DNA of 60,114 nucleotides from an uncultured Schlesneria sp. (GTDB lineage Bacteria; Planctomycetota; Planctomycetia; Planctomycetales; Planctomycetaceae): assembly GCA_903834925.1 (NCBI GenBank), contig CAILLA010000031.1, positions 1-60,114 of the forward strand. Direction: 5' to 3'. Position 1 is the stretch's first letter; the number at the start of each line of letters is the position of its first letter. Of the stretch, positions 1-60,114 are shown piece by piece. Both the position numbers and the translations under genes were made by a program. The notes beneath the pieces are model-generated. The model had not been told where the DNA came from and made no database searches. It saw only the letters and a program-made list of their open reading frames with translations.

Positions 1-472
1 GCTCAACCCAACCGGCATACGCTTTCTCGGTTCGATAGGAATAGTGCATCAAGCGACATTCTCGGCGCAGTTGCTGAATCAATGGCGGCTCATTCGGATC
101 GATCAGACCGATCAATTCGGTCATCGCCCTGTTATCGGTGGCAGCCCCTTTGCGACCATTCCGTTCGTGATCGGAAATCTCCTTCAATTTTTGAGTGATG
201 TCGTTTAACGCGGGTTCCGCCGAACACAGTACAACATCGCGGTAGCATTCAATGGCAGACGATGCCTGCAAACGTTGCCACGCGGGAACGGACGTGTCAC
301 GTAATGATCGCAGGAATTCGATGACCGTTTTACGATCAACAGCCAAACGATCGGATCGCGATTTCTGCTGAAACAATGCGTACTTCCCAACCCAGATCGG
401 AAACCACTTCTGGCCCGTCTCGCCGACATCAGCCCTGACCAGTAAACGGGAAAACTCGTAAACCGACATCAT
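1..472 (-). CDS. intI: Integron-type tyrosine recombinase (IntI-like), N-terminal part, runs off the left edge
   Basis: Reading the minus strand from the ATG at 472 gives an uninterrupted 157-residue frame to the window edge. The start is supported by a GGGAGG ribosome site at 474-480; a second ATG follows directly. The last visible residues (about 139-156, RLMHYSYRTEKAYAGWV) match the start of the SAM-like core-binding domain of integron integrases and related tyrosine recombinases. Before it lies about 130 residues of N-terminal extension containing an AWQRLQA...AIECYRD block, seen in longer planctomycete-type recombinases and absent from class 1 IntI. The catalytic R-H-R-Y domain and the IntI-specific insertion lie outside the window, so catalytic integrity cannot be judged. 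The reading as IntI rests on the N-terminal motif plus context: it diverges from an array of small genes separated by attC-like sites. It could be a generic phage-type integrase if the context were ignored. Confidence 0.8.
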   Translation of the reverse strand, partial: MMSVYEFSRLLVRADVGETGQKWFPIWVGKYALFQQKSRSDRLAVDRKTVIEFLRSLRDTSVPAWQRLQASSAIECYRDVVLCSAEPALNDITQKLKEISDHERNGRKGAATDNRAMTELIGLIDPNEPPLIQQLRRECRLMHYSYRTEKAYAGWVE

Positions 473-869
473 TCCTCCCGCCGTCAGAGACAGGTTTGCC
501 AAAGAAACCGGAATCATATCCTATTATTCATTATTACGGGATACAAGTGATATCTTCTGTTTTCCATTTGCAGCGATCTTTCGCGGGTATTGATGTTCGC
601 CGTGAGTGATCGTCGCTTGATCCGGCGTGCGTCGCATCGACGCCCCCGAACACGGGTACTGCCTTCACGACAGTGAACATGCGATCGGTGGTCAAAAATA
701 TTCGCCGTCGCCGCAAAATTCACTTGCAAAATGCTATCGCGGCAGTATTGTGATATCCGCGATGGCCGGAAAACCATCGCGCTATCGCGGATATCACCGG
801 AAATTTGGTGTTATCCGTGATCAATCGCGGATAATGATTAGTTATTTGGCAAAGGGAAACGGAAGCGAA
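473..869. other. Integrase-array intergenic region (candidate attI and array promoter)
   Basis: This 397-base stretch separates the leftward integrase from the first rightward array gene, where an integron has its integrase promoter, cassette promoter and attI site. A box GTTCGCC at 595-601 is identical to the 3' box of the first attC-like site (1374-1380), which makes it the best candidate for an attI crossover. From 733 onward the sequence carries several copies of an ATCCGCGAT-like unit in both orientations. I see no convincing sigma70 promoter pair by eye. An open frame from 627 runs through here into the first cassette gene but its N-terminal part looks non-coding. Confidence 0.5.
750..834. 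repeat. Inverted-repeat cluster upstream of the first cassette gene
   Basis: Bases 750-763 and 784-797 form perfect 14-base arms (GTGATATCCGCGAT and its complement) around a 20-base spacer. A second palindrome follows at 811-821/824-834 with one mismatch and a two-base centre. All share the core ATCCGCGAT. Four half-sites within 85 bases directly before the first array gene suggest operators for a dimeric regulator or a structured attI element; which of these is inference. Confidence 0.6.
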
Positions 870-1268
870 ATGATCGACCGAACGCGGATGATGTCGGCCA
901 TCGTTGCAGCGTTCCCGGATTTTGCTGCAACCTATGACGCAGTCGTGGCTGAGTGGAAAGACGAACCGGAAACTCCACACTACCTGGCACTTGCTGAGTA
1001 CTCGCGACATATTATTTCACTGCTCCAAACCGGAGACCGTCCGCAACTACAAACGGCATTCGAAGCGATCGAACGATTGCTCACCGAAGGGGACGAATAC
1101 GTTCGAGAAGCCGCAACGATTGCTATCCTCGAAAGTCTTCAGAACACAAAACTACATTCCACCACTGAGCCCGAACAACTCCTTCCGTTTTTGCGACCCG
1201 TGTCCTTACGTTACTGGAAGAAAGTCGAAGACTTCTGGGAGAATGGGACGATTATTGCTGACGATTGA
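870..1268 (+). CDS. DUF7674-like small protein, first integron cassette
   Basis: A 132-residue acidic, helix-rich protein. The ATG at 870 was chosen over an open frame starting at 627 because the sequence before it looks non-coding and carries the inverted repeats; the family also begins at this point, with the pattern MI...IVAAFP. The order AFPDF...WKDEP...YLALAEYSRHI...GDRPQLQTAFEAIERLL..GDEYVREAATIAILESLQN fits my recollection of DUF7674, a family of unknown function often found among immunity-like proteins. It would be cytoplasmic: no signal peptide or membrane segment. It is the integrase-proximal cassette, so normally the most recently inserted and best expressed. Its stop lies 12 bases before the first attC-like site. 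Function is unknown; an immunity role is only inference. Confidence 0.75.
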   Translation: MIDRTRMMSAIVAAFPDFAATYDAVVAEWKDEPETPHYLALAEYSRHIISLLQTGDRPQLQTAFEAIERLLTEGDEYVREAATIAILESLQNTKLHSTTEPEQLLPFLRPVSLRYWKKVEDFWENGTIIADD

Positions 1269-1280
1269 CACCGTATCAGA

Positions 1281-1380
1281 GTAACGGCCAATTAACAAAA
1301 AAATGCACCCGAGTTGCCGATCGGGCGTTTTCTGAAATCAAAGTCTCTTGGCGGCAACCGGGTGATTTTGGTCGTTCGCC
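1281..1380 (+). repeat. attC-like recombination site 1
   Basis: About 100 bases between two array genes. The inner arms are CACCCG-A-GTTGCCG (from 1306) and CGGCAAC-CGGGTG (about 1351-1363), perfectly paired except for one unpaired A. The outer boxes are AACGGCC near 1282 and its imperfect complement in GGTCGTTCGCC at 1370-1380. The 3' box GTTCGCC (1374-1380) takes the place of the GTTRRRY crossover box. A loop of about 30 bases separates the arms. Confidence 0.75.
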
Positions 1381-1405
1381 TCGCAGAAACGATTCGTGAA
1401 CCGCA

Positions 1406-1750
1406 ATGATTGAAGACGTCTGCCGATTACCGATTGATTACCATGCGATCGGCACGAAGACACTGATTCAACTTATGGAGGACGCCGGTTACTTCGACAA
1501 CCCGAGCGCAGTGACCGAGTCCGCAATCCAATCATGCCTCGCAAAACACTCGGATTTCTGTGACGCATGGATCGGATATTCCCAAGACCGACGCACCGAC
1601 AGTGGCTGGGTGATTGACGAACGAAAGGGCGTGTTTACTGTCTTCTACTACCCAAACGGATCGACGAAACTGAAATTCAATGATCGTTCGGCTGCGTGTG
1701 CGGCGTTTGCAATCCGAGAGCTTGCATCGCTTGCCAGACACCGGCACTGA
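1406..1750 (+). CDS. Hypothetical cassette protein (114 aa)
   Basis: A 114-residue soluble protein with no signal peptide or membrane helix. The N-terminal half is helical (LIQLMEDAGYFDNPSAVTESAIQSCLAKH), followed by a short beta-rich section with a GWVIDERKGVFTVFYYPNG strand-turn-strand pattern. I do not recognise the family; small alpha/beta proteins like this are typical of integron cassettes and immunity proteins. The ATG at 1406 lies 26 bases after the end of attC 1 and has no clear Shine-Dalgarno sequence. The stop lies 34 bases before attC 2. There are no neighbours in the same cassette. Confidence 0.65.
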   Translation: MIEDVCRLPIDYHAIGTKTLIQLMEDAGYFDNPSAVTESAIQSCLAKHSDFCDAWIGYSQDRRTDSGWVIDERKGVFTVFYYPNGSTKLKFNDRSAACAAFAIRELASLARHRH

Positions 1751-1783
1751 AAGACATGGAGTTCCCGCCGAAACGCAGATCGA

Positions 1784-1873
1784 GGCGAACAAAGCGGTCA
1801 ACGGGAGCCGCCGATGACGCGGCTTTTGAGATCATTGTTTTTTGGCGGCGGCCCCGTTACCGCCGTCGTTACC
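1784..1873 (+). repeat. attC-like recombination site 2
   Basis: The left arm AACGGG-A-GCCGCC (about 1800-1812) pairs exactly with GGCGGC...GCCCCGTT (about 1844-1858) apart from one unpaired A. The outer boxes are GAACAAAGCG at 1788 and CGTCGTTACC at 1864-1873. The loop is about 30 bases. It separates the 1406 and 1908 genes. Confidence 0.75.
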
Positions 1874-1907
1874 CGACAAAGACCGACACTGACTACGCCG
1901 AAAATGT

Positions 1908-2357
1908 ATGACTACAATCTTTGGCAAATTCTACTGGACTGGTGTTTTGCCCGACGATGACGACGTTGAACTCGCCCCGAAACCGGTATTCTCCGGTGAC
2001 TTTGGGGAGCAATGGCAATACATGGCGACCGATCCTGTGATCAAGAATGTCTGTAATGCATTGCGATCCCAAGCAATGGTCAGCGAAATGGACGAACCAA
2101 GCCCTGAAGACCATGGCTGGTATACGTACTTCAAACTTGGCGGCTGGACGTGCTTCGTGTACGTCCAATGGGTCCCTGATGGGTCCGCCAAGAATTGCTT
2201 CGAATTCGATGTTCAACTTTGCCATGATTGGTATCATCGGATCGTTCATCGAACTCGATACTCCGACCAAATTCGAGCATTAGGATCTGCGGTCGACAGA
2301 GCCCTTGCTACGGCTGCCGATGTCGAAGGTGTGGTGTTTAACCAACGCGCATGCTAG
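1908..2357 (+). CDS. Hypothetical cassette protein (149 aa)
   Basis: A 149-residue acidic protein without signal peptide or membrane helix. It begins with an aromatic strand (FGKFYWTGVLPDDDDVELAP), has a middle rich in Trp/Tyr (HGWYTYFKLGGWTCFVYVQWVP) and ends in helices (RYSDQIRALGSAVDRALATA). I do not recognise the family. The ATG at 1908 was taken in preference to an overlapping out-of-frame ATG at 1904; there is no Shine-Dalgarno sequence. The gene begins 35 bases after attC 2 and ends 9 bases before attC 3, filling its cassette. The aromatic-rich beta core would fit a small binding or immunity protein, but that is a guess. Confidence 0.6.
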   Translation: MTTIFGKFYWTGVLPDDDDVELAPKPVFSGDFGEQWQYMATDPVIKNVCNALRSQAMVSEMDEPSPEDHGWYTYFKLGGWTCFVYVQWVPDGSAKNCFEFDVQLCHDWYHRIVHRTRYSDQIRALGSAVDRALATAADVEGVVFNQRAC

Positions 2358-2365
2358 AAATGCGG

Positions 2366-2422
2366 GTAACGAAACATTCAACACGGACGGCGAGTACGCC
2401 GCCGGTTAATTTCACGTTCGAA
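2366..2422 (+). repeat. attC-like recombination site 3
   Basis: A compact 57-base site. The inner palindrome AAC-A-CGG-A-CGGCG / agta / CGCCGCCGGTT (about 2379-2406) is perfect apart from two unpaired A residues on the left arm. The outer boxes are AACGAAAC at 2368 and CACGTTCG at 2413-2420. Its core is almost identical to attC 8 at 6908-6980. Confidence 0.75.
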
Positions 2423-2430
2423 AAACACAA

Positions 2431-2814
2431 ATGCCTCACCACGAATGCTCCATTACAATTCCAGCAGACGATGCCTTTCGGCAAGTCGTTGTCGATTCGT
2501 TATCTCAAAAGTCGATCGCATTTAACGAGACATCACTTGTGCATCTCCAGGAATCTGAGGGTTTACCTGCGACCGTTCTTGGCTATGTCTTCTCATTTCA
2601 AACGGCCGCGATCCTTGCTGCGGTCCTTAACGGTCTTTCACCGTCATTCGTGGCATACATTCAAAAATCACGATCAATCACAATCAAGAACGGAGATATT
2701 GAAGTCACTGTGTCCGATAAGAAGTATTTGACAGACGCTATATCCCAAGTAAATGCGATATCATCGCCAAAACCAAGAACAAAAAAGAAAACACCGAAGA
2801 AATCAAAAAAGTAA
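2431..2814 (+). CDS. Hypothetical cassette protein with one hydrophobic helix and basic tail (127 aa)
   Basis: A 127-residue protein. Residues about 45-65 (ATVLGYVFSFQTAAILAAVL) form one hydrophobic helix, followed by a KSRSITIKNGDIEVTVSD beta hairpin and a short helix (KKYLTDAISQV), then a lysine-rich tail (TKKKTPKKSKK). Helix, basic linker, I-x-GD-E hairpin and terminal helix resemble the layout of the effector-associated component EACC1 found beside NTPase conflict systems; this similarity is by eye and weak. The ATG at 2431 lies only 9 bases after the end of attC 3 and lacks a Shine-Dalgarno sequence, so translation may start on a nearly leaderless message or depend on the attC hairpin. 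Confidence 0.6.
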   Translation: MPHHECSITIPADDAFRQVVVDSLSQKSIAFNETSLVHLQESEGLPATVLGYVFSFQTAAILAAVLNGLSPSFVAYIQKSRSITIKNGDIEVTVSDKKYLTDAISQVNAISSPKPRTKKKTPKKSKK

Positions 2815-2843
2815 TCACTTCCGGGGTCCATCCCGATTCGTTT

Positions 2844-2947
2844 CGAACAAGACGCTCAACTGGAGCCGCAACGCCGCTCTTTTCATCGCTCGGTTTCATC
2901 GGATTGCCTTTCTTGGGATCGCGGCCCAGTTATCTTTTTCGTTCGGC
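2844..2947 (+). repeat. attC-like recombination site 4
   Basis: The left arm AACTGG-A-GCCGC (about 2858-2869) pairs exactly with GCGGC-CCAGTT (about 2921-2931) apart from one unpaired A. The outer boxes are CGAACAAGACGCTC at 2844 and CGTTCGGC at 2940-2947. The loop is about 50 bases, the longest in this array. It shows that the long open frame spanning 2753-3418 crosses a recombination site and that the real gene starts later. Confidence 0.75.
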
Positions 2948-3004
2948 GTAAGAATCAGATGCACCGTTATTGAATGTCGTTCGCTCTCCACGACAGGAAA
3001 TCCC

Positions 3005-3418
3005 ATGCTCACCCATACATTCGACGCTCTTGCGGCCAATCCCGCATTCGCCACTGTCTGCCTCGCGCTCGCCGGAACCGTCGCCGCTCTTTTGCATCAG
3101 ATCGTAATTTCGCGATCCCCATTGCATGGCATCAATGCGACGTTGAAGGCAGAGAACTCGACGTTTCAGAAAAAAATATCGGATCTTGAGGCGAAGGTTT
3201 TGGAACTTCAAGCCACAATAGATACCAATTTCAGCCGCGAATCCATTCATCTTCGTTTTCCAATCGATCCAACCACAAATCTTCGCAAGAAAGACGGGCA
3301 TTACTTTTGCCCTAAATGCTTTCCTGAATCACTCACAGAAATAATTCCGAAAAACGGCAAATACCATTGCGATAAATGCAATAAAAAAACGACTGTCCCT
3401 GCATTCGTCGGTAAATAA
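3005..3418 (+). CDS. Membrane-anchored coiled-coil protein with C-terminal zinc ribbon, cassette gene
   Basis: A 137-residue protein starting at ATG 3005, with AGGAA at 2995-2999 as ribosome site. The frame is open from 2753, but that stretch contains attC 4, so this internal start fits better. Residues about 14-35 (NPAFATVCLALAGTVAALLHQIV) form one membrane helix, followed by a coiled coil (LKAENSTFQKKISDLEAKVLELQATI). The C-terminus has paired knuckles FCPKC and HCDKC about 25 residues apart, a zinc-ribbon pattern. The layout resembles small membrane adaptors of phage-defence or stress systems, but the family is not recognised. It lies between attC 4 and attC 5. Confidence 0.65.
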   Translation: MLTHTFDALAANPAFATVCLALAGTVAALLHQIVISRSPLHGINATLKAENSTFQKKISDLEAKVLELQATIDTNFSRESIHLRFPIDPTTNLRKKDGHYFCPKCFPESLTEIIPKNGKYHCDKCNKKTTVPAFVGK

Positions 3419-3429
3419 AACACAAAAGC

Positions 3430-3485
3430 ACCGAACAAGTCGCTCAACGGGACACGAAGACGTGCCCGTTATCATGTCGTTCGGT
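3430..3485 (+). repeat. attC-like recombination site 5
   Basis: A classical short attC of about 56 bases: outer boxes ACCGAAC (3430) and CGTTCGGT (3478-3485), inner arms AACGGG-A-CACG and CGTG-CCCGTT around a 4-base loop, with one unpaired A. The inner core is identical to attC 6 at 4222-4277, showing that both cassettes carry the same site family. Confidence 0.85.
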
Positions 3486-3546
3486 CACAGAATACAGAAT
3501 CAAACTACGCTCGTTTCGCTCGAATGTTGACATTGAAAGAACTCCT

Positions 3547-4206
3547 GTGGCAAAAAAGAAAGCCGCGAACAAAACTCCGGTGAAGACAACGGCTAAAAAG
3601 AAATCTGTCATTCGCCGACTCCCAAAAGGTCTTCAATATCTTCGCGTGATTGCAATATGTGAGAATACGAAATGCGGTCAAGTATTTACTGGGGACATTG
3701 AAAACATTCGCATTGGCGCCAATGCTAGGGTCAGTTTGTACGGCGAACGAAAATGCGTTTGCCAACATTGCGGCGGCATGGCTCGAATCCCCGAAGCACA
3801 ATACACGACCATTTCCACTTCCTTTTTTAATTCTTCAGACTTTGAGATTGTTGCAAGATCTATTCTAGGCATTCAAGATAGAAGGCTACACGGTGCTGGC
3901 GAAGACGAAATAAGAAAAGAAATCTCATCCAACCTCATCCTTAGCACTTTGGCTAAATTTGCTCCCGATGCATCATTTCCCTCATTAATGACATTCTTAG
4001 CCGTAATTTTGCAGGTGATCGAAGTTTTTCTTGCGTACCGCCAAAACGAATTGAGTATACCCCATGATGCGCGATCAGCTCTCGAAGCAGTCTCTCGCGT
4101 GCAACCCGTCGACCAACACGATATCCGTAACACACGCTTGCCACTACCAGAAACACTAGGTTTGCAATGTGGAGAATCACGATCAATTCCTCCGTTATTC
4201 GAATGA
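3547..4206 (+). CDS. Zinc-finger-containing hypothetical cassette protein (219 aa)
   Basis: A 219-residue protein beginning at a GTG. The N-terminus is strongly basic (AKKKAANKTPVKTTAKKK), a plausible nucleic-acid-binding tail. A CENTKC knuckle near residue 38 and CVCQHCGG near residue 74 make a four-cysteine zinc-finger candidate ending in a GGMARIPEAQY motif. The C-terminal half is helical with one hydrophobic stretch (SLMTFLAVILQVIEVFLAY) that may be a buried or membrane helix. No signal peptide. The family is not recognised. It occupies the cassette between attC 5 and attC 6. Like the 3005 gene it joins a zinc knuckle to a hydrophobic helix. Confidence 0.6.
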   Translation: MAKKKAANKTPVKTTAKKKSVIRRLPKGLQYLRVIAICENTKCGQVFTGDIENIRIGANARVSLYGERKCVCQHCGGMARIPEAQYTTISTSFFNSSDFEIVARSILGIQDRRLHGAGEDEIRKEISSNLILSTLAKFAPDASFPSLMTFLAVILQVIEVFLAYRQNELSIPHDARSALEAVSRVQPVDQHDIRNTRLPLPETLGLQCGESRSIPPLFE

Positions 4207-4221
4207 CGATTAAATAAATAC

Positions 4222-4277
4222 ACCGAACAAGCCGCTCAACGGGACACGAAGACGTGCCCGTTATCTCTAACGTTCGG
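4222..4277 (+). repeat. attC-like recombination site 6
   Basis: Outer boxes ACCGAAC (4222-4228) and CGTTCGGC (4270-4277); inner arms AACGGG-A-CACG / aaga / CGTG-CCCGTT with one unpaired A. It is almost identical to attC 5, which suggests that cassettes here acquired sites from a common pool. Confidence 0.85.
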
Positions 4278-4296
4278 CCAAGAAGGAGTTTTGATC

Positions 4297-4716
4297 ATGG
4301 GCTCAAGTCCTTACTGGTACTACGAGCGGTACACCGGTGATGTTGACGAGTCGCTTCAGACGTTGCGGCACCGCGAATTCACCGCAGGACGATATAATCC
4401 AGTAATGCCGTTTCCTGACTTTCCACCCCGACCTGACTCCCCGTCGCCCGGCGCACAGCACGCGTCGATCGAAGAAGCCATGGAAGACGCGGCGGAAGAT
4501 GGAACTCGGTCGATCTTGGATCTTATGACGGTTGGGGAGTCCCCTGACTTCTGCGTAGCTGCTCGTTTGTCTGATGACGAATTGTTGAGCCTTTATGAAA
4601 CGACGCGGCCGACGCGTGAAATGATTGACTCGAACTTGCCGTTCTCAGACGCGATGGAGCGTGGGCAGGGAATTTACATCGTCGTGGCGGGCAAAAAAAG
4701 GGGACAGGTCCTTTAG
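4297..4716 (+). CDS. Conserved cassette protein, C-terminus truncated by a REP element
   Basis: The ATG at 4297 has an AAGGAG ribosome site at 4283-4288 and is preferred to the TTG at 4291. The protein (139 aa) has the pattern SSPYWYYERY...LRHREFTAGRYNPV.PFP.FPP.PDSP.PGAQHASIEEA...DGTRSILD...L..LYETT.PTREM, which I recall from small proteins of unknown function in planctomycetes and actinobacteria. Those proteins appear to continue after the GQGIYIVV strand. Here the frame runs instead into the REP palindrome at 4693 and ends in KKRGQVL. So the last 10-20 residues are probably lost and replaced by REP-encoded residues. The role is unknown; whether the product is still functional is doubtful. 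Confidence 0.65.
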   Translation: MGSSPYWYYERYTGDVDESLQTLRHREFTAGRYNPVMPFPDFPPRPDSPSPGAQHASIEEAMEDAAEDGTRSILDLMTVGESPDFCVAARLSDDELLSLYETTRPTREMIDSNLPFSDAMERGQGIYIVVAGKKRGQVL

Positions 4717-4755
4717 TGACTAAATGAATTGAAAACAACTGGACCTGTCCCCTTT
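4693..4755. repeat. REP/BIME-type palindrome (GGGGACAGGTCC family)
   Basis: A run ending AAAGGGGACAGGTCC (4697-4711) is repeated in inverted orientation at 4741-4755, with a 29-base centre that includes TTGAAAACAACT. The same unit occurs at 59203-59231 and 59752-59779, next to the RAYT transposase remnant at the window's right end. RAYT proteins mobilise such REP units, so this is most simply a REP insertion into the integron. It joins a 3'-truncated gene on its left to a 5'-truncated gene on its right. Confidence 0.85.
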
Positions 4756-5560
4756 GTTTTCGTTCGTGGAGGTTGAGATTCTTGACCCATTTAACCATCA
4801 GGATTACGAGACAGACAAGTTGTCGATCGTCGACGTGAAAGCGATCGACTCGACGGGAGCGATTTACCATATCGAGGTGCAGTTGAACTTTGTCGACGGG
4901 CTGATCCAACGCGTCGTGTTTTATGGCTGCGAACTGTTCGCCTCGCAATTGAATGCGGGCGGCGAGTATACGGAACTCAAACCGGTCTGTTCCATTTGGC
5001 TGTTGGATGCGATCTTGTTCAAGGACGCGACGAATCTGCATCATCACTTTCGGCTGAGCGATACAGCAACCGGCCGTGTGCTTGAAGAGCTTTTAGAAAT
5101 TCACATCCTGGAGCTTCCGCGATATACTGTAACCGTCGAGCATTTGCCGAGGGCGAGCAAACGCGATTGGTGGTTGTTCTGGCTCTTGCGGGCACAGGAT
5201 TACGAACCAGAAGAGTTATTGCGGCTGTTTCCGGAGGCGGAATTTCAACAGGCGACCCGATCATTGATCGAGATCGCCGAGAAGACGAGGGACAAAATGG
5301 CCTACGACAAGCGAGAACTAGCGATGAAAGACCAACTCGCCGCCATCACCCATGCGCTGGAAAAAGGGCGACAAGAGGGCGAATTGAAAGGGCGACACGA
5401 AGGTGAACAAAGAGGCGAAATGTTGGGCCGAATTGTCACACTTCAAGAATTGCTCTCGGTCGCAACACCAACGCGGGAAGAATTGTCAAGCTACGATTTG
5501 ACGCAACTCACAATTGCGTGCGAGCGTCTTCAGAAGCAACTTCGTGATCGCGGCGTCTAA
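4754..5560 (+). CDS. Rpn/PDDEXK-family nuclease, N-terminally truncated
   Basis: The protein reads EVEILDPFN...DKLSIVDVKAIDSTGAIYHIEVQ, the core of Rpn-type (PDDEXK_2) recombination-promoting nucleases. The visible catalytic residues are D27 and E41-x-Q43, counting from the TTG at 4754. The tail has the usual GRQEGELKGRHEGEQRGE repeats and a closing helix. Family members begin about 40-50 residues earlier (a PTVDYAFKRLFG-like block); that part is missing, and the frame begins exactly at the end of the REP element. So this is a 5'-truncated copy, possibly read from the TTG with no proper ribosome site. The full proteins cut DNA and are linked to horizontally transferred DNA. Activity here is uncertain. 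Confidence 0.75.
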   Translation: MFSFVEVEILDPFNHQDYETDKLSIVDVKAIDSTGAIYHIEVQLNFVDGLIQRVVFYGCELFASQLNAGGEYTELKPVCSIWLLDAILFKDATNLHHHFRLSDTATGRVLEELLEIHILELPRYTVTVEHLPRASKRDWWLFWLLRAQDYEPEELLRLFPEAEFQQATRSLIEIAEKTRDKMAYDKRELAMKDQLAAITHALEKGRQEGELKGRHEGEQRGEMLGRIVTLQELLSVATPTREELSSYDLTQLTIACERLQKQLRDRGV

Positions 5561-5640
5561 TCGCCTGCCATCAATGGTATACTGGGCCTCGCGGTGCCAG
5601 TGGTAGGTGATGCCGCTTGAACTCATTGAAACACCTGACG

Positions 5641-5853
5641 ATGATGAATGATCCGCTGATTGACGAAATTCGCCGTGCGAGACGCGAGATTTCGGACGAC
5701 CTCGGACCTAGTTTGTTTGGCATTGTCAAGCACTACGCAGAAATCGAAACCCGTTTTGTGAAGCCTGCATTGACGGCCAAAGATCACAAAACCAAAAGAA
5801 CCAAGAATATCACCGAACCAGCCGGTCCAGCGGAATGGAGTACCATCCGCTGA
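5641..5853 (+). CDS. Small conserved protein of the DPLIxEIRxxR type
   Basis: About 70 residues from the ATG at 5641 (an in-frame upstream ATG at 5617 is possible). The opening NDPLIDEIRRARREISDDLG...IVKHYAEIE matches very small, widespread proteins of unknown function that often sit beside toxin genes; the match is from memory of the motif. The last 14 codons overlap attC 7, so the natural C-terminus may have been rewritten by cassette formation. No ribosome site is obvious. It may be an antitoxin-like partner of a lost gene; that is inference. Confidence 0.55.
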   Translation: MMNDPLIDEIRRARREISDDLGPSLFGIVKHYAEIETRFVKPALTAKDHKTKRTKNITEPAGPAEWSTIR

Positions 5854-5868
5854 CCTTGAACGTTCGGT
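5812..5868 (+). repeat. attC-like recombination site 7
   Basis: Outer boxes ACCGAAC (5812-5818) and CGTTCGGT (5861-5868); inner arms AGCGG-A-ATGG / agta / CCAT-CCGCT perfectly paired with one unpaired A. The central bases differ fully from attC 5/6 while the architecture is the same, which argues for selection on structure rather than recent duplication. Confidence 0.85.
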
Positions 5869-5886
5869 GAGTGGAGGGGGCATCTG

Positions 5887-6867
5887 GTGGTGGTTGAACG
5901 GAAGGACCTGTTTGTCGGCGGCATTGAAGCCGGTGGCACGAAATTCGTGTGCGCTGTAGGTCGCGCGCCAGAGGATGTCTGCCGACCGGAGAACAGAACT
6001 GAGTTTCCAACAGGTGATAACCCTGGCCAACTCATCTCCCGGGTCATTGACTGGTTTGCGGAGAAACAGAGCCGCGAACCGTTGTCGGCCATCGGAATCG
6101 CCTCGTTCGGCCCGGTCGATCTCGAAAAAGGCTCCCCTCGTTACGGGCATATCACTTCGACACCCAAACCCGGTTGGGCGAATACAGACCTTGTTGGGCC
6201 GATTCAACGAGGGTTGGGCAACATACCCGTCGGTTTCGACACGGACGTGAACGGCGCCGGCCTTGGCGAATACTTCTGGGGCAATGCGTCAGGGCTGGAG
6301 GACTTCGTCTACATCACGATTGGAACCGGGATCGGTGCTGGCGGAATGGCGCGCGGGCAACTCCTCCACGGTCTTGTCCACCCAGAGATGGGGCACTTGC
6401 GACTTCCACGGGTCGCTGGCGACGAGTTCCCCGGGGTGTGTCCGTACCACAAGGATTGCTGGGAAGGCCTTTGCTCAGGACCTGCGATACTTAAGCGAGC
6501 CGGGACGCCCGCCGAAAAGATTCCACCGGATCATCCAGCGTGGAAATACGAAACGCAGTACATCGGGTATGCCATTGCCAACATCGTCTGCACGCTGTCT
6601 CCGCGGCGGGTCATTATCGGCGGAAGCGTCAGGAAGGCTGGGCAACTCGGCGAGGAAGCCTTCTTCCATGCCGTACGGGAGCATGTCCAGACAACCCTCA
6701 ACAACTACGTCGTGTCGCCGTCGTTGCTCGGCGACGGCGTCCACAGGTACATTGTCCCTCCTTTATTGGGTGATAATGCCGGAGTGTGCGGGGCACTCGC
6801 GCTGGGTCAGCTTGAATGTTCCATCGCCGAGGAATGCAGGGAAAAAGTCCAATTAATTAACTACTAA
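5887..6867 (+). CDS. ROK-family sugar kinase (fructokinase-like), cassette-borne
   Basis: A 326-residue ROK kinase that would phosphorylate a hexose, most likely fructose (EC 2.7.1.4), with ATP in the cytoplasm. Visible are the N-terminal phosphate loop (GGIEAGGTKF, residues 11-20), the catalytic Asp block (FDTDVNGAGLGEY, near 117), the second glycine motif (TIGTGIGAGG), the HPEMGH block and the Cys/His zinc site (CPYHKDCWEG, near 180). The length is normal and no key residue is missing. The GTG at 5887 follows a GGAGGGGG ribosome site at 5873-5880. It lies between attC 7 and attC 8, so a full metabolic gene is carried as a cassette. No other sugar genes are adjacent. GlcNAc or mannose as substrate cannot be excluded. 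Confidence 0.88.
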   Translation: MVVERKDLFVGGIEAGGTKFVCAVGRAPEDVCRPENRTEFPTGDNPGQLISRVIDWFAEKQSREPLSAIGIASFGPVDLEKGSPRYGHITSTPKPGWANTDLVGPIQRGLGNIPVGFDTDVNGAGLGEYFWGNASGLEDFVYITIGTGIGAGGMARGQLLHGLVHPEMGHLRLPRVAGDEFPGVCPYHKDCWEGLCSGPAILKRAGTPAEKIPPDHPAWKYETQYIGYAIANIVCTLSPRRVIIGGSVRKAGQLGEEAFFHAVREHVQTTLNNYVVSPSLLGDGVHRYIVPPLLGDNAGVCGALALGQLECSIAEECREKVQLINY

Positions 6868-6907
6868 AAAATGCGATGAACGGACATTCTCGTTTCCAAA
6901 CCTTGCT

Positions 6908-6980
6908 TTAACGCAATAAAATGGTCGAAAACATTCAACACGGACGGCGAACACGCCGCCGGGAAATTTTGACGTTAACC
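6908..6980 (+). repeat. attC-like recombination site 8
   Basis: Outer boxes TTAACGCAATAAAA (6908) and TTTTGACGTTAACC (6967-6980), which are complementary over most of their length; inner arms CGG-A-CGGCG / aaca / CGCCGCCG with an unpaired A. The core matches attC 3 (2366-2422) almost base for base, although the outer boxes differ. Confidence 0.75.
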
Positions 6981-7000
6981 AGAAAGATCGACACATTGAG

Positions 7001-7699
7001 ATGTCCGACGCGACACAGCCAATCTCAAAGTGCTACCGGCCCGGCCGCAACTGGCTCGTGATCGGAATTGTTGGTGCCATATTTTTTCCAACAATTGGCA
7101 TCAGCTCCGTTTATGCCGCCTACTGGAACATCGACGGATCATTCCCTCACCCAAAGACTCACGCTTTCGTCCATGCCGTATTTTGGTCCCTCTGGACTCT
7201 CAGTGCGTTTTGGATAATCGCCGCGTACTTCCGGACGCGGCTTACGATCACACCTCTAGGCTGCTCGCAGCAGGGTTGCTTCATTCGTACACAGATTTCT
7301 GTCGCAGATGTGTCGCAGGTAACATGGAAGGGTATTCCTCAATCAGGAAAGCTGATACTCCGTGGCGCGCAAGGCCAGATGAAAATCGACTTAAACAATC
7401 TTGTTCACAAAGATCGAACTGAATTCATTCAACTTGTCCACAAACTTTTCGACGACAGAATCCAAACGGGATGGTCAGAGTTCAATCGCCAGTCATTCGT
7501 GGCAGCGCCAAGTCCAACGGACGAACGTCGTGCCACTAAAAGTTGTGCATTGATCCTTTTCATTTTCGGCGTCGTTTGTTTACTTTGTGGGTGGTTTAAC
7601 CTTGGTGCACAGTTTTACGTATCGGGGTTTGGCGGTGTTTTTGCCACCGTCTGCTATATTTGGCGGATTCAGCGACGCAAACATTCAAAGGCTGGTTAA
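7001..7699 (+). CDS. Membrane protein with PH-like central domain, cassette gene
   Basis: A 232-residue protein. Two membrane helices at about residues 18-40 and 58-80 are followed by a beta-rich soluble section (about 85-150: TRLTITPLGCSQQGCFIRTQISVADVSQVTWKG) typical of bacterial PH-like domains, and two more helices at about 180-197 and 203-222. The pattern YRPGRNW..IG.VGAIFF...G..S.YAAYWN.DGSFPHP is one I recall from planctomycete hypothetical proteins. The ATG at 7001 is 20 bases after attC 8, with only a weak GAG before it. The stop overlaps the start of the degenerate site 9. It probably sits in the inner membrane; its role is unknown. Confidence 0.7.
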   Translation: MSDATQPISKCYRPGRNWLVIGIVGAIFFPTIGISSVYAAYWNIDGSFPHPKTHAFVHAVFWSLWTLSAFWIIAAYFRTRLTITPLGCSQQGCFIRTQISVADVSQVTWKGIPQSGKLILRGAQGQMKIDLNNLVHKDRTEFIQLVHKLFDDRIQTGWSEFNRQSFVAAPSPTDERRATKSCALILFIFGVVCLLCGWFNLGAQFYVSGFGGVFATVCYIWRIQRRKHSKAG

Positions 7700-7745
7700 C
7701 AAGAAAATGCACGCCGAGCAGCGGTGGGGCATCGTTTGGTACTGA
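7690..7745 (+). repeat. Degenerate attC-like site 9
   Basis: GGTTAACAAGAAAATGCAC at 7693 resembles the left half of attC 1, and CGTTTGGT at 7733-7740 resembles the 3' box of the other sites. The inner arms pair only partly (CCG/CGG with mismatches). It could be a decayed last attC or an alternative type. Confidence 0.4.
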
Positions 7746-7770
7746 AATTCAATCGCCGCTGCCGTGATCT

Positions 7771-8073
7771 TTGTCGATCGGCGACAACTGCGATTTCCAG
7801 AAGTATCGATGCCGTGAACCTAAACCCTTCTCGCCGGGATGTTTCCAGTCCCTTGCGGTTACTTCAGTTTTCTTGGCTACGGCGCCTGGTGAATCGCTTG
7901 CTCACGCGGCCGCTCAGCCCGATCGTGTCTGGCAATTATGCAAAGCCACGACGGACGACAACGGTGTATTGAACATCTCCTTCCGTGTCATTGCAGCCGA
8001 TGACTTCGGTCCAATTCCCGGAGTTTGCGTTGAAATCAATTGGTGGGGCACCGATGGAGGTGCCCGGATCTAA
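7771..8073 (+). pseudogene. Possible decayed last cassette gene
   Basis: The frame 7771-8073 encodes 100 residues whose second half (TTDDNGVLNISFRVIAADDFGPIPGVCVEINWWGTDGG) reads like a secreted beta-sandwich or carboxypeptidase-regulatory-like segment. It stops at TAA 8071-8073, but the same frame continues with VTDEN, which would fit that kind of domain, so the stop looks like a nonsense change. The first half does not look like the start of such a protein. I treat it as a remnant. The 168 bases from here to carB hold nothing else recognisable. Confidence 0.35.
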
Positions 8074-8241
8074 GTGACGGATGAGAACGAGATTGATCAT
8101 TCCTCCGTGGCTCTGTCAGAAACCTAAGTGGCCGATTCAATTCGGTGAAAGTCAGTTCAGGATGCCCGGGTTACCCTGACCGTTTGGCGGTGGAGATTGG
8201 CAGAAAGCCACCGCGAAAACTGCGGATTCAATCGGCGATTT

Positions 8242-11200
8242 TCATGATACTTTCGGGTTTGCTTCGCGTGCCCAGTCCTGGATCGCTTTGACTTCGGGAG
8301 CTGGATGTTCGCGAAGTGCTTCCAGGGCGTGAACGACGGCGATGCAGCCTGGAAGCGTTGTCACGCACGGAATGCGATTGACGACAGATGCCGATCGAAT
8401 GCGTCCTTCGTCGGTCCGGGCACCCTTACCACTTGGCGTATTGAAGATCAAGGCGATTTGTTTATTGGCCATGTGGTCCAGCAGGTTCGGACGACCCTCC
8501 TGCAATTTCTTGACGGTTTCAACTTCCAAACCATACTCGCGGAAGACTCGGGCTGTTCCACTGGTACACATGATCTTGAAGCCGAGTTCCTGAAGACGGC
8601 GAACTTGTGGAATGATCGCGTGTTTATGACGACCTGCCAGGCTGATGAAGACCGTTCCGGATTGAGGCAACTTGTTACCTGCCGCAATTTGGCTTTTCGC
8701 AAATGCGATGGGGAATGTATCGGAAATTCCCATGACTTCGCCGGTCGATTTCATTTCGGGGCCGAGGATAATATCGACACCCAGGAATCGATTGAACGGG
8801 AAGACGCTTTCTTTGACAGATGTGTAAGCGGGGACAACTTCCTTTGTGACACCTTGTTCGGCCAACGAGACACCGGCCATGATCTTGGCCGCAATCTTGG
8901 CCAGCGAAACATTGGTCGCCTTGGAAACGAACGGCGATGTCCGGCTGGCACGTGGATTTACTTCCAGGATGTAAACCAGGTATTCACCCGCGTTTGCCGA
9001 GCTGCCTGGTGTGTTCTTTTCGTCGCCGGATCGTTTCACCGCGAATTGGATATTCATCAAACCGCGAACTTGCAGCTCTTTTGCAAGGGCATAGGTCGCT
9101 TGTTTGATTTCTTCAATGATCGGGGCCGGCAATGAGTAGGGCGGCAGAACGCTGGCGGAGTCACCCGAATGAACCCCAGCTTCTTCGATGTGCTCCATGA
9201 CGCCGCCGACCAAGGTTAGCGTTCCGTCAGAAATCGCGTCGACGTCGACTTCGACGGCGTCTTCCAGGAATTTGTCAACCAGGACGGGACGATCAGGCGA
9301 AACGTTGACCGCCTCATTCATGTACTTGGTGACGGAATCTTCGTCGTAACAAATCTCCATGGCACGTCCACCCAGCACGAAGCTGGGGCGGATTAAGACC
9401 GGATAGCCGATTTCATTGGCGATCAGTCTCGCACCCTGAGAATCAAAAGCAGTTCCATTCGGAGGCTGGCGCAAGCCGATCTTTTCGAGAATTCCCTGGA
9501 ATCGTTTGCGATCTTCTGCGGCGTCGATCATATCGGGGCTGGTGCCGATGATATTGATTCCGGCAGCTTCCAACCCGCGAGCCAGGTTGAGAGGTGTCTG
9601 ACCACCGAACTGGACGATGACTCCATCCGGCTGCATCCGGTCGCAAATGTTGAGTACATCTTCCGTCGTCAGCGGTTCGAAGAACAGCAGATCCGATGTA
9701 TCGTAGTCGGTCGAGACCGTTTCCGGGTTCGAATTGACCATGATGCTTTCGATCCCCAGTTCGCGTAACGCAAACGAGGCCTGACAGCAACAGTAATCAA
9801 ATTCGATCCCTTGCCCGATCCGGTTTGGGCCACCCCCCAGAATGATGATTCGTTTCTTATCGCCTTTTGGTGGCGTTTCGTCTTCGGATTCGTAGGTGGA
9901 ATAGTAATACGGTGTATAGGCCTCGAATTCGGCGGCACAGGTATCGACCTGTTTGAATGTCGCGACGATTCCCATCTGCTTACGGGCGGCGCGAACTTCG
10001 GTTTCGGTCGAATCCCACCAGAAGGCAAGCTGCTGATCCGAGTAGCCGTGCCGTTTCGCTTTGCGGACGAGATCGGGCGTGGCCTGATCGAGCGAATCAA
10101 CTTTTCGAATTTCATCTTCGACAAGGATCAAATTCTTGATCTGGTTGAGGAACCATGGATCGATGTTCGTCAGTTCAAAAATCTGCTCGATCGTCATGCC
10201 GGCTTTGAATGCGTAGCGGATATAGAACATCCGGTTTTCATTCGGTTTTGAAAGCAGGCTTTCGATGACGTCGATCGTGGGTTGTTTTGGAGTTCCCCAC
10301 AGATCCTTTTTGCCTCCACCCAGTCCGAAATGACCAATTTCAAGCCCACGGAGCGCTTTTTGGAGCGACTCTTGAAACGTCCGGCCGATCGCCATGGTTT
10401 CGCCGACCGATTTCATCTGAACGGTCAGTTCAGGATCGGCGTCCGGGAATTTTTCGAAGGTCCAACGAGGAATCTTGGTGACAACGTAATCGATCGTCGG
10501 TTCGAAGCAGGCGAGGGTTTCTCGCGTAATATCGTTCTGGATTTCGTCCAGCCGGTATCCGACAGCCAGCTTCGCCGCGATTTTCGCGATCGGGAAACCG
10601 GTCGCCTTGGACGCGAGCGCGCTCGATCGACTGACTCGCGGATTCATCTCGATAACCACCATCCGACCGTTTTTCGGATTGATGGCAAATTGGACATTGG
10701 AACCACCGGTTTCGACGCCGATTTCACGCATGACTGCGATCGTCGCGTCGCGCATCCGCTGATATTCTTTGTCCGTAAGCGTCTGGGCCGGAGCGACGGT
10801 GATCGAGTCACCGGTATGAACGCCCATGGGGTCAAAGTTTTCGATTGCGCAGATGATAACGACATTGTCTGCGTTATCGCGCATGACCTCCATCTCGTAC
10901 TCTTTCCAACCAATGATGCTTTCGTCGAGCAGCACTTCGTTGATGGGAGAGAGTTCCAGACCCTTGCGAACCTTTTCTTCGAATTCGTCGCGGTTGTAGG
11001 CGATGCCACCGCCGACTCCGCCCAGTGTAAAGCTGGCGCGGATAATCATCGGCAAGCCGATTTCTTCGAGGGCCAGACGGGCTTCGTCCATGTTGTGAAC
11101 GATGCGGCTGTTGCAGACATCCAGCCCGATCTTGAGCATGGCCTGCTTGAAGGTGTCACGCTCTTCAGCCTTTTTGATCACGTCAACTTTCGCGCCCAGC

Positions 11201-11544
11201 ATCTCGACGCCAAACTTTTCGAGCACCCCGTGCTTGACGAGGTCCATCGCGGTGTTCAGTCCGGTTTGTCCGCCCAGCGTCGGCAATAACGCATCGGGAC
11301 GTTCAACTTCGATAATCTTCGCGACGTATTCCCAGGTGATCGGTTCGATATACGTGCGATCAGCCATTTCGGGGTCGGTCATAATCGTGGCTGGGTTTGA
11401 ATTGACCAGCACGACTTCGTACCCCTCTTCGCGAAGGGCTTTGCAGGCTTGGGTTCCGGAATAGTCAAACTCACAGGCTTGACCGATAACAATAGGGCCG
11501 GAACCGATAATCAGAATCTTATGAATGTCGTCGCGACGGGGCAC
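8242..11544 (-). CDS. carB: Carbamoyl-phosphate synthase large subunit
   Basis: This is the large subunit of carbamoyl-phosphate synthase, which makes carbamoyl phosphate from bicarbonate, ammonia (passed from CarA) and two ATP for arginine and pyrimidine synthesis. The protein has the duplicated ATP-grasp halves: [21 protein letters not shown] near the start and its repeat [20 protein letters not shown] near residue 560. The allosteric MGS-like domain is at the C-terminus. The GTG at 11544 (MPRRDDIHK) matches the family start; an in-frame TTG at 11589 would add 15 residues and is less likely. At 1100 residues the length is normal. No carA lies beside it. It is convergent with the cassette array, so it probably marks the distal boundary of the integron. 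Confidence 0.97.
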
Positions 11545-11792
11545 GGCGGCGGACCTTGATAGGAGCGTGAGGCGGGCGGGGCGAGCCAAGGCGATTCAGT
11601 CCTAGCCACTCCACTCCAGGTCCGAATCGCGCAAAACCACCCGAGACTAACAAACGTTTCCAGAGTTTCAAGGAACGAGCGAAGAGTTACTCGGAGAAAT
11701 CCTGATTTCGTCTCCGTTTGGCCGTGCGAACTTCTTCAAAACATCGTAAAATCATGGGCTTCCTGTTTCCTTCCTCAAATTCCAGGTTCTTC

Positions 11793-12377
11793 ATGATTGT
11801 CGAAGGAATCGTGACGACGCTCAATCGTGACGACGAATTGAATATTGCTCCGATGGGTCCGATTGTCGACGAATCCATGACGACCTTTATGTTTCGTCCG
11901 TTTCAGTCCTCGACAACGTACCGAAATCTGAAAGAACGACCCTACGGCGTTTTTCACGTCGTCGATGACGTCCTGTTGATTGCTCAGACCGCTTTGGACC
12001 GGCTGGAAACAGTCCCTGCAACGTTTAAGGCGGAACGGATCGTCGGACGCGTGCTGAGTGACTGTTGTCGCTGGTACGAATTTGAAGTGGCCAGTTATGA
12101 CGATTCTTCGGCTCGGACGACTTTCAATACAGCGGTTGTGCATACCGGGCGGCTTCGCGACATGTTTGGCTTTAACCGAGCCAAACATGCCGTTCTCGAA
12201 GCAACAATCCTGGCGACTCGGCTGCATCTCGTGCCGGAAATCGACGTGCGAAAGCAGTTAGAATCGCTTTCAAGCCCGGTCGAAAAGACCGCTGGCCCTC
12301 AAGAGAAGGCCGCGTTCCTTTTGGTGACGAATTTTGTTGACGACTGGTATCGGCGTGCGAAAACACAGAAAGATTAA
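11793..12377 (+). CDS. DUF447-family flavin-binding-like protein
   Basis: A 194-residue protein from ATG 11793; the open frame begins at 11718 but the family opens with MIVEGIVTTLNRDDELNIAPMGP, exactly as here. DUF447 proteins have a split-barrel fold related to FMN-binding flavoproteins. They occur in archaea and in planctomycetes, often near genes for methanopterin-dependent one-carbon metabolism. No such genes are adjacent here. The protein should be cytosolic. Its 3' end overlaps the stop of the convergent DinB gene by 4 bases. The specific role is unknown. Confidence 0.8.
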   Translation: MIVEGIVTTLNRDDELNIAPMGPIVDESMTTFMFRPFQSSTTYRNLKERPYGVFHVVDDVLLIAQTALDRLETVPATFKAERIVGRVLSDCCRWYEFEVASYDDSSARTTFNTAVVHTGRLRDMFGFNRAKHAVLEATILATRLHLVPEIDVRKQLESLSSPVEKTAGPQEKAAFLLVTNFVDDWYRRAKTQKD

Positions 12378-12856
12378 AACATCGGTGCCCGGCCACACTG
12401 GCGTCGGACAACGGCCCATTGTCCTGCGTGCATCAGCCAATGGCATCCCTGCATCGCATACATTGACGCCACAGTCGGAGCGTATTCAACGCATGTCGGT
12501 TTATCAAAATCAGCGTCGCTCGTTTTCGCCAATGCGCCAAGCGTGCCGGCATTCGTAGCTTCGAAAGCGGCCATCAGCTCAGCCTTCGTGTGAAAGTCTG
12601 CAGGGTTGTCGCTGGTTGCGGTTTCCTTTGTGTACTTTGCAGCGAATCCCGCAGGTAGTTCGGGCATTGAGCCGGGAGCGACTTTCTCGATCATTTCTCG
12701 TTCGGAAGCAATCAAGTGTCCGACCTGCCAGGTGATATGGTTACAACCGGGGCAGGGCCGCTTCATCATCTCGGCATCAGTCAGATCGCTGAGATATCCG
12801 CCGGAAATCATTTTTCCGGTGTCGATCGAAATTTGAATGGCTTCACGAACGTTCAT
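12374..12856 (-). CDS. DinB-superfamily protein
   Basis: A 160-residue four-helix-bundle protein. The histidines expected to bind a divalent metal are visible in HITWQVGHLIASE (near residue 40) and in CHWLMHAGQWAVVRR near the C-terminus, the classic DinB arrangement. DinB-like proteins include thiol transferases and many proteins of unknown role. The ATG at 12856 follows an AAGG-type ribosome site. It is convergent with the DUF447 gene. No partner suggests a substrate. Confidence 0.8.
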   Translation of the reverse strand: MNVREAIQISIDTGKMISGGYLSDLTDAEMMKRPCPGCNHITWQVGHLIASEREMIEKVAPGSMPELPAGFAAKYTKETATSDNPADFHTKAELMAAFEATNAGTLGALAKTSDADFDKPTCVEYAPTVASMYAMQGCHWLMHAGQWAVVRRQCGRAPMF

Positions 12857-13118
12857 AGTTTTTCCTTGGTTAAAAAATTGAGCGTAACTTGATACGAGTC
12901 CAACGACCTGACTGCTTGTCCGCGCCGTATCAACGTCCGGCTACTTGGAGAGAAAGAATGGTGTCGCGCCCCATGTTGCCTGTCAACCAACGATTTATTC
13001 TGGCAACTTTGGGAAATTGAATAGTACAAAATCAACTGTAGCGGTAGTTTTTGATCTACAGGCGAAATCTGACTCATTGGCTTATTACGCATGTCGAAAA
13101 AATTGTTAACGATACGAT

Positions 13119-13562
13119 TTATTCAAATATCGAGGAAAGCACCATCGCGACCGTGACTGCACAGCCACAAATGAAGCCAATAAACACATAGAAAAATACG
13201 GTCTCCGTTCGATCAATGGGGTGGACGTTGCCCCAGTTCACAACTGCCAGACCAATCGCTCCTGATGCGATCGGCCCAATAAATATCGCGGCAACGCTTA
13301 GTGACAAACGCCGTTTAAGCCGTTTGGATTTGAATTGCTCTTTTGTTTCGCCTGTTATCACCGTACGACGGCCCCCCGTCGCAATACCCCAAACCGCGAC
13401 ACAAAGCAGCGCGAGTACCAGGAAGACGATCGCATTTCCATCGCTCCGCCCAAAGTACAGAAGAGGAGGACTTGCACTGAATACGAGAAACGTCGCGATC
13501 CCTAAAGCGATCATACCTGTTCGCAAGCGTCGATCAGACGACGATTTAGGAGGTATGGTCAT
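13119..13562 (-). CDS. Small membrane protein (147 aa), unknown
   Basis: A 147-residue protein with four hydrophobic helices at about residues 18-36, 43-60, 90-110 and 123-143, and a basic loop (KEQFKSKRLKRRLS) in the middle. There is no signal peptide and the family is not recognised. The start has an AGGAGG-like sequence (rc of the cctcct at 13548-13553) a little inside the frame, so a start a few codons later is also possible. It is monocistronic as far as visible. Confidence 0.5.
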   Translation of the reverse strand: MTIPPKSSSDRRLRTGMIALGIATFLVFSASPPLLYFGRSDGNAIVFLVLALLCVAVWGIATGGRRTVITGETKEQFKSKRLKRRLSLSVAAIFIGPIASGAIGLAVVNWGNVHPIDRTETVFFYVFIGFICGCAVTVAMVLSSIFE

Positions 13563-13680
13563 GAGAGTAACTCAAATAGAGCGACGATTTCTCGCTTTAG
13601 AAACTTGACGTTTGAAGCGTCGTCAAAGTTCCTCGGCTACATGGAGTGGGAGCTCCTGACGAACCGCTTTCAGCGGCCCT

Positions 13681-14613
13681 CTAGATTCTCACAAGTCCCA
13701 GCCAGTCATCGAACAGGAATTGCAGCCGCATTGTCAACAGCGTAATGCGTCCCATGACCGTGAGCGCAAACGAGGCTCCAAAGCTGATCATCAGCACCCA
13801 GATCCCGACTCGTGAGATTCGTCCGACTATTCCTTTATGTTCAACTGAAAAGTAGAAGTATGTGACGCAGGACAAGACGCTGATCACGATCACGATATTC
13901 TGGATCGACTGCTTCCAGTCCAATTCACTTCCGCCGGAGGCAGTGGCTGAGAATACAACCAGTGGAAGGATGGTGCTACGGATTTGTCTCACAAAATCGG
14001 CGTTCAGAAACAGGATTAATTTCAATCCCGCAGTCGTCCCCACGACGAACGCCAGCGGCCAGCGTCCCATCCAGGCGATTTTCGGAATCAAGCGGCAAAA
14101 GACCATACAGCCGAGGACCACCGGGATGATACACAGGTAATCCGCTTTGGCATCCGCTGGAGTATCCGGCAGGAATGCGTATCGTGCCAATTCAGGTGAC
14201 AGCCTGAGGAGTACCTTTGCAATCAAAACTTCCCAATAATATGTGACGATCCAGTATCCCGCCGAAACGCCGACGATTATTGACTCGGCCAGCTTGTAGC
14301 AGACGTTGTCACGATAGAGGTAAGAAAAGACGCACAACGTTAGCAGTGCCGCGATCCAGATCCCTGAGGTGCGAGAGAAGCTCCAGATCGCTTCGGGATC
14401 GTCTTTCGAGGCGGGTTCGTAGATCACCGTTTTCACCGCAGCAGCAGAATTGTCAGAGGCATCTGCTGCTGGAGGAATAATCTTACCGGTTGTCGCATCG
14501 ACGCGCACGACAAATTGCTGGCCGACGCCTCGTTCAGTTCGGAGACTTTGGAACGCCAGCAACAGGCAACCGCCAAGGAACAGGACGGTCCAAAACCGTG
14601 TTTCGCGATTCAT
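13681..14613 (-). CDS. Multi-pass membrane protein, last gene of the DUF6754 operon
   Basis: From ATG 14613 (MNRETRFWTVLFLGGCLL) the protein has 310 residues; an upstream in-frame start at 14697 lies inside the previous gene and is less likely. It has an N-terminal membrane anchor (about 7-24), a soluble stretch of about 60 residues with FVVRVDATTGKIIPP, then about six membrane helices. The ATG overlaps the stop of the preceding gene in an ATGA junction, so the two are translationally coupled. The product is not recognised; together with its four or five upstream partners it probably forms an inner-membrane assembly. Confidence 0.65.
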   Translation of the reverse strand: MNRETRFWTVLFLGGCLLLAFQSLRTERGVGQQFVVRVDATTGKIIPPAADASDNSAAAVKTVIYEPASKDDPEAIWSFSRTSGIWIAALLTLCVFSYLYRDNVCYKLAESIIVGVSAGYWIVTYYWEVLIAKVLLRLSPELARYAFLPDTPADAKADYLCIIPVVLGCMVFCRLIPKIAWMGRWPLAFVVGTTAGLKLILFLNADFVRQIRSTILPLVVFSATASGGSELDWKQSIQNIVIVISVLSCVTYFYFSVEHKGIVGRISRVGIWVLMISFGASFALTVMGRITLLTMRLQFLFDDWLGLVRI

Positions 14614-15494
14614 GGATGTGTTGTCCTTCGATAACGATTCGCCAGGTGGATCCCGTTTCCGAGTACGATCAGGCCGATCATCAGCCGATGTGCCCAACGC
14701 TGTGCTCCGCCTCGCAAAAAGGCAGGCCGCTTACTTCGGTTGGCGTACGGATTAGGATACTTCGCCGCCAGCATCGTTTCGTACTCGATCGCGCCACGGA
14801 TTCCGGTAACGAGTCCCAGCAGCTGATCAGGGTAGTATGGGAACAGTTGCGTTGACTGGACCCCGGTGCAGCCGACGGCAATCGGTACCTTCTGCGGAGT
14901 TGCCGCGTATTGCACCCACTCCTTGCCGCCAGGAAAGCCCGCCGAAGCGTTTACAATCAAGTCCATCTCTTTGACGCTGATCACACCCGACATGATCGGA
15001 AGCTCGTCCAAACTTGTTCCCCTGGCGTCCTGGGGGCGAGCTTTGCGAATATCGGAAGAAATCTGGCTGATTGCAACGGCTTCACCTGCCAGATAGCCCA
15101 GGTTCACATAGTCGACACCGTACTGATAAGGCCGATCACCGGAACCAAAGTCCGCCCCGATCACCGCCTTAATCGTCGATTCAATCATTGGCTTTCCAGT
15201 CGGCCAAATTGTGACGAAATAGAGTTTGTGATGTCGTAAACAGCAGTGTCTCGTGAATGAGAGTGCCATCGGATAAAGCTCGGCAGCAGACGTCGGATCG
15301 AAGTCCATCGCCATTAAGATCCTTGAACCTTCTGGCAATCGCTCGATTTCGTCAAAAAGTTTGATCGTTGGTGGCGATGGAGTTTCATCGGAGCCGATCT
15401 GTAACAGAATCGGCGATAAAACCGCGAGCGCCATTGACAGGAAGATCCAGCGGCGATCCAGGGTATTCAGTTTATCGAGCAATGGGGAAGTCAC
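14610..15494 (-). CDS. Membrane-anchored protein of the DUF6754 operon (294 aa)
   Basis: A 294-residue protein. It has an N-terminal membrane helix (about 16-32, IFLSMALAVLSPILLQIG) and a large soluble domain with alternating strands and helices (GSRILMAMDFDPTSAAELYPMALSFTRHC, KLYFVTIWPTGKPMIES, DYVNLGYLAGEAVAI, MDLIVNASAGFPGGKEWVQY). A second helix lies near residues 268-285. The soluble domain looks Rossmann-like, but no cofactor motif can be assigned. The gene overlaps both neighbours by 4 bases (ATGA), so its expression is tied to them. Function unknown. Confidence 0.7.
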   Translation of the reverse strand: MTSPLLDKLNTLDRRWIFLSMALAVLSPILLQIGSDETPSPPTIKLFDEIERLPEGSRILMAMDFDPTSAAELYPMALSFTRHCCLRHHKLYFVTIWPTGKPMIESTIKAVIGADFGSGDRPYQYGVDYVNLGYLAGEAVAISQISSDIRKARPQDARGTSLDELPIMSGVISVKEMDLIVNASAGFPGGKEWVQYAATPQKVPIAVGCTGVQSTQLFPYYPDQLLGLVTGIRGAIEYETMLAAKYPNPYANRSKRPAFLRGGAQRWAHRLMIGLIVLGNGIHLANRYRRTTHP

Positions 15495-16201
15495 TCGTCA
15501 CCTCCCAGGTAAGATCGGTCGAGTCCCAGTAAAATACGGAGCGACGTAGCAACAACGCCAAGTGCGATTCCGATCATAATGGCTCGCTGACCAGCGGTTA
15601 CAAATGTTTTGCGGATAAACTCAGTCAGATCGGCAATTGGCACGTATGGCGGAGTCCCTTCGGCGGGCGGCGGCAGGAACAACGACGTGATTTCGCGATC
15701 CCGTGTCTGTCCAACCAGCACAATTAACGCCGTAATCAGCAAGAGAATGGCCTCAAGGTTTTTCGCGCGAAAGGCTCGAAATGCGGCTGACGCGACGTAA
15801 AAGGCGAGAAGCGCAAACATGGTCGAAACAATCGGGCTGAAGAGGTACTGGTAAATCCACCAGAATCCGCTCCCTTCCTGTTGAAATGGACCGGACCAGG
15901 CAAGCTTGATCTGCTGTTCAGATTCCGGAACGACGCCAATCTTAAGGAGCCCGACGGCGATCGTGATGGCAAACGAAATCAACGTGACTGCAGAAAATCC
16001 CCAGCCAGCTTCTCGATCAGAAATCTTTTTCAAGTGGTGCAAACAGAGGTTCGCACCACCAAGAAATATGGCGATCGTTGCAACAATCGTGAACCAATCT
16101 TCGGCCATTTGTCGCGCGGGCAACAAAGGGGGCGAAAAGTAGGCCACGATCATGAGGCAGCCAACGATGCTGGCAATCAAAACTGGAACAGTCTTTGACA
16201 T
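15491..16201 (-). CDS. Multi-pass membrane protein of the DUF6754 operon (236 aa)
   Basis: From ATG 16201 the protein (MSKTVPVLIASIVGCLM) has 236 residues; an open frame extends to 16312 but lies in the preceding gene. About six hydrophobic helices are visible (near 6-24, 37-55, 68-88, 120-142, 155-172 and 205-225), with a periplasmic-looking loop LFLPPPAEGTPPYVPIADLTEF before the last. The ATG shares its A with the upstream stop (TGATG), and its own stop overlaps the next start. Family not recognised. Confidence 0.7.
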   Translation of the reverse strand: MSKTVPVLIASIVGCLMIVAYFSPPLLPARQMAEDWFTIVATIAIFLGGANLCLHHLKKISDREAGWGFSAVTLISFAITIAVGLLKIGVVPESEQQIKLAWSGPFQQEGSGFWWIYQYLFSPIVSTMFALLAFYVASAAFRAFRAKNLEAILLLITALIVLVGQTRDREITSLFLPPPAEGTPPYVPIADLTEFIRKTFVTAGQRAIMIGIALGVVATSLRILLGLDRSYLGGDE

Positions 16202-17253
16202 CAACCACCCTTCAAGACGGTGTCGGTGATCCACTGCGAGCGACGCGGCAAATTCTGACCTTCGGCATTTTTTCCACGCGGCGAAATCGAATCCCATGTC
16301 GCAAGCATGCAACCGAGGATCACAAGCACGATCGCACCCAGCTTGCCAAAGTCTTGCCCTTTCAGCATCCCCAACTGCGCCGGTTCACCGGAAAGATACG
16401 CCGATGCAGCAAAAAGTTCTTCGCCAAGAAGCGTATAGTCACACGCGGCCACAAAAAACGGAAGTTGCGTTGTCTCAGCAGTCCCTGCAATTTGGATCGC
16501 ACCAACGGCATTGCCTGCCTCAGCAAGGAACAGGGACTCGGCGAAAAATTTTCCGAGAAAAAAACAGGCCGCTGGTTTTTCTCGGTACATCCACCCGCAA
16601 ACTGATGCGACGTATCCAAACTGCTCGTCCGTGATGTAATGAATCCGATCTTCGTTGTAATAATCTGGTCGACCAGCCGCGAGAGCTGCTGCCTGAACCG
16701 CTTCCCGCGCGGCCGTCATTACCAGGGCACGCGATGTCGGGACTTCGAGTGGCGTATCATATTCGGCAGCCATTTTCGCCACGCTGGACAAAACCATCAG
16801 TCCGGCAACGGTATCGATTTCTTTGATGTCTTCAATACCGGGGACAAACAGGATTGGCTTTCCCATTTCTGTCGCACGTCCAACCGCTTCTTCCATCGCC
16901 AGCAAACCCGCGATCGGTCGCACATAAAATGGTTTGCCTCGCCGAGCCAATTCGGTGCAGATAATCACCGTGGCGCAGATTGCAAAGGTCAGCAGTGCAA
17001 ATGCAGTTTTACCGGTATCGAACCAGACGATTGGCTTAGTTGAGTCTGCGATCTCTTCGGCGAATGTCAGCGTGGGGAGGGCCAGTAGAAAGACCAACAC
17101 TCCCACTGTTGTCATTGTTAATCGCATAAGTCCAGTGCCGAACCATTGATGTGATACGGAGAAACTGAATGAATCCATTGATGGCTTGCCACTCGATTTG
17201 TCGCTCATCGTGATGAATTCCTTTTCGCCTGCCGAGCGGGAATGAAAATCCAT
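16201..17253 (-). CDS. DUF6754 membrane protein
   Basis: A 350-residue protein matching DUF6754 by the block GKPFYVRPIAGLLAMEEAVGRATEMGKPILFVPGI (about 108-142). Membrane helices lie near residues 45-63, 82-100 and 303-320. The central soluble part contains TSRALVMTAAREAVQAAALAAGRPDYYNEDRIHYITDEQFGYVASVCG, also typical of the family. The start at 17253 has a GAGGGGTGA ribosome site inside the end of the previous gene; an ATG at 17208 with AAGGA is an alternative. The family's biochemical role is not known to me. Its conserved position next to a barrel/KOW-like protein and small membrane proteins suggests a shared complex. Confidence 0.82.
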   Translation of the reverse strand: MDFHSRSAGEKEFITMSDKSSGKPSMDSFSFSVSHQWFGTGLMRLTMTTVGVLVFLLALPTLTFAEEIADSTKPIVWFDTGKTAFALLTFAICATVIICTELARRGKPFYVRPIAGLLAMEEAVGRATEMGKPILFVPGIEDIKEIDTVAGLMVLSSVAKMAAEYDTPLEVPTSRALVMTAAREAVQAAALAAGRPDYYNEDRIHYITDEQFGYVASVCGWMYREKPAACFFLGKFFAESLFLAEAGNAVGAIQIAGTAETTQLPFFVAACDYTLLGEELFAASAYLSGEPAQLGMLKGQDFGKLGAIVLVILGCMLATWDSISPRGKNAEGQNLPRRSQWITDTVLKGG

Positions 17254-17256
17254 TGG

Positions 17257-18384
17257 TCACCCCTCAATCAATTCGACGTTGGCACGAGGGACAGTCACGG
17301 TTGATCCATTGGCCAGCTTGACATCGACCACACGCGCCAGTGATTCCGATTCCAGAACGACCTGTTCGTGAGGCAAACGAGTCACCTGGCCTAAGTCACC
17401 GAAATAAGGCTCGCGAATCACACGGACGGAAGAACCAACATTCAGCGCACCCGCGATTCGACCGGCATCGCGGCTTTCTGCAGAAAGCTGCGATGCCAAT
17501 GGAATCACAATCTCAGGCCGCATGACTCCAGCTCGAATCTGGGTTGCGCCGTTGACGCTTGCCTCGCGACCGGCATGCGAGGCCAATAGATCAAACGTTC
17601 GACGAGCCATGGCAATGTCGCCAAACCCTTCCGTGACAATGATTGTCGTTCCCAGTTTTTCCGTCCCCGTCACAGCAACGCCCAAGTCATAGCCGAGGAT
17701 TTCTCGCAGATCGTGGTCATCGATCCCCCCCGCCACGATTGCCGATACACCGACTTCGATCGCCTTTTGGACTGCGTTTCCAGTAATTCTTCGACCGCCG
17801 ATGACAATACAGCCTTTGTGTTCGGAGGTAATGACATTTTCGGTCAGGTCTTCTTCCGGTGACTTTGCTACGAGACGAATCTTGCCGAACGCTTCGCCAC
17901 CCACTCCAAAGATCCCCTGAATCAGGGCCACATCGGCTTCGACAACGACCCCTTCATTCGGAATGACCTCGATGATCGTTCCCGAAAGATAAGCGACGAC
18001 CTGCACGGCATTTTGGGGACCGCGCAGAATCACCTGGCCAGTGATTTTGGAAATCGCTTCGATCGTCCCGGAGGATGGCGAAGGAAACTCGGATTGAAAG
18101 TAACCAAAGAATCCTTTCGTGCGTGCCAACGCTTCACCAGCATGAACGGTCTCACCAATCTTCCGCAACATGCTGCCAGCCAATTCTGAGGCGGAAACCC
18201 CCAATCGTTTGGCGAGATTGACCGGAACAGCATCACCCGGCAAAAACGTTCGAGCGACAACTTCTTGCGAGTTGACTTGATCGCCCACCTGAACCAGGAC
18301 ATCTCCGGTTAGAGGCAAAAGCCTACGACACCGCCAGCGGCAACCGCGAGAGACCATCAATCCTGGAGTATAAGCTTGTGCCAT
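17257..18384 (-). CDS. Barrel-sandwich/KOW-like protein partner of DUF6754
   Basis: A 375-residue soluble protein, rich in beta strands and glycine. Repeated short segments such as GDVLVQVGDQVNSQEVVA, GTIEAISKITGQVIL and GTIIEVIPNEGVVVEAD look like biotinyl-lipoyl or barrel-sandwich hybrid units; the C-terminus (RVIREPYFGDLGQVTRL) looks KOW-like. A middle domain contains CIVIGGRRITGNAVQKAIEVGVSAIVAGGIDDHDLREILGYDLGVAVTGTE. No membrane helix or signal peptide. Only 3 bases separate it from the DUF6754 start. It probably sits on the cytoplasmic face of the membrane complex encoded downstream; that is inference. Confidence 0.7.
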   Translation of the reverse strand: MAQAYTPGLMVSRGCRWRCRRLLPLTGDVLVQVGDQVNSQEVVARTFLPGDAVPVNLAKRLGVSASELAGSMLRKIGETVHAGEALARTKGFFGYFQSEFPSPSSGTIEAISKITGQVILRGPQNAVQVVAYLSGTIIEVIPNEGVVVEADVALIQGIFGVGGEAFGKIRLVAKSPEEDLTENVITSEHKGCIVIGGRRITGNAVQKAIEVGVSAIVAGGIDDHDLREILGYDLGVAVTGTEKLGTTIIVTEGFGDIAMARRTFDLLASHAGREASVNGATQIRAGVMRPEIVIPLASQLSAESRDAGRIAGALNVGSSVRVIREPYFGDLGQVTRLPHEQVVLESESLARVVDVKLANGSTVTVPRANVELIEG

Positions 18385-18402
18385 AAACTCGTTCTCAATT
18401 AC

Positions 18403-18993
18403 TCAGACGGGAAGTCGGCGTACGTTAAGACCGATCAGGAGATAGAGCCAGCCGTTAAAAATGAGGTCAACACCCAAGAACGTACCGATTACCCACAGGC
18501 CCTGGAACGGGATTTGTTGCCAGATCATGACACCCAAGGCTAACGTGATAATTCCATTGATCAGTACCCAACCACGGCCTCGGAATAGGCCTGATAATCC
18601 GGCAACAATTCGGAACAATCCGCCCACCATGAAGAACGATGCCATCAGCAGCGTATAGACAATCGCCGCTTCGGCGGGATGTTGTACGCAAATCAATCCC
18701 ATCACCAGTTGCAGCACACCCGTGAACAGGGTCAGGAAAAAGCCACCCCAACTTCCAGTGAAGAACGACCCGGCAATATAGGTCGCTCCCCCCAGGATCA
18801 TGAAGAATCCGATGACTTCGACGGTGGCGATCGTGTAAAGGGACGAATACGTAAGAGCAGACACTCCAAGTGCGATGAGTGCAGCGCCAAGTGCCACAAA
18901 CCAGATCCAAGCCCCTTGAAGCTTTTTCAAATCTTCTTGAATTACGGGTGCCAACCTGGAAAAGGGACTCGTCGAGGGGGTGTCGGTAGACAT
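18403..18993 (-). CDS. HdeD-family (DUF308) membrane protein
   Basis: A 196-residue inner-membrane protein with six helices in three similar pairs and the family's typical sequence (GLFRGRGWVLINGIITLALGVMIW). HdeD proteins are linked to acid resistance in enterobacteria, but most members are uncharacterised. The ATG at 18993 has GGAGCTC before it. It starts the run of six same-strand genes ending at 13681 and is only 18 bases from the next, so it is probably the first gene of that operon, though it may be an unrelated co-transcribed gene. Confidence 0.85.
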   Translation of the reverse strand: MSTDTPSTSPFSRLAPVIQEDLKKLQGAWIWFVALGAALIALGVSALTYSSLYTIATVEVIGFFMILGGATYIAGSFFTGSWGGFFLTLFTGVLQLVMGLICVQHPAEAAIVYTLLMASFFMVGGLFRIVAGLSGLFRGRGWVLINGIITLALGVMIWQQIPFQGLWVIGTFLGVDLIFNGWLYLLIGLNVRRLPV

Positions 18994-19128
18994 GAGCGAG
19001 CTCCAGTTTGGTTTGTTGGTATCGTTCTGTCGTGGACATTACCTGGATTCAAGGTGTAGGCAGGTGACTTACTTACATCCATCGAAAGTAAAGTCCACGG
19101 CACGAACCTCACGTTATTGGGAATTCCA

Positions 19129-21648
19129 TCAACGCCGCTTGCGTGCTGGTGCTTCAGCCTCAGGTTCCCATTCGACGTTATGTCGTTTCTCGAAACTCTT
19201 ACGCCACCCGATATCGATTGTTCGCTGAGGCAATTGAGCTAACGATTCGTAAGGAGACTTGATAATAGGATAAAGTCCCGTGAATCGCTCGGCCATGAAT
19301 TTCTTTCGTTGAGCTTCTTGAGCCACACCGCCGTCGTTTCTTGTCGATTCACGATCCTGGACTTTCACGACGTAATAAGTGGAACGGTTGGCGTTATGGG
19401 TAACGCCAATTTCCCCTTGCTTCAAGTCCTCGAATACCACCTTCATAAAGTCATTGCCAACGTTGGGAATCAACGGAATATCTGTCGTCAATGGGTCTCC
19501 CTGGGCAGATGGAACGCTCGACGGTGACGAAAGCCATGTGAACTCAGGCGTTTCAATCACAGTCAGTGCTGGGTCGTCTTTCTGGCCTGACGCTGATTCA
19601 CCCGAGACGGCAGCGACAAGGTTGGCACTCGCGAGTTTTGCTTGTTCGGCTAAGGCGTTCGCTCGCTTTTCGGCAAGCAGTCGGGCTTGATCGAACTTCC
19701 AGGCTCGAATTGCTTTCTCTCGGACAGCCTCCTCTTTTAACTCGGTAACACGAGAAGGGGTATCCTGAATTTTCCAATAAGCAAACGATCCTCGTCTGGT
19801 TCTCAGGTCTGCTCTGCGAGGCGAATACAGAGGCATTCGCGATTCACCTTTTTCGTCGCGCATCATCACATCGCTGGCGACAGGCGAGCGTTTCTTGTTT
19901 TCGAACGCCATTCCAATCGGCTCCGACAACAGATCTTCATACTCCCATTCTGGTGTTTCCTTGTACTCCAGATCGTTTTCAGCAGCGTACGCTTTCAATT
20001 TGTCGGCGATAATCTTGACCTTCTCGACTTTCTCAGTCGGATCAATCGTCGTGTCATAATCCAGACCCAAGGGGACCATGAACTCACTGGCTTGATCGAG
20101 AGCCGCAGCAATGATGCCAAATGCTTGTTCTCGAGCAATTGATTCCCGAATTTCCAGCTTCAAGTCGTCGTTCAACTCTCGCAATTTTGGAACAGGCAAA
20201 GATTCTGGTGAATTACTCAACTTGGGGAGCTCAATATCGGCAGCGCCTGGCTCTTTGGTCGGCTTCTTAGCTTCGTCGTCGTCCGAAACCGGCGTCGCAG
20301 GTGGTTCCGGTGTTAACGGTTCGGCATTTTTGTCGTCTTTTTTCTCGGCGACGGGATCGTTCTTGGGTGTGTTTTCCGTAGCGGCGTCCTGACCGCATTT
20401 CGATTCGTCGGCTTTTTTGTCGCTCGGTTCGTTGTCCTTGGGCGAATTATCTTTGGCCTCTTCACCAGCTTCCTTTTTCTGATCCCCGTCCTCAAGTTTC
20501 TTCTCAACTGCAGAGGCAGGCTTCCGATCTTCCGTTTTTAGCGCATCTGCCGCATCGGGCTGGGCTTTATCGTCGGGGAGTTTTGGAGCCGTCGAACCCT
20601 TCATTTCCGGGGCACGGTATCGATCTTTATTCTTGTCATAGTATTCCTTGACTTCTTCATCGGTCGGATTAATTTTCTTTTCGAACTTCTCAAAATCGGC
20701 TGTGAAGTAAGCGAGTTGGACACGAGGCATCTGAACAAAGCCAGGTCTTGCTTCGTCTGTCCAGCGATTGTTTTTATGTTTTTCGAAAAACGAAATCAGT
20801 TCCGCGTCAGATGGTTGTCCAACTTCGCTTACAAAGTCACTGACGGGAATTGCGACCGCCTGCAAGGATTCCTTCAGATTCATCATCTGATACGAATCCC
20901 ACAATTGTTGCGGCGTTTGCTGCATGTATCGGAGTGGTTCGCGAGTTTGTGTGTACTGTGCGAATTCGGGCCTGACTTGAACGACGGTCGTTGGGGGCTC
21001 CATCAATTGAAATGCAAGCCGTGCCGCAAGCTCCTCTTTCAAGATCTCAAATAATTCGCCTTCACCCAACTTTGCTTCGCTAAGACTTTCAAGAAAATCT
21101 TGTTTTGTCAAAAGGTTATTCGTGGACTTCTTGAGGAAATCGTTGACCCCCTCATCAGAGATTTGAATTCCCAATCGTTTTGCATCAGCCAACAAAACGC
21201 GATGGCTGACCAGCGACGGGTCGTCGATTCCACCAAACCCACCCTGTGGTCCGCCGTTGAGCCGGCGAGAGACTGCGTAAAGGAACTGATTGGCTCGTTG
21301 TCGTCTCTGAGCCATTTTGTCGAGATCCGTTCGTGTGAAACTGCCGAGAGCAGTTTTCACGACAGGCTTCGTCTGGTTCAATGAGCTAAATCCGATAAAC
21401 CCGGCAAGGAATCCGGCAAGGAATCCACCGACGCCAAATTCTGTCGTTTTCTGGCGCGGGTAGCCGATGATGCACATTGCAGCCCCAACCAGGCAGCCGA
21501 TCATCAAGGCACCGCCAAAGGGGGACATCGGCCCCTTGCCTTTGCCAAAATCGTCAAGAAACAGAAACGAAACCATCGAAAGAACGGTTACGACAACCAT
21601 CCACTGGCGTTGATTTCGGCGAATTGACTGGAAGAACTTGGTGCTCAT
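19129..21648 (-). CDS. SurA/PpiD-like membrane-anchored peptidyl-prolyl isomerase or chaperone
   Basis: An 839-residue protein from ATG 21648 (MSTKFFQSIRRNQRQWMVVVTVLSMVSF); open frame upstream to 21978 looks non-coding. It has two hydrophobic helices in the first 70 residues, then a SurA_N-like helical chaperone domain (LVSHRVLLADAKRLGIQISDEGVNDFL). There is then a highly charged linker of about 130 residues rich in Lys, Glu, Asp and Pro. The C-terminal domain contains KQGEIGVTHNANRSTYYVVKVQDR, a parvulin-type ending. It would help fold exported proteins on the outer face of the inner membrane. The charged linker is unusually long for the family. It diverges from topA. Confidence 0.75.
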   Translation of the reverse strand: MSTKFFQSIRRNQRQWMVVVTVLSMVSFLFLDDFGKGKGPMSPFGGALMIGCLVGAAMCIIGYPRQKTTEFGVGGFLAGFLAGFIGFSSLNQTKPVVKTALGSFTRTDLDKMAQRRQRANQFLYAVSRRLNGGPQGGFGGIDDPSLVSHRVLLADAKRLGIQISDEGVNDFLKKSTNNLLTKQDFLESLSEAKLGEGELFEILKEELAARLAFQLMEPPTTVVQVRPEFAQYTQTREPLRYMQQTPQQLWDSYQMMNLKESLQAVAIPVSDFVSEVGQPSDAELISFFEKHKNNRWTDEARPGFVQMPRVQLAYFTADFEKFEKKINPTDEEVKEYYDKNKDRYRAPEMKGSTAPKLPDDKAQPDAADALKTEDRKPASAVEKKLEDGDQKKEAGEEAKDNSPKDNEPSDKKADESKCGQDAATENTPKNDPVAEKKDDKNAEPLTPEPPATPVSDDDEAKKPTKEPGAADIELPKLSNSPESLPVPKLRELNDDLKLEIRESIAREQAFGIIAAALDQASEFMVPLGLDYDTTIDPTEKVEKVKIIADKLKAYAAENDLEYKETPEWEYEDLLSEPIGMAFENKKRSPVASDVMMRDEKGESRMPLYSPRRADLRTRRGSFAYWKIQDTPSRVTELKEEAVREKAIRAWKFDQARLLAEKRANALAEQAKLASANLVAAVSGESASGQKDDPALTVIETPEFTWLSSPSSVPSAQGDPLTTDIPLIPNVGNDFMKVVFEDLKQGEIGVTHNANRSTYYVVKVQDRESTRNDGGVAQEAQRKKFMAERFTGLYPIIKSPYESLAQLPQRTIDIGWRKSFEKRHNVEWEPEAEAPARKRR

Positions 21649-22071
21649 CAACGGAATCCTTTTCCTGATTACGGCCTTGCCCTGACGAACGATCCACTTT
21701 GAGGCAAAAGACTTCAAAACACGAACAATTGACTTCTCAAGCGAAGCGAATTGAGGTCCCTTTTTAGCCTGTTTGGTGGTGTGATTCGCAGACTGCGGCA
21801 AAGCGACTGACAAGCCCGAGGCTTGACAGACCCTGTCACGATTCCTTATTGGAATTCCCCGTGCAGTCGTCGGCATTGTAGCTAGACAAGCTCGGCACAC
21901 AAGGGATTTACCGATCTCACCTGATCTCCCAGTGCATTCTGCTGTCGGCAGTTGCGCCGCGCAAGTCGTAGTCGTCACGAAGGGCGAGCCTCAGTAGATT
22001 TGGGAAGTTGGGTCAGTTCCTGTGTCAATTTGTGAATGCAAACGGAAAGTTTTCCGGTGACAGAAAAGTCA
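21649..22071. other. Divergent intergenic region between the SurA-like gene and topA
   Basis: About 420 bases separate two divergent genes, so both promoters should lie here. I see no repeat, hairpin or clear promoter boxes. Open frames crossing it on both strands have codon content unlike the neighbours and are treated as chance. Confidence 0.5.
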
Positions 22072-24720
22072 ATGAAACGCCTTGTTATCGTCGAATCTCC
22101 TGCCAAAGCCAAGAAAATTGGAGGGTATCTCGGCAGCAATTACACGGTCATGGCCAGTATGGGTCACGTCCGCGATTTGCCCGAAAGCGCAAAAGATGTG
22201 CCCGAAGAAATCAAAAAGACAAAATCAAATCTCGCCAAGTATGGGGTCGATGTCGACAACAGCTTTGAACCGCTTTACATCGTCAGTGATCGGCGAAAGA
22301 AACTGGTCAAAGAATTAAAGGACGCCCTCAAAGGGGCTGGTGAACTGCTACTCGCAACCGACGAAGACCGCGAGGGAGAAAGCATTGGCTGGCACCTGGC
22401 GGAAGTCCTTGCCCCCAAGGTTCCCGTCAAACGAATGGTTTTTTCCGAAATCACCAAAGAGGCGATTCAAGAGGCGGTTACGCACACGCGGGATCTTGAT
22501 ATGAATCTCGTCGCCGCCCAGGAAGCGCGACGAATTATCGACCGCTTGTACGGATACCGGCTAAGCCCACTTCTGTGGAAAAAGGTTAAGCCGAAGCTCT
22601 CAGCCGGTCGCGTTCAATCGGTGGCCGTGCGTGTGCTGGTTCGACGTGAGCTGGAACGACTGGCGTTTAGGTCAGGTAGCTATTGGGACTTGAAATCGAC
22701 ACTCGCCACGGCAGATGGTTCGGAGTTTGACGCAACTCTTGCGACCGTCGGAGGCGAACGGGTTGCCACGGGAAAAGACTTTGACGAAAGCACAGGAAAA
22801 CTCAAAGCTGATGCAAAGGTGCTTTTGCTCGACGAAGCGACCGCCCGGCAACTGCAAGCCCGATTGCAGAATCAACCTTGGGACGTGACATCTGTTGAGA
22901 CTCGGCTGCAGACACGGAAGCCGTACGCACCGTTTACGACCAGCACGTTGCAACAAGAGTCCAATCGGAAGCTTGGCCTGACCGCTCGGGATACAATGCG
23001 CATTGCTCAAAGCCTGTACGAAGACGGGTATATCACTTACATGCGAACGGATAGCGTTAATTTGTCGCAGGAAGCACTCAATGCTGCACGAAAATCGGTT
23101 CTTGATCGATACGGGAAAGAATATCTCAGTCCCGAACCGCGACAGTACACGACGAAAACCAAGAATGCCCAGGAGGCACACGAGGCAATTCGTCCTGCAG
23201 GTACTGAGATGAAAACGGCGGAAGAACAGGGATTGTCTGGCCGCGAAGCCGCGCTTTACTCGTTGATCTGGAAACGCACGGTCGCCACTCAAATGGCGGA
23301 AGCACAACTACGGTTTCAGACAGTGACGGTCACGGTTCAGGATGCTGAATTCAAAGCGACGGGACGTCATGTGGAATTCCCAGGCTTTTTCCGTGCGTAC
23401 GTCGAAGGTGTCGACGATCCTGAGGCCGCCCTCGACGATCAGGAAGCTTCGTTGCCGCCGCTGGCAGAGAATGATCGTCTCAAGTGCCAGGTACTCGACC
23501 CGATTGGGCACGAAACAAAGCCCCCGGCGCGGTACACGGAAGCGACGCTGGTCAAGGCACTGGAAGCTGATGGCATAGGACGCCCGAGTACGTACGCGAC
23601 GATTATCGACACGATCATCAATCGCGACTATGTGGTGAAAAACGGGTCACAATTGGTGCCGACGTTCACAGCTTTTGCCGTCAATCAACTGCTGGAAACC
23701 TATTTTCCAAAACTGGTCGACTTTGGGTTCACGGCCAAGATGGAGCAGGATCTGGACGATATCGCCAGCGGTCAGGGAGATCGACTTCCTTATCTTCAGC
23801 AATTTTATAACGGTTCCGAGGGCCTTGACGCTCAGGTCAAAGCGAACGAAGAGGCGATCGATCCTCGATTGGCGTGCACCCTGAACTTCGATGGCCTGAC
23901 CTCTCGAATTCGTGTCGGAAAGTTCGGTCCGTACATTGAGACGGAACGTGACGGGGAAACCGTCACGGCGTCGATTCCTGATAGTCTGGCACCGGCCGAT
24001 CTGACCAATGCGATTGCGGATAACCTGATTGATCTCAAGCAACGCGGGCCGCAATCATTGGGGGTGCAACCCGAAACCGGCCTGCCGATTTTCCTGATGG
24101 TTGGCCCATTTGGTCCGTACTTTCAACTCGGCGAAATGGGCGAGGACGGGACGAAACCGAAACGAGTCTCGTTGCCGAAGACGCGAGATCCGAACACAAT
24201 CACATTTGATGACGCTTTAAAGTATCTCGCACTTCCACGTCAATTAGGAAAACACCCCGTTACCGGCCACGTTGTCAATGCCGGGGTTGGGATGTATGGC
24301 CCCTATGTGAAGCATGAAAAGACGTTTAAATCGCTGGACAAGACCGACGATGTGCTGACGATTACAATGGACCGTGCCATTGAATTGCTGGCGCAGGCGA
24401 AAACCAAAGCGGTGCTTATCCCACTGAAAGAACTTGGCCCGCATCCGACAGACAACGAACCCGTTCAGATCTTCGATGGGCGTTATGGAGCCTATGTCAA
24501 ACACGGCAAGATCAACGCGACGTTACCGAAGGGAACCGACCCACAGGCATTTACGCTGGAAGAAGCGATACCGCTTCTTGCCGAACGTGCAGCGCGTGGC
24601 CCGGCACCAAAGAAGTCGCGAGGCCGATCCGCTGCTGCGGCACCGAAAGCTGATGCTCCTAAGAAAGCAGTGAAGAAAGCCACCAAGAAGGGAACGAAAA
24701 CAAAGAAGGCCGCTGAGTAA
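22072..24720 (+). CDS. topA: DNA topoisomerase I
   Basis: Type IA topoisomerase that relaxes negative supercoils by cutting one strand through a tyrosine. From ATG 22072 the protein has 882 residues and opens with the TOPRIM start [13 protein letters not shown]; an in-frame ATG at 22036 adds 12 residues that do not fit the family. The TOPRIM acidic triad lies in [10 protein letters not shown] and the active tyrosine in [14 protein letters not shown] near residue 320. The C-terminal part has several TopA C-terminal repeats with GRYGAYV/GPYFQLG-type motifs, lacking the four-cysteine zinc fingers of E. coli TopA, and ends in a Lys/Ala-rich tail (about 40 residues) that probably increases DNA binding. 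Confidence 0.97.
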
Positions 24721-24893
24721 TTTCTGGTTTGGATTCAGCTTGTACTTGTCTGAGGATGCAGTAGAGTTTTCAAGGAGACTATGATTCCGATGGGGTGTGC
24801 AAGCCATCAATTGTGCCACTTGACCGTTGGTTGGCCTTCGTCGGCAGTTTGCTGAACGTGTTTATAAAATGGACTTCCTAATCGAGACGATTC

Positions 24894-26696
24894 ATGAATT
24901 GGACCGGTTGGTTCGCTCTGATTGCGGTGTTTGGGGTTGATTTCGCTGTTCGTGCATCTGCCGATGAACCACATCGAAGTCCGCTTGCTTTGGCGATCTC
25001 GCCAGATAAGACAGTGTGCCTGACCGCAAATTATCCTGCGGGGACGGTGACTCTCGTCGACCTCAGAGAATGCCGGATTCTTGCTGAGCTTGGCGTCGGT
25101 AGCGGTCCGGTGGATGTTGCCTGGGTCGATGAATCAACGGCTTTGGTCAGTTTACGGAATGACGACGCTGTTGCTGTCGTGAAGCGAGACGCTGCCAGGC
25201 TGAGTTTGTTGAAAACGGTTGTCGTGGGTGACGAACCAGGTGGATTGGCGCTCTCGAAAATTCGGCGACGAGCGTTCGTTGTGCTGAGTGGCGACGACAC
25301 GGTTGCGGTGCTGGACCTGGATCAACTCGTCTCCGAAAACGAAAAACAAGAGACGATTGTTCTTGATCGAATCGCGGTTGGAGGAATTCCCCGTACCTTG
25401 GCGATTTCCCCCGATGATCAATGGTTGGTGACTTGTTGCGCCGTGCCGTGCGAAGTCTTCGTTCACGACATTTCATCTATGAAACAGGTCAGTGCTCGAA
25501 AAGTTTTTGACGGCGGCTTCAATCCAGGCGTTCCCTCAGTAACAAGCGACTCGAAACTTGTGATTCTTCCGAGTGCCGTCAATCGCGCGTTTTCCGTCAC
25601 GGCAGGAATGATTGATATCGGCTGGGTGATCGATAACCGACTGACAAAGCTTCCATTACCGGACGGCGAGCCTTCTGATCAGAAACAACTCGGACTGGAT
25701 ATTCGTGGAAAAGCGGTCGGTGATGCGAATGCCGTCGCTTTCAGCCCTGATGGAAACGTGATCGTGGTCACGTGCGGAGGGACACACGAACTGCTCGTGC
25801 TTGAGTTCCCTTCCATTCCCTGGCCCTCGGGAGATCCCGGCGATTTTCTGCCTGAAGTTTTGCGTAAAGACGCGACTCGATTCCGCAGAATCAAGCTTGG
25901 TGGTCGCCCCGTCGCTGTTCAGTTTGTTGGGCAACGGCAGGTTGTCGTCGCCAATTATCTGACTGATTCATTGCAGATGGTTGATATCGAAGCCAATCGT
26001 ATCACAGAAACCGTCCGATTGGGTGCGCCTGACGAACCAAACATGATTCGTCGCGGTGAAATCGTCTTCTATGACGCCGATCGGTCGCTACATTCCTGGT
26101 TCAGTTGTCATACGTGCCATACCGATGGACATACTTCTGGCCAGGTCTTTGATACGCGAAATGATCGAACATATGGGACACCGAAATTGATTCCATCGCT
26201 CCGTGGCGTCGCCGAGACCGGTCCGTGGACGTGGCATGGCTGGCAAACCGATTTGAAAGACGCCATGAAGCGATCGTTGACGGAAAGCATGAATACGGAA
26301 AAGCCAATTTCCGACGAAGACGTGGATTCACTGGCGGCCTACATGGAAACACTGATACACCCGCAAAATCCCCGGGCAAATTCCGTCTCGTCAAACATTG
26401 GCTTAGGACGACAGTTGTTTGAAGGACGGGCCGGCTGTTCAAAGTGCCATTCTGGTTCCACATTCACCAATTCTGAAACTTTCGACGGAGCAGTTGAAGA
26501 CTCGAAAGACCGTAACAAACTCTATAACCCACCGTCATTGAAAGGAGTTTCGACACGTCGACGATTTCTTCATACGGGCAAGGCGAAAAGCCTGGAGCAG
26601 GTATTGAACAAATTCCATCGGCCAGAAGACCTGGTTGGGGAAACACTGGATGACAAAGAGACTGCTGTATTGATCGAATATTTGAAATCGCTCTAA
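24894..26696 (+). CDS. YTVN-type beta-propeller protein with di-haem cytochrome c domain
   Basis: A 600-residue exported protein. The N-terminus (MNWTGWFALIAVFGVDFAVRASA) is a signal peptide. Residues about 30-390 contain short repeats of the VTLVDLRECRILAELGVGSGPVDVAW / FVVLSGDDTVAVLDL kind, forming a YVTN-like seven-blade propeller. The C-terminal third has two CxxCH haem sites: SCHTCH near residue 404 and GCSKCH near 514, like di-haem cytochrome c peroxidase (MauG-like) domains. Such planctomycete fusions probably perform periplasmic electron transfer; the substrate is unknown. The ATG is at 24894 and the gene is apparently monocistronic. Confidence 0.8.
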   Translation: MNWTGWFALIAVFGVDFAVRASADEPHRSPLALAISPDKTVCLTANYPAGTVTLVDLRECRILAELGVGSGPVDVAWVDESTALVSLRNDDAVAVVKRDAARLSLLKTVVVGDEPGGLALSKIRRRAFVVLSGDDTVAVLDLDQLVSENEKQETIVLDRIAVGGIPRTLAISPDDQWLVTCCAVPCEVFVHDISSMKQVSARKVFDGGFNPGVPSVTSDSKLVILPSAVNRAFSVTAGMIDIGWVIDNRLTKLPLPDGEPSDQKQLGLDIRGKAVGDANAVAFSPDGNVIVVTCGGTHELLVLEFPSIPWPSGDPGDFLPEVLRKDATRFRRIKLGGRPVAVQFVGQRQVVVANYLTDSLQMVDIEANRITETVRLGAPDEPNMIRRGEIVFYDADRSLHSWFSCHTCHTDGHTSGQVFDTRNDRTYGTPKLIPSLRGVAETGPWTWHGWQTDLKDAMKRSLTESMNTEKPISDEDVDSLAAYMETLIHPQNPRANSVSSNIGLGRQLFEGRAGCSKCHSGSTFTNSETFDGAVEDSKDRNKLYNPPSLKGVSTRRRFLHTGKAKSLEQVLNKFHRPEDLVGETLDDKETAVLIEYLKSL

Positions 26697-27261
26697 ATCG
26701 GGTCCGCCATTCAGCTGGCCAGATCGAATCGATGATTTTGTCGAGTCACTTGGCAGAATTGTTGGACGAGCATCCAATGAAATTGTTTCAAGGAATATTC
26801 ACGACGATGCGTCTCTGGCTGGCAAATTGGTTTCCTTCGGTTCGATAGCTTGCTACGATCCGCTTGATCAATCGCCCGCAATGGAATGCGAGGCCTGTCG
26901 CCAGACTTGCGACATCGCCCGCACGTTCGCGGCGGACGAGGGACTACTGCTGTTAAAGCCTTTGCACACGTCGAACTCGCAAAACTGGAAAACGTGGTGA
27001 GCCGGGAGGCGTAAGCCCTCGGACTCTTTCAAGGAATCTAACGTGAACCGGAGAACGAAGAGTCCGAGGGCTCCCGGCTCACCTGGGCTCTGTTTCTGGC
27101 GAATCGATACTACTAGAAAGCGATTTTTGCCAATGAACTACGAGACCAAAAGATGTTAACAGCAGTGGACAGGTAAACGCCGAGTTCAAAATGTCGATCC
27201 AACGGTGGGATCGAAAAGAAAAGAAAAAATTGTGAAACGGTATCAGGGAGGAATCGTCTTG
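26697..27261. other. Intergenic region with one large palindrome
   Basis: This 565-base stretch before the M16 protease has no convincing gene. It holds the palindrome at 26996-27083 and, at 27247-27253, the GGGAGGA ribosome site of the protease gene. Confidence 0.5.
26996..27083. repeat. Large REP-like palindrome
   Basis: The left arm GGTGAGCCGGGAG (26996-27008), then a short insertion, then CCCTCGGACTCTT (27017-27029), pairs with the continuous right arm AAGAGTCCGAGGG-CTCCCGGCTCACC (27058-27083). This gives 26 paired bases with a bulge in the left arm. It follows the cytochrome gene at a distance and probably represents a dispersed genomic repeat. Confidence 0.75.
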
Positions 27262-30006
27262 ATGTTTAATCGTCTTGTCACCGGAATTTTGGCTTCCTTG
27301 CCAATACTTCTTTGTTTCACTCTACACGCAGCGGAAGCGCCAAAAGTTATGAAGATTACCACCATTGAAGGGATCACTGAGTATCGTCTGGAAAACGGCA
27401 TGAAGGTCTTACTCTTTCCTGATCCGTCAAAACCAACAGTGACAGTTAATCTCACGGTATTCGTCGGTTCACGCCACGAAGGTTATGGCGAAGCGGGGAT
27501 GGCACACCTGCTGGAGCACATGCTGTTCAAGGGGACCCCTGATCATCCATCGGTTCCCAAAGCTCTGCAGGCCCGAGGAGCCCAATTCAACGGCACGACC
27601 TGGCTCGATCGAACGAACTATTACGAGACCCTGCCGGCCAACGACGACAATCTGGAATTCGCCATTCGACTCGAAGCCGATCGCATGCTGAACAGCTATG
27701 TAAAGGGTGAAGACCTGGCCTCGGAAATGACTGTTGTTCGCAATGAATTTGAACGTGGTGAGAATAACCCGCATCAAATCCTTGGCCAGCGGATCATGAG
27801 TGCCGCGTTTAACTGGCACAACTATGGCCAATCGACGATCGGCAACCGAGCCGACATCGAACGAGTTCCCGTCGAAAAGCTGCGTGCCTTCTACAAGAAG
27901 TATTACCAACCCGACAATACGATGGTTATCGTTGCAGGCCGGTTTGAAGAGAAAAAGGCATTGGAATTTGTCGGAAAGTATTTTGGAACCATTCCAAAAC
28001 CTGAACGAAAACTGGATCTGACATACACGGAAGAACCTGCTCAGGACGGTGAGCGAACGGTGACATTGCGTCGAGTTGGCGAGGTCAGTGTGGTCGGTGC
28101 AGTCTATCACATCCCGTCCGGCGGTCACGCCGATTTTGCTCCGATCGACGTCCTTGAGTCAATCCTGACGATGACTCCATCAGGCAGGCTGTACAAGGCC
28201 TTGGTTGAACAGAAAAAGGCAGCAAGCGTCTCCGGTGCCGCTTACGCGCTGCACGATCCAGGTGTCTTGCGACTGATGGTCGAAGTCGCCACCGGTAACA
28301 CGCCAGAAGCGGTACTCGATGGACTGCTTGACACATTGCAGTCAGTGATGGACCAAGGGGTTAAAGACGAAGAAGTTGAACGAGCCAAACAGCGTCTGTT
28401 GAAACAACGCGAGCAGGAAGCGTCGGATTCGCAGCAACTGGCAGTCCATCTCAGCGAATGGGCCGCTCAAGGAGATTGGCGGCTGTATTTCCTGTATCGA
28501 GATCGGCTTGAGCAAGTGACGGCGAAAGACGTTAATCGAGTCGCCCGAGCTTATTTGCAACCAAGCAACAGAACCGTAGGTGTCTATTATCCAACGAAAG
28601 AAGCTCAGCGAACTTTGATTCCCGCTTCGCCAAATCTGACCGAGATGATTGGCGAATACAAAGGACGAAGCGACACTTCTGTCGGTGAAGCATTTGATGT
28701 TAACCCATCAAAAATCGAAGCGAGGACGAAACGGGCCATGATCGACGGGATCAAAGTTGCGCTTCTCCCGAAAAAGACTCGGGGAAACACTGTTGTTCTG
28801 AAACTGAATCTGCGGTATGGCGATGAGAAATCACTATTCGGAATGAGCAAGATCGCCGAGTTCATGCCGTCTATGATGATGAAGGGAACGAAGCTGCTCA
28901 CCCGTCAGCAGCTTCAGGACCAGTTGGATAAGAACCTGGCGTCGCTGGGCGCATCGGGATCGGCTGGAGAGGTCTCGTTTAGCATCCAGACCAAGAGAGA
29001 CAAGTTGACGGCAGTCATTGACCTGTTGCGACAAGTGTTACGCGAACCTGTATTTCCTTCCGCTGAACTTGACATTCTCAAGCAGGGCCATCGAGCTGAT
29101 CTCGAACAAGGTTTGACCGATCCCCAGCAACTGGCGCTCAAAACCGTCCGGCGGGTTTTGAACCCTTATCCCGCTGGCGATGTCCGCTATTACCCCACAG
29201 CGGAGGAAGAGATCCGTCTCACAGAAGAAGTTGATGTGACGGCCATCAAGAAGTTGTACTCTGACTTCCTGGGATCACAGGCAGGTCAACTGGTTGTGGT
29301 CGGTGACTTTGATGAAGAAGCAACGATGACGGCACTTTCAGCGTTCTTGAAAGGCTGGAAATCGAAGCAGCCTTACGAGCGAATTCCTCGAAGTGGCGAC
29401 GTCAGCGTGAAAGCGGACCTCGTCAAGATCCCAACGCCTGACAAGGCCAATGCGTTTTACTTTGCGGGCGGAGTCATTCCGATGCGCGACGATCACCCGG
29501 ACTATCCGGCGTTAATCATCGGCAATTACATCTTTGGTGCCGGTGCATTGTCTTCACGTCTGGGAGACCGAATCCGGCAACGGGAAGGGCTGTCTTATGG
29601 AGTTGGTTCATCCTTGATGGCAAGTTCGCTTGATACGCGGGCAACCATGACCATGTACGCCATTTATAATCCGACGAATCTCGACAAAATTGTGAACGGG
29701 ATTAAGGAAGAACTTGAAAAATTCCTGGAATCAGGGGTCACTCAAAAGGAACTCGACGACGCACGCAAAGGTTTCTTGCAAAGCCAGGAAGTCATGCGAA
29801 CTGAAGATTCACGACTTGCCCAGGTTCTGGAATCGACTCTGCTCGCAGACCGTACGATGGAATACTATTCTAAAATGGAACAGAGAATCATCGAACTGAC
29901 TCCGGAAAAGGTTTTGGAAGCGTTCCGAAAGCATGTTGATCCCAAACGAATCCTGACTGCTGTTGCTGGCGACTGGGACGCTGCGGATAAGTCCAAGGCA
30001 AAATAG
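27262..30006 (+). CDS. Secreted M16-family zinc protease, two-domain
   Basis: A 914-residue exported protease of the pitrilysin/insulinase family. ATG 27262 is preceded by GGGAGGA; the longer frame from a GTG at 27205 lacks one and would spoil the signal peptide (FNRLVTGILASLPILLCFTLHAAEA). The inverted zinc motif HLLEH lies at residues 82-86 and the third ligand Glu in MTVVRNEFERGE about 75 residues later. The second half repeats the fold without the motif, with a R/Y-type motif in IRQREGLSYGVGSSL, as in bacterial M16 proteins of this length. It probably degrades peptides in the periplasm. The next gene, a pseudopilin, follows 180 bases downstream and may be unrelated. Confidence 0.92.
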   Translation: MFNRLVTGILASLPILLCFTLHAAEAPKVMKITTIEGITEYRLENGMKVLLFPDPSKPTVTVNLTVFVGSRHEGYGEAGMAHLLEHMLFKGTPDHPSVPKALQARGAQFNGTTWLDRTNYYETLPANDDNLEFAIRLEADRMLNSYVKGEDLASEMTVVRNEFERGENNPHQILGQRIMSAAFNWHNYGQSTIGNRADIERVPVEKLRAFYKKYYQPDNTMVIVAGRFEEKKALEFVGKYFGTIPKPERKLDLTYTEEPAQDGERTVTLRRVGEVSVVGAVYHIPSGGHADFAPIDVLESILTMTPSGRLYKALVEQKKAASVSGAAYALHDPGVLRLMVEVATGNTPEAVLDGLLDTLQSVMDQGVKDEEVERAKQRLLKQREQEASDSQQLAVHLSEWAAQGDWRLYFLYRDRLEQVTAKDVNRVARAYLQPSNRTVGVYYPTKEAQRTLIPASPNLTEMIGEYKGRSDTSVGEAFDVNPSKIEARTKRAMIDGIKVALLPKKTRGNTVVLKLNLRYGDEKSLFGMSKIAEFMPSMMMKGTKLLTRQQLQDQLDKNLASLGASGSAGEVSFSIQTKRDKLTAVIDLLRQVLREPVFPSAELDILKQGHRADLEQGLTDPQQLALKTVRRVLNPYPAGDVRYYPTAEEEIRLTEEVDVTAIKKLYSDFLGSQAGQLVVVGDFDEEATMTALSAFLKGWKSKQPYERIPRSGDVSVKADLVKIPTPDKANAFYFAGGVIPMRDDHPDYPALIIGNYIFGAGALSSRLGDRIRQREGLSYGVGSSLMASSLDTRATMTMYAIYNPTNLDKIVNGIKEELEKFLESGVTQKELDDARKGFLQSQEVMRTEDSRLAQVLESTLLADRTMEYYSKMEQRIIELTPEKVLEAFRKHVDPKRILTAVAGDWDAADKSKAK

Positions 30007-30059
30007 CTGTACGTCCGGAGGTAGCGGCGGCTTCCAGCCGCCGAGGAGGAATGTTCGCG

Positions 30060-30088
30060 GTTGATTTCAGGAAAAACCTGAAATCAAC
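30060..30088. terminator. Perfect hairpin after the M16 gene
   Basis: A 12-base perfect stem (GTTGATTTCAGG and complement) closes a 5-base A loop. There is no T run behind it, so it may act as a weak or bidirectional stop or as an mRNA 3'-end stabiliser. Just before it, at 30021-30043, a G/C-rich GCGGCGGCTTCCAGCCGCC palindrome of REP appearance is seen. Confidence 0.55.
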
Positions 30089-30188
30089 CTGAACAATCAA
30101 ATCTTCACGTTGCACGTTACGCAGGCAAAGAGCAAACTCTTTTTTGTTACAAGTTGGTTTCGGAATACCTTGATTCTCGGAAGTGATC

Positions 30189-30629
30189 ATGAAACGCTGT
30201 TCATCAATCCCTCGTTCGCATCGCCGTCATGGATTTACGCTGACGGAAGTCTTATTGGTGCTGGCAATCCTTGGCGTGATCGCCGCAATGGTGATTCCCA
30301 ACTTGATCGGCCAGCAGAAAGTCGCTTTGATCCGCCAGACCAAAGTGAATATTTCTGGTTTTGAGCAGATCGCAAAGCAATATGCAGTCGCTCACGATGG
30401 GGATTTTCCGACGGACGTCAACCAGATGCTGAATCCCGGACAAGGGGCTGACGGAAAACCAATGGCAGCCTTCGCCGAAAAGCTTCCAAAGGACGCCTGG
30501 AATCAGCCGTTGAACTACCAGTATCCCAACAGTAAATCGAGTGTTGATAAACCAGCGATCTGGTCGTCAGGCCCCAACAAGCAAAACGAAGACGGCGGCG
30601 GTGATGATATCAATAACTGGACCGAGTAG
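30189..30629 (+). CDS. Type II secretion pseudopilin, GspG-like
   Basis: A 146-residue pseudopilin. The prepilin signal is a short basic leader (MKRCSSIPRSHRRHG) followed by FTLTEVLLVLAILGVIAAMVIPNL, with cleavage expected between G and F and the conserved Glu at +5. The C-terminal half (TDVNQMLNPGQGADG...LPKDAWNQPLNYQYPNS...IWSSGPNKQNEDGGGDDINNW) is the GspG globular domain with its calcium-binding loop. The ATG at 30189 is preferred to a GTG two codons earlier. No other secretion genes are adjacent, so it would work with a machinery encoded elsewhere. It is convergent with miaB. Confidence 0.9.
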   Translation: MKRCSSIPRSHRRHGFTLTEVLLVLAILGVIAAMVIPNLIGQQKVALIRQTKVNISGFEQIAKQYAVAHDGDFPTDVNQMLNPGQGADGKPMAAFAEKLPKDAWNQPLNYQYPNSKSSVDKPAIWSSGPNKQNEDGGGDDINNWTE

Positions 30630-30661
30630 TCCTCAGGACCAGTTATCGAATTCAAAATCGC

Positions 30662-32110
30662 CTAGACCAGGATCGGCAGCAACGGCGCTGAGCCGTGCTG
30701 AATTTCTTGAGTGACAATGCTGCCGATCAGCGTTGTCGGTGTGCAGTCTTCGACCGTGATCGACGTCATCGATCCAGCCAGGCGCGGGTTGCCATTGAAG
30801 ACCACAATACGGTCGCATGTGGTCCGTCCGGTCAATTGCACAGGTCCAGTTAACGAAGCGGAATCCCCGCGTTTGACTTCCGATTTACTTGGCCCTTCCA
30901 CCAGCACTTCGACTTCGCGGCCAATAAACGCCGCGTTATCCTCAGCGCTGATCTGATTTTGCAATACGAGCATTTCCTGGTTTCGATGTCGTTTCACATC
31001 TTCAGGAATATCGTCGACCAGTAAATCGTGAGCCTTGGTTCCTGGTCGAGGGCTGTACTTGAAAATGAAACTGTTCTTGAATCGGCACTCACGTATCACG
31101 TCCAGGCTCTTCTGATGGGCCTCTTCAGTCTCGCCACAGAAGCCGACAATGAAATCGCTCGAAACTGAAGCCCTCGGCAGCGTTGATCGAATACGACCAA
31201 ACATTTCCCGGTAGTCTTCAATCGTGTAACCCCGTTTCATTCGCTTCAGCATCTCATTACAGCCTGATTGAGCAGGGACATGCAGATACTGAGCACATTT
31301 CGGCAGGTTTCGGACTGCTTGCAGTAGATCGTCGGTCATATCCTTAGGAAAGTTCGTGACGAACTTCAGTCTCAGAATTCCGTCGACGTCATGAATCGTT
31401 TCCAGCAGGTCTGCCAAACGGTACTGCCTTCCGTCTTGAGTCACCTTGTAGCTGTTGACGGTCTGACCAAGCAGAGTCACTTCCTTCACACCCTGGTCGG
31501 CGAGAACCTTCACTTCATGCAGGATATCTCGTGGGGGACGACTTTGTTCAGGGCCGCGCGTCATCGGTACGACGCAATAGGTGCAGAATTTGTCACAGCC
31601 AATCATGATTCGAACGAACGCCTGATAGGGCGACGGCCGCATTTCTGGTTCGCGAAGAGGATCATAACTCTGGAAACTGTCGCTGACTTCGGCCCGTGAT
31701 CCTTCCTTGCGGTCCAGGCTGACCGCCAGTGAACGTTCCCGGTGTTGTCGAGCTGCGTCGATCAGTTTTGGAACTTCAGCAAGTTGGCCCGTGCCAACGA
31801 CCATGTCGACGTGCGGAGCCTTTTGAAAGACCAGTTCCTGATCTTTCTGAGCCATACAACCCAACACGCCGATCACCTGATTCGGGCGCGACAGCTTGCT
31901 GTATTTGAGCCGACCGAGGGCCGAGTAAATCTTATGTTCGGCATGTTCGCGTACGCTGCAGGTATTAAATAGAATCGTATCCGCTTCCCGGATATCGTCT
32001 GTCAGGCTATAGCCTTCTTTCCGAAGTGCTCCAACAACCAATTCACTGTCGAGCATGTTCATCTGACAGCCGACCGTCTCGATAAAGAGTTTTCCGTTGT
32101 GGTCTGTCAT
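30662..32110 (-). CDS. miaB: tRNA-2-methylthio-N6-dimethylallyladenosine synthase
   Basis: A radical-SAM methylthiotransferase that adds the 2-methylthio group to i6A37 of tRNAs. From ATG 32110 (AAGGTG five bases before; a GTG lies two codons upstream) it has 482 residues. The N-terminal cluster cysteines lie in TVGCQMN, FNTCSVRE and VLGCMAQ, the SAM cluster in GCDKFCTYC (near 170) and the TRAM domain at the C-terminus. All key residues are present. The last section is a little longer than usual, with a non-conserved tail. MiaB rather than MtaB/RimO is supported by the SVREHAE motif. Confidence 0.95.
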   Translation of the reverse strand: MTDHNGKLFIETVGCQMNMLDSELVVGALRKEGYSLTDDIREADTILFNTCSVREHAEHKIYSALGRLKYSKLSRPNQVIGVLGCMAQKDQELVFQKAPHVDMVVGTGQLAEVPKLIDAARQHRERSLAVSLDRKEGSRAEVSDSFQSYDPLREPEMRPSPYQAFVRIMIGCDKFCTYCVVPMTRGPEQSRPPRDILHEVKVLADQGVKEVTLLGQTVNSYKVTQDGRQYRLADLLETIHDVDGILRLKFVTNFPKDMTDDLLQAVRNLPKCAQYLHVPAQSGCNEMLKRMKRGYTIEDYREMFGRIRSTLPRASVSSDFIVGFCGETEEAHQKSLDVIRECRFKNSFIFKYSPRPGTKAHDLLVDDIPEDVKRHRNQEMLVLQNQISAEDNAAFIGREVEVLVEGPSKSEVKRGDSASLTGPVQLTGRTTCDRIVVFNGNPRLAGSMTSITVEDCTPTTLIGSIVTQEIQHGSAPLLPILV

Positions 32111-32305
32111 CTTCACCTTTCACTCGTTCAACTTAGTTCACCCGCCGAAAACTGAAGGATATCAGAAGCGATTCACGCTTGGAATCGTCGGTTTAATGGC
32201 TGAATGACTTGACAGTTCGATCATTTCATTTAACTTGGCAATGCAAAGCGACTTGCTTGATCAAATGCAGGTCGTCGCACCAAGAACACCATCCAAGGCC
32301 GTGTC

Positions 32306-32938
32306 ATGCAAAGTCCCCTTGAGCTCGCTGACGCCATGTCACAGATCGCTGATATTCGGCGAACTCTGGCTCGAACGGAAACATTTCGCGGGTATCGATC
32401 ATTGACCGTAGCCTGGACGAGCGTGTTTGCATTGCTTGGGGCTGCAATCCAGATCTGTTGGATTCCGGCGCCGTTGGAAACGCCAGCAAAATACTTGTTT
32501 GTCTGGATCGGACTGGCGGCAGTTGGTCAGGTTTTTAGTGGCCTGGAAATCCTGGTTCGTGCTCGCCGAAGTCCGTCGGCGTTGACTCGACAATTATCGT
32601 GGCAGGCGGTGGAACAGTTCCTTCCCTGTCTTTTCGTAGGTGCCGCAGTCACGTGGGGAATTGCGTCGTTTGCCGTTGAGCAACTCTGGTTGCTCCCTGG
32701 CCTGTGGAGTATGGTTTTTGGGTTGGGAGTCTTTGCGTCAGCCCGGGTACTCCCGCGTGAAGTGATCTGGGTTGCTATTTGGTATTTGATCACTGGTTGC
32801 ATCGTGCTCGCGGTCGCCAGAGGCCCTTATGCATGTTCGCCCTGGGCGATGGTTTTCACATTTGGGATCGGACAAGCTGCGATCTCGGGCATTTTGTACT
32901 GGCGATTAGAGAAAAGTTATGACTCTCAAGCGGAATGA
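32306..32938 (+). CDS. Membrane protein paired with a winged-helix regulator
   Basis: A 210-residue protein with a soluble N-terminus (about 35 residues with MSQIADIRRTLARTETFRGYRSL) and six membrane helices. The family is a conserved hypothetical that I associate with planctomycetes and other bacteria, always followed by a small winged-helix protein. Here it overlaps the next gene by 20 bases, so the pair is co-expressed. The role is unknown; the pair may be a sensor/regulator of membrane state. Confidence 0.7.
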   Translation: MQSPLELADAMSQIADIRRTLARTETFRGYRSLTVAWTSVFALLGAAIQICWIPAPLETPAKYLFVWIGLAAVGQVFSGLEILVRARRSPSALTRQLSWQAVEQFLPCLFVGAAVTWGIASFAVEQLWLLPGLWSMVFGLGVFASARVLPREVIWVAIWYLITGCIVLAVARGPYACSPWAMVFTFGIGQAAISGILYWRLEKSYDSQAE

Positions 32939-33347
32939 TGAAGGACAACCCAAACCCGAAAACGCGTCAGTTCCGGTTTCGTCGGCCGGAGGACGGTTTG
33001 CGTATGATGGACTGGAGCGCGCTATCCATGAGAAAGCTCGACTCGGGATCATGGCATCACTTGTTACCCACCCCGAAGGACTTCTATTTGGTGATCTTAA
33101 GGAACTCTGTTCGTTAACAGACGGAAATCTGAATCGTCACCTGAAAGTTCTTACGGAAGCGAGCCTTGTCGAGATCTGGAAAGGTTCAAAAGCCAATCGG
33201 CCGCAAACCTTGTGTCGCATGACAGCTCTCGGCAAAACGAAGTTCCTGGAATACGTAGCCGAACTCGAACGAGTGATCGCCGACGCCGCCAAACTTCGCA
33301 GTACCGAAATCATCGAGTCACCCGCTGTGCGTGTCGCAACGGCATGA
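32919..33347 (+). CDS. Winged-helix transcriptional regulator (HTH_34/ArsR-like)
   Basis: A 142-residue protein. After a 30-residue tail, the segment IHEKARLGIMASLVTHPEGLLFGDLKELCSLTDGNLNRHLKVLTEASLVEIWKG forms the winged helix of the HTH_34 type, with recognition helix DGNLNRHLKVL. Other small regulators of this kind sit beside a membrane protein they co-regulate. The gene overlaps the upstream membrane protein, so it may control this operon. Ligand unknown; no metal-binding cysteines. Confidence 0.85.
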   Translation: MTLKRNDEGQPKPENASVPVSSAGGRFAYDGLERAIHEKARLGIMASLVTHPEGLLFGDLKELCSLTDGNLNRHLKVLTEASLVEIWKGSKANRPQTLCRMTALGKTKFLEYVAELERVIADAAKLRSTEIIESPAVRVATA

Positions 33348-33556
33348 CTTTACGGAATCGGAATTGAGTCTCGGCGTTGAAAAAGAACTGGCATCCTCAG
33401 TGCTTTACTGGCACTGGATGGAAGCATAACCTGTAAAAGTGATTTCAGAATGCAGAACGGCTGATATCACTGCTGATCGCTGCTTGAATCCTTTTGAGTT
33501 TGCCCTGATTTGTCAGGGATTGATCTTAGAACCTCTATTTTCCGCTGGAGACCACC

Positions 33557-34966
33557 TTGTCCGTCAAACCTTGGGGCGGTGCTTTCGATGAACAGACTGA
33601 CCCGCGAGTTGAAAAATTCACGGAGTCGATCTCGTTTGATCATCGGCTGGCTGCGGTCGACATTCGTGGCTCGCAGGCACACGCTCGTATGCTGGCCAAG
33701 GTTGGCTTACTGACTGCTGACGAATGCCGACAAATCGTCGAGACGCTCTCCAGCATCGGCGCCGAGATTGCACGTGGTGAAATGGTCTGGAAGACCGAAC
33801 TCGAAGACATCCACATGCATATCGAGTCAGCACTGATCCAGAGGATCGGTGATGTCGGTCGGAAGCTACATACGGCGCGCAGTCGTAACGATCAGGTATC
33901 GACGGATCTGAAGCTTTATGTTCGCGAGTCTTTGACCGCAATCGATGAACTGCTTTTGGAGCTTCAGCGGGCATTTGTTGATCGCTGCGAACCAGATGCC
34001 GAGGTTGTGCTTCCCGGTTTCACTCATCTGCAGCGGGCTCAACCAGTGATGGCAGCTCATTACTGGCTCGCCTATTGTGAAAAATTTCAACGCGATAGAG
34101 AGCGAGTCGCGGATTGTCTGAAGCGGGTCAATATTCTTCCGCTGGGAGCGGCAGCACTTGCAGGAACCTCGTTACCGATTGATCGCATGGAAACTGCGGA
34201 CTTGCTTGGGTTCACTCGGGCGACATCGGCTTCGACGTTTGAAGTAGCCGTTGCCGCGAACAGTCTAGATGTTTCGAGTGACCGGGATTTTCTGGCAGAG
34301 TCGATATTCGTTCTTTCACTCATCGCCGTTCACCTGAGTGGTTGGGCCGAGGAATGGATTTTGTGGTGTACGACGGAATTCGGGTTCCTTAAGCTGCCAG
34401 ATGCGTATACGACAGGCTCATCGATCATGCCGCAAAAGCGGAACCCCGATGTGCTGGAACTGATCCGAGGCAAGTCAGCTCGGGTGATCGCCGATGTCAC
34501 GCAGATTCTGACCCTGTTGAAAGGCCTTCCACTCGCGTACAACCGCGATCTGCAAGAAGACAAACTCGCGTTTTTTGATGCACTCGATACCGTTCAGGCA
34601 TGTCTTGAGTTGGCACCGAGCATCGTTCGCCGGGCAAAATTGCAGGTGGAAACGATTAACGCTCGACTGGAGGAAGGATTTCTGGACGCAACAACGCTCA
34701 TGGAATATTTGATTGGTCGGGGGGTCCCAATGCGGACAGGGCATGAAGTCGTCGGGAAGCTGGTGCGAATGTGCGAGTCAAAGCCTTGTAAATTGGCGGA
34801 CCTCACATTGGCGGAATTGCAGGATGCCTGTGACAAGATTGAAGCAGACGTTTCCAATTTCATTGGCGTGAGAAACGTCGTTTCTCGTCTCAGCAGTTTT
34901 GGTAGCGGCGGTCGATCGCCAGTGCTGCAACAAGTCGCCTCCTGGCGCGAGCGGTTGAAGGGATGA
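33557..34966 (+). CDS. argH: Argininosuccinate lyase
   Basis: Catalyses the last step of arginine synthesis, splitting argininosuccinate to arginine and fumarate. A TTG at 33557 with GGAG at 33546-33549 gives a 469-residue protein opening [24 protein letters not shown], the normal family start. The signature [20 protein letters not shown] lies near residue 285 and [15 protein letters not shown] near 157. Full length, no missing residue. No other arg genes are adjacent; carB at 8.2 kb is a distant functional partner. Confidence 0.97.
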
Positions 34967-34983
34967 CTGACGTCAATCTAAGC

Positions 34984-35082
34984 GGTGCCACGGTTTTGGA
35001 GTCTTTGACGAAGCCGAATCTTCATGATTCGTTTCGATTTCGAAGACCACGGCCTTGCCGAAGACGGTAAAACCGTGGCACC
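34984..35082. repeat. REP-like palindrome between argH and murA
   Basis: GGTGCCACGGTTTT (34984-34997) and its perfect complement (35069-35082) form 14-base arms around a spacer of about 70 bases. The right arm contains its own small hairpin (TTGCC-gaagac-GGTAA). A related unit with a gaagac loop lies at 38291-38320, so this is a dispersed repeat family. It sits between convergent genes and may help end transcription. Confidence 0.7.
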
Positions 35083-35144
35083 CTGAAATGTTTGGTGTAC
35101 GATTCCGTCGTGACAGCAGTCTGGCTGTGATGCAGGTCGGGTGC

Positions 35145-36542
35145 TTACTTGAATTTGGGTTGACCAGCTTCGCGTCGTGACAGAAATTTTGGGGGAGGCG
35201 GTGAGTCACTGGAGTCAACGGCAAGTGGTTGCTGCTCTTCCTCGGAAAGTTGCAGACTTGCCGGCATCGTTTCGGGTTGATCAACGACGCGAACGATGTC
35301 GGCACCGACGCTGTTGAACTTCTTTTCGAGTTGCTCGTAACCACGGTCCAGGTGGTAGACTCGTCGAATGACCGATTCACCGTCTGCCGCAAGAGCGGCA
35401 AGCAGTAACGCGGCACTCGCGCGAAGATCGGACGCCATTACGCAGGCACCTGACAGGGTTTTGATCCCGGCGATGATGGAACAAGCTCCTTCTCGGCGAA
35501 CATTGGCACCCATTCGCATCAATTCAGGAATGTGCATAAAACGATCGGGAAAGACCTTGTCGGTGACGACGCTGATCCCTTCGGCGATCGACAATAATGC
35601 TGTGAATTGAGCCTGAACGTCGGTCGGAATTCCGGGGTAGGGTAACGCCGTGATGTCGAGCGCGCGAAGCTTATCCGGTGCGGTCACAATCGCGGTCCGG
35701 TCGTGAATTTCGATCATGACGTCCATCATTCGCAGGGCATCGATCACTCCGGCCAAGTGAGCAGGAACAAGATTATCGACCTGTAACCGGCCGCCGGTCA
35801 TTGCCGCCGCGATCAGCATTGTGGCGGCTTCGATGCGATCGGGAATCACGGTGTGCTCCACTGCGTTCAGATCCTCAACCCCTTCGATTCTCAGAAGCGG
35901 TGTGCCGAGTCCTTCGATTTTCGCTCCCATCGCGTTGAGATATTGGCCAAGGTCGACGACTTCGGGCTCACATGCAGCGGCTGAAATCGTCGTAATCCCT
36001 TTGGCAAAAACCGCCGCACACATCACGTTGCATGTGCCTGTCACGGTACTTCCAAACGAACCACCCAAGTAGATGTCCGCTCCGACCAGGCGATCAGCTC
36101 GTGCAAAAACGTAACCGCGATCGATTGTGATTTTGGCACCTAAGGCCCTGAGACCTTTCAGGTGCAGATCAATCGGGCGATGGCCGATGTTACAACCGCC
36201 GGGAAGTGAGACGCACGCGCGACCACGTCGTCCAAGAAGCGGCCCCAGTACACAGACGCTGGCTCGCATCCGACGGACAAGCTCGTAATCGGCCAGGCAT
36301 TTCTGTTCGTCGCAGGTTGACAAGGCGATTGCACCGTCGGCTCGACGATCAACATTCATCCCGAGAGACCGTAAAACACTCGACAAAGTCGTGACATCGA
36401 CCAAATCAGGGACACCGTGAAGTACGGAAGTTCCATTCGCCACGAGGGCCGCTGCCATGATCGGCAATGCGGCATTTTTGGCACCGCTGACGCTCACCCG
36501 ACCGCGCAAGGGTCTTCCCCCGCGCACAACAAACATGTCCAT
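35145..36542 (-). CDS. murA: UDP-N-acetylglucosamine 1-carboxyvinyltransferase
   Basis: First committed enzyme of peptidoglycan precursor synthesis, adding enolpyruvate from PEP to UDP-GlcNAc. The start [23 protein letters not shown] at 36542 has GGGGGAGG before it; an upstream open frame to 36638 is not the family start. The active-site Cys lies in [16 protein letters not shown] (equivalent to Cys115). The 465-residue length includes a C-terminal tail of about 35 residues ([10 protein letters not shown]...SPPPPKF) that other MurA proteins lack. A murA gene agrees with the peptidoglycan now accepted in planctomycetes. It diverges from the MoxR gene. Confidence 0.95.
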
Positions 36543-36617
36543 CCTTGGACCTCCCCCCCAGTTGAAGTGCATCCTGCCGCGCGTATTGGACCACCCCCCC
36601 CAAATCCCTGCAACCCC

Positions 36618-36756
36618 GTTTTTTCGGGACGCGACCATAAATGAGGCATTGCCCAGGTCCGTTTCCGCGCCTCATGCTCGAATATCGATGTGAACCTTTT
36701 TTCGGGACGCGACCACGACTGTGTCATTGCCCAGCGAGTTTCCGCGCCTCATCTCG
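36618..36756. repeat. Direct repeat pair in the murA-moxR divergent region
   Basis: Two copies of about 60 bases, at 36618-36680 and 36696-36756, share TTTTTTCGGGACGCGACCA, then GCATTGCCCAG or TCATTGCCCAG, then GTTTCCGCGCCTCAT with a similar spacing. They lie in the 373-base divergent region 36543-36915 between murA and the MoxR gene. They may be operator or promoter duplicates or copies of a small mobile unit. Confidence 0.7.
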
Positions 36757-36915
36757 TTGTGTTTCAGGTTTGCCGAATGTTGTCGTTGTCTACCAACTTT
36801 CCAAGTTGCCGCCAGTTCCGTACAGTGGCGTGACGGCATTGAAGACTGAAGGGTGGCAACTGGTCGGGCGAACGCCTGGTCATGTTACGCTGGAAAAAAT
36901 TTGGGGAGATCCGCC

Positions 36916-37932
36916 TTGGCTGAGAAGAAACCGGACTTTGACGAGTTCCTCGAAAAATTTCGGAAACATCGCGAGTTGATGACGGAGGAGCTTCACAAAA
37001 TCATCGTCGGTCAGGATGCGGTGATCGAACAGATCCTGGCTGCAATCTTTACGGGCGGACATTGTTTACTGGTCGGTGTGCCGGGGCTGGCGAAGACGTT
37101 GACTGTTTCGACGATTGCTCAGATTCTGGACGTCCACTTTAAGCGAATTCAGTTTACGCCTGACCTGATGCCGTCAGATATTACGGGGACCAATGTCCTT
37201 GATGAAAATGATGCCGGGCGTCGCGAATTCCGATTCGTTGAAGGTCCAGTATTTACGAATATCCTTCTTGCGGACGAAATCAATCGTACGCCGCCAAAGA
37301 CTCAGGCGGCATTGTTGCAATCGATGCAGGAAAAAGAGGTTACGGTCGGTCAGACGACTTATCAGCTTCCTGAGCCGTTTTTTGTGATCGCCACGCAAAA
37401 TCCGATCGAGCAGGAAGGGACATATCCGCTGCCGGAAGCACAGCTTGACCGATTCATGTTTAATGTCAAAGTTGATTATCCGAACCTCGCCGAAGAGGAG
37501 AAGATCCTGACGGCCAGCAATTCAGGTGAAAGGCAAGAAGTTCGCAAAGTGTTGTCTGCCAAGGCAATCCTTTATCTACAAAAGCAAATCCATTCGATCG
37601 AAATCGGGCCGTTGACCGTGAATTACGTCGCGCGCCTGGTTCGGGCAACGAGGCCGCTTGACGATACGGCTCCAAAATTCGTGAAAGAACTGGTTGACTG
37701 GGGGGCCGGGCCTCGTGCAGGACAATTCCTGATTGCCGGCGGCAAGGCCATCGCAGCGATGGATGGTCGTCCTAGCGTTTCGCTCGAAGATATTCGCCGA
37801 GTCGCTATTCCTGTGCTCAGACACCGACTGTCGACGAATTTTCAGGCTCAGGCCGAGGGGATGACAGCAGAATCCGTGATCGCCAGGTTACTTGATGAGA
37901 TTCCAGAACCGAAAATCCCCAAGTACGTTTGA
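36916..37932 (+). CDS. MoxR-family AAA+ ATPase
   Basis: A 338-residue AAA+ ATPase of the MoxR type, which act as chaperones or activators of metal-insertion or cell-envelope proteins. The TTG at 36916, with GGGGAG at 36903-36908, gives MAEKKPDFDEFLEKF; the frame is open further upstream but that part is not conserved. Walker A is the MoxR form GVPGLAKT, Walker B is ILLADEINR, sensor 1 is VIATQNPIEQEG. MoxR genes usually precede DUF58 and VWA genes; here the following gene is a 30-residue protein, so the operon has been lost or split. Confidence 0.93.
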   Translation: MAEKKPDFDEFLEKFRKHRELMTEELHKIIVGQDAVIEQILAAIFTGGHCLLVGVPGLAKTLTVSTIAQILDVHFKRIQFTPDLMPSDITGTNVLDENDAGRREFRFVEGPVFTNILLADEINRTPPKTQAALLQSMQEKEVTVGQTTYQLPEPFFVIATQNPIEQEGTYPLPEAQLDRFMFNVKVDYPNLAEEEKILTASNSGERQEVRKVLSAKAILYLQKQIHSIEIGPLTVNYVARLVRATRPLDDTAPKFVKELVDWGAGPRAGQFLIAGGKAIAAMDGRPSVSLEDIRRVAIPVLRHRLSTNFQAQAEGMTAESVIARLLDEIPEPKIPKYV

Positions 37933-38043
37933 AAAGTGAATGAACTGGCTTCCAGAAACGGATTTAGGTTGCTATCTTCATGGGCTCGAACTTTCCGGCC
38001 AAAAACAGGCTGCCAACTAATCAATACCCACGAGGGGAGTACG

Positions 38044-38136
38044 ATGAAACAAGTCAAGTTGACCACCAAACAAAAGCGAGATCGTCGGTGGAAGGTCAAG
38101 CGTCGAAAAATTCGTAAGCAAAAGTACGGTATGTAA
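38044..38136 (+). CDS. 30-residue highly basic protein
   Basis: A short gene with a strong GAGGGGAG ribosome site (38033-38040), ATG at 38044 and a perfect terminator 40 bases after the stop. The peptide has 30 residues, about half Lys/Arg, with the core KRDRRWKVKRRKIRKQKYG. The spacing DRR...KI...YG faintly recalls the small ribosomal protein THX, so a ribosome- or RNA-bound peptide is the most likely reading, but this is by eye. A larger open frame from 37936 has no ribosome site. It follows the MoxR gene by 111 bases and may have its own promoter there. Confidence 0.7.
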   Translation: MKQVKLTTKQKRDRRWKVKRRKIRKQKYGM

Positions 38137-38174
38137 CTGCAGATTCGGTCGATTGATTGAAATCAAGCTGATTT

Positions 38175-38208
38175 TGCCCGGCAGAGGATTCCTTGCCGGG
38201 CTTTTTTT
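38175..38208 (+). terminator. Rho-independent terminator
   Basis: Stem GCCCGGCA (38176-38183) and TGCCGGGC (38194-38201) around a loop of about 10 bases, followed by seven T residues. It ends the transcript of the 30-residue basic gene (and perhaps of the MoxR gene). Confidence 0.92.
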
Positions 38209-38290
38209 GTTGGGAATGTTACTTGGCCGGTAATTTCTTATTGGTCCATGTTCCTGTGGGCTGGCGCTGCCTTGATCGAAGAGCGAAGAG

Positions 38291-38320
38291 CACTGCTTGA
38301 CCGAAGACGGTCAAGCAGTG
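38291..38320. terminator. Hairpin at the 3' end of the carbonic-anhydrase-like gene
   Basis: A perfect 12-base stem CACTGCTTGACC / gaagac / GGTCAAGCAGTG overlaps the last codons of the minus-strand gene ending at 38311. The gaagac loop is shared with the palindrome at 35056-35082. No T run follows; it may be a REP copy that supplied the 3' end of the gene. Confidence 0.6.
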
Positions 38321-38967
38321 GCACAGGAATCTGAGGTTTGACGATGTACGTAACTCGCGGCCGCGCGATAAGCGGCGGCGTTATTCACGTAATGCTGGTA
38401 AGTGGCCGCGAGGCGTTTCTGCTGCTCGGGCGATAATTCCTTGATCTGTCGGGCCGGGCAGCCGGCCCAAAGCGTATGCGCAGGGACGACAGTTCGTTCC
38501 AACACAACTGCTCCTGCAGCGATCAGCGCCCCTTCGCCAATGACGCATCGGCTGAGGACTGTAGCTCCGATTCCAATTAATGCACCATCGCCAATCGTCG
38601 CGGCGTGAACAGTGGCGCGGTGGCCTAGCGTGACACGGTTGCCAAGAATGCAGGGGGTATCTTGTTCGATATGCAGAATCGATCCGTCCTGGACGTTCGT
38701 TTCTTCGCCCACCTCGATCCATTGTTGGTCGCCGCGAAGAATGCAGCCGAACCAGATTGAGCTGCGCGCCTTCAATCGAACTCGACCAATCACAACAGCC
38801 CCGTCAGCGACCCATGCCGTCGGATCAATTACAGGAACCGAATTGACTGCCGACCAGTCCCAATGAACGTCGGGATAGGAAACTTCAGGTGCCGGCGGAA
38901 GCGGCGAGATTCGCAAAGGCCAATTTGAAAATAATATTTCCTTTGAATTGTCTGAATCGATACTCAA
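38311..38967 (-). CDS. Gamma-carbonic-anhydrase-like hexapeptide-repeat protein
   Basis: A 218-residue left-handed beta-helix protein. Repeats such as VVIGRVRLKARSSIWFGCILRGD, IEVGEETNVQDGSILHIEQD, NRVTLGHRATVHAATIGDGALIGIGATVLSRCVIGEGALI and a terminal GCPARQIKELSPEQ are typical of YrdA/PaaY-type proteins. The expected metal-binding histidines lie in LHIE, LGHRATVHA. Members include active gamma carbonic anhydrases and many of unknown activity. The start is a TTG at 38967 with a 30-residue non-conserved leader; a later start is possible. It is in the same direction as the Rrf2 gene. Confidence 0.88.
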   Translation of the reverse strand: MSIDSDNSKEILFSNWPLRISPLPPAPEVSYPDVHWDWSAVNSVPVIDPTAWVADGAVVIGRVRLKARSSIWFGCILRGDQQWIEVGEETNVQDGSILHIEQDTPCILGNRVTLGHRATVHAATIGDGALIGIGATVLSRCVIGEGALIAAGAVVLERTVVPAHTLWAGCPARQIKELSPEQQKRLAATYQHYVNNAAAYRAAASYVHRQTSDSCATA

Positions 38968-39000
38968 GGCATGTTCCCTGACGAAACGGCTTTTCGCCGG

Positions 39001-39465
39001 TTAACTAAGACCGTTTTTTACTTGTTTGTCGGACACAGTTTTGGGGTTTTCACAGAGTGGATGACTGCCACCCGGTTCCGCCAGCATTTCGGCGACGGTT
39101 GTTTGCTTGAACGATTTTTCAACCATTTCGAGTGCCTCGTCCATGCGCTGATGCAGCGGGCATAAATGAGTGCCGTGTGACTTAAGCCCCAATGGACAAC
39201 TATGAATTCGCTCGATCGGTTCGACGGCATTCACGACTTCGAGAATCGTCAACTCGCTGGGCATCTTCACCAGCGTCACCCCTCCGCCGATTCCTCGCTG
39301 ACTTCGCACAATATTATTCCGTCCCAGGTTCTGAAGCACCTTGGACAGGTACGGCTTGGGAACTTGAGTTGCGGTTGAAATCTGGTCGGTGGTGCAGGCT
39401 GTTGGCGCATGATCGGCGAGAAACACTACCGCTCGTAAAGCGTATTCCACGGTCTGAGAAAACAT
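39001..39465 (-). CDS. Rrf2-family transcriptional regulator (NsrR/IscR-like)
   Basis: A 154-residue regulator with the Rrf2 opening FSQTVEYALRAVVFLADHAPT and a recognition helix in VPKPYLSKVLQNLGRNNIVRSQRGIGGG. In the effector region the cysteines are CPLGLKSHGTHLCPLH, so two Cys plus nearby His are available for an iron-sulfur cluster, fewer than the three Cys of IscR. NsrR-type members sense nitric oxide, IscR senses cluster status. It is divergent from the protoglobin remnant at 39603 and a haem protein, which fits NO or redox sensing, as inference. Confidence 0.88.
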   Translation of the reverse strand: MFSQTVEYALRAVVFLADHAPTACTTDQISTATQVPKPYLSKVLQNLGRNNIVRSQRGIGGGVTLVKMPSELTILEVVNAVEPIERIHSCPLGLKSHGTHLCPLHQRMDEALEMVEKSFKQTTVAEMLAEPGGSHPLCENPKTVSDKQVKNGLS

Positions 39466-39602
39466 TACAGAATTCCGTTATATTTAAAAGTGGACGTTGA
39501 CGTCCTGTTTTGACGATAGTAGAGTGATTGAATGTGGATGGCAGAGTCCTGATTCGGTGGATAATTGTATTGTCGTCAACTTTCAGCTTGGGAAAGTTTT
39601 GT

Positions 39603-39755
39603 GTGGACGCCTTAAAACAGATTGACCAAGTTCAACTTGAGGATGATTTGATCAAGCGCTTCGATTGCCTGTCAGAATTTATGGGCTTTGGCGACGCAGA
39701 TGTCCAGTCAATACATGAAGTAGCATTCGGATTAGCGACTTTGGATTCAAAATAA
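39603..39755 (+). pseudogene. Protoglobin N-terminal remnant
   Basis: From a GTG at 39603 about 50 residues are encoded. The segment LIKRFDCLSEFMGFGDADVQSIHEVAFGLA matches the first helices of protoglobins, globin-coupled proteins that bind oxygen or NO; full members have about 190 residues. The frame stops at 39755 long before the haem-binding histidine, so this is a truncated copy. It lies divergent to the Rrf2 regulator. The next gene starts 57 bases downstream. Confidence 0.5.
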
Positions 39756-39812
39756 GATTGGTCAATCGACAAGATTTATCGCACAACTGAGAGAGCACAA
39801 GGGGTGATTCCG

Positions 39813-41183
39813 ATGAAAGACTTTACGGATTTCAGGCCATTTGATCGCTCACAATCGAATCTGCATCGGGTCATCGCGGTTATCGTCACCGCGGTAACGA
39901 TCCTGTTTGGTGAAAACTTGGTTGTGGCTCAAGACTTTGAGCGCGAACCGATTAATTACCTGACGGCACTGACCGACAACCCCATTTCACAGTTAGCAGC
40001 ACGACTGCAAAAGGGGGAGGCCCGTCTCGAACATGAAGATCGACGTGGCTATCTCAAGTCACTGCTGAAGGAGCTTGATGTTCCGATCTCATCCCAGACA
40101 CTCGTCTTTTCAAAGACAAGTCTTCAGCGAAACCGAATTGCACCTCGTACGCCACGAGCAATTTATTTTAACGATGAGATGTACGTCGGTTTCTGCCAGC
40201 ATGGTGAAGTTCTTGAGTTGTCTGCCGTCGATCCTTCCTTGGGGGCTGTCTTTTACACGTTGAGCCAGGAAGCGGCGGAAATCCCGAAACCAACTCGGCA
40301 GACGGACAATTGTCTGCTTTGTCACGGTTCGTCGAACACGCGGGGAGTTCCCGGCCACCTGGTTCGATCGGTCTACGTCGATGCCGGTGGTTTACCGGTC
40401 CTTTCCATGGGAACGCAACGTGTTGACCATAGCAGCCCTATCGAGAAACGCTGGGGAGGGTGGTACGTCACAGGGACTCATGGGAAGCAACTGCATTTAG
40501 GTAATCTGGTCATCAAAAGCACGCGGCAAACGGAACCAGTCGATAACACATCAGGTCAGAACGTGACGGAACTTGACAGCCGATTCAAGACTTCGGCCTA
40601 CCTCAGCCCTCATAGTGATCTTGTTGCGCTAATGGTCCTTGAACATCAGGCTGAGGCACACAATCTGTTGACGCGAGCCAATTTTCAAACGCGCGAGGCA
40701 TTGCACGCAGAAGCGGGATTAAATCGTGACCTGAAAGAACCACCTGCGCATCGGTGGGAAAGCACGACCACCCGAATCAAACATGCTAGTGAAGCATTGG
40801 TAAAGTATCTGTTGTTCTGTGGCGAAGCACCGATCACGTCGAAGTTGCAAGGGACAACAACATTCGCCGATGAGTTTTCACAACGAGGTCCGAGAGATTC
40901 AAAAGGAAGATCATTGCGCGATTTTGATCTCGAACGTCGACTTTTCAAATATCCGTGCAGTTACCTGATCTATTCGCGATCGTTCGACGCGCTTCCAGCC
41001 GAAGCCAAAGACGTCGTTCTTCGACGAATGTGGGAAGTACTCAGTGGTGCGGATCGCAGTCGGGAATTTGAACATCTTTCTGACGATGATCGGACCGCGA
41101 TTCTGGAAATCCTGAGAGAAACGAAACCCGGTTTGCCAGCCGAATGGCATCAGTCGAATGTCGAAGATGGATCGTTAAAGTGA
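39813..41183 (+). CDS. Exported haem protein with one CxxCH site
   Basis: A 456-residue protein from ATG 39813 (AAGGGG about 10 bases before; GTG at 39804 is an alternative). The N-terminus has one membrane or signal helix (HRVIAVIVTAVTILFGENLVVA). A single haem c site CLLCHGSS lies near residue 170, followed by RGVPGHLVRSVYVDAGGLPVLS. The C-terminal half is helical and contains KYLLFCGEAPITSKLQGTTTFADEFSQRGPRDSKGRSLRDFDLERRLFKYPCSYLIYS. I recognise it as a planctomycete cytochrome-like protein of unknown function. It would act in the periplasm. Confidence 0.7.
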   Translation: MKDFTDFRPFDRSQSNLHRVIAVIVTAVTILFGENLVVAQDFEREPINYLTALTDNPISQLAARLQKGEARLEHEDRRGYLKSLLKELDVPISSQTLVFSKTSLQRNRIAPRTPRAIYFNDEMYVGFCQHGEVLELSAVDPSLGAVFYTLSQEAAEIPKPTRQTDNCLLCHGSSNTRGVPGHLVRSVYVDAGGLPVLSMGTQRVDHSSPIEKRWGGWYVTGTHGKQLHLGNLVIKSTRQTEPVDNTSGQNVTELDSRFKTSAYLSPHSDLVALMVLEHQAEAHNLLTRANFQTREALHAEAGLNRDLKEPPAHRWESTTTRIKHASEALVKYLLFCGEAPITSKLQGTTTFADEFSQRGPRDSKGRSLRDFDLERRLFKYPCSYLIYSRSFDALPAEAKDVVLRRMWEVLSGADRSREFEHLSDDDRTAILEILRETKPGLPAEWHQSNVEDGSLK

Positions 41184-41279
41184 CGTCGATCTGGGTGGTC
41201 TTTGTCACATAAGTCCCTTAGGTCCCCATAAGTCCCATTTTTTTCTTCGTTCTTTGAGACAGATACGTCGTTGGTTCTG

Positions 41280-43082
41280 CTATTCGAAAACCAGGGTTCC
41301 AAAGTTTTTGTAGTCGTGGAAGCTGGGACCTGTCGGAACCCATGACCAGTGCGTGGTTTTCTTGTCGTCGTAATCGACACGATAAAAATTGGCCCGCCAC
41401 TTTGTTCCCATTTTTGGAGGGACGTTTTGCAGTGGTTCAAGCAGTTTGTATGGGATAAAGATTTCGGCGGCCCAACCGGTCGCCAATGCACCGGCTTGCT
41501 TATTTCCGCCTATGATTGAGGTTGCTTTTTGTATTTTACGAGAACCCTCGTAGTGCCAGGGCCGCCAGCCGAGGAACTTTCCGTTGAGGTTGGGAACGAT
41601 GATGGGAAGTTCGGCACCCAGTGGCGAAATTTCGTATTCGAAGTAGATCGGCTGTGATTCATCCGTCCACAAAAAGATTTCGAAGACGTCTTCTTCCCAG
41701 AGATTGTCGAAATCGGCCAGATTTGTCACCGTCAGTTTCGCGTCGGTTCCGTCAAATAAGACGTACAACCCGGTCGGTGAATACAGCAGTTTAATGCGTG
41801 AATTGTAAGTCAGGCCATCTGCCTTTCGACGTGGGAGCGAGACCCAATCGGTTTTGTCCCAGACCTTCTTATCGGGTTGGCCCGTTACCACGAAGTCTTC
41901 GGTCGCTCGCACAACGATTTGATTTTTGGTCGCGGTGTCGTTTTCAACCTTCGGCGGTGGTGGGGTGAACCCAGCGACACTGAGGAGTTTCTCCGCATTT
42001 TTATGATAGATTTTCTCCAGGACTTCGTCGGGCAGATACAGTCCATAGATCATCCAGAATCCCTGCGGGTGGTGACTTGCCGAGGCATCGAAGTATTCGT
42101 CATCGGTTTCCAGAAATCGGTAATAGATGCGGAATGCGTCCCGTCGAGGCGTTGTGTCGGTCCCGAAAAGAATTCGGTCCTGATACTTCAGAAAGAACTT
42201 TCTTGCCGTATAAGGTTGGCGACCGAGTTCTGAAATTCTGGCATCGAAGTCGACGAACATATTCGGATATTTGTCAAGATTCGCACCGACCGATGCCAGG
42301 TCTTCGGCGTTATTGCCAAAATGTGTGTTAATGAACGTGGTCTGGGGATGCCGGGCGATGACTCGATGCAATTGATCGAGGATTTCCTGGCGTTTGGGGA
42401 ATTGATCACCGAAAAATAGCCAATTTGGATGATCATTTAATTCATGCCAGCGTTCGTTTGACTTATCAAGTGGAGTAAAAAAGGCAGCCGGGTCAGATAC
42501 GTGAATGACGACAGGCCGTTTATGTTTGCCACAGACAGCCCAAATCGGATCGAGCCGAGGATCATCAACGGCGACCAGCTGACCAGTTTTATCACGATAA
42601 CGCAGCCCAAGTCGCTTATCGATCTTCAAGCCTCGGGCGCCCTGTTGAAATCCTTCTTCCAATCGTTTTGATTCTCGTTGAGACCAGTCGGGATCATCGA
42701 TTCCTTCGAAATTGATCAGTGCGAAGGTGGCAAAGCGACCGGGATGCGATTTGTCGAGAACCTCGATCGTCTCTTTGAGGTTGTCTCCCCAACCACCGTC
42801 CAGGTTCACGACCGTTCGAATTCCCGCTTCATTCATTTCCGTCAGGTAGCGTTCAACACGCTCGTTGGTCAGGAACTGCCTCCCACCGCCAAGGTGGTTG
42901 TGAATATCGATCACAGGGAATCGAGGGGTCTCGACGACTGTCTGTTTCGTTACCAGCATGGACCGAGGTTGCCAGTCACGTAGTTTCAATTCGCGGATGT
43001 CATCCTCAGCGCGCAGGCATTGATTTGAAATCTGCAAAAGAGCGATGCACCAGATAGTTTTCAAAAGGACAACGCGTTTCAT
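41280..43082 (-). CDS. Exported amidohydrolase (TIM barrel) fused to a CBM9-like domain
   Basis: A 600-residue protein from ATG 43082 (MKRVVLLKTIWCIALLQISNQCLRA is the signal peptide); the frame is open to 43196. The amidohydrolase_2 domain (about 40-370) shows the metal motif FPVIDIHNHLGGG and later HVSD and FINTHFGNN and DTTPRR. The last 200 residues (VWDKTDWVSLPRRKADGLTYNSRIKLLYSPTGLYVLFDGTDAKL...WEEDVFEIFLW) are a CBM9/DOMON-like carbohydrate-binding fold. The combination suggests an exported enzyme that binds a sugar polymer. The exact substrate is unknown. The gene is monocistronic; three AAGTCCC-type units lie just after its end (41210-41245). Confidence 0.85.
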   Translation of the reverse strand: MKRVVLLKTIWCIALLQISNQCLRAEDDIRELKLRDWQPRSMLVTKQTVVETPRFPVIDIHNHLGGGRQFLTNERVERYLTEMNEAGIRTVVNLDGGWGDNLKETIEVLDKSHPGRFATFALINFEGIDDPDWSQRESKRLEEGFQQGARGLKIDKRLGLRYRDKTGQLVAVDDPRLDPIWAVCGKHKRPVVIHVSDPAAFFTPLDKSNERWHELNDHPNWLFFGDQFPKRQEILDQLHRVIARHPQTTFINTHFGNNAEDLASVGANLDKYPNMFVDFDARISELGRQPYTARKFFLKYQDRILFGTDTTPRRDAFRIYYRFLETDDEYFDASASHHPQGFWMIYGLYLPDEVLEKIYHKNAEKLLSVAGFTPPPPKVENDTATKNQIVVRATEDFVVTGQPDKKVWDKTDWVSLPRRKADGLTYNSRIKLLYSPTGLYVLFDGTDAKLTVTNLADFDNLWEEDVFEIFLWTDESQPIYFEYEISPLGAELPIIVPNLNGKFLGWRPWHYEGSRKIQKATSIIGGNKQAGALATGWAAEIFIPYKLLEPLQNVPPKMGTKWRANFYRVDYDDKKTTHWSWVPTGPSFHDYKNFGTLVFE

Positions 43083-43286
43083 GGTGAACATTCCACAAAG
43101 CAGTGAATAACGACGATCGGTCGCGAGTCGACTCAATCCAGCGAGTACGATATCCGCCTGCCCGCCATTGTTCGAATCATGGAGATACATCACCATGATT
43201 CGAACTGATTTTCCTTGGCAAAGTCATGGCGGACGTGGCACGATAATAGACGATGAGAGAAGCAATATCCGATAGAATGCAGTTTA

Positions 43287-44651
43287 ATGGTCATATTCAC
43301 AATCCATTTCAAAGCACAAACATTTGTGTTCCCACGTTCTTGCCACAGTCTGTTTTGTTTCAGCTTCATTCTCGTCGTTGTATGCCTCAGCAACTTGACC
43401 GACGGGTTGGCAGAAGAGGAGTTGAAGTCGAGAAATCGAATTGATGAGCTGATTCAGGGGCTTGATGCTCGTACGCTCGCCGAACGGAGTCGTGCTGAGA
43501 GACAGATTCTTGATCTTGGTCCCGCTGTCCTGAAGAAACTTCCGGCTCCTGAATTGATTGAAAGTACGCCGGCACGCGAGTCGATCCGACGAATTCGAAA
43601 GCAGTTGGAGCAGCGGGCAGCGAAGGAATCGTCGAGACCTTCTTATGTCTCGCTGAAAGGCGAATTTTCGCTTCGGCAGATCCTTTTGGAGATTCATAAG
43701 CAGACGGACAATGAGGTCTTATTCGCCGATCAGAATTCCACGCTGAGCGAGAAAAAACTCGCCGTTGACTGGGATTCTGTGACATTTTGGGATTCTCTGG
43801 ACGACCTGTGCGACCGGAACAAACTCGATTGGCAATTCATTACGGGGACAGACTCGCTTCAAATCTCTATCACATCCGCCGCGATCGTGAAGAGTCGATC
43901 GGTTCAGCGCACGGGACCTTTCCGATTGGCGATTGACACCATTGAAGTTCGATCGGTCGTTGGTGAACAGCAGCAGCGACTGCTTCGAATCAATGGCCGT
44001 CTGGCGATTGAGCCTCGATTGAGGGCAATGTTTCTTTCCATGTCCGCTGCCGATCTGAAAGCCAGGGACGATCAGGATCGACCGCTTCACGCGTGGAATC
44101 CCGATGCGAAATATGAAATTCCGGTGCGAGAGGGTGCTCATGAAGTGGCCGTTGTTTGGGATTTTGGTCTGACTGACAGCGGTGAATTTAGTGAGTTTTC
44201 AATTCGTGGTCGTGTTCATTGTCAGATTGCAGCCGCCGTTGAGCGAATCATCTTTGATCAAACGTCGCAGGCTCGCGGAACGATTCGAAGACGGGGAGGC
44301 GTCTCCGTTCGTCTTAGGGATGTCGCGTTTAACGCCGTGGGTGATGGTGAACTCGATTCCGAGATTGGGGTCGCGGTCACCTACGACAACGGTGGGCCAG
44401 CGTTTGAATCACACCGGACTTGGATCTTTCACAACTCGGTTTATCTGGAAACCAAATCCGGTACCAGGACAAATTTCACGGAATTTGAAACAACGCAACA
44501 GTCTGATGGAGCGGTCGCGGTCGACTATCGATGGCGCAAGATCGCTGCCCCTGCCAGCCAGTACGTTTTCGTTTATGAAGCACCGACGCTGATCATTGAT
44601 GTTCCGGTCGAAATCAATCTCGGCAACATCTCGATTGGGGCCACCGAATGA
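43287..44651 (+). CDS. Exported protein with secretin/TonB-short-N-like domain
   Basis: A 454-residue protein with an N-terminal signal helix (HSLFCFSFILVVVCLSNLTDGLAEE). Residues about 60-115 are helical, with two Ala/Arg-rich repeats, then YVSLKGEFSLRQILLEIHKQTDNEVLFADQNSTLSEKKLAVDWDSVTFWDSLDDLC, an STN or secretin N-domain-like pattern. The last 200 residues are beta-rich. The family is conserved in planctomycetes as far as I recall; the function is unknown. Divergent from the amidohydrolase and convergent with the thiolase. Confidence 0.65.
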   Translation: MVIFTIHFKAQTFVFPRSCHSLFCFSFILVVVCLSNLTDGLAEEELKSRNRIDELIQGLDARTLAERSRAERQILDLGPAVLKKLPAPELIESTPARESIRRIRKQLEQRAAKESSRPSYVSLKGEFSLRQILLEIHKQTDNEVLFADQNSTLSEKKLAVDWDSVTFWDSLDDLCDRNKLDWQFITGTDSLQISITSAAIVKSRSVQRTGPFRLAIDTIEVRSVVGEQQQRLLRINGRLAIEPRLRAMFLSMSAADLKARDDQDRPLHAWNPDAKYEIPVREGAHEVAVVWDFGLTDSGEFSEFSIRGRVHCQIAAAVERIIFDQTSQARGTIRRRGGVSVRLRDVAFNAVGDGELDSEIGVAVTYDNGGPAFESHRTWIFHNSVYLETKSGTRTNFTEFETTQQSDGAVAVDYRWRKIAAPASQYVFVYEAPTLIIDVPVEINLGNISIGATE

Positions 44652-44663
44652 ACTCAGCGTCGC

Positions 44664-45809
44664 CTACTTTGTGAACGCGGCAGCGATCCCCATTCCACCT
44701 CCAACACACAGGGCTGCCAAACCCTGTGCAATCTCGCCTGACGCAATGCGATGTGCGAGATGCACGGCCAAACGAGCACCTGAAGCTCCAATCGGGTGCC
44801 CGATCGCGATGGCACCTCCGTTAACATTAACTCGATCAGTATTAAGATTCAGTTCACGTTGGCAAGCCAGAGCCTGTACGGCGAATGCTTCGTTGATCTC
44901 GACGGAATCGAACTGATCGACGTTCCACCCGTGATTCCGGCACAGTTTTCGAATGGCGTGAACAGGGCCAAGCCCCATTCGGGCGGGATCACAGCCTTGG
45001 GTCGTTCCCCCCGCAAGTCGGGCAAGGACTGGCCACCCCTGTTGACGGGCGAACTTGTCGCTGGCGACGACCAGCATTGCGGCTCCATCGTTGATCCCTG
45101 ACGCGTTTCCCGCAGTGACAGTACCTGTTGCGCTAAACGCAGGTTTAAGGATTGTCAGCTTTTCGAGAGTGGTGTCGACGCGAGGATGTTCGTCTTGTTT
45201 AAGCGAACCAACAGGAACAATTTCATCGTTGAAAACGTTCGATTGAAAGGCTGCGGCAAAACGGGCCTGACTACGTGCAGCGAATTCGTCTTGTTCGTGC
45301 CGCGCGATTTGGAATTCGCGGGCAAGGGTTTCTGCAGAAAGCCCCATATGCGCGTGGTCGAAGCTGTCGATTAAGCCATCGTGCAGTAACGAATCAATCA
45401 ATGTCCCGTCGCCTAATTTATAGCCACGCCGGGCCTTGGGAACCAAATATGGCGCGTTCGACATCGATTCTGTTCCACCGCAGAGTACCGCGTTCGCATC
45501 ACCCGCCCGAATGGCTTGCGCGGCAAGAAGCACTGCCTGTAGTCCTGACGCACACATCATGTTGACTGTATATGCGGGGACTTCGATCGGGAACCCGATT
45601 CGAACAGCGACTTGCCGGGCAATATTCATTCCGAGTCCGGCACTCAAAACGTTGCCGAGGACAACCAGATCAAACTGCTTTCGATCGAGGTTCAACAAAA
45701 CAGCATTGGCCGCTTCACTTGCAAGATCGACGGCTGAACAATCAGCCAACGATCCCATGAAGCGGCCAAACGGAGTTCGTTTTGCTGCGACGATTACGAC
45801 TTGTATCAT
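44664..45809 (-). CDS. Thiolase (acetyl-CoA acetyltransferase-like)
   Basis: A 381-residue thiolase that condenses or cleaves acyl-CoA. The nucleophile Cys lies in [11 protein letters not shown] (near 88), the catalytic His in [17 protein letters not shown] and the second Cys in ALCVGGGMG near the C-terminus. The N-terminus [18 protein letters not shown] is complete. Whether it acts in beta-oxidation or in biosynthesis is open. Its start ATG overlaps the stop of the upstream kelch gene (TGATG at 45807-45811), an odd partner for a CoA enzyme. Confidence 0.93.
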
Positions 45810-47683
45810 CAGGGCACATTGATTGGTTTGAATGTCCCGGTCGTACTGGAAGTCACAGTGACGACATCCGTTCCCGCGCCTCCGTCGACTGTCAAGTTCG
45901 AAATATTGCAGAGGGTGAACGCGGCCTTGTCGGACCCCGGTCCTAAATCGACATTTGTCGCCGACGAATCAATACCGATTACGGCGATGGAATCATTGCC
46001 GTCCCCGAGTACCGCATTCACGATGATTTGCCCGGTCACATTGACACTGAACAAACTCGTGTGATTAATCGTCGTATCGTTCGCTCCTTCGACTTTCAAA
46101 ACCCCCGCTTGCAGGCTGACCGTCAACGAATTTGAATTGGCATCACCTGTAATCTTCAGAGTTTTGGTGGCTGCGTCGAACACGGCGTCAACATTACTTG
46201 GATTGGCGAGGCTGAACTTGAAATTCGCGGAGGGGATCCCGTTTGCGATCACATTCAACGTATAGTCTGCGATGGGAAGCTTGGGTGGCAATTCGAACTG
46301 ACATGTGGTTAATAAGTTCCCTGTCGCGACACCCGGAGTCCAGTTAGAGCTGCGTGCAAATCGTACCAAACCTTTTGCGTCCGTCAGGCGAACAATTGGG
46401 TAATTCGTTGCCATTTCCGCGTCATCGCCGTATCCCGCCCCTTCCGATATTCCTGTGAGCTGAGTCCCCGTAATCGTATAAACATTGCTGTTTGTCGTGG
46501 ATTTAGCCACGTTGGTAATCGTTGGTGCCCAGCTCGCTTGTGGTGTACCCGACGGAGCGTAATCCCATAATGAGCCAGTGGTTGTAATTAACAACATATG
46601 ACCATTTGGTAAGATCAACATGCGACAGAGAAATGCAGGGCCGGCAAGATCCGCAGCAAGTGCTGATGGAAGATTAACAGTCGATAACTTATTTGTCGTA
46701 TAGTCATATTCGAAGAGTGAGGTTGGACCAACCGGATTCCAGGAAGGAACTGTAATCGGCGTATCGGCTGCAAAAATAAACCGACCGTTAGGGAGCACTG
46801 CACCCGGCGCGTCATCGGCTCCCATTCCCGTCGGAAGACTTGGTCCACGCGTCCAGGAATTCGTCGAGGGGTTGTAGATCACCGTGTTATTGTTTGCCCC
46901 GATCTGAATAACTCGTCCATCAGGTAATAGCCCTGAAGGGCCAAGTTCATACCCCAACCCTGGATACGAAGTAAGCGGTACCGGTACAGATCCTGCGTCG
47001 ACCCATGTTCCAGTTGTCCACTTGTATCGTTGCGCGTGTCCCGCCCCCTTCGCTGGGCTCGAAAAAATATCGTAAGAAAGGATGTCGCCGCCGGGCAGCA
47101 TCGCCCACGTTTCTTCGTCGCTCTCATCGTTTCGAAGTTTTGTTCCGGTTTGGGACCAGGTATTTGCCACGGGATCGTAGAGGTAGGTTCTGGCATCAGC
47201 GATGTAGCCACACAAAATCTTTCCGTTGGGAAGGACAACGGTTGGATCATCACCGAATATTGGGTTAGGAAACGTTGCAATCGTAGACCAGGAATCGGCG
47301 ACTGGATCGTAGATTTCTCCAGAATTGGTGAAGTTCGCTGATGTGTTTGGTCCGCTGTATTCGCCGCCCAACACAAAAACCTTCCCGCTTGGAAGAACAT
47401 TCGAAGCGAAGAAAAGTCGTTCGAGCCCCATTGACGACATGGATGACCAAGTGCCGTTAATATAATTTCCCGACGAGTCCGGGGTCAGTTTCTTCCAGGT
47501 CTTACTTGCGACGTCGACCCCCACTTGAACCATAACAGTCCCGTCCGTCAGCAACACTGCAGACTCGGATCCGCCGCCAGGGCTGGGATTGGCAAGTTTG
47601 GTCCAAACCCCAGCGGCATGAACGCCGGTTTGCATGACGAGACAGAGTGCAATAACGACGATTGAAGCGGCCAATTGCCTCAT
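45809..47683 (-). CDS. Exported kelch-repeat protein with galactose-oxidase-like C-terminal part
   Basis: A 624-residue exported protein. The N-terminus (RQLAASIVVIALCLVMQTGVHA) is a signal peptide. Residues about 30-370 hold kelch blades with motifs such as LPSGKVFVLGGEYSG, VLPNGKILCGYI, LLPDGRVIQIGANN and VLPNGRFIFAAD. A domain with LRTDAKGLVRFARSS-type features follows (DUF1929-like), and the C-terminus has glycine/aspartate-rich repeats (LGDGNDSIAVIG, LGPGSDKAAF, VDGGAGTDVVTV), probably calcium-binding. The gene overlaps the thiolase start by one base. Probably a surface or cell-wall protein; enzyme activity is not shown. Confidence 0.8.
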   Translation of the reverse strand: MRQLAASIVVIALCLVMQTGVHAAGVWTKLANPSPGGGSESAVLLTDGTVMVQVGVDVASKTWKKLTPDSSGNYINGTWSSMSSMGLERLFFASNVLPSGKVFVLGGEYSGPNTSANFTNSGEIYDPVADSWSTIATFPNPIFGDDPTVVLPNGKILCGYIADARTYLYDPVANTWSQTGTKLRNDESDEETWAMLPGGDILSYDIFSSPAKGAGHAQRYKWTTGTWVDAGSVPVPLTSYPGLGYELGPSGLLPDGRVIQIGANNNTVIYNPSTNSWTRGPSLPTGMGADDAPGAVLPNGRFIFAADTPITVPSWNPVGPTSLFEYDYTTNKLSTVNLPSALAADLAGPAFLCRMLILPNGHMLLITTTGSLWDYAPSGTPQASWAPTITNVAKSTTNSNVYTITGTQLTGISEGAGYGDDAEMATNYPIVRLTDAKGLVRFARSSNWTPGVATGNLLTTCQFELPPKLPIADYTLNVIANGIPSANFKFSLANPSNVDAVFDAATKTLKITGDANSNSLTVSLQAGVLKVEGANDTTINHTSLFSVNVTGQIIVNAVLGDGNDSIAVIGIDSSATNVDLGPGSDKAAFTLCNISNLTVDGGAGTDVVTVTSSTTGTFKPINVP

Positions 47684-48582
47684 AACGGTATCCTTTTTGA
47701 ACTAATTTTACTCGACCAGAGACGCATACGACGGGGTTTTCTGGGGAAAATAATCCCTGTCTCGTTACCTGCGACGATCAAATGGGAACGATTCTCAATG
47801 AATGATTGACAAATAGTATTAATCGAAACAATCAGATTGCAAGGAAAATCCCTAAATAACGCGTCGGAGTTTATCATTCGTGTCGTTTGAGGAGCGTTTC
47901 CGAAAGCGTTCGAAAATGAGAGTTCCGCGAGAAACAATCGCGCTTCACCAAGCTTGTCGACCAACGGTTTTGGTCTGCTCAACTCGAATCCATTGATCTT
48001 AAGAAGGTGAACAAAAATAAAGATTTACCGCTCGGGCTAGATGACTCGAAACGTATTTAACGGATCTCACGAGAATGTCCGTTGCTTGGACAATTTCAGT
48101 GTTGCGCTTTCGGCTTGCCTCAAACGGATGAAATTCGATCGAGACACTTGGGGCTGGCTGTGTTCTTAATATTCTTGCTGCGTAACATTATCACGTAATC
48201 TTCGTTCGAGATTGTGTCCGATGTCGTCCGATTGCGCTTCAAAGAACATCATTACGCTTTTGCGTAAAAACCCCTTTATTCATAAGAAATTCATCTGATT
48301 TTTTGAATGCTTTGCTGTCCGGAAACGTCCGAATATCCTGCAGATCTGTAAAAGCTCAGTCAAAAACCCCCATCTTTGCTGAAACTTTAAAATTACCCAT
48401 CTTTACAGTGGACACCGGGTTAATTGCGTTCTAGGATTTCCGTAAATCCACGTTGTTTGTCGTGGTGATTCGGTGGATACCGGTTTTACTTTGAGTCTAT
48501 CTTCCAGAGTGTCTGGAAGTTCCAGAGTGAGGGTGTCTGGAAGAATTTGGGTTCCTAGTTGAAAGTCGAGGGGGGAGATTTA
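47684..48582. other. Long A/T-rich leader region of the YTV gene
   Basis: About 900 bases without a convincing gene lie between the divergent kelch gene and the YTV cell-wall gene. The region is more A/T-rich than its surroundings, fitting a strong promoter and long untranslated leader. Two tandem hairpins occur near its end (48501-48543). A small ORF on the minus strand at 47680-47982 is not supported. Confidence 0.55.
48501..48543 (+). promoter_or_regulatory. Tandem leader hairpins upstream of the YTV gene
   Basis: CTTCCAGA-gtg-TCTGGAAG (48501-48519) is a perfect 8-base palindrome with a 3-base loop. It is followed directly by TTCCAGA-9 bases-TCTGGAA (48520-48542), a second copy. They end 40 bases before the start codon, so they are in the mRNA leader and may protect the message or bind a regulator. 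Confidence 0.65.
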
Positions 48583-50778
48583 ATGGTTAAGAATTGGGGT
48601 CTTTTGATCACCGCAGTCGCAATGCTGGGGTCGGTCACAGAGGCGGGACATCGTCACCGCCGCTGTTGCACGCCGAGTGCGTCAACGTGCGCACCAGCTC
48701 CGAGCTGTGCGGCAGCACCAGCATGCGCTTCAGGCGGATGCGGTTCAGTTGCATACGGAGACGCTGGTGCCGCTGGTGGCATGAGCGGTGGATGTGGTCC
48801 CGTGATGGTCGAACAGACCATTATGGAACCAGTCATGACGACGGAAGTTCGAAAGGTGTCGGTCACCGAAAATCGTCAAGAGCAACGGGAAAGAAAATAC
48901 ACCGTTTCTCGCCAGGTGCCACGCACCGAGACGAAGACCCGCACGGTGAACTACTCCGAGAATGAAGCTCGGACGCGAGAAGAAAAGTATACGGTCTACA
49001 ACACGGTCACGGAAATGGTTGACCAGACCTACACCGTTTCGGTTCCTTACACCGAAACGAAAAAAGGTACTCGGACTGTGATGAAGGCTGTCCCACGTGA
49101 CGTCGTTCAAGACTACACGGTCAGCGTTCCTTACACCGAAACCCGTAAGGGAAGCCGCACGGTTTACAGCACTGTTCTCGACAACGTCGAACAGGCTTAC
49201 ACCGTTAGCGTTCCTTACACCGAGACCCGCAAGGGAACTCGTACGGTTTACAACACCGTGACCGAGAACATCGAACAGTCCTACACTGTCAATGTTCCTT
49301 ACACGGAAACCCGTAAGGGAACCCGTACGGTCTACAACACTGTCATGGACAATGTTGATCAGTCCTACACTGTTAGCGTTCCTTATACCGAAACCCGCAA
49401 GGGAACCCGTACGGTCTACAACACCGTCACGGAAAACGTTGAGCAATCGTACATGGTGAATGTTCCTTACACCGAAGTTCGAAAAGCAACTCGTTCGGTC
49501 TCCGTTCCTGTTGTTCGTACCGTCGATCAGGCTTACACCGTCAACGTTCCTTACACAGAAGAACGTCAAGGTTCACGCACTGAGTGGGAAACTGTCCAGG
49601 TTCAACAGTTCCGTACTGTTTGCCAGGATCAGGGACATTGGGAAACCCGTGTCGTTCCTGTCACCAACGGTTGCCAGCCAGTCGCTGTTTCGGCCAATGT
49701 CTGCTCACCATGCGGAACCTCCGCCGGGTGTGGAAGCTGTGCCGCTGCTCCTGCTTGCGGTAGCTGTGGCACTGTTGCCGCCGCTCCAGCCTGCGGTAGC
49801 TGCCAGCCTGCGATGACTCAGCAATACTGGGTTCCAAGCGTTGTTCAGACTCAGGTTCCTTACATGGTCTGTCAACAAGTCGCTAAGCAAGTTCCTTACA
49901 CTTACACTGTAACACTGTCGCGACCAGAAACACAGACTCGTCAGGTTCAGGTCACCGAGTACACCACTCAACAACAAGAGTACGACTACACGGTTCAACT
50001 CTGCAAACAAGAAACCCGTACGCGAACCGTTCCGGTCAGCCGACAGGTTGCTTCTCAGCAAGAGTATGACTACACAGTCCAACTGTGCCGTCAGGAAACC
50101 CGAACCCGTACGATCCAGGTTCCACGTCAAGTTGCTTCGCAACAAGAGTATGACTACACGGTTCAACTCTGCCGTCAAGAAACCCGCACGCGAACCATTC
50201 CGGTCAGCAAGCAGGTCGCTTCTCAGCAAGAGTATGACTACACAGTCCAGCTCTGCAAGCAAGAAACCCGAACCCGGACGATCCAGGTTCCACGACAAGT
50301 TGCGACTCAGCAAGAGTATGACTACACGGTTCAGCTCTGCCGTCAGGAAACACGTCAACGTACCTACCAGGTCGTTGATCAAGTTCCTGAAACTCAAGAG
50401 TATGATTACCAAGTCCAACTCACGCGAATCGAAAACCGTGTCCGTCAGGTCCCGGTCAGCAAGTCGGTTCCAGAAGAAAAGGTTCGCACGGTCACATTCA
50501 TGGTTGCCGTTCCAAAGACTCGTGAAGAGTCCTACAACGTCACCGTGTTCGACACCGTCAACGAAGAAAAGTCCGAAATGTACTCGGTCTGCGTTCCAGT
50601 GACCGTTGAAAAGGAAGTTTCTATCCAGGTCTGCACGATGGTTCCAAAGACCATTATGGTTCCATGCGGTTCCGGCGCCGGTTACAGCGCTGCTCCTATG
50701 AGCAGTGGCTGCGGTGCTGGCGGCTGCAGCGCTTGCGGATCGGCTCCTGCCGCTCCAGCATGCAGCAGCTGCAAGTGA
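48583..50778 (+). CDS. Cysteine-rich YTV-repeat cell-wall protein
   Basis: A 731-residue exported protein with a GGGGGGAG ribosome site before ATG 48583 (the frame begins at 48559). The signal peptide (VKNWGLLITAVAMLGSVTEAG) is followed by a Cys/Ala-rich head (about 30-70). There are about seven copies of a 23-residue YTVxVPYTETRKGTRTVYNTV repeat, a Cys-rich linker (GSCAAAPACGSCG), six copies of a 24-residue EYDYTVQLCRQETRTRT repeat, and a Cys-rich tail. YTV proteins are known cell-wall/S-layer-like proteins of planctomycetes, cross-linked through cysteines. The repeats use a uniform, strongly biased codon set, as for a very abundant protein. Confidence 0.93.
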   Translation: MVKNWGLLITAVAMLGSVTEAGHRHRRCCTPSASTCAPAPSCAAAPACASGGCGSVAYGDAGAAGGMSGGCGPVMVEQTIMEPVMTTEVRKVSVTENRQEQRERKYTVSRQVPRTETKTRTVNYSENEARTREEKYTVYNTVTEMVDQTYTVSVPYTETKKGTRTVMKAVPRDVVQDYTVSVPYTETRKGSRTVYSTVLDNVEQAYTVSVPYTETRKGTRTVYNTVTENIEQSYTVNVPYTETRKGTRTVYNTVMDNVDQSYTVSVPYTETRKGTRTVYNTVTENVEQSYMVNVPYTEVRKATRSVSVPVVRTVDQAYTVNVPYTEERQGSRTEWETVQVQQFRTVCQDQGHWETRVVPVTNGCQPVAVSANVCSPCGTSAGCGSCAAAPACGSCGTVAAAPACGSCQPAMTQQYWVPSVVQTQVPYMVCQQVAKQVPYTYTVTLSRPETQTRQVQVTEYTTQQQEYDYTVQLCKQETRTRTVPVSRQVASQQEYDYTVQLCRQETRTRTIQVPRQVASQQEYDYTVQLCRQETRTRTIPVSKQVASQQEYDYTVQLCKQETRTRTIQVPRQVATQQEYDYTVQLCRQETRQRTYQVVDQVPETQEYDYQVQLTRIENRVRQVPVSKSVPEEKVRTVTFMVAVPKTREESYNVTVFDTVNEEKSEMYSVCVPVTVEKEVSIQVCTMVPKTIMVPCGSGAGYSAAPMSSGCGAGGCSACGSAPAAPACSSCK

Positions 50779-50832
50779 GATTTTCTTCAATCGCCCAAAA
50801 TGCGATTGGAAATCCCACGGAATGATTAAGAG

Positions 50833-50865
50833 ATGCCCCGTGATGCAAATCACGGGGCATTTTTT
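50833..50865 (+). terminator. Perfect Rho-independent terminator of the YTV gene
   Basis: A 12-base perfect stem ATGCCCCGTGAT (50833-50844) / gcaa / ATCACGGGGCAT (50849-50860), then five T residues. It overlaps the end of the convergent glycosyltransferase gene region. Confidence 0.92.
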
Positions 50866-52192
50866 ATTTCAAAACCTGGGAAGAAGCACGACCCGCAATT
50901 TGTTCCAGCAGCCTTTCCAATCGCCGAATTCCCGTTTCGGGATCAAACATTTGCAAGACACGCTCACGGGCCAGGATTGCTTTTTCTCGCCATTTCTCCG
51001 GATCGTCGATTGCATCAGCGATGGCATCGGCCAGCCCCTTCGAATCAGCAGGCGGGACCAGGCCGCCGCAACGACCACCATCCAGAATTTCCTTTGGCCC
51101 ACTAGGACAGGTCGTCGCCAAGGCTGGGATTCCACTCGCAACGGCTTCAATCAGGGCATTGGGCATTGCATCAAAAAGCGAAGGAAGCACGAAAAGGTTT
51201 GCCTTGCGATACCACCGACGCGGGTCCACTACAAACCCAGCAAGTATGACATGCGTTTCTAAGCGATGAATTCGCACAAATTCGCGTAATTCCGCGTCAG
51301 ATTCCCCTTTTCCAAAAATCACCAGTCGAATTGATCGACCACGGCAATGAATCAGGTCATTCATCGCTTCGAGAAGAAACAGATAACCTTTTTGAGGATG
51401 CAGCCGTCCCGCACTGACAATCAGAAATTCCCCCTTGTTTGCTTCAAATACAGCCTGAAGACTGAGCGAGTCCATCTCGTTAACCAAAGAGGGACTCCGG
51501 GCTGAACTTGATTGGTTAGCATTTCCGACGGAGTTCGACGGGTTCAATCCTGCTTCTGACGTATTGATTCCGACTTTCTCATCATCGATTTCAAAGTTCG
51601 ATTCGGTAACTCGAACATCCGCCAGAAGGTTGTTGTAAACCTGGACATGATCGGGGTTCAATTGAAAGTATTCGATCACCCGCTGGCGAAGCCCCTCTGA
51701 GTTGGCCAGCACAATACTGGCCGAAACATAGGCACGTCGCGCGAACCGTTTTGATAAAGCAACCGAGCCACGGACATACAGTTCCAGTTCCGGTCCCGGA
51801 TCGGCAACGCAACAAGACACACGAGGTGTCGGTCTGAACCAGCATCCGCCGGCGGCATCGAGAGTTGCCAGATAGGTACGATCGTAGACAACATCGATTT
51901 GTTGCTCACGCAGGACTTTTGCGAGGTGCAAGTATCGAAGTAATCGAGTCAATTTCATCGCGCTGAGAATCCGGCGCGCCCCTGTTGCTGGCGAACCGTC
52001 CCAGTAAGCAAAGATTGGAACGTCGGAGGGGACCTCTTCCAACAGTTCACCTTGCTTCATTGCAAGATAAAGAATTGGTTCAAAGCGCGATCGGTCAATT
52101 CGCCGGAGGATTTCAAGTACCTGACGTTCGGCACCGCCGCCTCCCATCGAGCCGATAACGAACAGAACTCGAGTACGTGATTGCGAAGTCAT
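50864..52192 (-). CDS. GT4-family glycosyltransferase
   Basis: A 442-residue glycosyltransferase from ATG 52192 (MTSQSRTRVLFVIGSMGGGGAERQVLEIL); the frame extends to 52321 without a family match. The GT-B donor-binding half is recognised by FLIVSAGRLHPQKGYLFLLEAM, VILAGFVVDPRRWYRKANLFVLPSLFDAMPNALIEAVASGIPALATTCPSG, where the E-x7-E type motif lies in the FDAMPNALIEA block. It transfers a sugar from a nucleotide donor to a glycan or lipid. Substrate unknown; it is not near other polysaccharide genes. The tail is convergent with the YTV terminator, so cell-surface glycosylation is an attractive but unproven role. Confidence 0.88.
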   Translation of the reverse strand: MTSQSRTRVLFVIGSMGGGGAERQVLEILRRIDRSRFEPILYLAMKQGELLEEVPSDVPIFAYWDGSPATGARRILSAMKLTRLLRYLHLAKVLREQQIDVVYDRTYLATLDAAGGCWFRPTPRVSCCVADPGPELELYVRGSVALSKRFARRAYVSASIVLANSEGLRQRVIEYFQLNPDHVQVYNNLLADVRVTESNFEIDDEKVGINTSEAGLNPSNSVGNANQSSSARSPSLVNEMDSLSLQAVFEANKGEFLIVSAGRLHPQKGYLFLLEAMNDLIHCRGRSIRLVIFGKGESDAELREFVRIHRLETHVILAGFVVDPRRWYRKANLFVLPSLFDAMPNALIEAVASGIPALATTCPSGPKEILDGGRCGGLVPPADSKGLADAIADAIDDPEKWREKAILARERVLQMFDPETGIRRLERLLEQIAGRASSQVLK

Positions 52193-52360
52193 TCGTCGTT
52201 TAACCCGGATCTCGAGAGAATTCCATCTCAGAATGAAGCGATTCCAACCCGTAGTATGGGCTTTAGCCCGTGCGCCACAACATTTGAAATGGGCGAAAGC
52301 CCAAGCAACAAAAACTAACAACCTGTCGAGTTGTCCCTAGGCATCAAAAGTCACTGAAGA

Positions 52361-53305
52361 TTAACCGAGTCCCTTACCCACCCCGAGATGATGTGTCCAG
52401 CCAAGTGGCGGAAGGGGTTCGATTCTTCCGTCAGAATATCGAATTCGTGCTCCGAGGGCTTCGCTGATCTCACCGATTTTGTGGACCGGCGTTTCGTTCC
52501 GCCAGTCGGATAGCAGCAATCGGCCGTCGTCAGGACTTACGGCAAACAATAATTCGAAATCTTCTCCGTCGCTCAAGCCATGGATCAATGATGTTTTGAA
52601 ATCTGCTTCGCGAATTGCAGTTTCTGTCAACGGGACCTGATCGGCCTCAATGAGTGCGCCAACTTGGCTGGCATTGAGCATATGGTGCATGTCGGCAGCC
52701 AATCCGTCGCTGATGTCCAACATGGCGTGGAGATCGACCAACGAGACCAATTGTTCAACTTCGCGAAGGCGTGGCGGAAACGTCAAATGGCGACCCGATG
52801 AAAGGCTTCCACCCAGCCCCCCTGTAACGAATAGCCAATCACCTGGCTTGGCACCTTTTCTGTAAACAGCACTTCGCTCAATCGGTTCACCAACCACCGT
52901 AACGCTGATCACCAGCGGACCATCCCAACTATTTGTATCGCCACCGGCGACAACGACATCGTATTCGTCGGCTAATTGGATCAATCCCGCATGAACATCT
53001 TTTGCGAAATCCATACCGCGATTGATGGGCAACGCGACTGAAACGAACGCCGCAGTGGGTCGCCCCGCCATCGCCGCAATATCGCTCAGGTTCACTGCCA
53101 GGGCTTTTCGTCCAGCGAGTTGCGGTGTCGCCAGTGGAAATGTGAAGTGAACCCCCTCCATCAGCATATCGATCGCGATGAGAGTCTCTCGATCCGATGA
53201 CGGTTTGAGACATGCCGCATCGTCACCGATTCCGAGTGTAACCGGCGCGCGATCACGAACCTGGCCCCGAATCCAGTCGATTAATTGAAATTCCGGACGA
53301 CTCAT
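52361..53305 (-). CDS. thiL: Thiamine-monophosphate kinase
   Basis: Phosphorylates thiamine monophosphate to thiamine diphosphate with ATP. From ATG 53305 (MSRPEFQLIDWIRGQ) the protein has 314 residues; an in-frame start at 53368 would add 21. The motifs are GIGDDAACL (metal/ATP site), DMLMEGVHF and MLDISDGLAADMHHML. All key acidic residues are present. No other thiamine genes are adjacent. It is divergent from the FmdB gene. Confidence 0.94.
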   Translation of the reverse strand: MSRPEFQLIDWIRGQVRDRAPVTLGIGDDAACLKPSSDRETLIAIDMLMEGVHFTFPLATPQLAGRKALAVNLSDIAAMAGRPTAAFVSVALPINRGMDFAKDVHAGLIQLADEYDVVVAGGDTNSWDGPLVISVTVVGEPIERSAVYRKGAKPGDWLFVTGGLGGSLSSGRHLTFPPRLREVEQLVSLVDLHAMLDISDGLAADMHHMLNASQVGALIEADQVPLTETAIREADFKTSLIHGLSDGEDFELLFAVSPDDGRLLLSDWRNETPVHKIGEISEALGARIRYSDGRIEPLPPLGWTHHLGVGKGLG

Positions 53306-53412
53306 TGATTGTTCCCGCCGGGAAGAATGGCTGTTACCCTTGCGAATCGCATCAGGATGGTTTTTCATCTAGGAATAGAATAACAGTTTTTTCGAGTACA
53401 GGAGCCTGTGGC

Positions 53413-53718
53413 GTGCCCACTTACGATTACAAATGCGACGCGTGCGAACATGTTTGGGAAGAGTTTCAGTCGATCAAGGCAGCGCCAACGAAGAAGTGTC
53501 CGAGTTGTGGCAAGTCCAAAGCACGGCGTCAAATCGGTGGTGGTGCCGGACTGATTTTCAAAGGGACCGGTTTTTATCTGACCGACTACCGCAGTGATTC
53601 GTACAAGAAAGCGGCTGAAGCGGACAAGAAAGCATCCGGTGGAGGTGATTCCGCACCCAAGTCCGATTCAAGCTCGTCGACAAAAAGTGAACCAAGCAAA
53701 CCCGCAAAAGGTGAGTAG
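53413..53718 (+). CDS. FmdB-type zinc-ribbon protein
   Basis: A 101-residue protein starting at GTG 53413, with CAGGAG at 53399-53404. The opening PTYDYKCDACEHVWEEFQSI...KCPSCGK and the GAGLIFKGTGFYLTDY motif define the FmdB/CxxC_CxxC_SSSS family. The four cysteines bind zinc. The last 40 residues are Ser/Lys-rich and disordered. FmdB proteins are putative regulators; their function is not settled. Confidence 0.9.
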   Translation: MPTYDYKCDACEHVWEEFQSIKAAPTKKCPSCGKSKARRQIGGGAGLIFKGTGFYLTDYRSDSYKKAAEADKKASGGGDSAPKSDSSSSTKSEPSKPAKGE

Positions 53719-54053
53719 TGGTCTGTCGCATATGAAAGTTTTATTCGTGTGCCACTGCATCGGAGTCTTCGGAGACGCAGTGTCTTCGCAATCTTCTCGA
53801 TTTTGGAAGCGCATTTGCTCAGCGAACAAGGCAATCCAGTGGCACCCGACTTTTTTCTCTGTACCAATGCAGTTGACTCGCTCACCACGAAGTTCGTCGA
53901 ATAGAATCAACGTACAATGCGGAAGCGATTTTCCGATTCTTGACCAAAGTTCCGCCACACACATCGCTTAAGCGCGCGAACGATTGCCCTATTCTAAACC
54001 CATTAACCGACGCGCGTGAAATTACCCTATTCTAAACCCATGATGCGACGCGA
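53719..54053. other. Intergenic region with a 38-base direct repeat
   Basis: No gene is seen in these 335 bases. At 53987-54024 and 54025-54062 two adjacent copies of a CCCTATTCTAAACCCAT...CGACGCG unit occur, the second running into the start of yacG. The repeat therefore carries the yacG start codon region and may be a duplicated promoter/operator. Confidence 0.6.
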
Positions 54054-54311
54054 ATGATAAAATTGCCGGAGTGTCCGATTTGTGGGAAGAGTGTTCCGCC
54101 GGCTTCAGATGTCAGCGCGGGGTACGCTCCTTTTTGCAGTCGCCGATGTAAAGAGGTTGATTTGATTCGCTGGTGCGAAGGTCGGTATTCGATCGTGGAA
54201 ACGGTTGACCCGAACCGGTTGGTGGAAGCATCCAGCGAGGTTGTCGAATCTGAGTTTGATGATTCCTCTGATCAAGGAATGCAAGGTGAATATGAAGATT
54301 GCGACGATTGA
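54054..54311 (+). CDS. yacG: DNA gyrase inhibitor YacG-like zinc protein
   Basis: An 85-residue protein. The zinc ligands lie in ECPICGK and FCSRRCKEVDLIRW, the YacG pattern. E. coli YacG binds GyrB and inhibits gyrase. The C-terminal part is acidic and longer than in E. coli. Its 3' end overlaps the start of the next gene by 20 bases, so they are co-translated. The name is given on motif only. Confidence 0.88.
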   Translation: MIKLPECPICGKSVPPASDVSAGYAPFCSRRCKEVDLIRWCEGRYSIVETVDPNRLVEASSEVVESEFDDSSDQGMQGEYEDCDD

Positions 54312-55293
54312 TGATGTGCTTGATGCCGAAGCGGTCATTCGCGACCACGTTTCGCCGGCACCTCTTATTCGTTCTTACGCGCTTGAGAAATTGCTTGGAT
54401 TGCCGGAAACGCGGCAAGTCTGGATCAAGGATTATGGATGGACCCCCGTCGGCTCGTTCAAATTGCTTGGTGCACTGAACTGGATGGCAAAGAATCTTGA
54501 ACGGATCGGAGACCGTCCAGTTGCCGCGCACTCGTCAGGGAACTTTGCATCCGGGATTTCGTTTGCCGGGATGCGGTTTCAAAAACGAGTTCTCGTGGTC
54601 ATGCCCGAGACCGCACCCAAGGTCAAGTTTCAGTTAACACGATCATTCGGTGCGGAGGTTATGACGTACGACATTTCTCGGGATCACGAAACGGGTGAAC
54701 GCGATAAGTTGACTCGAAAACTTGCAGAGGAACATCAGGCAGTTCAGGCATCACCTTATGACGATTTAAACGTGATTGCAGGCAATGGTGTCGGTGGGTT
54801 GGAAATTGTTCGTGAACTTCGGCGTCTAGGTCGAGAAATCTCACAATTCTTCTGCCAGGTCAGTGGCGGAGGACTTATGGCTGGTCACGCGCTGGCGATC
54901 GCCGATGGATTTCCTGACGCGAGAATTGTTGGAGTCGAACCGGAGGGGGCGAATGACTTCAGTTTATCGCTTGCGGCAGGACATCGAGTTCGTCTCGAAC
55001 GTCCCAAAAGCATTTGCGACGGGCTCCTTTCTTACGACGTCGGCGAACAGAACTGGCCTATTCTTCAAAAACACCTGACGGATGCGGTGACTGTTCCCGA
55101 TCTCGAAACCCGCAAGGCGATGAAATGGCTGTATGAAAATCATGGGCTGAGAACCGAGCCCTCTGGTGCCATTGCGACTGCGGCGTTCATCGGCGGTAAA
55201 GTTCCGCTCGACGGAACGGGCGATATCGTCATCGTGCTCAGCGGTCGAAACGTCGATGAGCCACGCTTTCAGGAATGGATCTCGAATACGTAG
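54292..55293 (+). CDS. PLP-dependent threonine/serine dehydratase-like enzyme
   Basis: A 333-residue fold-type II PLP enzyme from ATG 54292 (AAGGTG before). The lysine that binds PLP lies in VGSFKLLGALNWM near residue 62, and the phosphate-binding glycine loop is SGGGLMAGHALA near 190. It resembles IlvA/TdcB-type threonine dehydratases, which produce 2-oxobutyrate and ammonia, but without the C-terminal regulatory domain. Other substrates such as serine, or threo-hydroxyaspartate, are possible. Overlaps yacG by 20 bases. Confidence 0.85.
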   Translation: MKIATIDDVLDAEAVIRDHVSPAPLIRSYALEKLLGLPETRQVWIKDYGWTPVGSFKLLGALNWMAKNLERIGDRPVAAHSSGNFASGISFAGMRFQKRVLVVMPETAPKVKFQLTRSFGAEVMTYDISRDHETGERDKLTRKLAEEHQAVQASPYDDLNVIAGNGVGGLEIVRELRRLGREISQFFCQVSGGGLMAGHALAIADGFPDARIVGVEPEGANDFSLSLAAGHRVRLERPKSICDGLLSYDVGEQNWPILQKHLTDAVTVPDLETRKAMKWLYENHGLRTEPSGAIATAAFIGGKVPLDGTGDIVIVLSGRNVDEPRFQEWISNT

Positions 55294-55429
55294 CGGTCAA
55301 AACGAACAGCCCTCGCCGGTTTGCTAAGATGACGGGACAAGCCAGTCCAGCAAAGGGGAAAGTCTTCTCGAGCGCACAATAAAAAGGTGTCAGGAACGAA
55401 TGGCACTGCGGATTGGAAGAAAGATGTCC

Positions 55430-55494
55430 CACGCGAAGGCGCGAAGGGAAGATTTCCATGTGATGTTCTTCTTCGCGCCTCAGCGCCTTCGCGT
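55430..55494. repeat. REP-like palindrome (CACGCGAAGGCGC family)
   Basis: CACGCGAAGGC-GCGAAG (55430-55446) pairs with CTTCGCGC-ctca-GCGCCTTCGCGTG (55471-55494) apart from a small internal bulge. The spacer is about 25 bases. The unit is of a type I recall as frequent in planctomycete genomes. Confidence 0.65.
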
Positions 55495-55641
55495 GAAAAA
55501 TCTCTTGAAAAAATCATCGAGGCTAGCCGGGCGACATCGGTCCCCGGACGGGCGCAGCTGGTTCACGTGCGTCTAAATGACGGCTTAAGAATAAGCATAG
55601 CGTCCGAGTTGCGCGAGGACAGCGGGTAAGCCTCCGCAACC

Positions 55642-55823
55642 GGTAGCCCGGATTATTCATGCATTCTCTCCAATTCGACACAACATATTTGTTCATCAAG
55701 AGTTAAGCCAGCATCACAAAAAAACACCCCGAAACATTAGCCCGACGCGCAAGCGAGGGATCTTGCCTTCAATTAAGGGAAGATCCCTCACTTGCGCGTC
55801 GGGCTGACGAATAATCCGGGTTA
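55642..55823. repeat. Nested double palindrome
   Basis: The inner arms AGCCCGACGCGCAAGCGAGG.. (55739-55764) and the complementary stretch at 55780-55805 pair over 26 bases with one mismatch and a 15-base loop. The outer arms TAGCCCGGATTATTC (55643-55657) and GAATAATCCGGGTTA (55809-55823) also pair almost perfectly. It therefore forms a palindrome within a palindrome. Confidence 0.75.
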
Positions 55824-56367
55824 GGATCGTTCTCACTGTCACTCACTCGTCGGAACCATCTTCGATGCAGAATCGGCAATCGTCTTTTCCCCGAAGGGGA
55901 AATGGATACCAGCCCAGGGCAAGTGAGTCTTCGAACGCCGCCCTGGGTTGCGGGTGAGAGAATTGTGGGTGCCCTGAAGGGGCACGGGCGTAAAAGTTGA
56001 GATAACCCCGGGCGGATGGCGACTGAAGTTTTGGCTTTCACGCTAGAGTATTGCCAGTCGCGATTGATTTGGGTTACGGTTTCTGAAGCGCTAACTGGCG
56101 ATCAATGAAGAAAGTAGCCGACGGAAAGCTTATCCGATTCGGTTGCGACTTCTCCAATGTTTTGTCAGCACGCAGCAGTGAGCCGCCTCGAAGCCAACGG
56201 TAACGAGTGATCTGAAATGAAGACAGAGATCGACTCATCGTCGATTCCGACGGTCCGGCCTGTTCCAAGCGTTTTGAGAATGCCCTGTAAGCGACTGCGA
56301 AGACTCACGCTTTTGCTTGGGCATACAGATGACGCAGGACTCGATTGGGTGGGTGAGTCATGAGTTC

Positions 56368-56640
56368 TCAGAAAATCTGGCTCGCACGATGACCATGACG
56401 ACGAGCCGTTTCGGCGACTGACATCAGAGCGGCCATCCGATCGCCTCCGTTGCAGCGACGATGCCCAAGCGTGATCTTGCGGAGGACCACCAGCGGTCTC
56501 AAGGCCTGTTCGGCCAGATTGTTTGTTGGCGGGACTCGTACGTCGCCGTGAAACGCTGCATTACAAATTCTCTTCACCTGCCCTGCGGAAATCCGCGTGG
56601 ATTTCCAAAAAAACATCCTGCAACATTGACAAATAGTCAC
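56368..56640 (-). pseudogene. IS66-family transposase remnant (C-terminal part)
   Basis: The 90-residue frame includes VRVPPTNNLAEQALRPLVVLRKITLGHR and ends MAALMSVAETARRHGHRASQIF, the C-terminal DDE end of IS66-type transposases (the NNLAEQALR segment carries the catalytic Glu). The first 20-30 residues do not fit; the rest of the transposase and the terminal inverted repeats are missing. It is therefore a dead fragment. Confidence 0.75.
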
Positions 56641-56766
56641 AATTTAGCAACATAAAAACCAGTTGCCGTTGTAAGGAAGAGGTTTTGATTGCGTAAAAAT
56701 GCTATTCAATGCGTCTCTTTCTTGACGGGGTGTTTTCAATAAAACCAATATCGAAGGGTGGTTGAA

Positions 56767-57171
56767 ATGAAAGTTCAGATTAGAACCGTTATTGTGGCGA
56801 TTCTGGCTACCGCAATAATCATCACCGGTGCGCCTACAGCCGCAATCGCGGCAAAAAATGTATACGTTTATGGGCCGGGTTACACTGGTCCAAGAGGTAG
56901 AGTTTTGGACGGTTCATACGTTGCCAATTGGGTTACTTCAGGTTACACTTTTGTTCAGACAGTGAATACGTCGACAACCCCAGATGCTCCGATGTTCCCT
57001 GTAACTCAAACAGTAAACTACACAAATGGCGCTGGATGGCCATCGACAATGGTTATCTATGTCGACCATGAACAGCTTTTTACTCCATCGCCTTTTCCTG
57101 GGGTGATTGAATCTGGGCAAACTCGCTCTAGCAGTTTGTATTCTTGGGGCCCAAGTACGATCGTTCCATGA
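56767..57171 (+). CDS. Small exported protein (first gene of a three-gene operon)
   Basis: A 134-residue protein from ATG 56767 (AAGGGTGG before). Residues 1-30 (KVQIRTVIVAILATAIIITGAPTAAIA) form a signal peptide. The mature part has many Tyr/Ser/Thr/Pro residues and no cysteine (KNVYVYGPGYTGPRGRVLDGSYVANWVTSGYTFVQTVNTS). The family is not recognised. It is followed 62 bases later by a DUF1559 protein and probably co-expressed with it. Confidence 0.6.
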   Translation: MKVQIRTVIVAILATAIIITGAPTAAIAAKNVYVYGPGYTGPRGRVLDGSYVANWVTSGYTFVQTVNTSTTPDAPMFPVTQTVNYTNGAGWPSTMVIYVDHEQLFTPSPFPGVIESGQTRSSSLYSWGPSTIVP

Positions 57172-57233
57172 ACGAAGACGAGATCGGGAAGAATCTCGGA
57201 TCCTCTCTCTGGGTGAATTGTGGATAGATCTCG

Positions 57234-58244
57234 ATGATTAGAAAACGCCGTTTTTTATCGCGATTCGGGAGAATTGGAGTTCCGAGGATATCGGAAGGAT
57301 TTACCATTGTTGAGCTTTTGGTTGTGATTGGGATCATCGCATTGCTCGTAACGCTCTTGGGCAGTGCGGTGATGTCTGCACGGGATACGGCACGAAGGAT
57401 TGAGTGCAGTGCAAACCTCAAGCAAGTTGGGCTGGCCGTTCAAGAGTATTATGCTTCATTTCAGGTCCTGCCGTGTTCTGGTCAGTTAGGGTTTCGATAT
57501 ATTTCGACGGCGCTTGAAGGAAGCCCCGGCAACTGGAATGTTTATGGTTCTCCCGACCCGTGTATGTTGGGGCCATGCCCAGAAGTTGGGGATTGGGCAC
57601 GTCCGCGTGTTTTACTTTGCCCCATTGATCCGCTTGTCCATCGAACCCGTCGTTCAATTTCATATTCGTTTTCTGCGGGATTGACGCCAATTCCAGGATG
57701 GTTACCAGGAGTCAGTGATGGCGTGGGGTTTGCCGATATTGATGGACGTCTTATGATTTCTTTTCGGGACGTCACTGATGGCACGTCATCGACGGCGTGC
57801 GCAAGCGAAGTTCTTGTTTCGCAGATCTGCACCGCAGCATCCGAGACGGCCTATCTGTCAGAATTGAGCTGTCCTGGGGCAAAAAACGACCCATACAGGT
57901 TCATTTGGACTTTTGCTGCAGATTACAACACCCCTTCAGATCTTGCGTTGTGGTTGGAAAACTGTGAGAGTTCAGAGTCGCCAACACCCCATTTCGCTGG
58001 AAATCCTTTCAATGTTCGCACGACGACCTACGATCACGTGAGAACGCCAAACCAGCGTGCATGCTTCAATCCTTCGAACGATAGCGTCATTGGAGCGTTG
58101 CTCCCTGCTACAAGCCTTCATCGCGGTGGTGTTAACCTGCTGCTTTGCGACGGAGCAGTACGTTTCGTTTCAAGTACAATCGAAACGACGGTCTGGCGAG
58201 GGATTGGTACTCGAAACGGAAGCGAAATCGTTGGCGAATTCTAA
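57234..58244 (+). CDS. DUF1559 pseudopilin-like protein
   Basis: A 336-residue protein with a prepilin-type N-terminus ([24 protein letters not shown]), G/F cleavage expected near residue 22, and the planctomycete DUF1559 C-terminal box [21 protein letters not shown]. It contains several conserved Cys pairs. Such proteins are exported by type II/IV pilus-like machinery and are present in very many copies in planctomycete genomes. Their precise role is unknown. It stands between two small exported or membrane proteins. Confidence 0.93.
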
Positions 58245-58256
58245 GGGGAAAAGTCC

Positions 58257-58889
58257 ATGCTTGATTGGCTTAGGGTAGCCCGACGTAACCGCTACGTAAA
58301 ATTTCTTTTCAATTCGGCTATCATAATAGTTTTAGTATTCGCTACCGGGTTCGTCTTTGTGTTCTGGTGGCACGCTCCGGAATATCAACCAAATTTGATA
58401 TCGTTTTCTGAAACGGCGATCGACGGCGAAGAATTTATGAATGCGATGCCTTCCTTGGTCTCGGGGAAAGAATACTTCTTTACGTGCAAAGGAACGGCGA
58501 ACGGCCAGAGGTTTGTCGTTATTGATTCAGGACCTAATCCGTACGTTGAACCATTTCCGTTTCTCGACAACGGAAAGCACGAGCGTCCGAGTGATCGAAT
58601 CGACCCAACCTTTGCGCTGGAGTTTGGAAGCGACTTACGAATGGGGCGTACGGTTGGAAGGATCGTCCTCACACGTGCTAAAACGGACAACGTCGGCGAC
58701 ACTGTTGTGATAAGTACAAGATTCCGTGCGCCCAACCCAGGGAAATATCAATTTCAATTAGTGCGCATTCACAATCCCGATGGTTGGGTCCAAACTGGTC
58801 CGTTGAAATGGGAGCAGCAGAAACCGACTAGTCCACCGATAGTCTGGCGTATTCCAGTTACTGTTAAGCGGTTCGATCGTACACTTTGA
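58257..58889 (+). CDS. Membrane-anchored protein of the DUF1559 operon (210 aa)
   Basis: A 210-residue protein with one N-terminal anchor (residues about 15-37, FLFNSAIIIVLVFATGFVFVFWW) and an extracytoplasmic beta-rich domain (RIVLTRAKTDNVGDTVVISTRFRAPNPGKYQFQLVRIHNPDGW). AAGGGG at 58240 or so precedes the ATG 58257. The gene follows the DUF1559 stop by 12 bases, so it is co-transcribed. The PGKYQFQL motif is similar to the PGKYVVDI of the fragment at 59341. Function unknown. Confidence 0.65.
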   Translation: MLDWLRVARRNRYVKFLFNSAIIIVLVFATGFVFVFWWHAPEYQPNLISFSETAIDGEEFMNAMPSLVSGKEYFFTCKGTANGQRFVVIDSGPNPYVEPFPFLDNGKHERPSDRIDPTFALEFGSDLRMGRTVGRIVLTRAKTDNVGDTVVISTRFRAPNPGKYQFQLVRIHNPDGWVQTGPLKWEQQKPTSPPIVWRIPVTVKRFDRTL

Positions 58890-59340
58890 TTTCAGCAATC
58901 AATGGTCAAGGACAGTAAAACCCCGGGGACACTGCACCTCGGCCAAAATGTGATCATTTAAAGCACTCGAATTTCGATCGTAACCCATCAATCATGAATT
59001 GTTTGCGGCATTTTTAGAACACGTTAACATCTGCTCTTCGCTGCGTTTCAACGTCCTGATATTGAGAAAGTGCAGTGTCCCCCTGCACGACCTTGTTTTT
59101 ATTTTTTACGCATTGCGTAATGCTGTGCTGCGACTTGTCGAAGCACGCTCACTACGATTTAAGCCTGTTTCCAATGCCTGAGTGGAAATCAACTAACAGC
59201 TGGTTGAAAACAACTGGACCTATACCCTTTGTTTTCCTCGCACATTTCGATCCCGAGGCCGCCTGAAAAAGGCAATCGACGACAGGAAATCCTGATTTAT
59301 TGGACCTATCTTTTCTTCGTCCGTCCCGACCGCGATGAAG
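58890..59340. other. Intergenic region with one REP unit
   Basis: No gene is seen. A REP half-unit with TTGAAAACAACTGGACC and CCCTTTGTTTTCC lies at 59203-59236. The region separates the exported-protein operon from the fragment and RAYT remnant. Confidence 0.5.
59203..59231. repeat. REP half-unit (imperfect GGACCTGTCCCC type)
   Basis: TTGAAAACAACTGGACC followed by TATACCCTTT. It differs from the 4741-4755 arm by changes in the core (GGACCTATACCC against GGACCTGTCCCC). It is in inverted orientation to 59752-59779, so the two bracket a 0.55 kb segment. Confidence 0.75.
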
Positions 59341-59814
59341 TTAATCAACAGAAATTTCACGTCGCCATATTGCTGTCCCGCCGAGATCGTCCGCGTCTTC
59401 GCCTCGAATACGGGTAGGTTTCATTAAGTCGAATACCGTGATGTCGACGACGTATTTTCCCGGTTTCGACGGGATCTCGACCGAGACGCGGAACTCGAGA
59501 TGGTTTGGGTGATCCTTGTTTTCCCTGGATTGGACCGGTTTGAAGGCAACGACCCCTCCATCGACAGAGACATTGTTTCCGTGCATGCGAAGCGTCAAGT
59601 CAAGTGGCCTTGCCCGCATCCCGGAACTCGTTATGGAATAACTACCGTCATCTCCTTCCGTTCGCCACGTCTGATGAATTCGATTGATGTCCCAGTCCCC
59701 CGACACAATTTCCCCTTCCAAAGAAAACAATTCGCCAGGCGGGGGACAGGAAAAGGGGACAGGTCCAGTTGTTTTCAATTTGGACTTGAAACTGTCCAGA
59801 GGTCGAGGCTCCAA
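59341..59814 (-). CDS. Probable gene fragment whose N-terminus is read from a REP
   Basis: A 157-residue frame. The first about 27 residues correspond to the REP unit at 59752-59779 and are not native. From GELFSLEGEIVSGDWDINRIHQTWRTEG onwards the protein looks real: beta-rich with FRVSVEIPSKPGKYVVDITVFD and ending in ISVD. The PGKY motif resembles that of the 58257 protein. Either a 5'-truncated copy of a related exported protein or a real small protein with a later start. The native N-terminus seems replaced by the REP. Confidence 0.4.
   Translation of the reverse strand: MEPRPLDSFKSKLKTTGPVPFSCPPPGELFSLEGEIVSGDWDINRIHQTWRTEGDDGSYSITSSGMRARPLDLTLRMHGNNVSVDGGVVAFKPVQSRENKDHPNHLEFRVSVEIPSKPGKYVVDITVFDLMKPTRIRGEDADDLGGTAIWRREISVD
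59752..59779. repeat. REP half-unit next to the RAYT remnant
   Basis: AAAAGGGGACAGGTCC followed by AGTTGTTTTCAA. It is the same 28-base unit, reverse-oriented, as in the 4697-4755 element. It lies 40 bases beyond the stop of the RAYT remnant, the usual position of REPs. Confidence 0.85.
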
Positions 59815-59819
59815 TTAAT

Positions 59820-60114
59820 TTATTCGGGTTTTCTTGGTCTCCCTCGGGGGCGAAGTGTTGACTTGAGGCCCAGTTGCTTGGCGGTGTCTTCGATCCATTG
59901 ATCGGATCCAAATGGTTGTCCGCGTCGAACGCATCGGCGTAGCGATTCCAACTCCGCTTCGGTTTCGGCGCCGTTCACAAATTACATCCATTTTCGTGGA
60001 CAAGGCAATGGCCATTTCGCCAGCAAACTCTGCTGCTCGGCGGTCCCCGACGCTCGTCGCCAGAGACTCGACCACTTCCAGTCTTCCGCATGCGGAACCA
60101 GATTGGCGCGTAAC
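59820..60114 (-). pseudogene. RAYT (REP-associated Y1 transposase), C-terminal end with in-frame stop
   Basis: Reading the minus strand in one frame gives LRANLVPHAEDWKWSSLWRR...LAKWPLPCPRKWM, then a TAA (complement of 59982-59984), then FVNGAETEAELESLRRCVRRGQPFGSDQWIEDTAKQLGLKSTLRPRGRPRKPE and the true stop at 59820-59822. This is the C-terminal half of REP-associated tyrosine transposases. The HUH and Tyr residues lie further upstream outside the window. The in-frame TAA splits the frame, so the copy looks inactivated, unless a read-through or a sequencing error explains it. Confidence 0.8.

Follow-up and report, generated by a model that had tools for sequence, protein, structure and literature searches.

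Integrons are taught as one integrase gene (intI), one attI site and one array of gene cassettes. The window analysed here, a stretch of 60,114 nucleotides that makes up one entire contig (C31) of a planctomycete genome, begins with a leftward integrase gene followed by a rightward array of small gene units. The attI block between them recurs elsewhere in the genome, and in related genomes, with no intI beside it. The question raised by this locus is whether it is an integron of the textbook kind or belongs to a system in which an integrase also works at attI sites other than its own.

Integrase gene and chromosomal setting

The integrase gene lies on the reverse strand (2..472) and runs off the contig start, leaving only its N-terminal part in the window. 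The remainder is on contig C151, whose reverse complement is 100% identical to window positions 1-141, an exact 141-base overlap through which the integrase continues. Contig C100 shares the same overlap with C151, and the C-terminal half of either gene may lie on C151 or on C296. The part on C151 scored 431.7 bits against model TIGR02249, which is over the cut-off of 265, and 320.8 bits against a second model, NF011946, which is under the cut-off of 435. The nearest solved structure is 2a3v. A close relative of the integrase (L111, 94% identical) aligns to 2a3v with 299 bits right through the IntI-specific segment; at that segment, between residues 297 and 376, its alignment to XerC-like 4a8e is interrupted. 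The joined window integrase carries the same segment as L111. The sequence-only reading had made its claim depend on this insertion, which is thus present. The joined protein also contains GLRLMEC, HSLRHSF and GHADVSTTMIYTH, which we take to be the catalytic Arg, His-x-x-Arg and Tyr motifs. Judged by these features, the window integrase is a true integron integrase.

IntI proper begins near window position 80. About the first 130 residues form an extra N-terminal domain that looks like a second core-binding domain; a profile of this domain gave only two weak and unrelated matches among PDB sequences. Translation probably starts at 469 or 472 and not at 517, because a TAG interrupts the homologous frame of C100 upstream of that point, with no other following it. 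We had considered that the N-terminal part of the C100 integrase was broken and rejected this, as the TAG sits upstream of the likely start. Fragments of intI and one broken intI copy are also present in the window's own genome.

The gene carB lies on the same contig (8242-11589) and the locus is therefore chromosomal. Searches of the window gave no Rfam match at gathering scores, and a tRNA search found none.

attC sites and cassettes of the window

In integrons, IntI acts on the bottom strand of attC, which it cuts in folded form, and joins cassettes at the G^TT of attI. In the window, the attI block (708..843, forward strand) contains two palindromes (arms 750-766/781-797; 812-833) and ends in ATTA|GTT, which would place the crossover at G841^TT. 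Nine attC sites follow on the forward strand, with coordinates given here from R'' to R'. Five short sites that fold, S3 (2363-2423), S5 (3429-3486), S6 (4221-4279), S7 (5811-5869) and S8 (6921-6982), were combined with three short sites of C100 into a covariance model of eight members. On the window, the model recovered its own five members together with the long sites S2 (1784-1875; E 2e-5) and S4 (2841-2948; E 1.7e-8), both of which had been left out; the next-best match had an E value of 0.28. The same scan missed S1 (1288-1380), which is long and imperfect, and S9 (7692-7742), which has no stable fold.

Folding of the bottom strand as DNA gave z values of -2.5 to -5.1 for S3 and S5-S8, -2.2 for S2 and -1.7 for S1; S4 (-0.5) and S9 (+0.2) are weak by folding alone. 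An unpaired (extrahelical) base is visible in the folded short sites, so the second condition set by the sequence-only reading, folded sites free of unpaired bases, does not refute it either. Its description of the sites, stems perfect except for unpaired A bases, holds for the short sites but not for S1, S2 and S4, which are long and imperfect. Within the model set, 83.9% of cells were paired versus 69.9% in shuffles and 18 cells were double-changed versus 8.3, values as high being reached in 0/500 shuffles in each case. Neither the pairs with a double change (7 versus 5.2; 76/500) nor the further pair types (9 versus 8.2; 211/500) were above the shuffles.

The R'' at a cassette's end can also be compared with the R' at its own start. 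Over eight cassettes, whose ends were set by the covariance model or by the comparison of C31 with C100, 33/48 bases matched versus a permutation mean of 20.1 (exact p = 0.002); R'' and R' within the same site matched at 19/42 bases. A wider set, with some ends picked by eye, gave 58/78 versus 28.3. The cassettes would once have been circular, because the R'' of the end matches the R' of the same cassette's start. The R'' of the cassette with the ROK-family gene (cassette 8) does not match its own start. A mechanical version of the test on 13 cassettes of relatives, which left out model hits below 20 bits and sites without AAC or GTT, gave a weaker signal than the window (40/78 versus 29.3, p = 0.004). 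On the related array L112 the test was uninformative since its sites are nearly uniform. We also considered that S9 might be no site at all and rejected this: its R'' agrees over 9 bases with the beginning of the cassette that it ends. S9 looks like a true cassette end on this match, which supports the degenerate site that had been proposed at 7690. Together, TIGR02249, the attC model and the R''/R' match confirm the integron with a leftward integrase and a rightward array that the sequence-only reading had recognized.

All cassettes read on the forward strand. Cassette 1 (842..1374; ORF 870-1268) encodes a DUF7674 protein. No confident family was found for the ORFs of cassettes 2 (1375..1868; ORF 1406-1750), 6 (3480..4272; ORF 3547-4206) and 9 (6975..7734; ORF 7001-7699), and no family for those of cassettes 3 (1869..2416; ORF 1908-2357) and 4 (2417..2941; ORF 2431-2814). 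Cassette 5 (2942..3479; ORF 3005-3418) has weak family matches only, several of them zinc-ribbon-like. Cassette 7 (4273..5862) looks composite, with an ORF of no family (4297-4716), an Rpn/PDDEXK_2 protein (4754-5560) and an ORF with a weak match only (5617-5853). Cassette 8 (5863..6974; ORF 5887-6867) encodes a sugar-kinase-like ROK-family protein (PF00480, 2e-53). The array had been thought to end at 7745, but it extends beyond: a decayed tenth cassette reaches 8184. It lies at 8081..8184 (forward strand; 71% identity, E 1.6e-8), is a copy of a cassette that occurs repeatedly, and ends in an attC-like sequence. We rejected the view that this repeated cassette of about 160 bases is of an unknown kind, as a longer relative with the same inverted repeat carries a PDDEXK_3 gene at its centre. 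From this comparison, the short cassettes look like internal deletions of the PDDEXK_3-carrying form. PADLOC found no match among 10 cassette proteins, and a search for a cassette promoter Pc gave one sigma-70-like site where 0.8 were expected.

attI copies without an integrase gene

Another platform of this kind lies on contig C100; it resembles the window up to the G^TT of attI and diverges after it. The two are identical at 133/136 positions in the attI block versus 156/188 in 520-707, and past the block the homology is gone. Further copies of this block of about 136 bases, with no intI beside them, are present in this genome and in three relatives of the same genus. The genome searches scored a limited number of candidates (12 per genome in the relatives, 150 of 1062 in another search), and all counts of attI copies are therefore lower bounds. 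We found at least seven loci with the block in this genome, not counting a 31-base match, and at least five, five and three in G392, G393 and G396, not counting a 32-base match. The copy on G393:C111, which the search of the relatives had missed, comes in addition. Among 20 loci examined by tblastn, only the window, C100 and G392:C182 had a match to the integrase. In an alignment of 14 attI copies, from which six decayed or shifted copies were left out, 13 end in ATTAGTT and continue with unrelated sequences.

Sites of attC on the same strand (E <= 0.01) lie beside 12 of the 17 orphan attI loci, as we call those without intI, and all 29 matches are on the attI strand. Two or more attC sites without intI, the criterion for a CALIN (a cluster of attC sites lacking an integrase), occur for example at L221, L218, L227 and L222; in several other orphan arrays a single attC was found. 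The 136-base block keeps 81-85% identity to the window at five orphan sites, where the adjoining 188 bases are 34-54% identical. Divergence is greater in other orphan copies (54-75%) and smaller in G396:C133 (88% and 78%). GTT is absent from its expected place in five of the 17 orphan copies.

In the 12 orphan copies with GTT in place (the five without it being left out), the summed match between the first cassette's R'' and the attI was 84 versus 67.1 in permutations (p = 0.0018). When the two intI platforms were added, p was 0.016; cassette 1 of the window itself is not picked up by exact matching. Chance alone often gives matches of 7 or more bases (8/14 cognate versus 47/174 non-cognate pairs), and less often those of 8 or more (4/14 versus 12/174). 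At G393:C20 and G392:C232 the first-cassette R'' matches the bases from GTT on at 10 of 10 positions.

One orphan attI, locus X, can be compared across species. The order is attI-B-D in G393, attI-B-C-D in G392 and attI-A-B-C-D in G396, and the changes lie at the G^TT; four other genomes (G000, G394, G397 and G398) have no island at this place. The left junction of the island is identical in G392 and G393, and the state without intI is thus probably older than the cassette changes. G392 carries an intI with an open frame elsewhere in its genome. Cassette A has an attC match at E 7e-5, a decayed internal attC and an end that does not match its start; B reaches only E 0.017, the attC of C was not found by the covariance model, and the B/C junction of G392 is damaged. 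All the evidence for action in trans comes from this one locus and one pair with a decayed attI, and from genomes that are mostly drafts.

The integron, the attI boundary, the orphan blocks, their neighbouring attC sites and the presence or absence of cassettes at the G^TT of one of them can all be read off the compared genomes. We consider it likely that this is an integron with several attI sites that is worked in trans by IntI, the orphan attI being platforms that lost intI. The window itself holds a chromosomal integron, with the N-terminal half of its integrase gene, its attI and nine or more cassettes. The orphan attI would most likely be former platforms after intI loss, and cassettes may have gone on being inserted or removed there, in the relatives at any rate, by an IntI encoded elsewhere in the genome. 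The trans action of IntI is an inference, and so would be any role assigned to its extra domain. A broader form, a genus-wide distributed integron in which one or two IntI with a doubled core-binding domain serve dispersed attI in trans, each with a small changing array, is put forward tentatively, its probability falling a little short of even.

Under an alternative that we regard as unlikely, the integron is an ordinary chromosomal one, the dispersed attI are dead relics, and the changes at locus X predate separate intI losses in each species. In its favour, of the five orphan attI in the window's own genome a single one (C149) is accompanied by an attC at E <= 0.01, and its attI lacks the GTT end; none was found at this threshold beside both C115 copies, C266 and C172, and at C115 (both copies) and C266 the first-cassette matches of 5 to 7 bases are no better than chance. 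The orphan sites of this genome thus look mostly like relics. Several attI copies are decayed, the intI fragments and the broken copy fit as well, and G393 and G396, the genomes whose arrays differ, gave no intI match over the cut-off. Against this stand the left junction shared by G392 and G393, which points to one intI loss before the cassette changes, and the five orphan sites at which the block is so much better conserved than its adjoining bases.

A further reading, in which the block is not attI but a scattered repeat of a regulatory or REP-like kind, with two palindromes, that fronts cassettes by chance, would suit its strong inverted repeats and its many occurrences; it is very improbable given the common ATTAGTT end of 13 of the 14 aligned copies, with unrelated sequence after it, and the 10/10 matches from GTT at G393:C20 and G392:C232. 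The assembly does break in the 141-base repeat where C31, C100 and C151 meet, yet it is scarcely credible that the orphan sites are artefacts of repeated platforms in draft genomes, since orphan attI lie inside long contigs (G393:C111, 96 kb; G393:C20, 122 kb) and one is common to two genomes with flanks 86% identical over 2 kb.

Relation to known integrons and meaning

Planctomycete integrons as such are not new. Of 392 sampled Planctomycetota genomes, this one included, 71 have a TIGR02249 match above the cut-off. As far as experiments go, the earlier remark that few have been studied may be justified, but the integrons themselves are common. A planctomycete attC model has already been published (PMC8352920). 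Like a sedentary chromosomal integron, the present one has a divergent intI, a G^TT attI, an attC array on one strand and cassettes mostly of unknown function. Unlike it, one genome holds two platforms and attI blocks without intI, and its attC sites are mixed in type, whereas 6/7 of the sites found in the related array L112 are nearly uniform. The label 'sedentary' thus holds as far as the chromosomal location shown by carB goes, but does not cover the second platform and the scattered attI.

The orphan arrays resemble CALINs in having no intI, and differ in being headed by a conserved attI block and in that cassette turnover at one of them is readable across species. Proposed origins of CALINs include insertion by an IntI encoded elsewhere and loss of intI (PMC8618304). 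Deltaproteobacterial IntI of clade 15 (Nemergut et al. 2008) are described as longer by about 120 residues, the result of a fusion that they have in common (PMC2426708). The extension of the planctomycete IntI, which may or may not be the same domain, lies at the N-terminus and resembles the IntI core-binding domain. In Delta-attI-type cassettes of mobile integrons, an attI away from the intI-proximal position is reported to be usable by the integrase (PMC12901181). Those attI pieces belong to arrays in mobile integrons; the blocks described here are scattered, with no intI beside them, over genomes of one genus.

If several attI were served in trans, one integrase could feed cassettes to many chromosomal places, and this would account for some of the attC arrays that have no integrase. 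The species series at locus X makes trans action testable, with the palindromic attI block as a concrete substrate, and the extra IntI domain could be used to explore how these enzymes might be made to choose other targets.

Integrase and attC sites of the integron

The Schlesneria draft genome (G000) comprises 9.02 Mb in 307 contigs, and the window is contig C31, complete. Because window base 1 is the contig end, the integrase gene, which reads leftwards, is truncated. Window 1–141 is overlapped 100% by the reverse complement of contig C151, and the joined frame encodes an uninterrupted protein of 446 residues that starts at window 472; its C151 part scores 431.7 bits with TIGR02249 (cut-off 265). 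L111, a locus on the same contig as L229 from an uncultured Schlesneria sp., is 94% identical to the joined integrase across 446 residues. The sequence-only reading had proposed an alignment with IntI as a check. Residues 134–445 of L111 align to the solved integron integrase 2a3v (299 bits), through the segment at which its alignment with a XerC-like chain breaks. The predicted L111 structure (mean pLDDT 87.0) also has 2a3v as its top PDB match (TM-score 0.82–0.83 by target length).

The end of C151 carries a 68-base tandem repeat (L025 4211–4428), which may be the cause of the assembly break there. Other integrase remnants in G000 are a broken copy on C276 (L027 7127–7773) with an attC-like site ~3.8 kb off, a C-terminal part, 93.6% identical, at the end of C296 (L026 4430–4765), and one fragment each on C160 (L028) and C293 (L029).

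Nine attC sites (S1–S9) were placed in the window. We built a covariance model from eight short attC, of which five lie in the window and three on C100, a second integron platform of 6 kb. Paired cells made up 83.9% of this set against 69.9% in shuffles; by two of five measures covariation among the eight sites was no higher than in shuffles. When the window and six other loci were scanned, the model returned its own members and recovered the held-out long sites S4 (E 1.7e-8) and S2 (E 2e-5); the next-best match within the 60 kb window had E 0.28, and S1 and S9 were missed in that window. For S4 and S9, folding by itself was weak (z -0.5 and 0.2). The 31 loci retrieved by the N-part of the integrase gave 14 matches at E ≤ 0.1, spread over eight loci, all 14 of them upstream of intI and on the opposite strand. 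Across G000, the best 150 of 1062 candidates included at least 33 matches at E ≤ 1 and at least 22 at E ≤ 1e-3, on at least 12 contigs.

Circular cassettes predict that the box R'' at a cassette's end pairs with the R' at its own start, which in an array sits at the end of the preceding attC. For 13 cassettes on C31 and C100, some of whose ends were picked by eye, 58 of 78 bases matched (permutation mean 28.3), and same-site pairing in the wider set was 26/72. In a stricter set of eight cassettes, with ends taken solely from the model or from comparing C31 with C100, the match was 33/48 against 20.1 (exact p = 0.002), and same-site pairing was 19/42. The ROK cassette (5863–6974) failed the test, and S7 fitted its own site better than its cassette's start. 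With the family score, the held-out sites and the circle test, the integron called by the sequence-only reading was borne out, with all the certainty that sequence evidence can give.

A ~160-base cassette that contains a long inverted repeat and ends in an attC recurs in G000 as 16 matching pieces and about ten copies (window 8081–8184, L102, L106, L108, L109, L101, L110, L028, L174 and L176), several with another attC-like site immediately before them. A longer relative in G396, a same-genus genome, holds a PDDEXK_3 gene within the same inverted repeat, and the short copies seem to derive by internal deletion from a cassette bearing this gene. Cassette 7 looks composite: at window ~4695–4756 an inverted repeat, AAAGGGGACAGGTCC ... 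GGACCTGTCCCCTTT, separates two genes right ahead of an Rpn-family gene.

The N-terminal extension

About 130 residues precede IntI proper. A profile of this domain scored at least 57 bits in 29 of 60 scan loci and 14–17 bits in four others (frames of at least 100 residues). Of the 29, 27 come from planctomycetes, Kuenenia included, and two from sources given only as 'bacterium'; other phyla may be missed because the scan pattern was derived from planctomycete sequences. A single-sequence search found the domain in 5 of 392 Planctomycetota genomes, 71 of which have an IntI above cut-off. Against these proteins' own core-binding domain, the profile gave a probability of 70% (E 3.9e-5 for one comparison). 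In the PDB, the predicted structure (mean pLDDT 87.1) is matched best by 2a3v, with a probability of 1.00, a TM-score of 0.61 by query and an rmsd of 2.1 over 80 columns but an E of 0.19; Cre, XerA and lambda integrase follow. Taken with the profile comparison, this structural match makes a second core-binding domain the most likely identity of the extension, whose role we can only infer.

Integron hosts include Planctomycetes, according to PMC2426708, PMC9668308 and PMC8618304. The first of these reports IntI lengthened by fusion in deltaproteobacteria; the planctomycete extension here is N-terminal.

Dispersed attI blocks

C100 1–845 is 89.5% identical to window 1–843, and homology stops at the crossover. 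Identity is 133/136 in the attI block (window 708–843) and 156/188 in 520–707. The block contains two palindromes; the pattern of the second occurs, with at most two mismatches, at four places in G000 (C31, C100, C115 and C49).

The attI is dispersed in G000 and in same-genus relatives. Window 520–845 had eight matches in G000 which, leaving out one of 31 bases, lie on C31, C100, C115 (two), C149, C266 and C172. At least 4 of the 59 genomes searched as relatives, its own included, had a match (G000, G392, G393 and G396, all of the same genus); counts in relatives are lower bounds, the best 12 candidates per genome having been scored. A further copy lies on G393:C111. By tblastn, only the window, C100 and G392:C182 carried an integrase among 20 loci with attI matches. 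Beside 12 of the 17 orphan attI of these loci there was attC at E ≤ 0.01, always on the attI strand (29/29; 25 downstream, 4 upstream). Within G000 this held for only one of five orphan attI, C149, whose attI copy is partial. On C115 (L190), two attI blocks, 5845–5979 (+) and 11795–11928 (-), are opposed with ~6 kb between them. At G393:C30 (L221 156–1592) and G392:C266 (L218 259–317) same-strand attC also lies upstream, so that attI there is inside an array.

ATTAGTT terminates 13 of 14 aligned attI copies. R'' of the first cassette and that cassette's start at attI shared 10 bases at G393:C20 and G392:C232, 8 at G393:C30 and 7 each at G392:C186 and G392:C266, in all five cases at an attC-like site. 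Summed over the 12 orphan sites with GTT in place, the match was 84 against 67.1 with permuted partners (p = 0.0018); adding both intI platforms gave p = 0.016. The G000 sites in this test (two on C115, one on C266) matched over just 5 to 7 bases. Among the literature matches listed on extra attI sites and on action on attI in trans, judged on titles and the openings of abstracts, we recognised no account of chromosomal attI blocks lacking intI.

Cassettes at an orphan attI across species

Sequence adjoining one orphan attI, locus X, was matched in 15 of 15 same-genus genomes searched. In the seven genomes whose loci were compared, no island was found in G000:C11, G394, G397 or G398. The cassettes at locus X differ between species: the order is attI-B-D in G393:C111, attI-B-C-D in G392:C30 and attI-A-B-C-D in G396:C53. 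The differences fall at the crossover, G^TT. The attI is joined directly to B in G393 and G392, with A between them in G396; cassette C has G^TT at both bounds in G396 and is absent from G393, and the B/C junction is damaged in G392. The model gave E 7e-5 for the attC of cassette A and a weak E 0.017 for that of B; the attC of C had no model match. Another pair of orthologous sites, G000:C172 and G393:C43, is 85% identical over 1994 upstream bases and diverges past attI, but the attI there is decayed.

Of 14 same-genus relatives, three (G392, G402 and G403) have an IntI above the family cut-off; none was found in G393 or in G396, which retains a 54-residue fragment. The island's left junction is contiguous and identical in G392 and G393, and G396 carries 186 extra bases there. 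Since this junction is common to G392 and G393, the simplest reading of the sequences is that intI was already gone by the time cassettes A and C were gained or lost. IntI would then work on orphan attI in trans.
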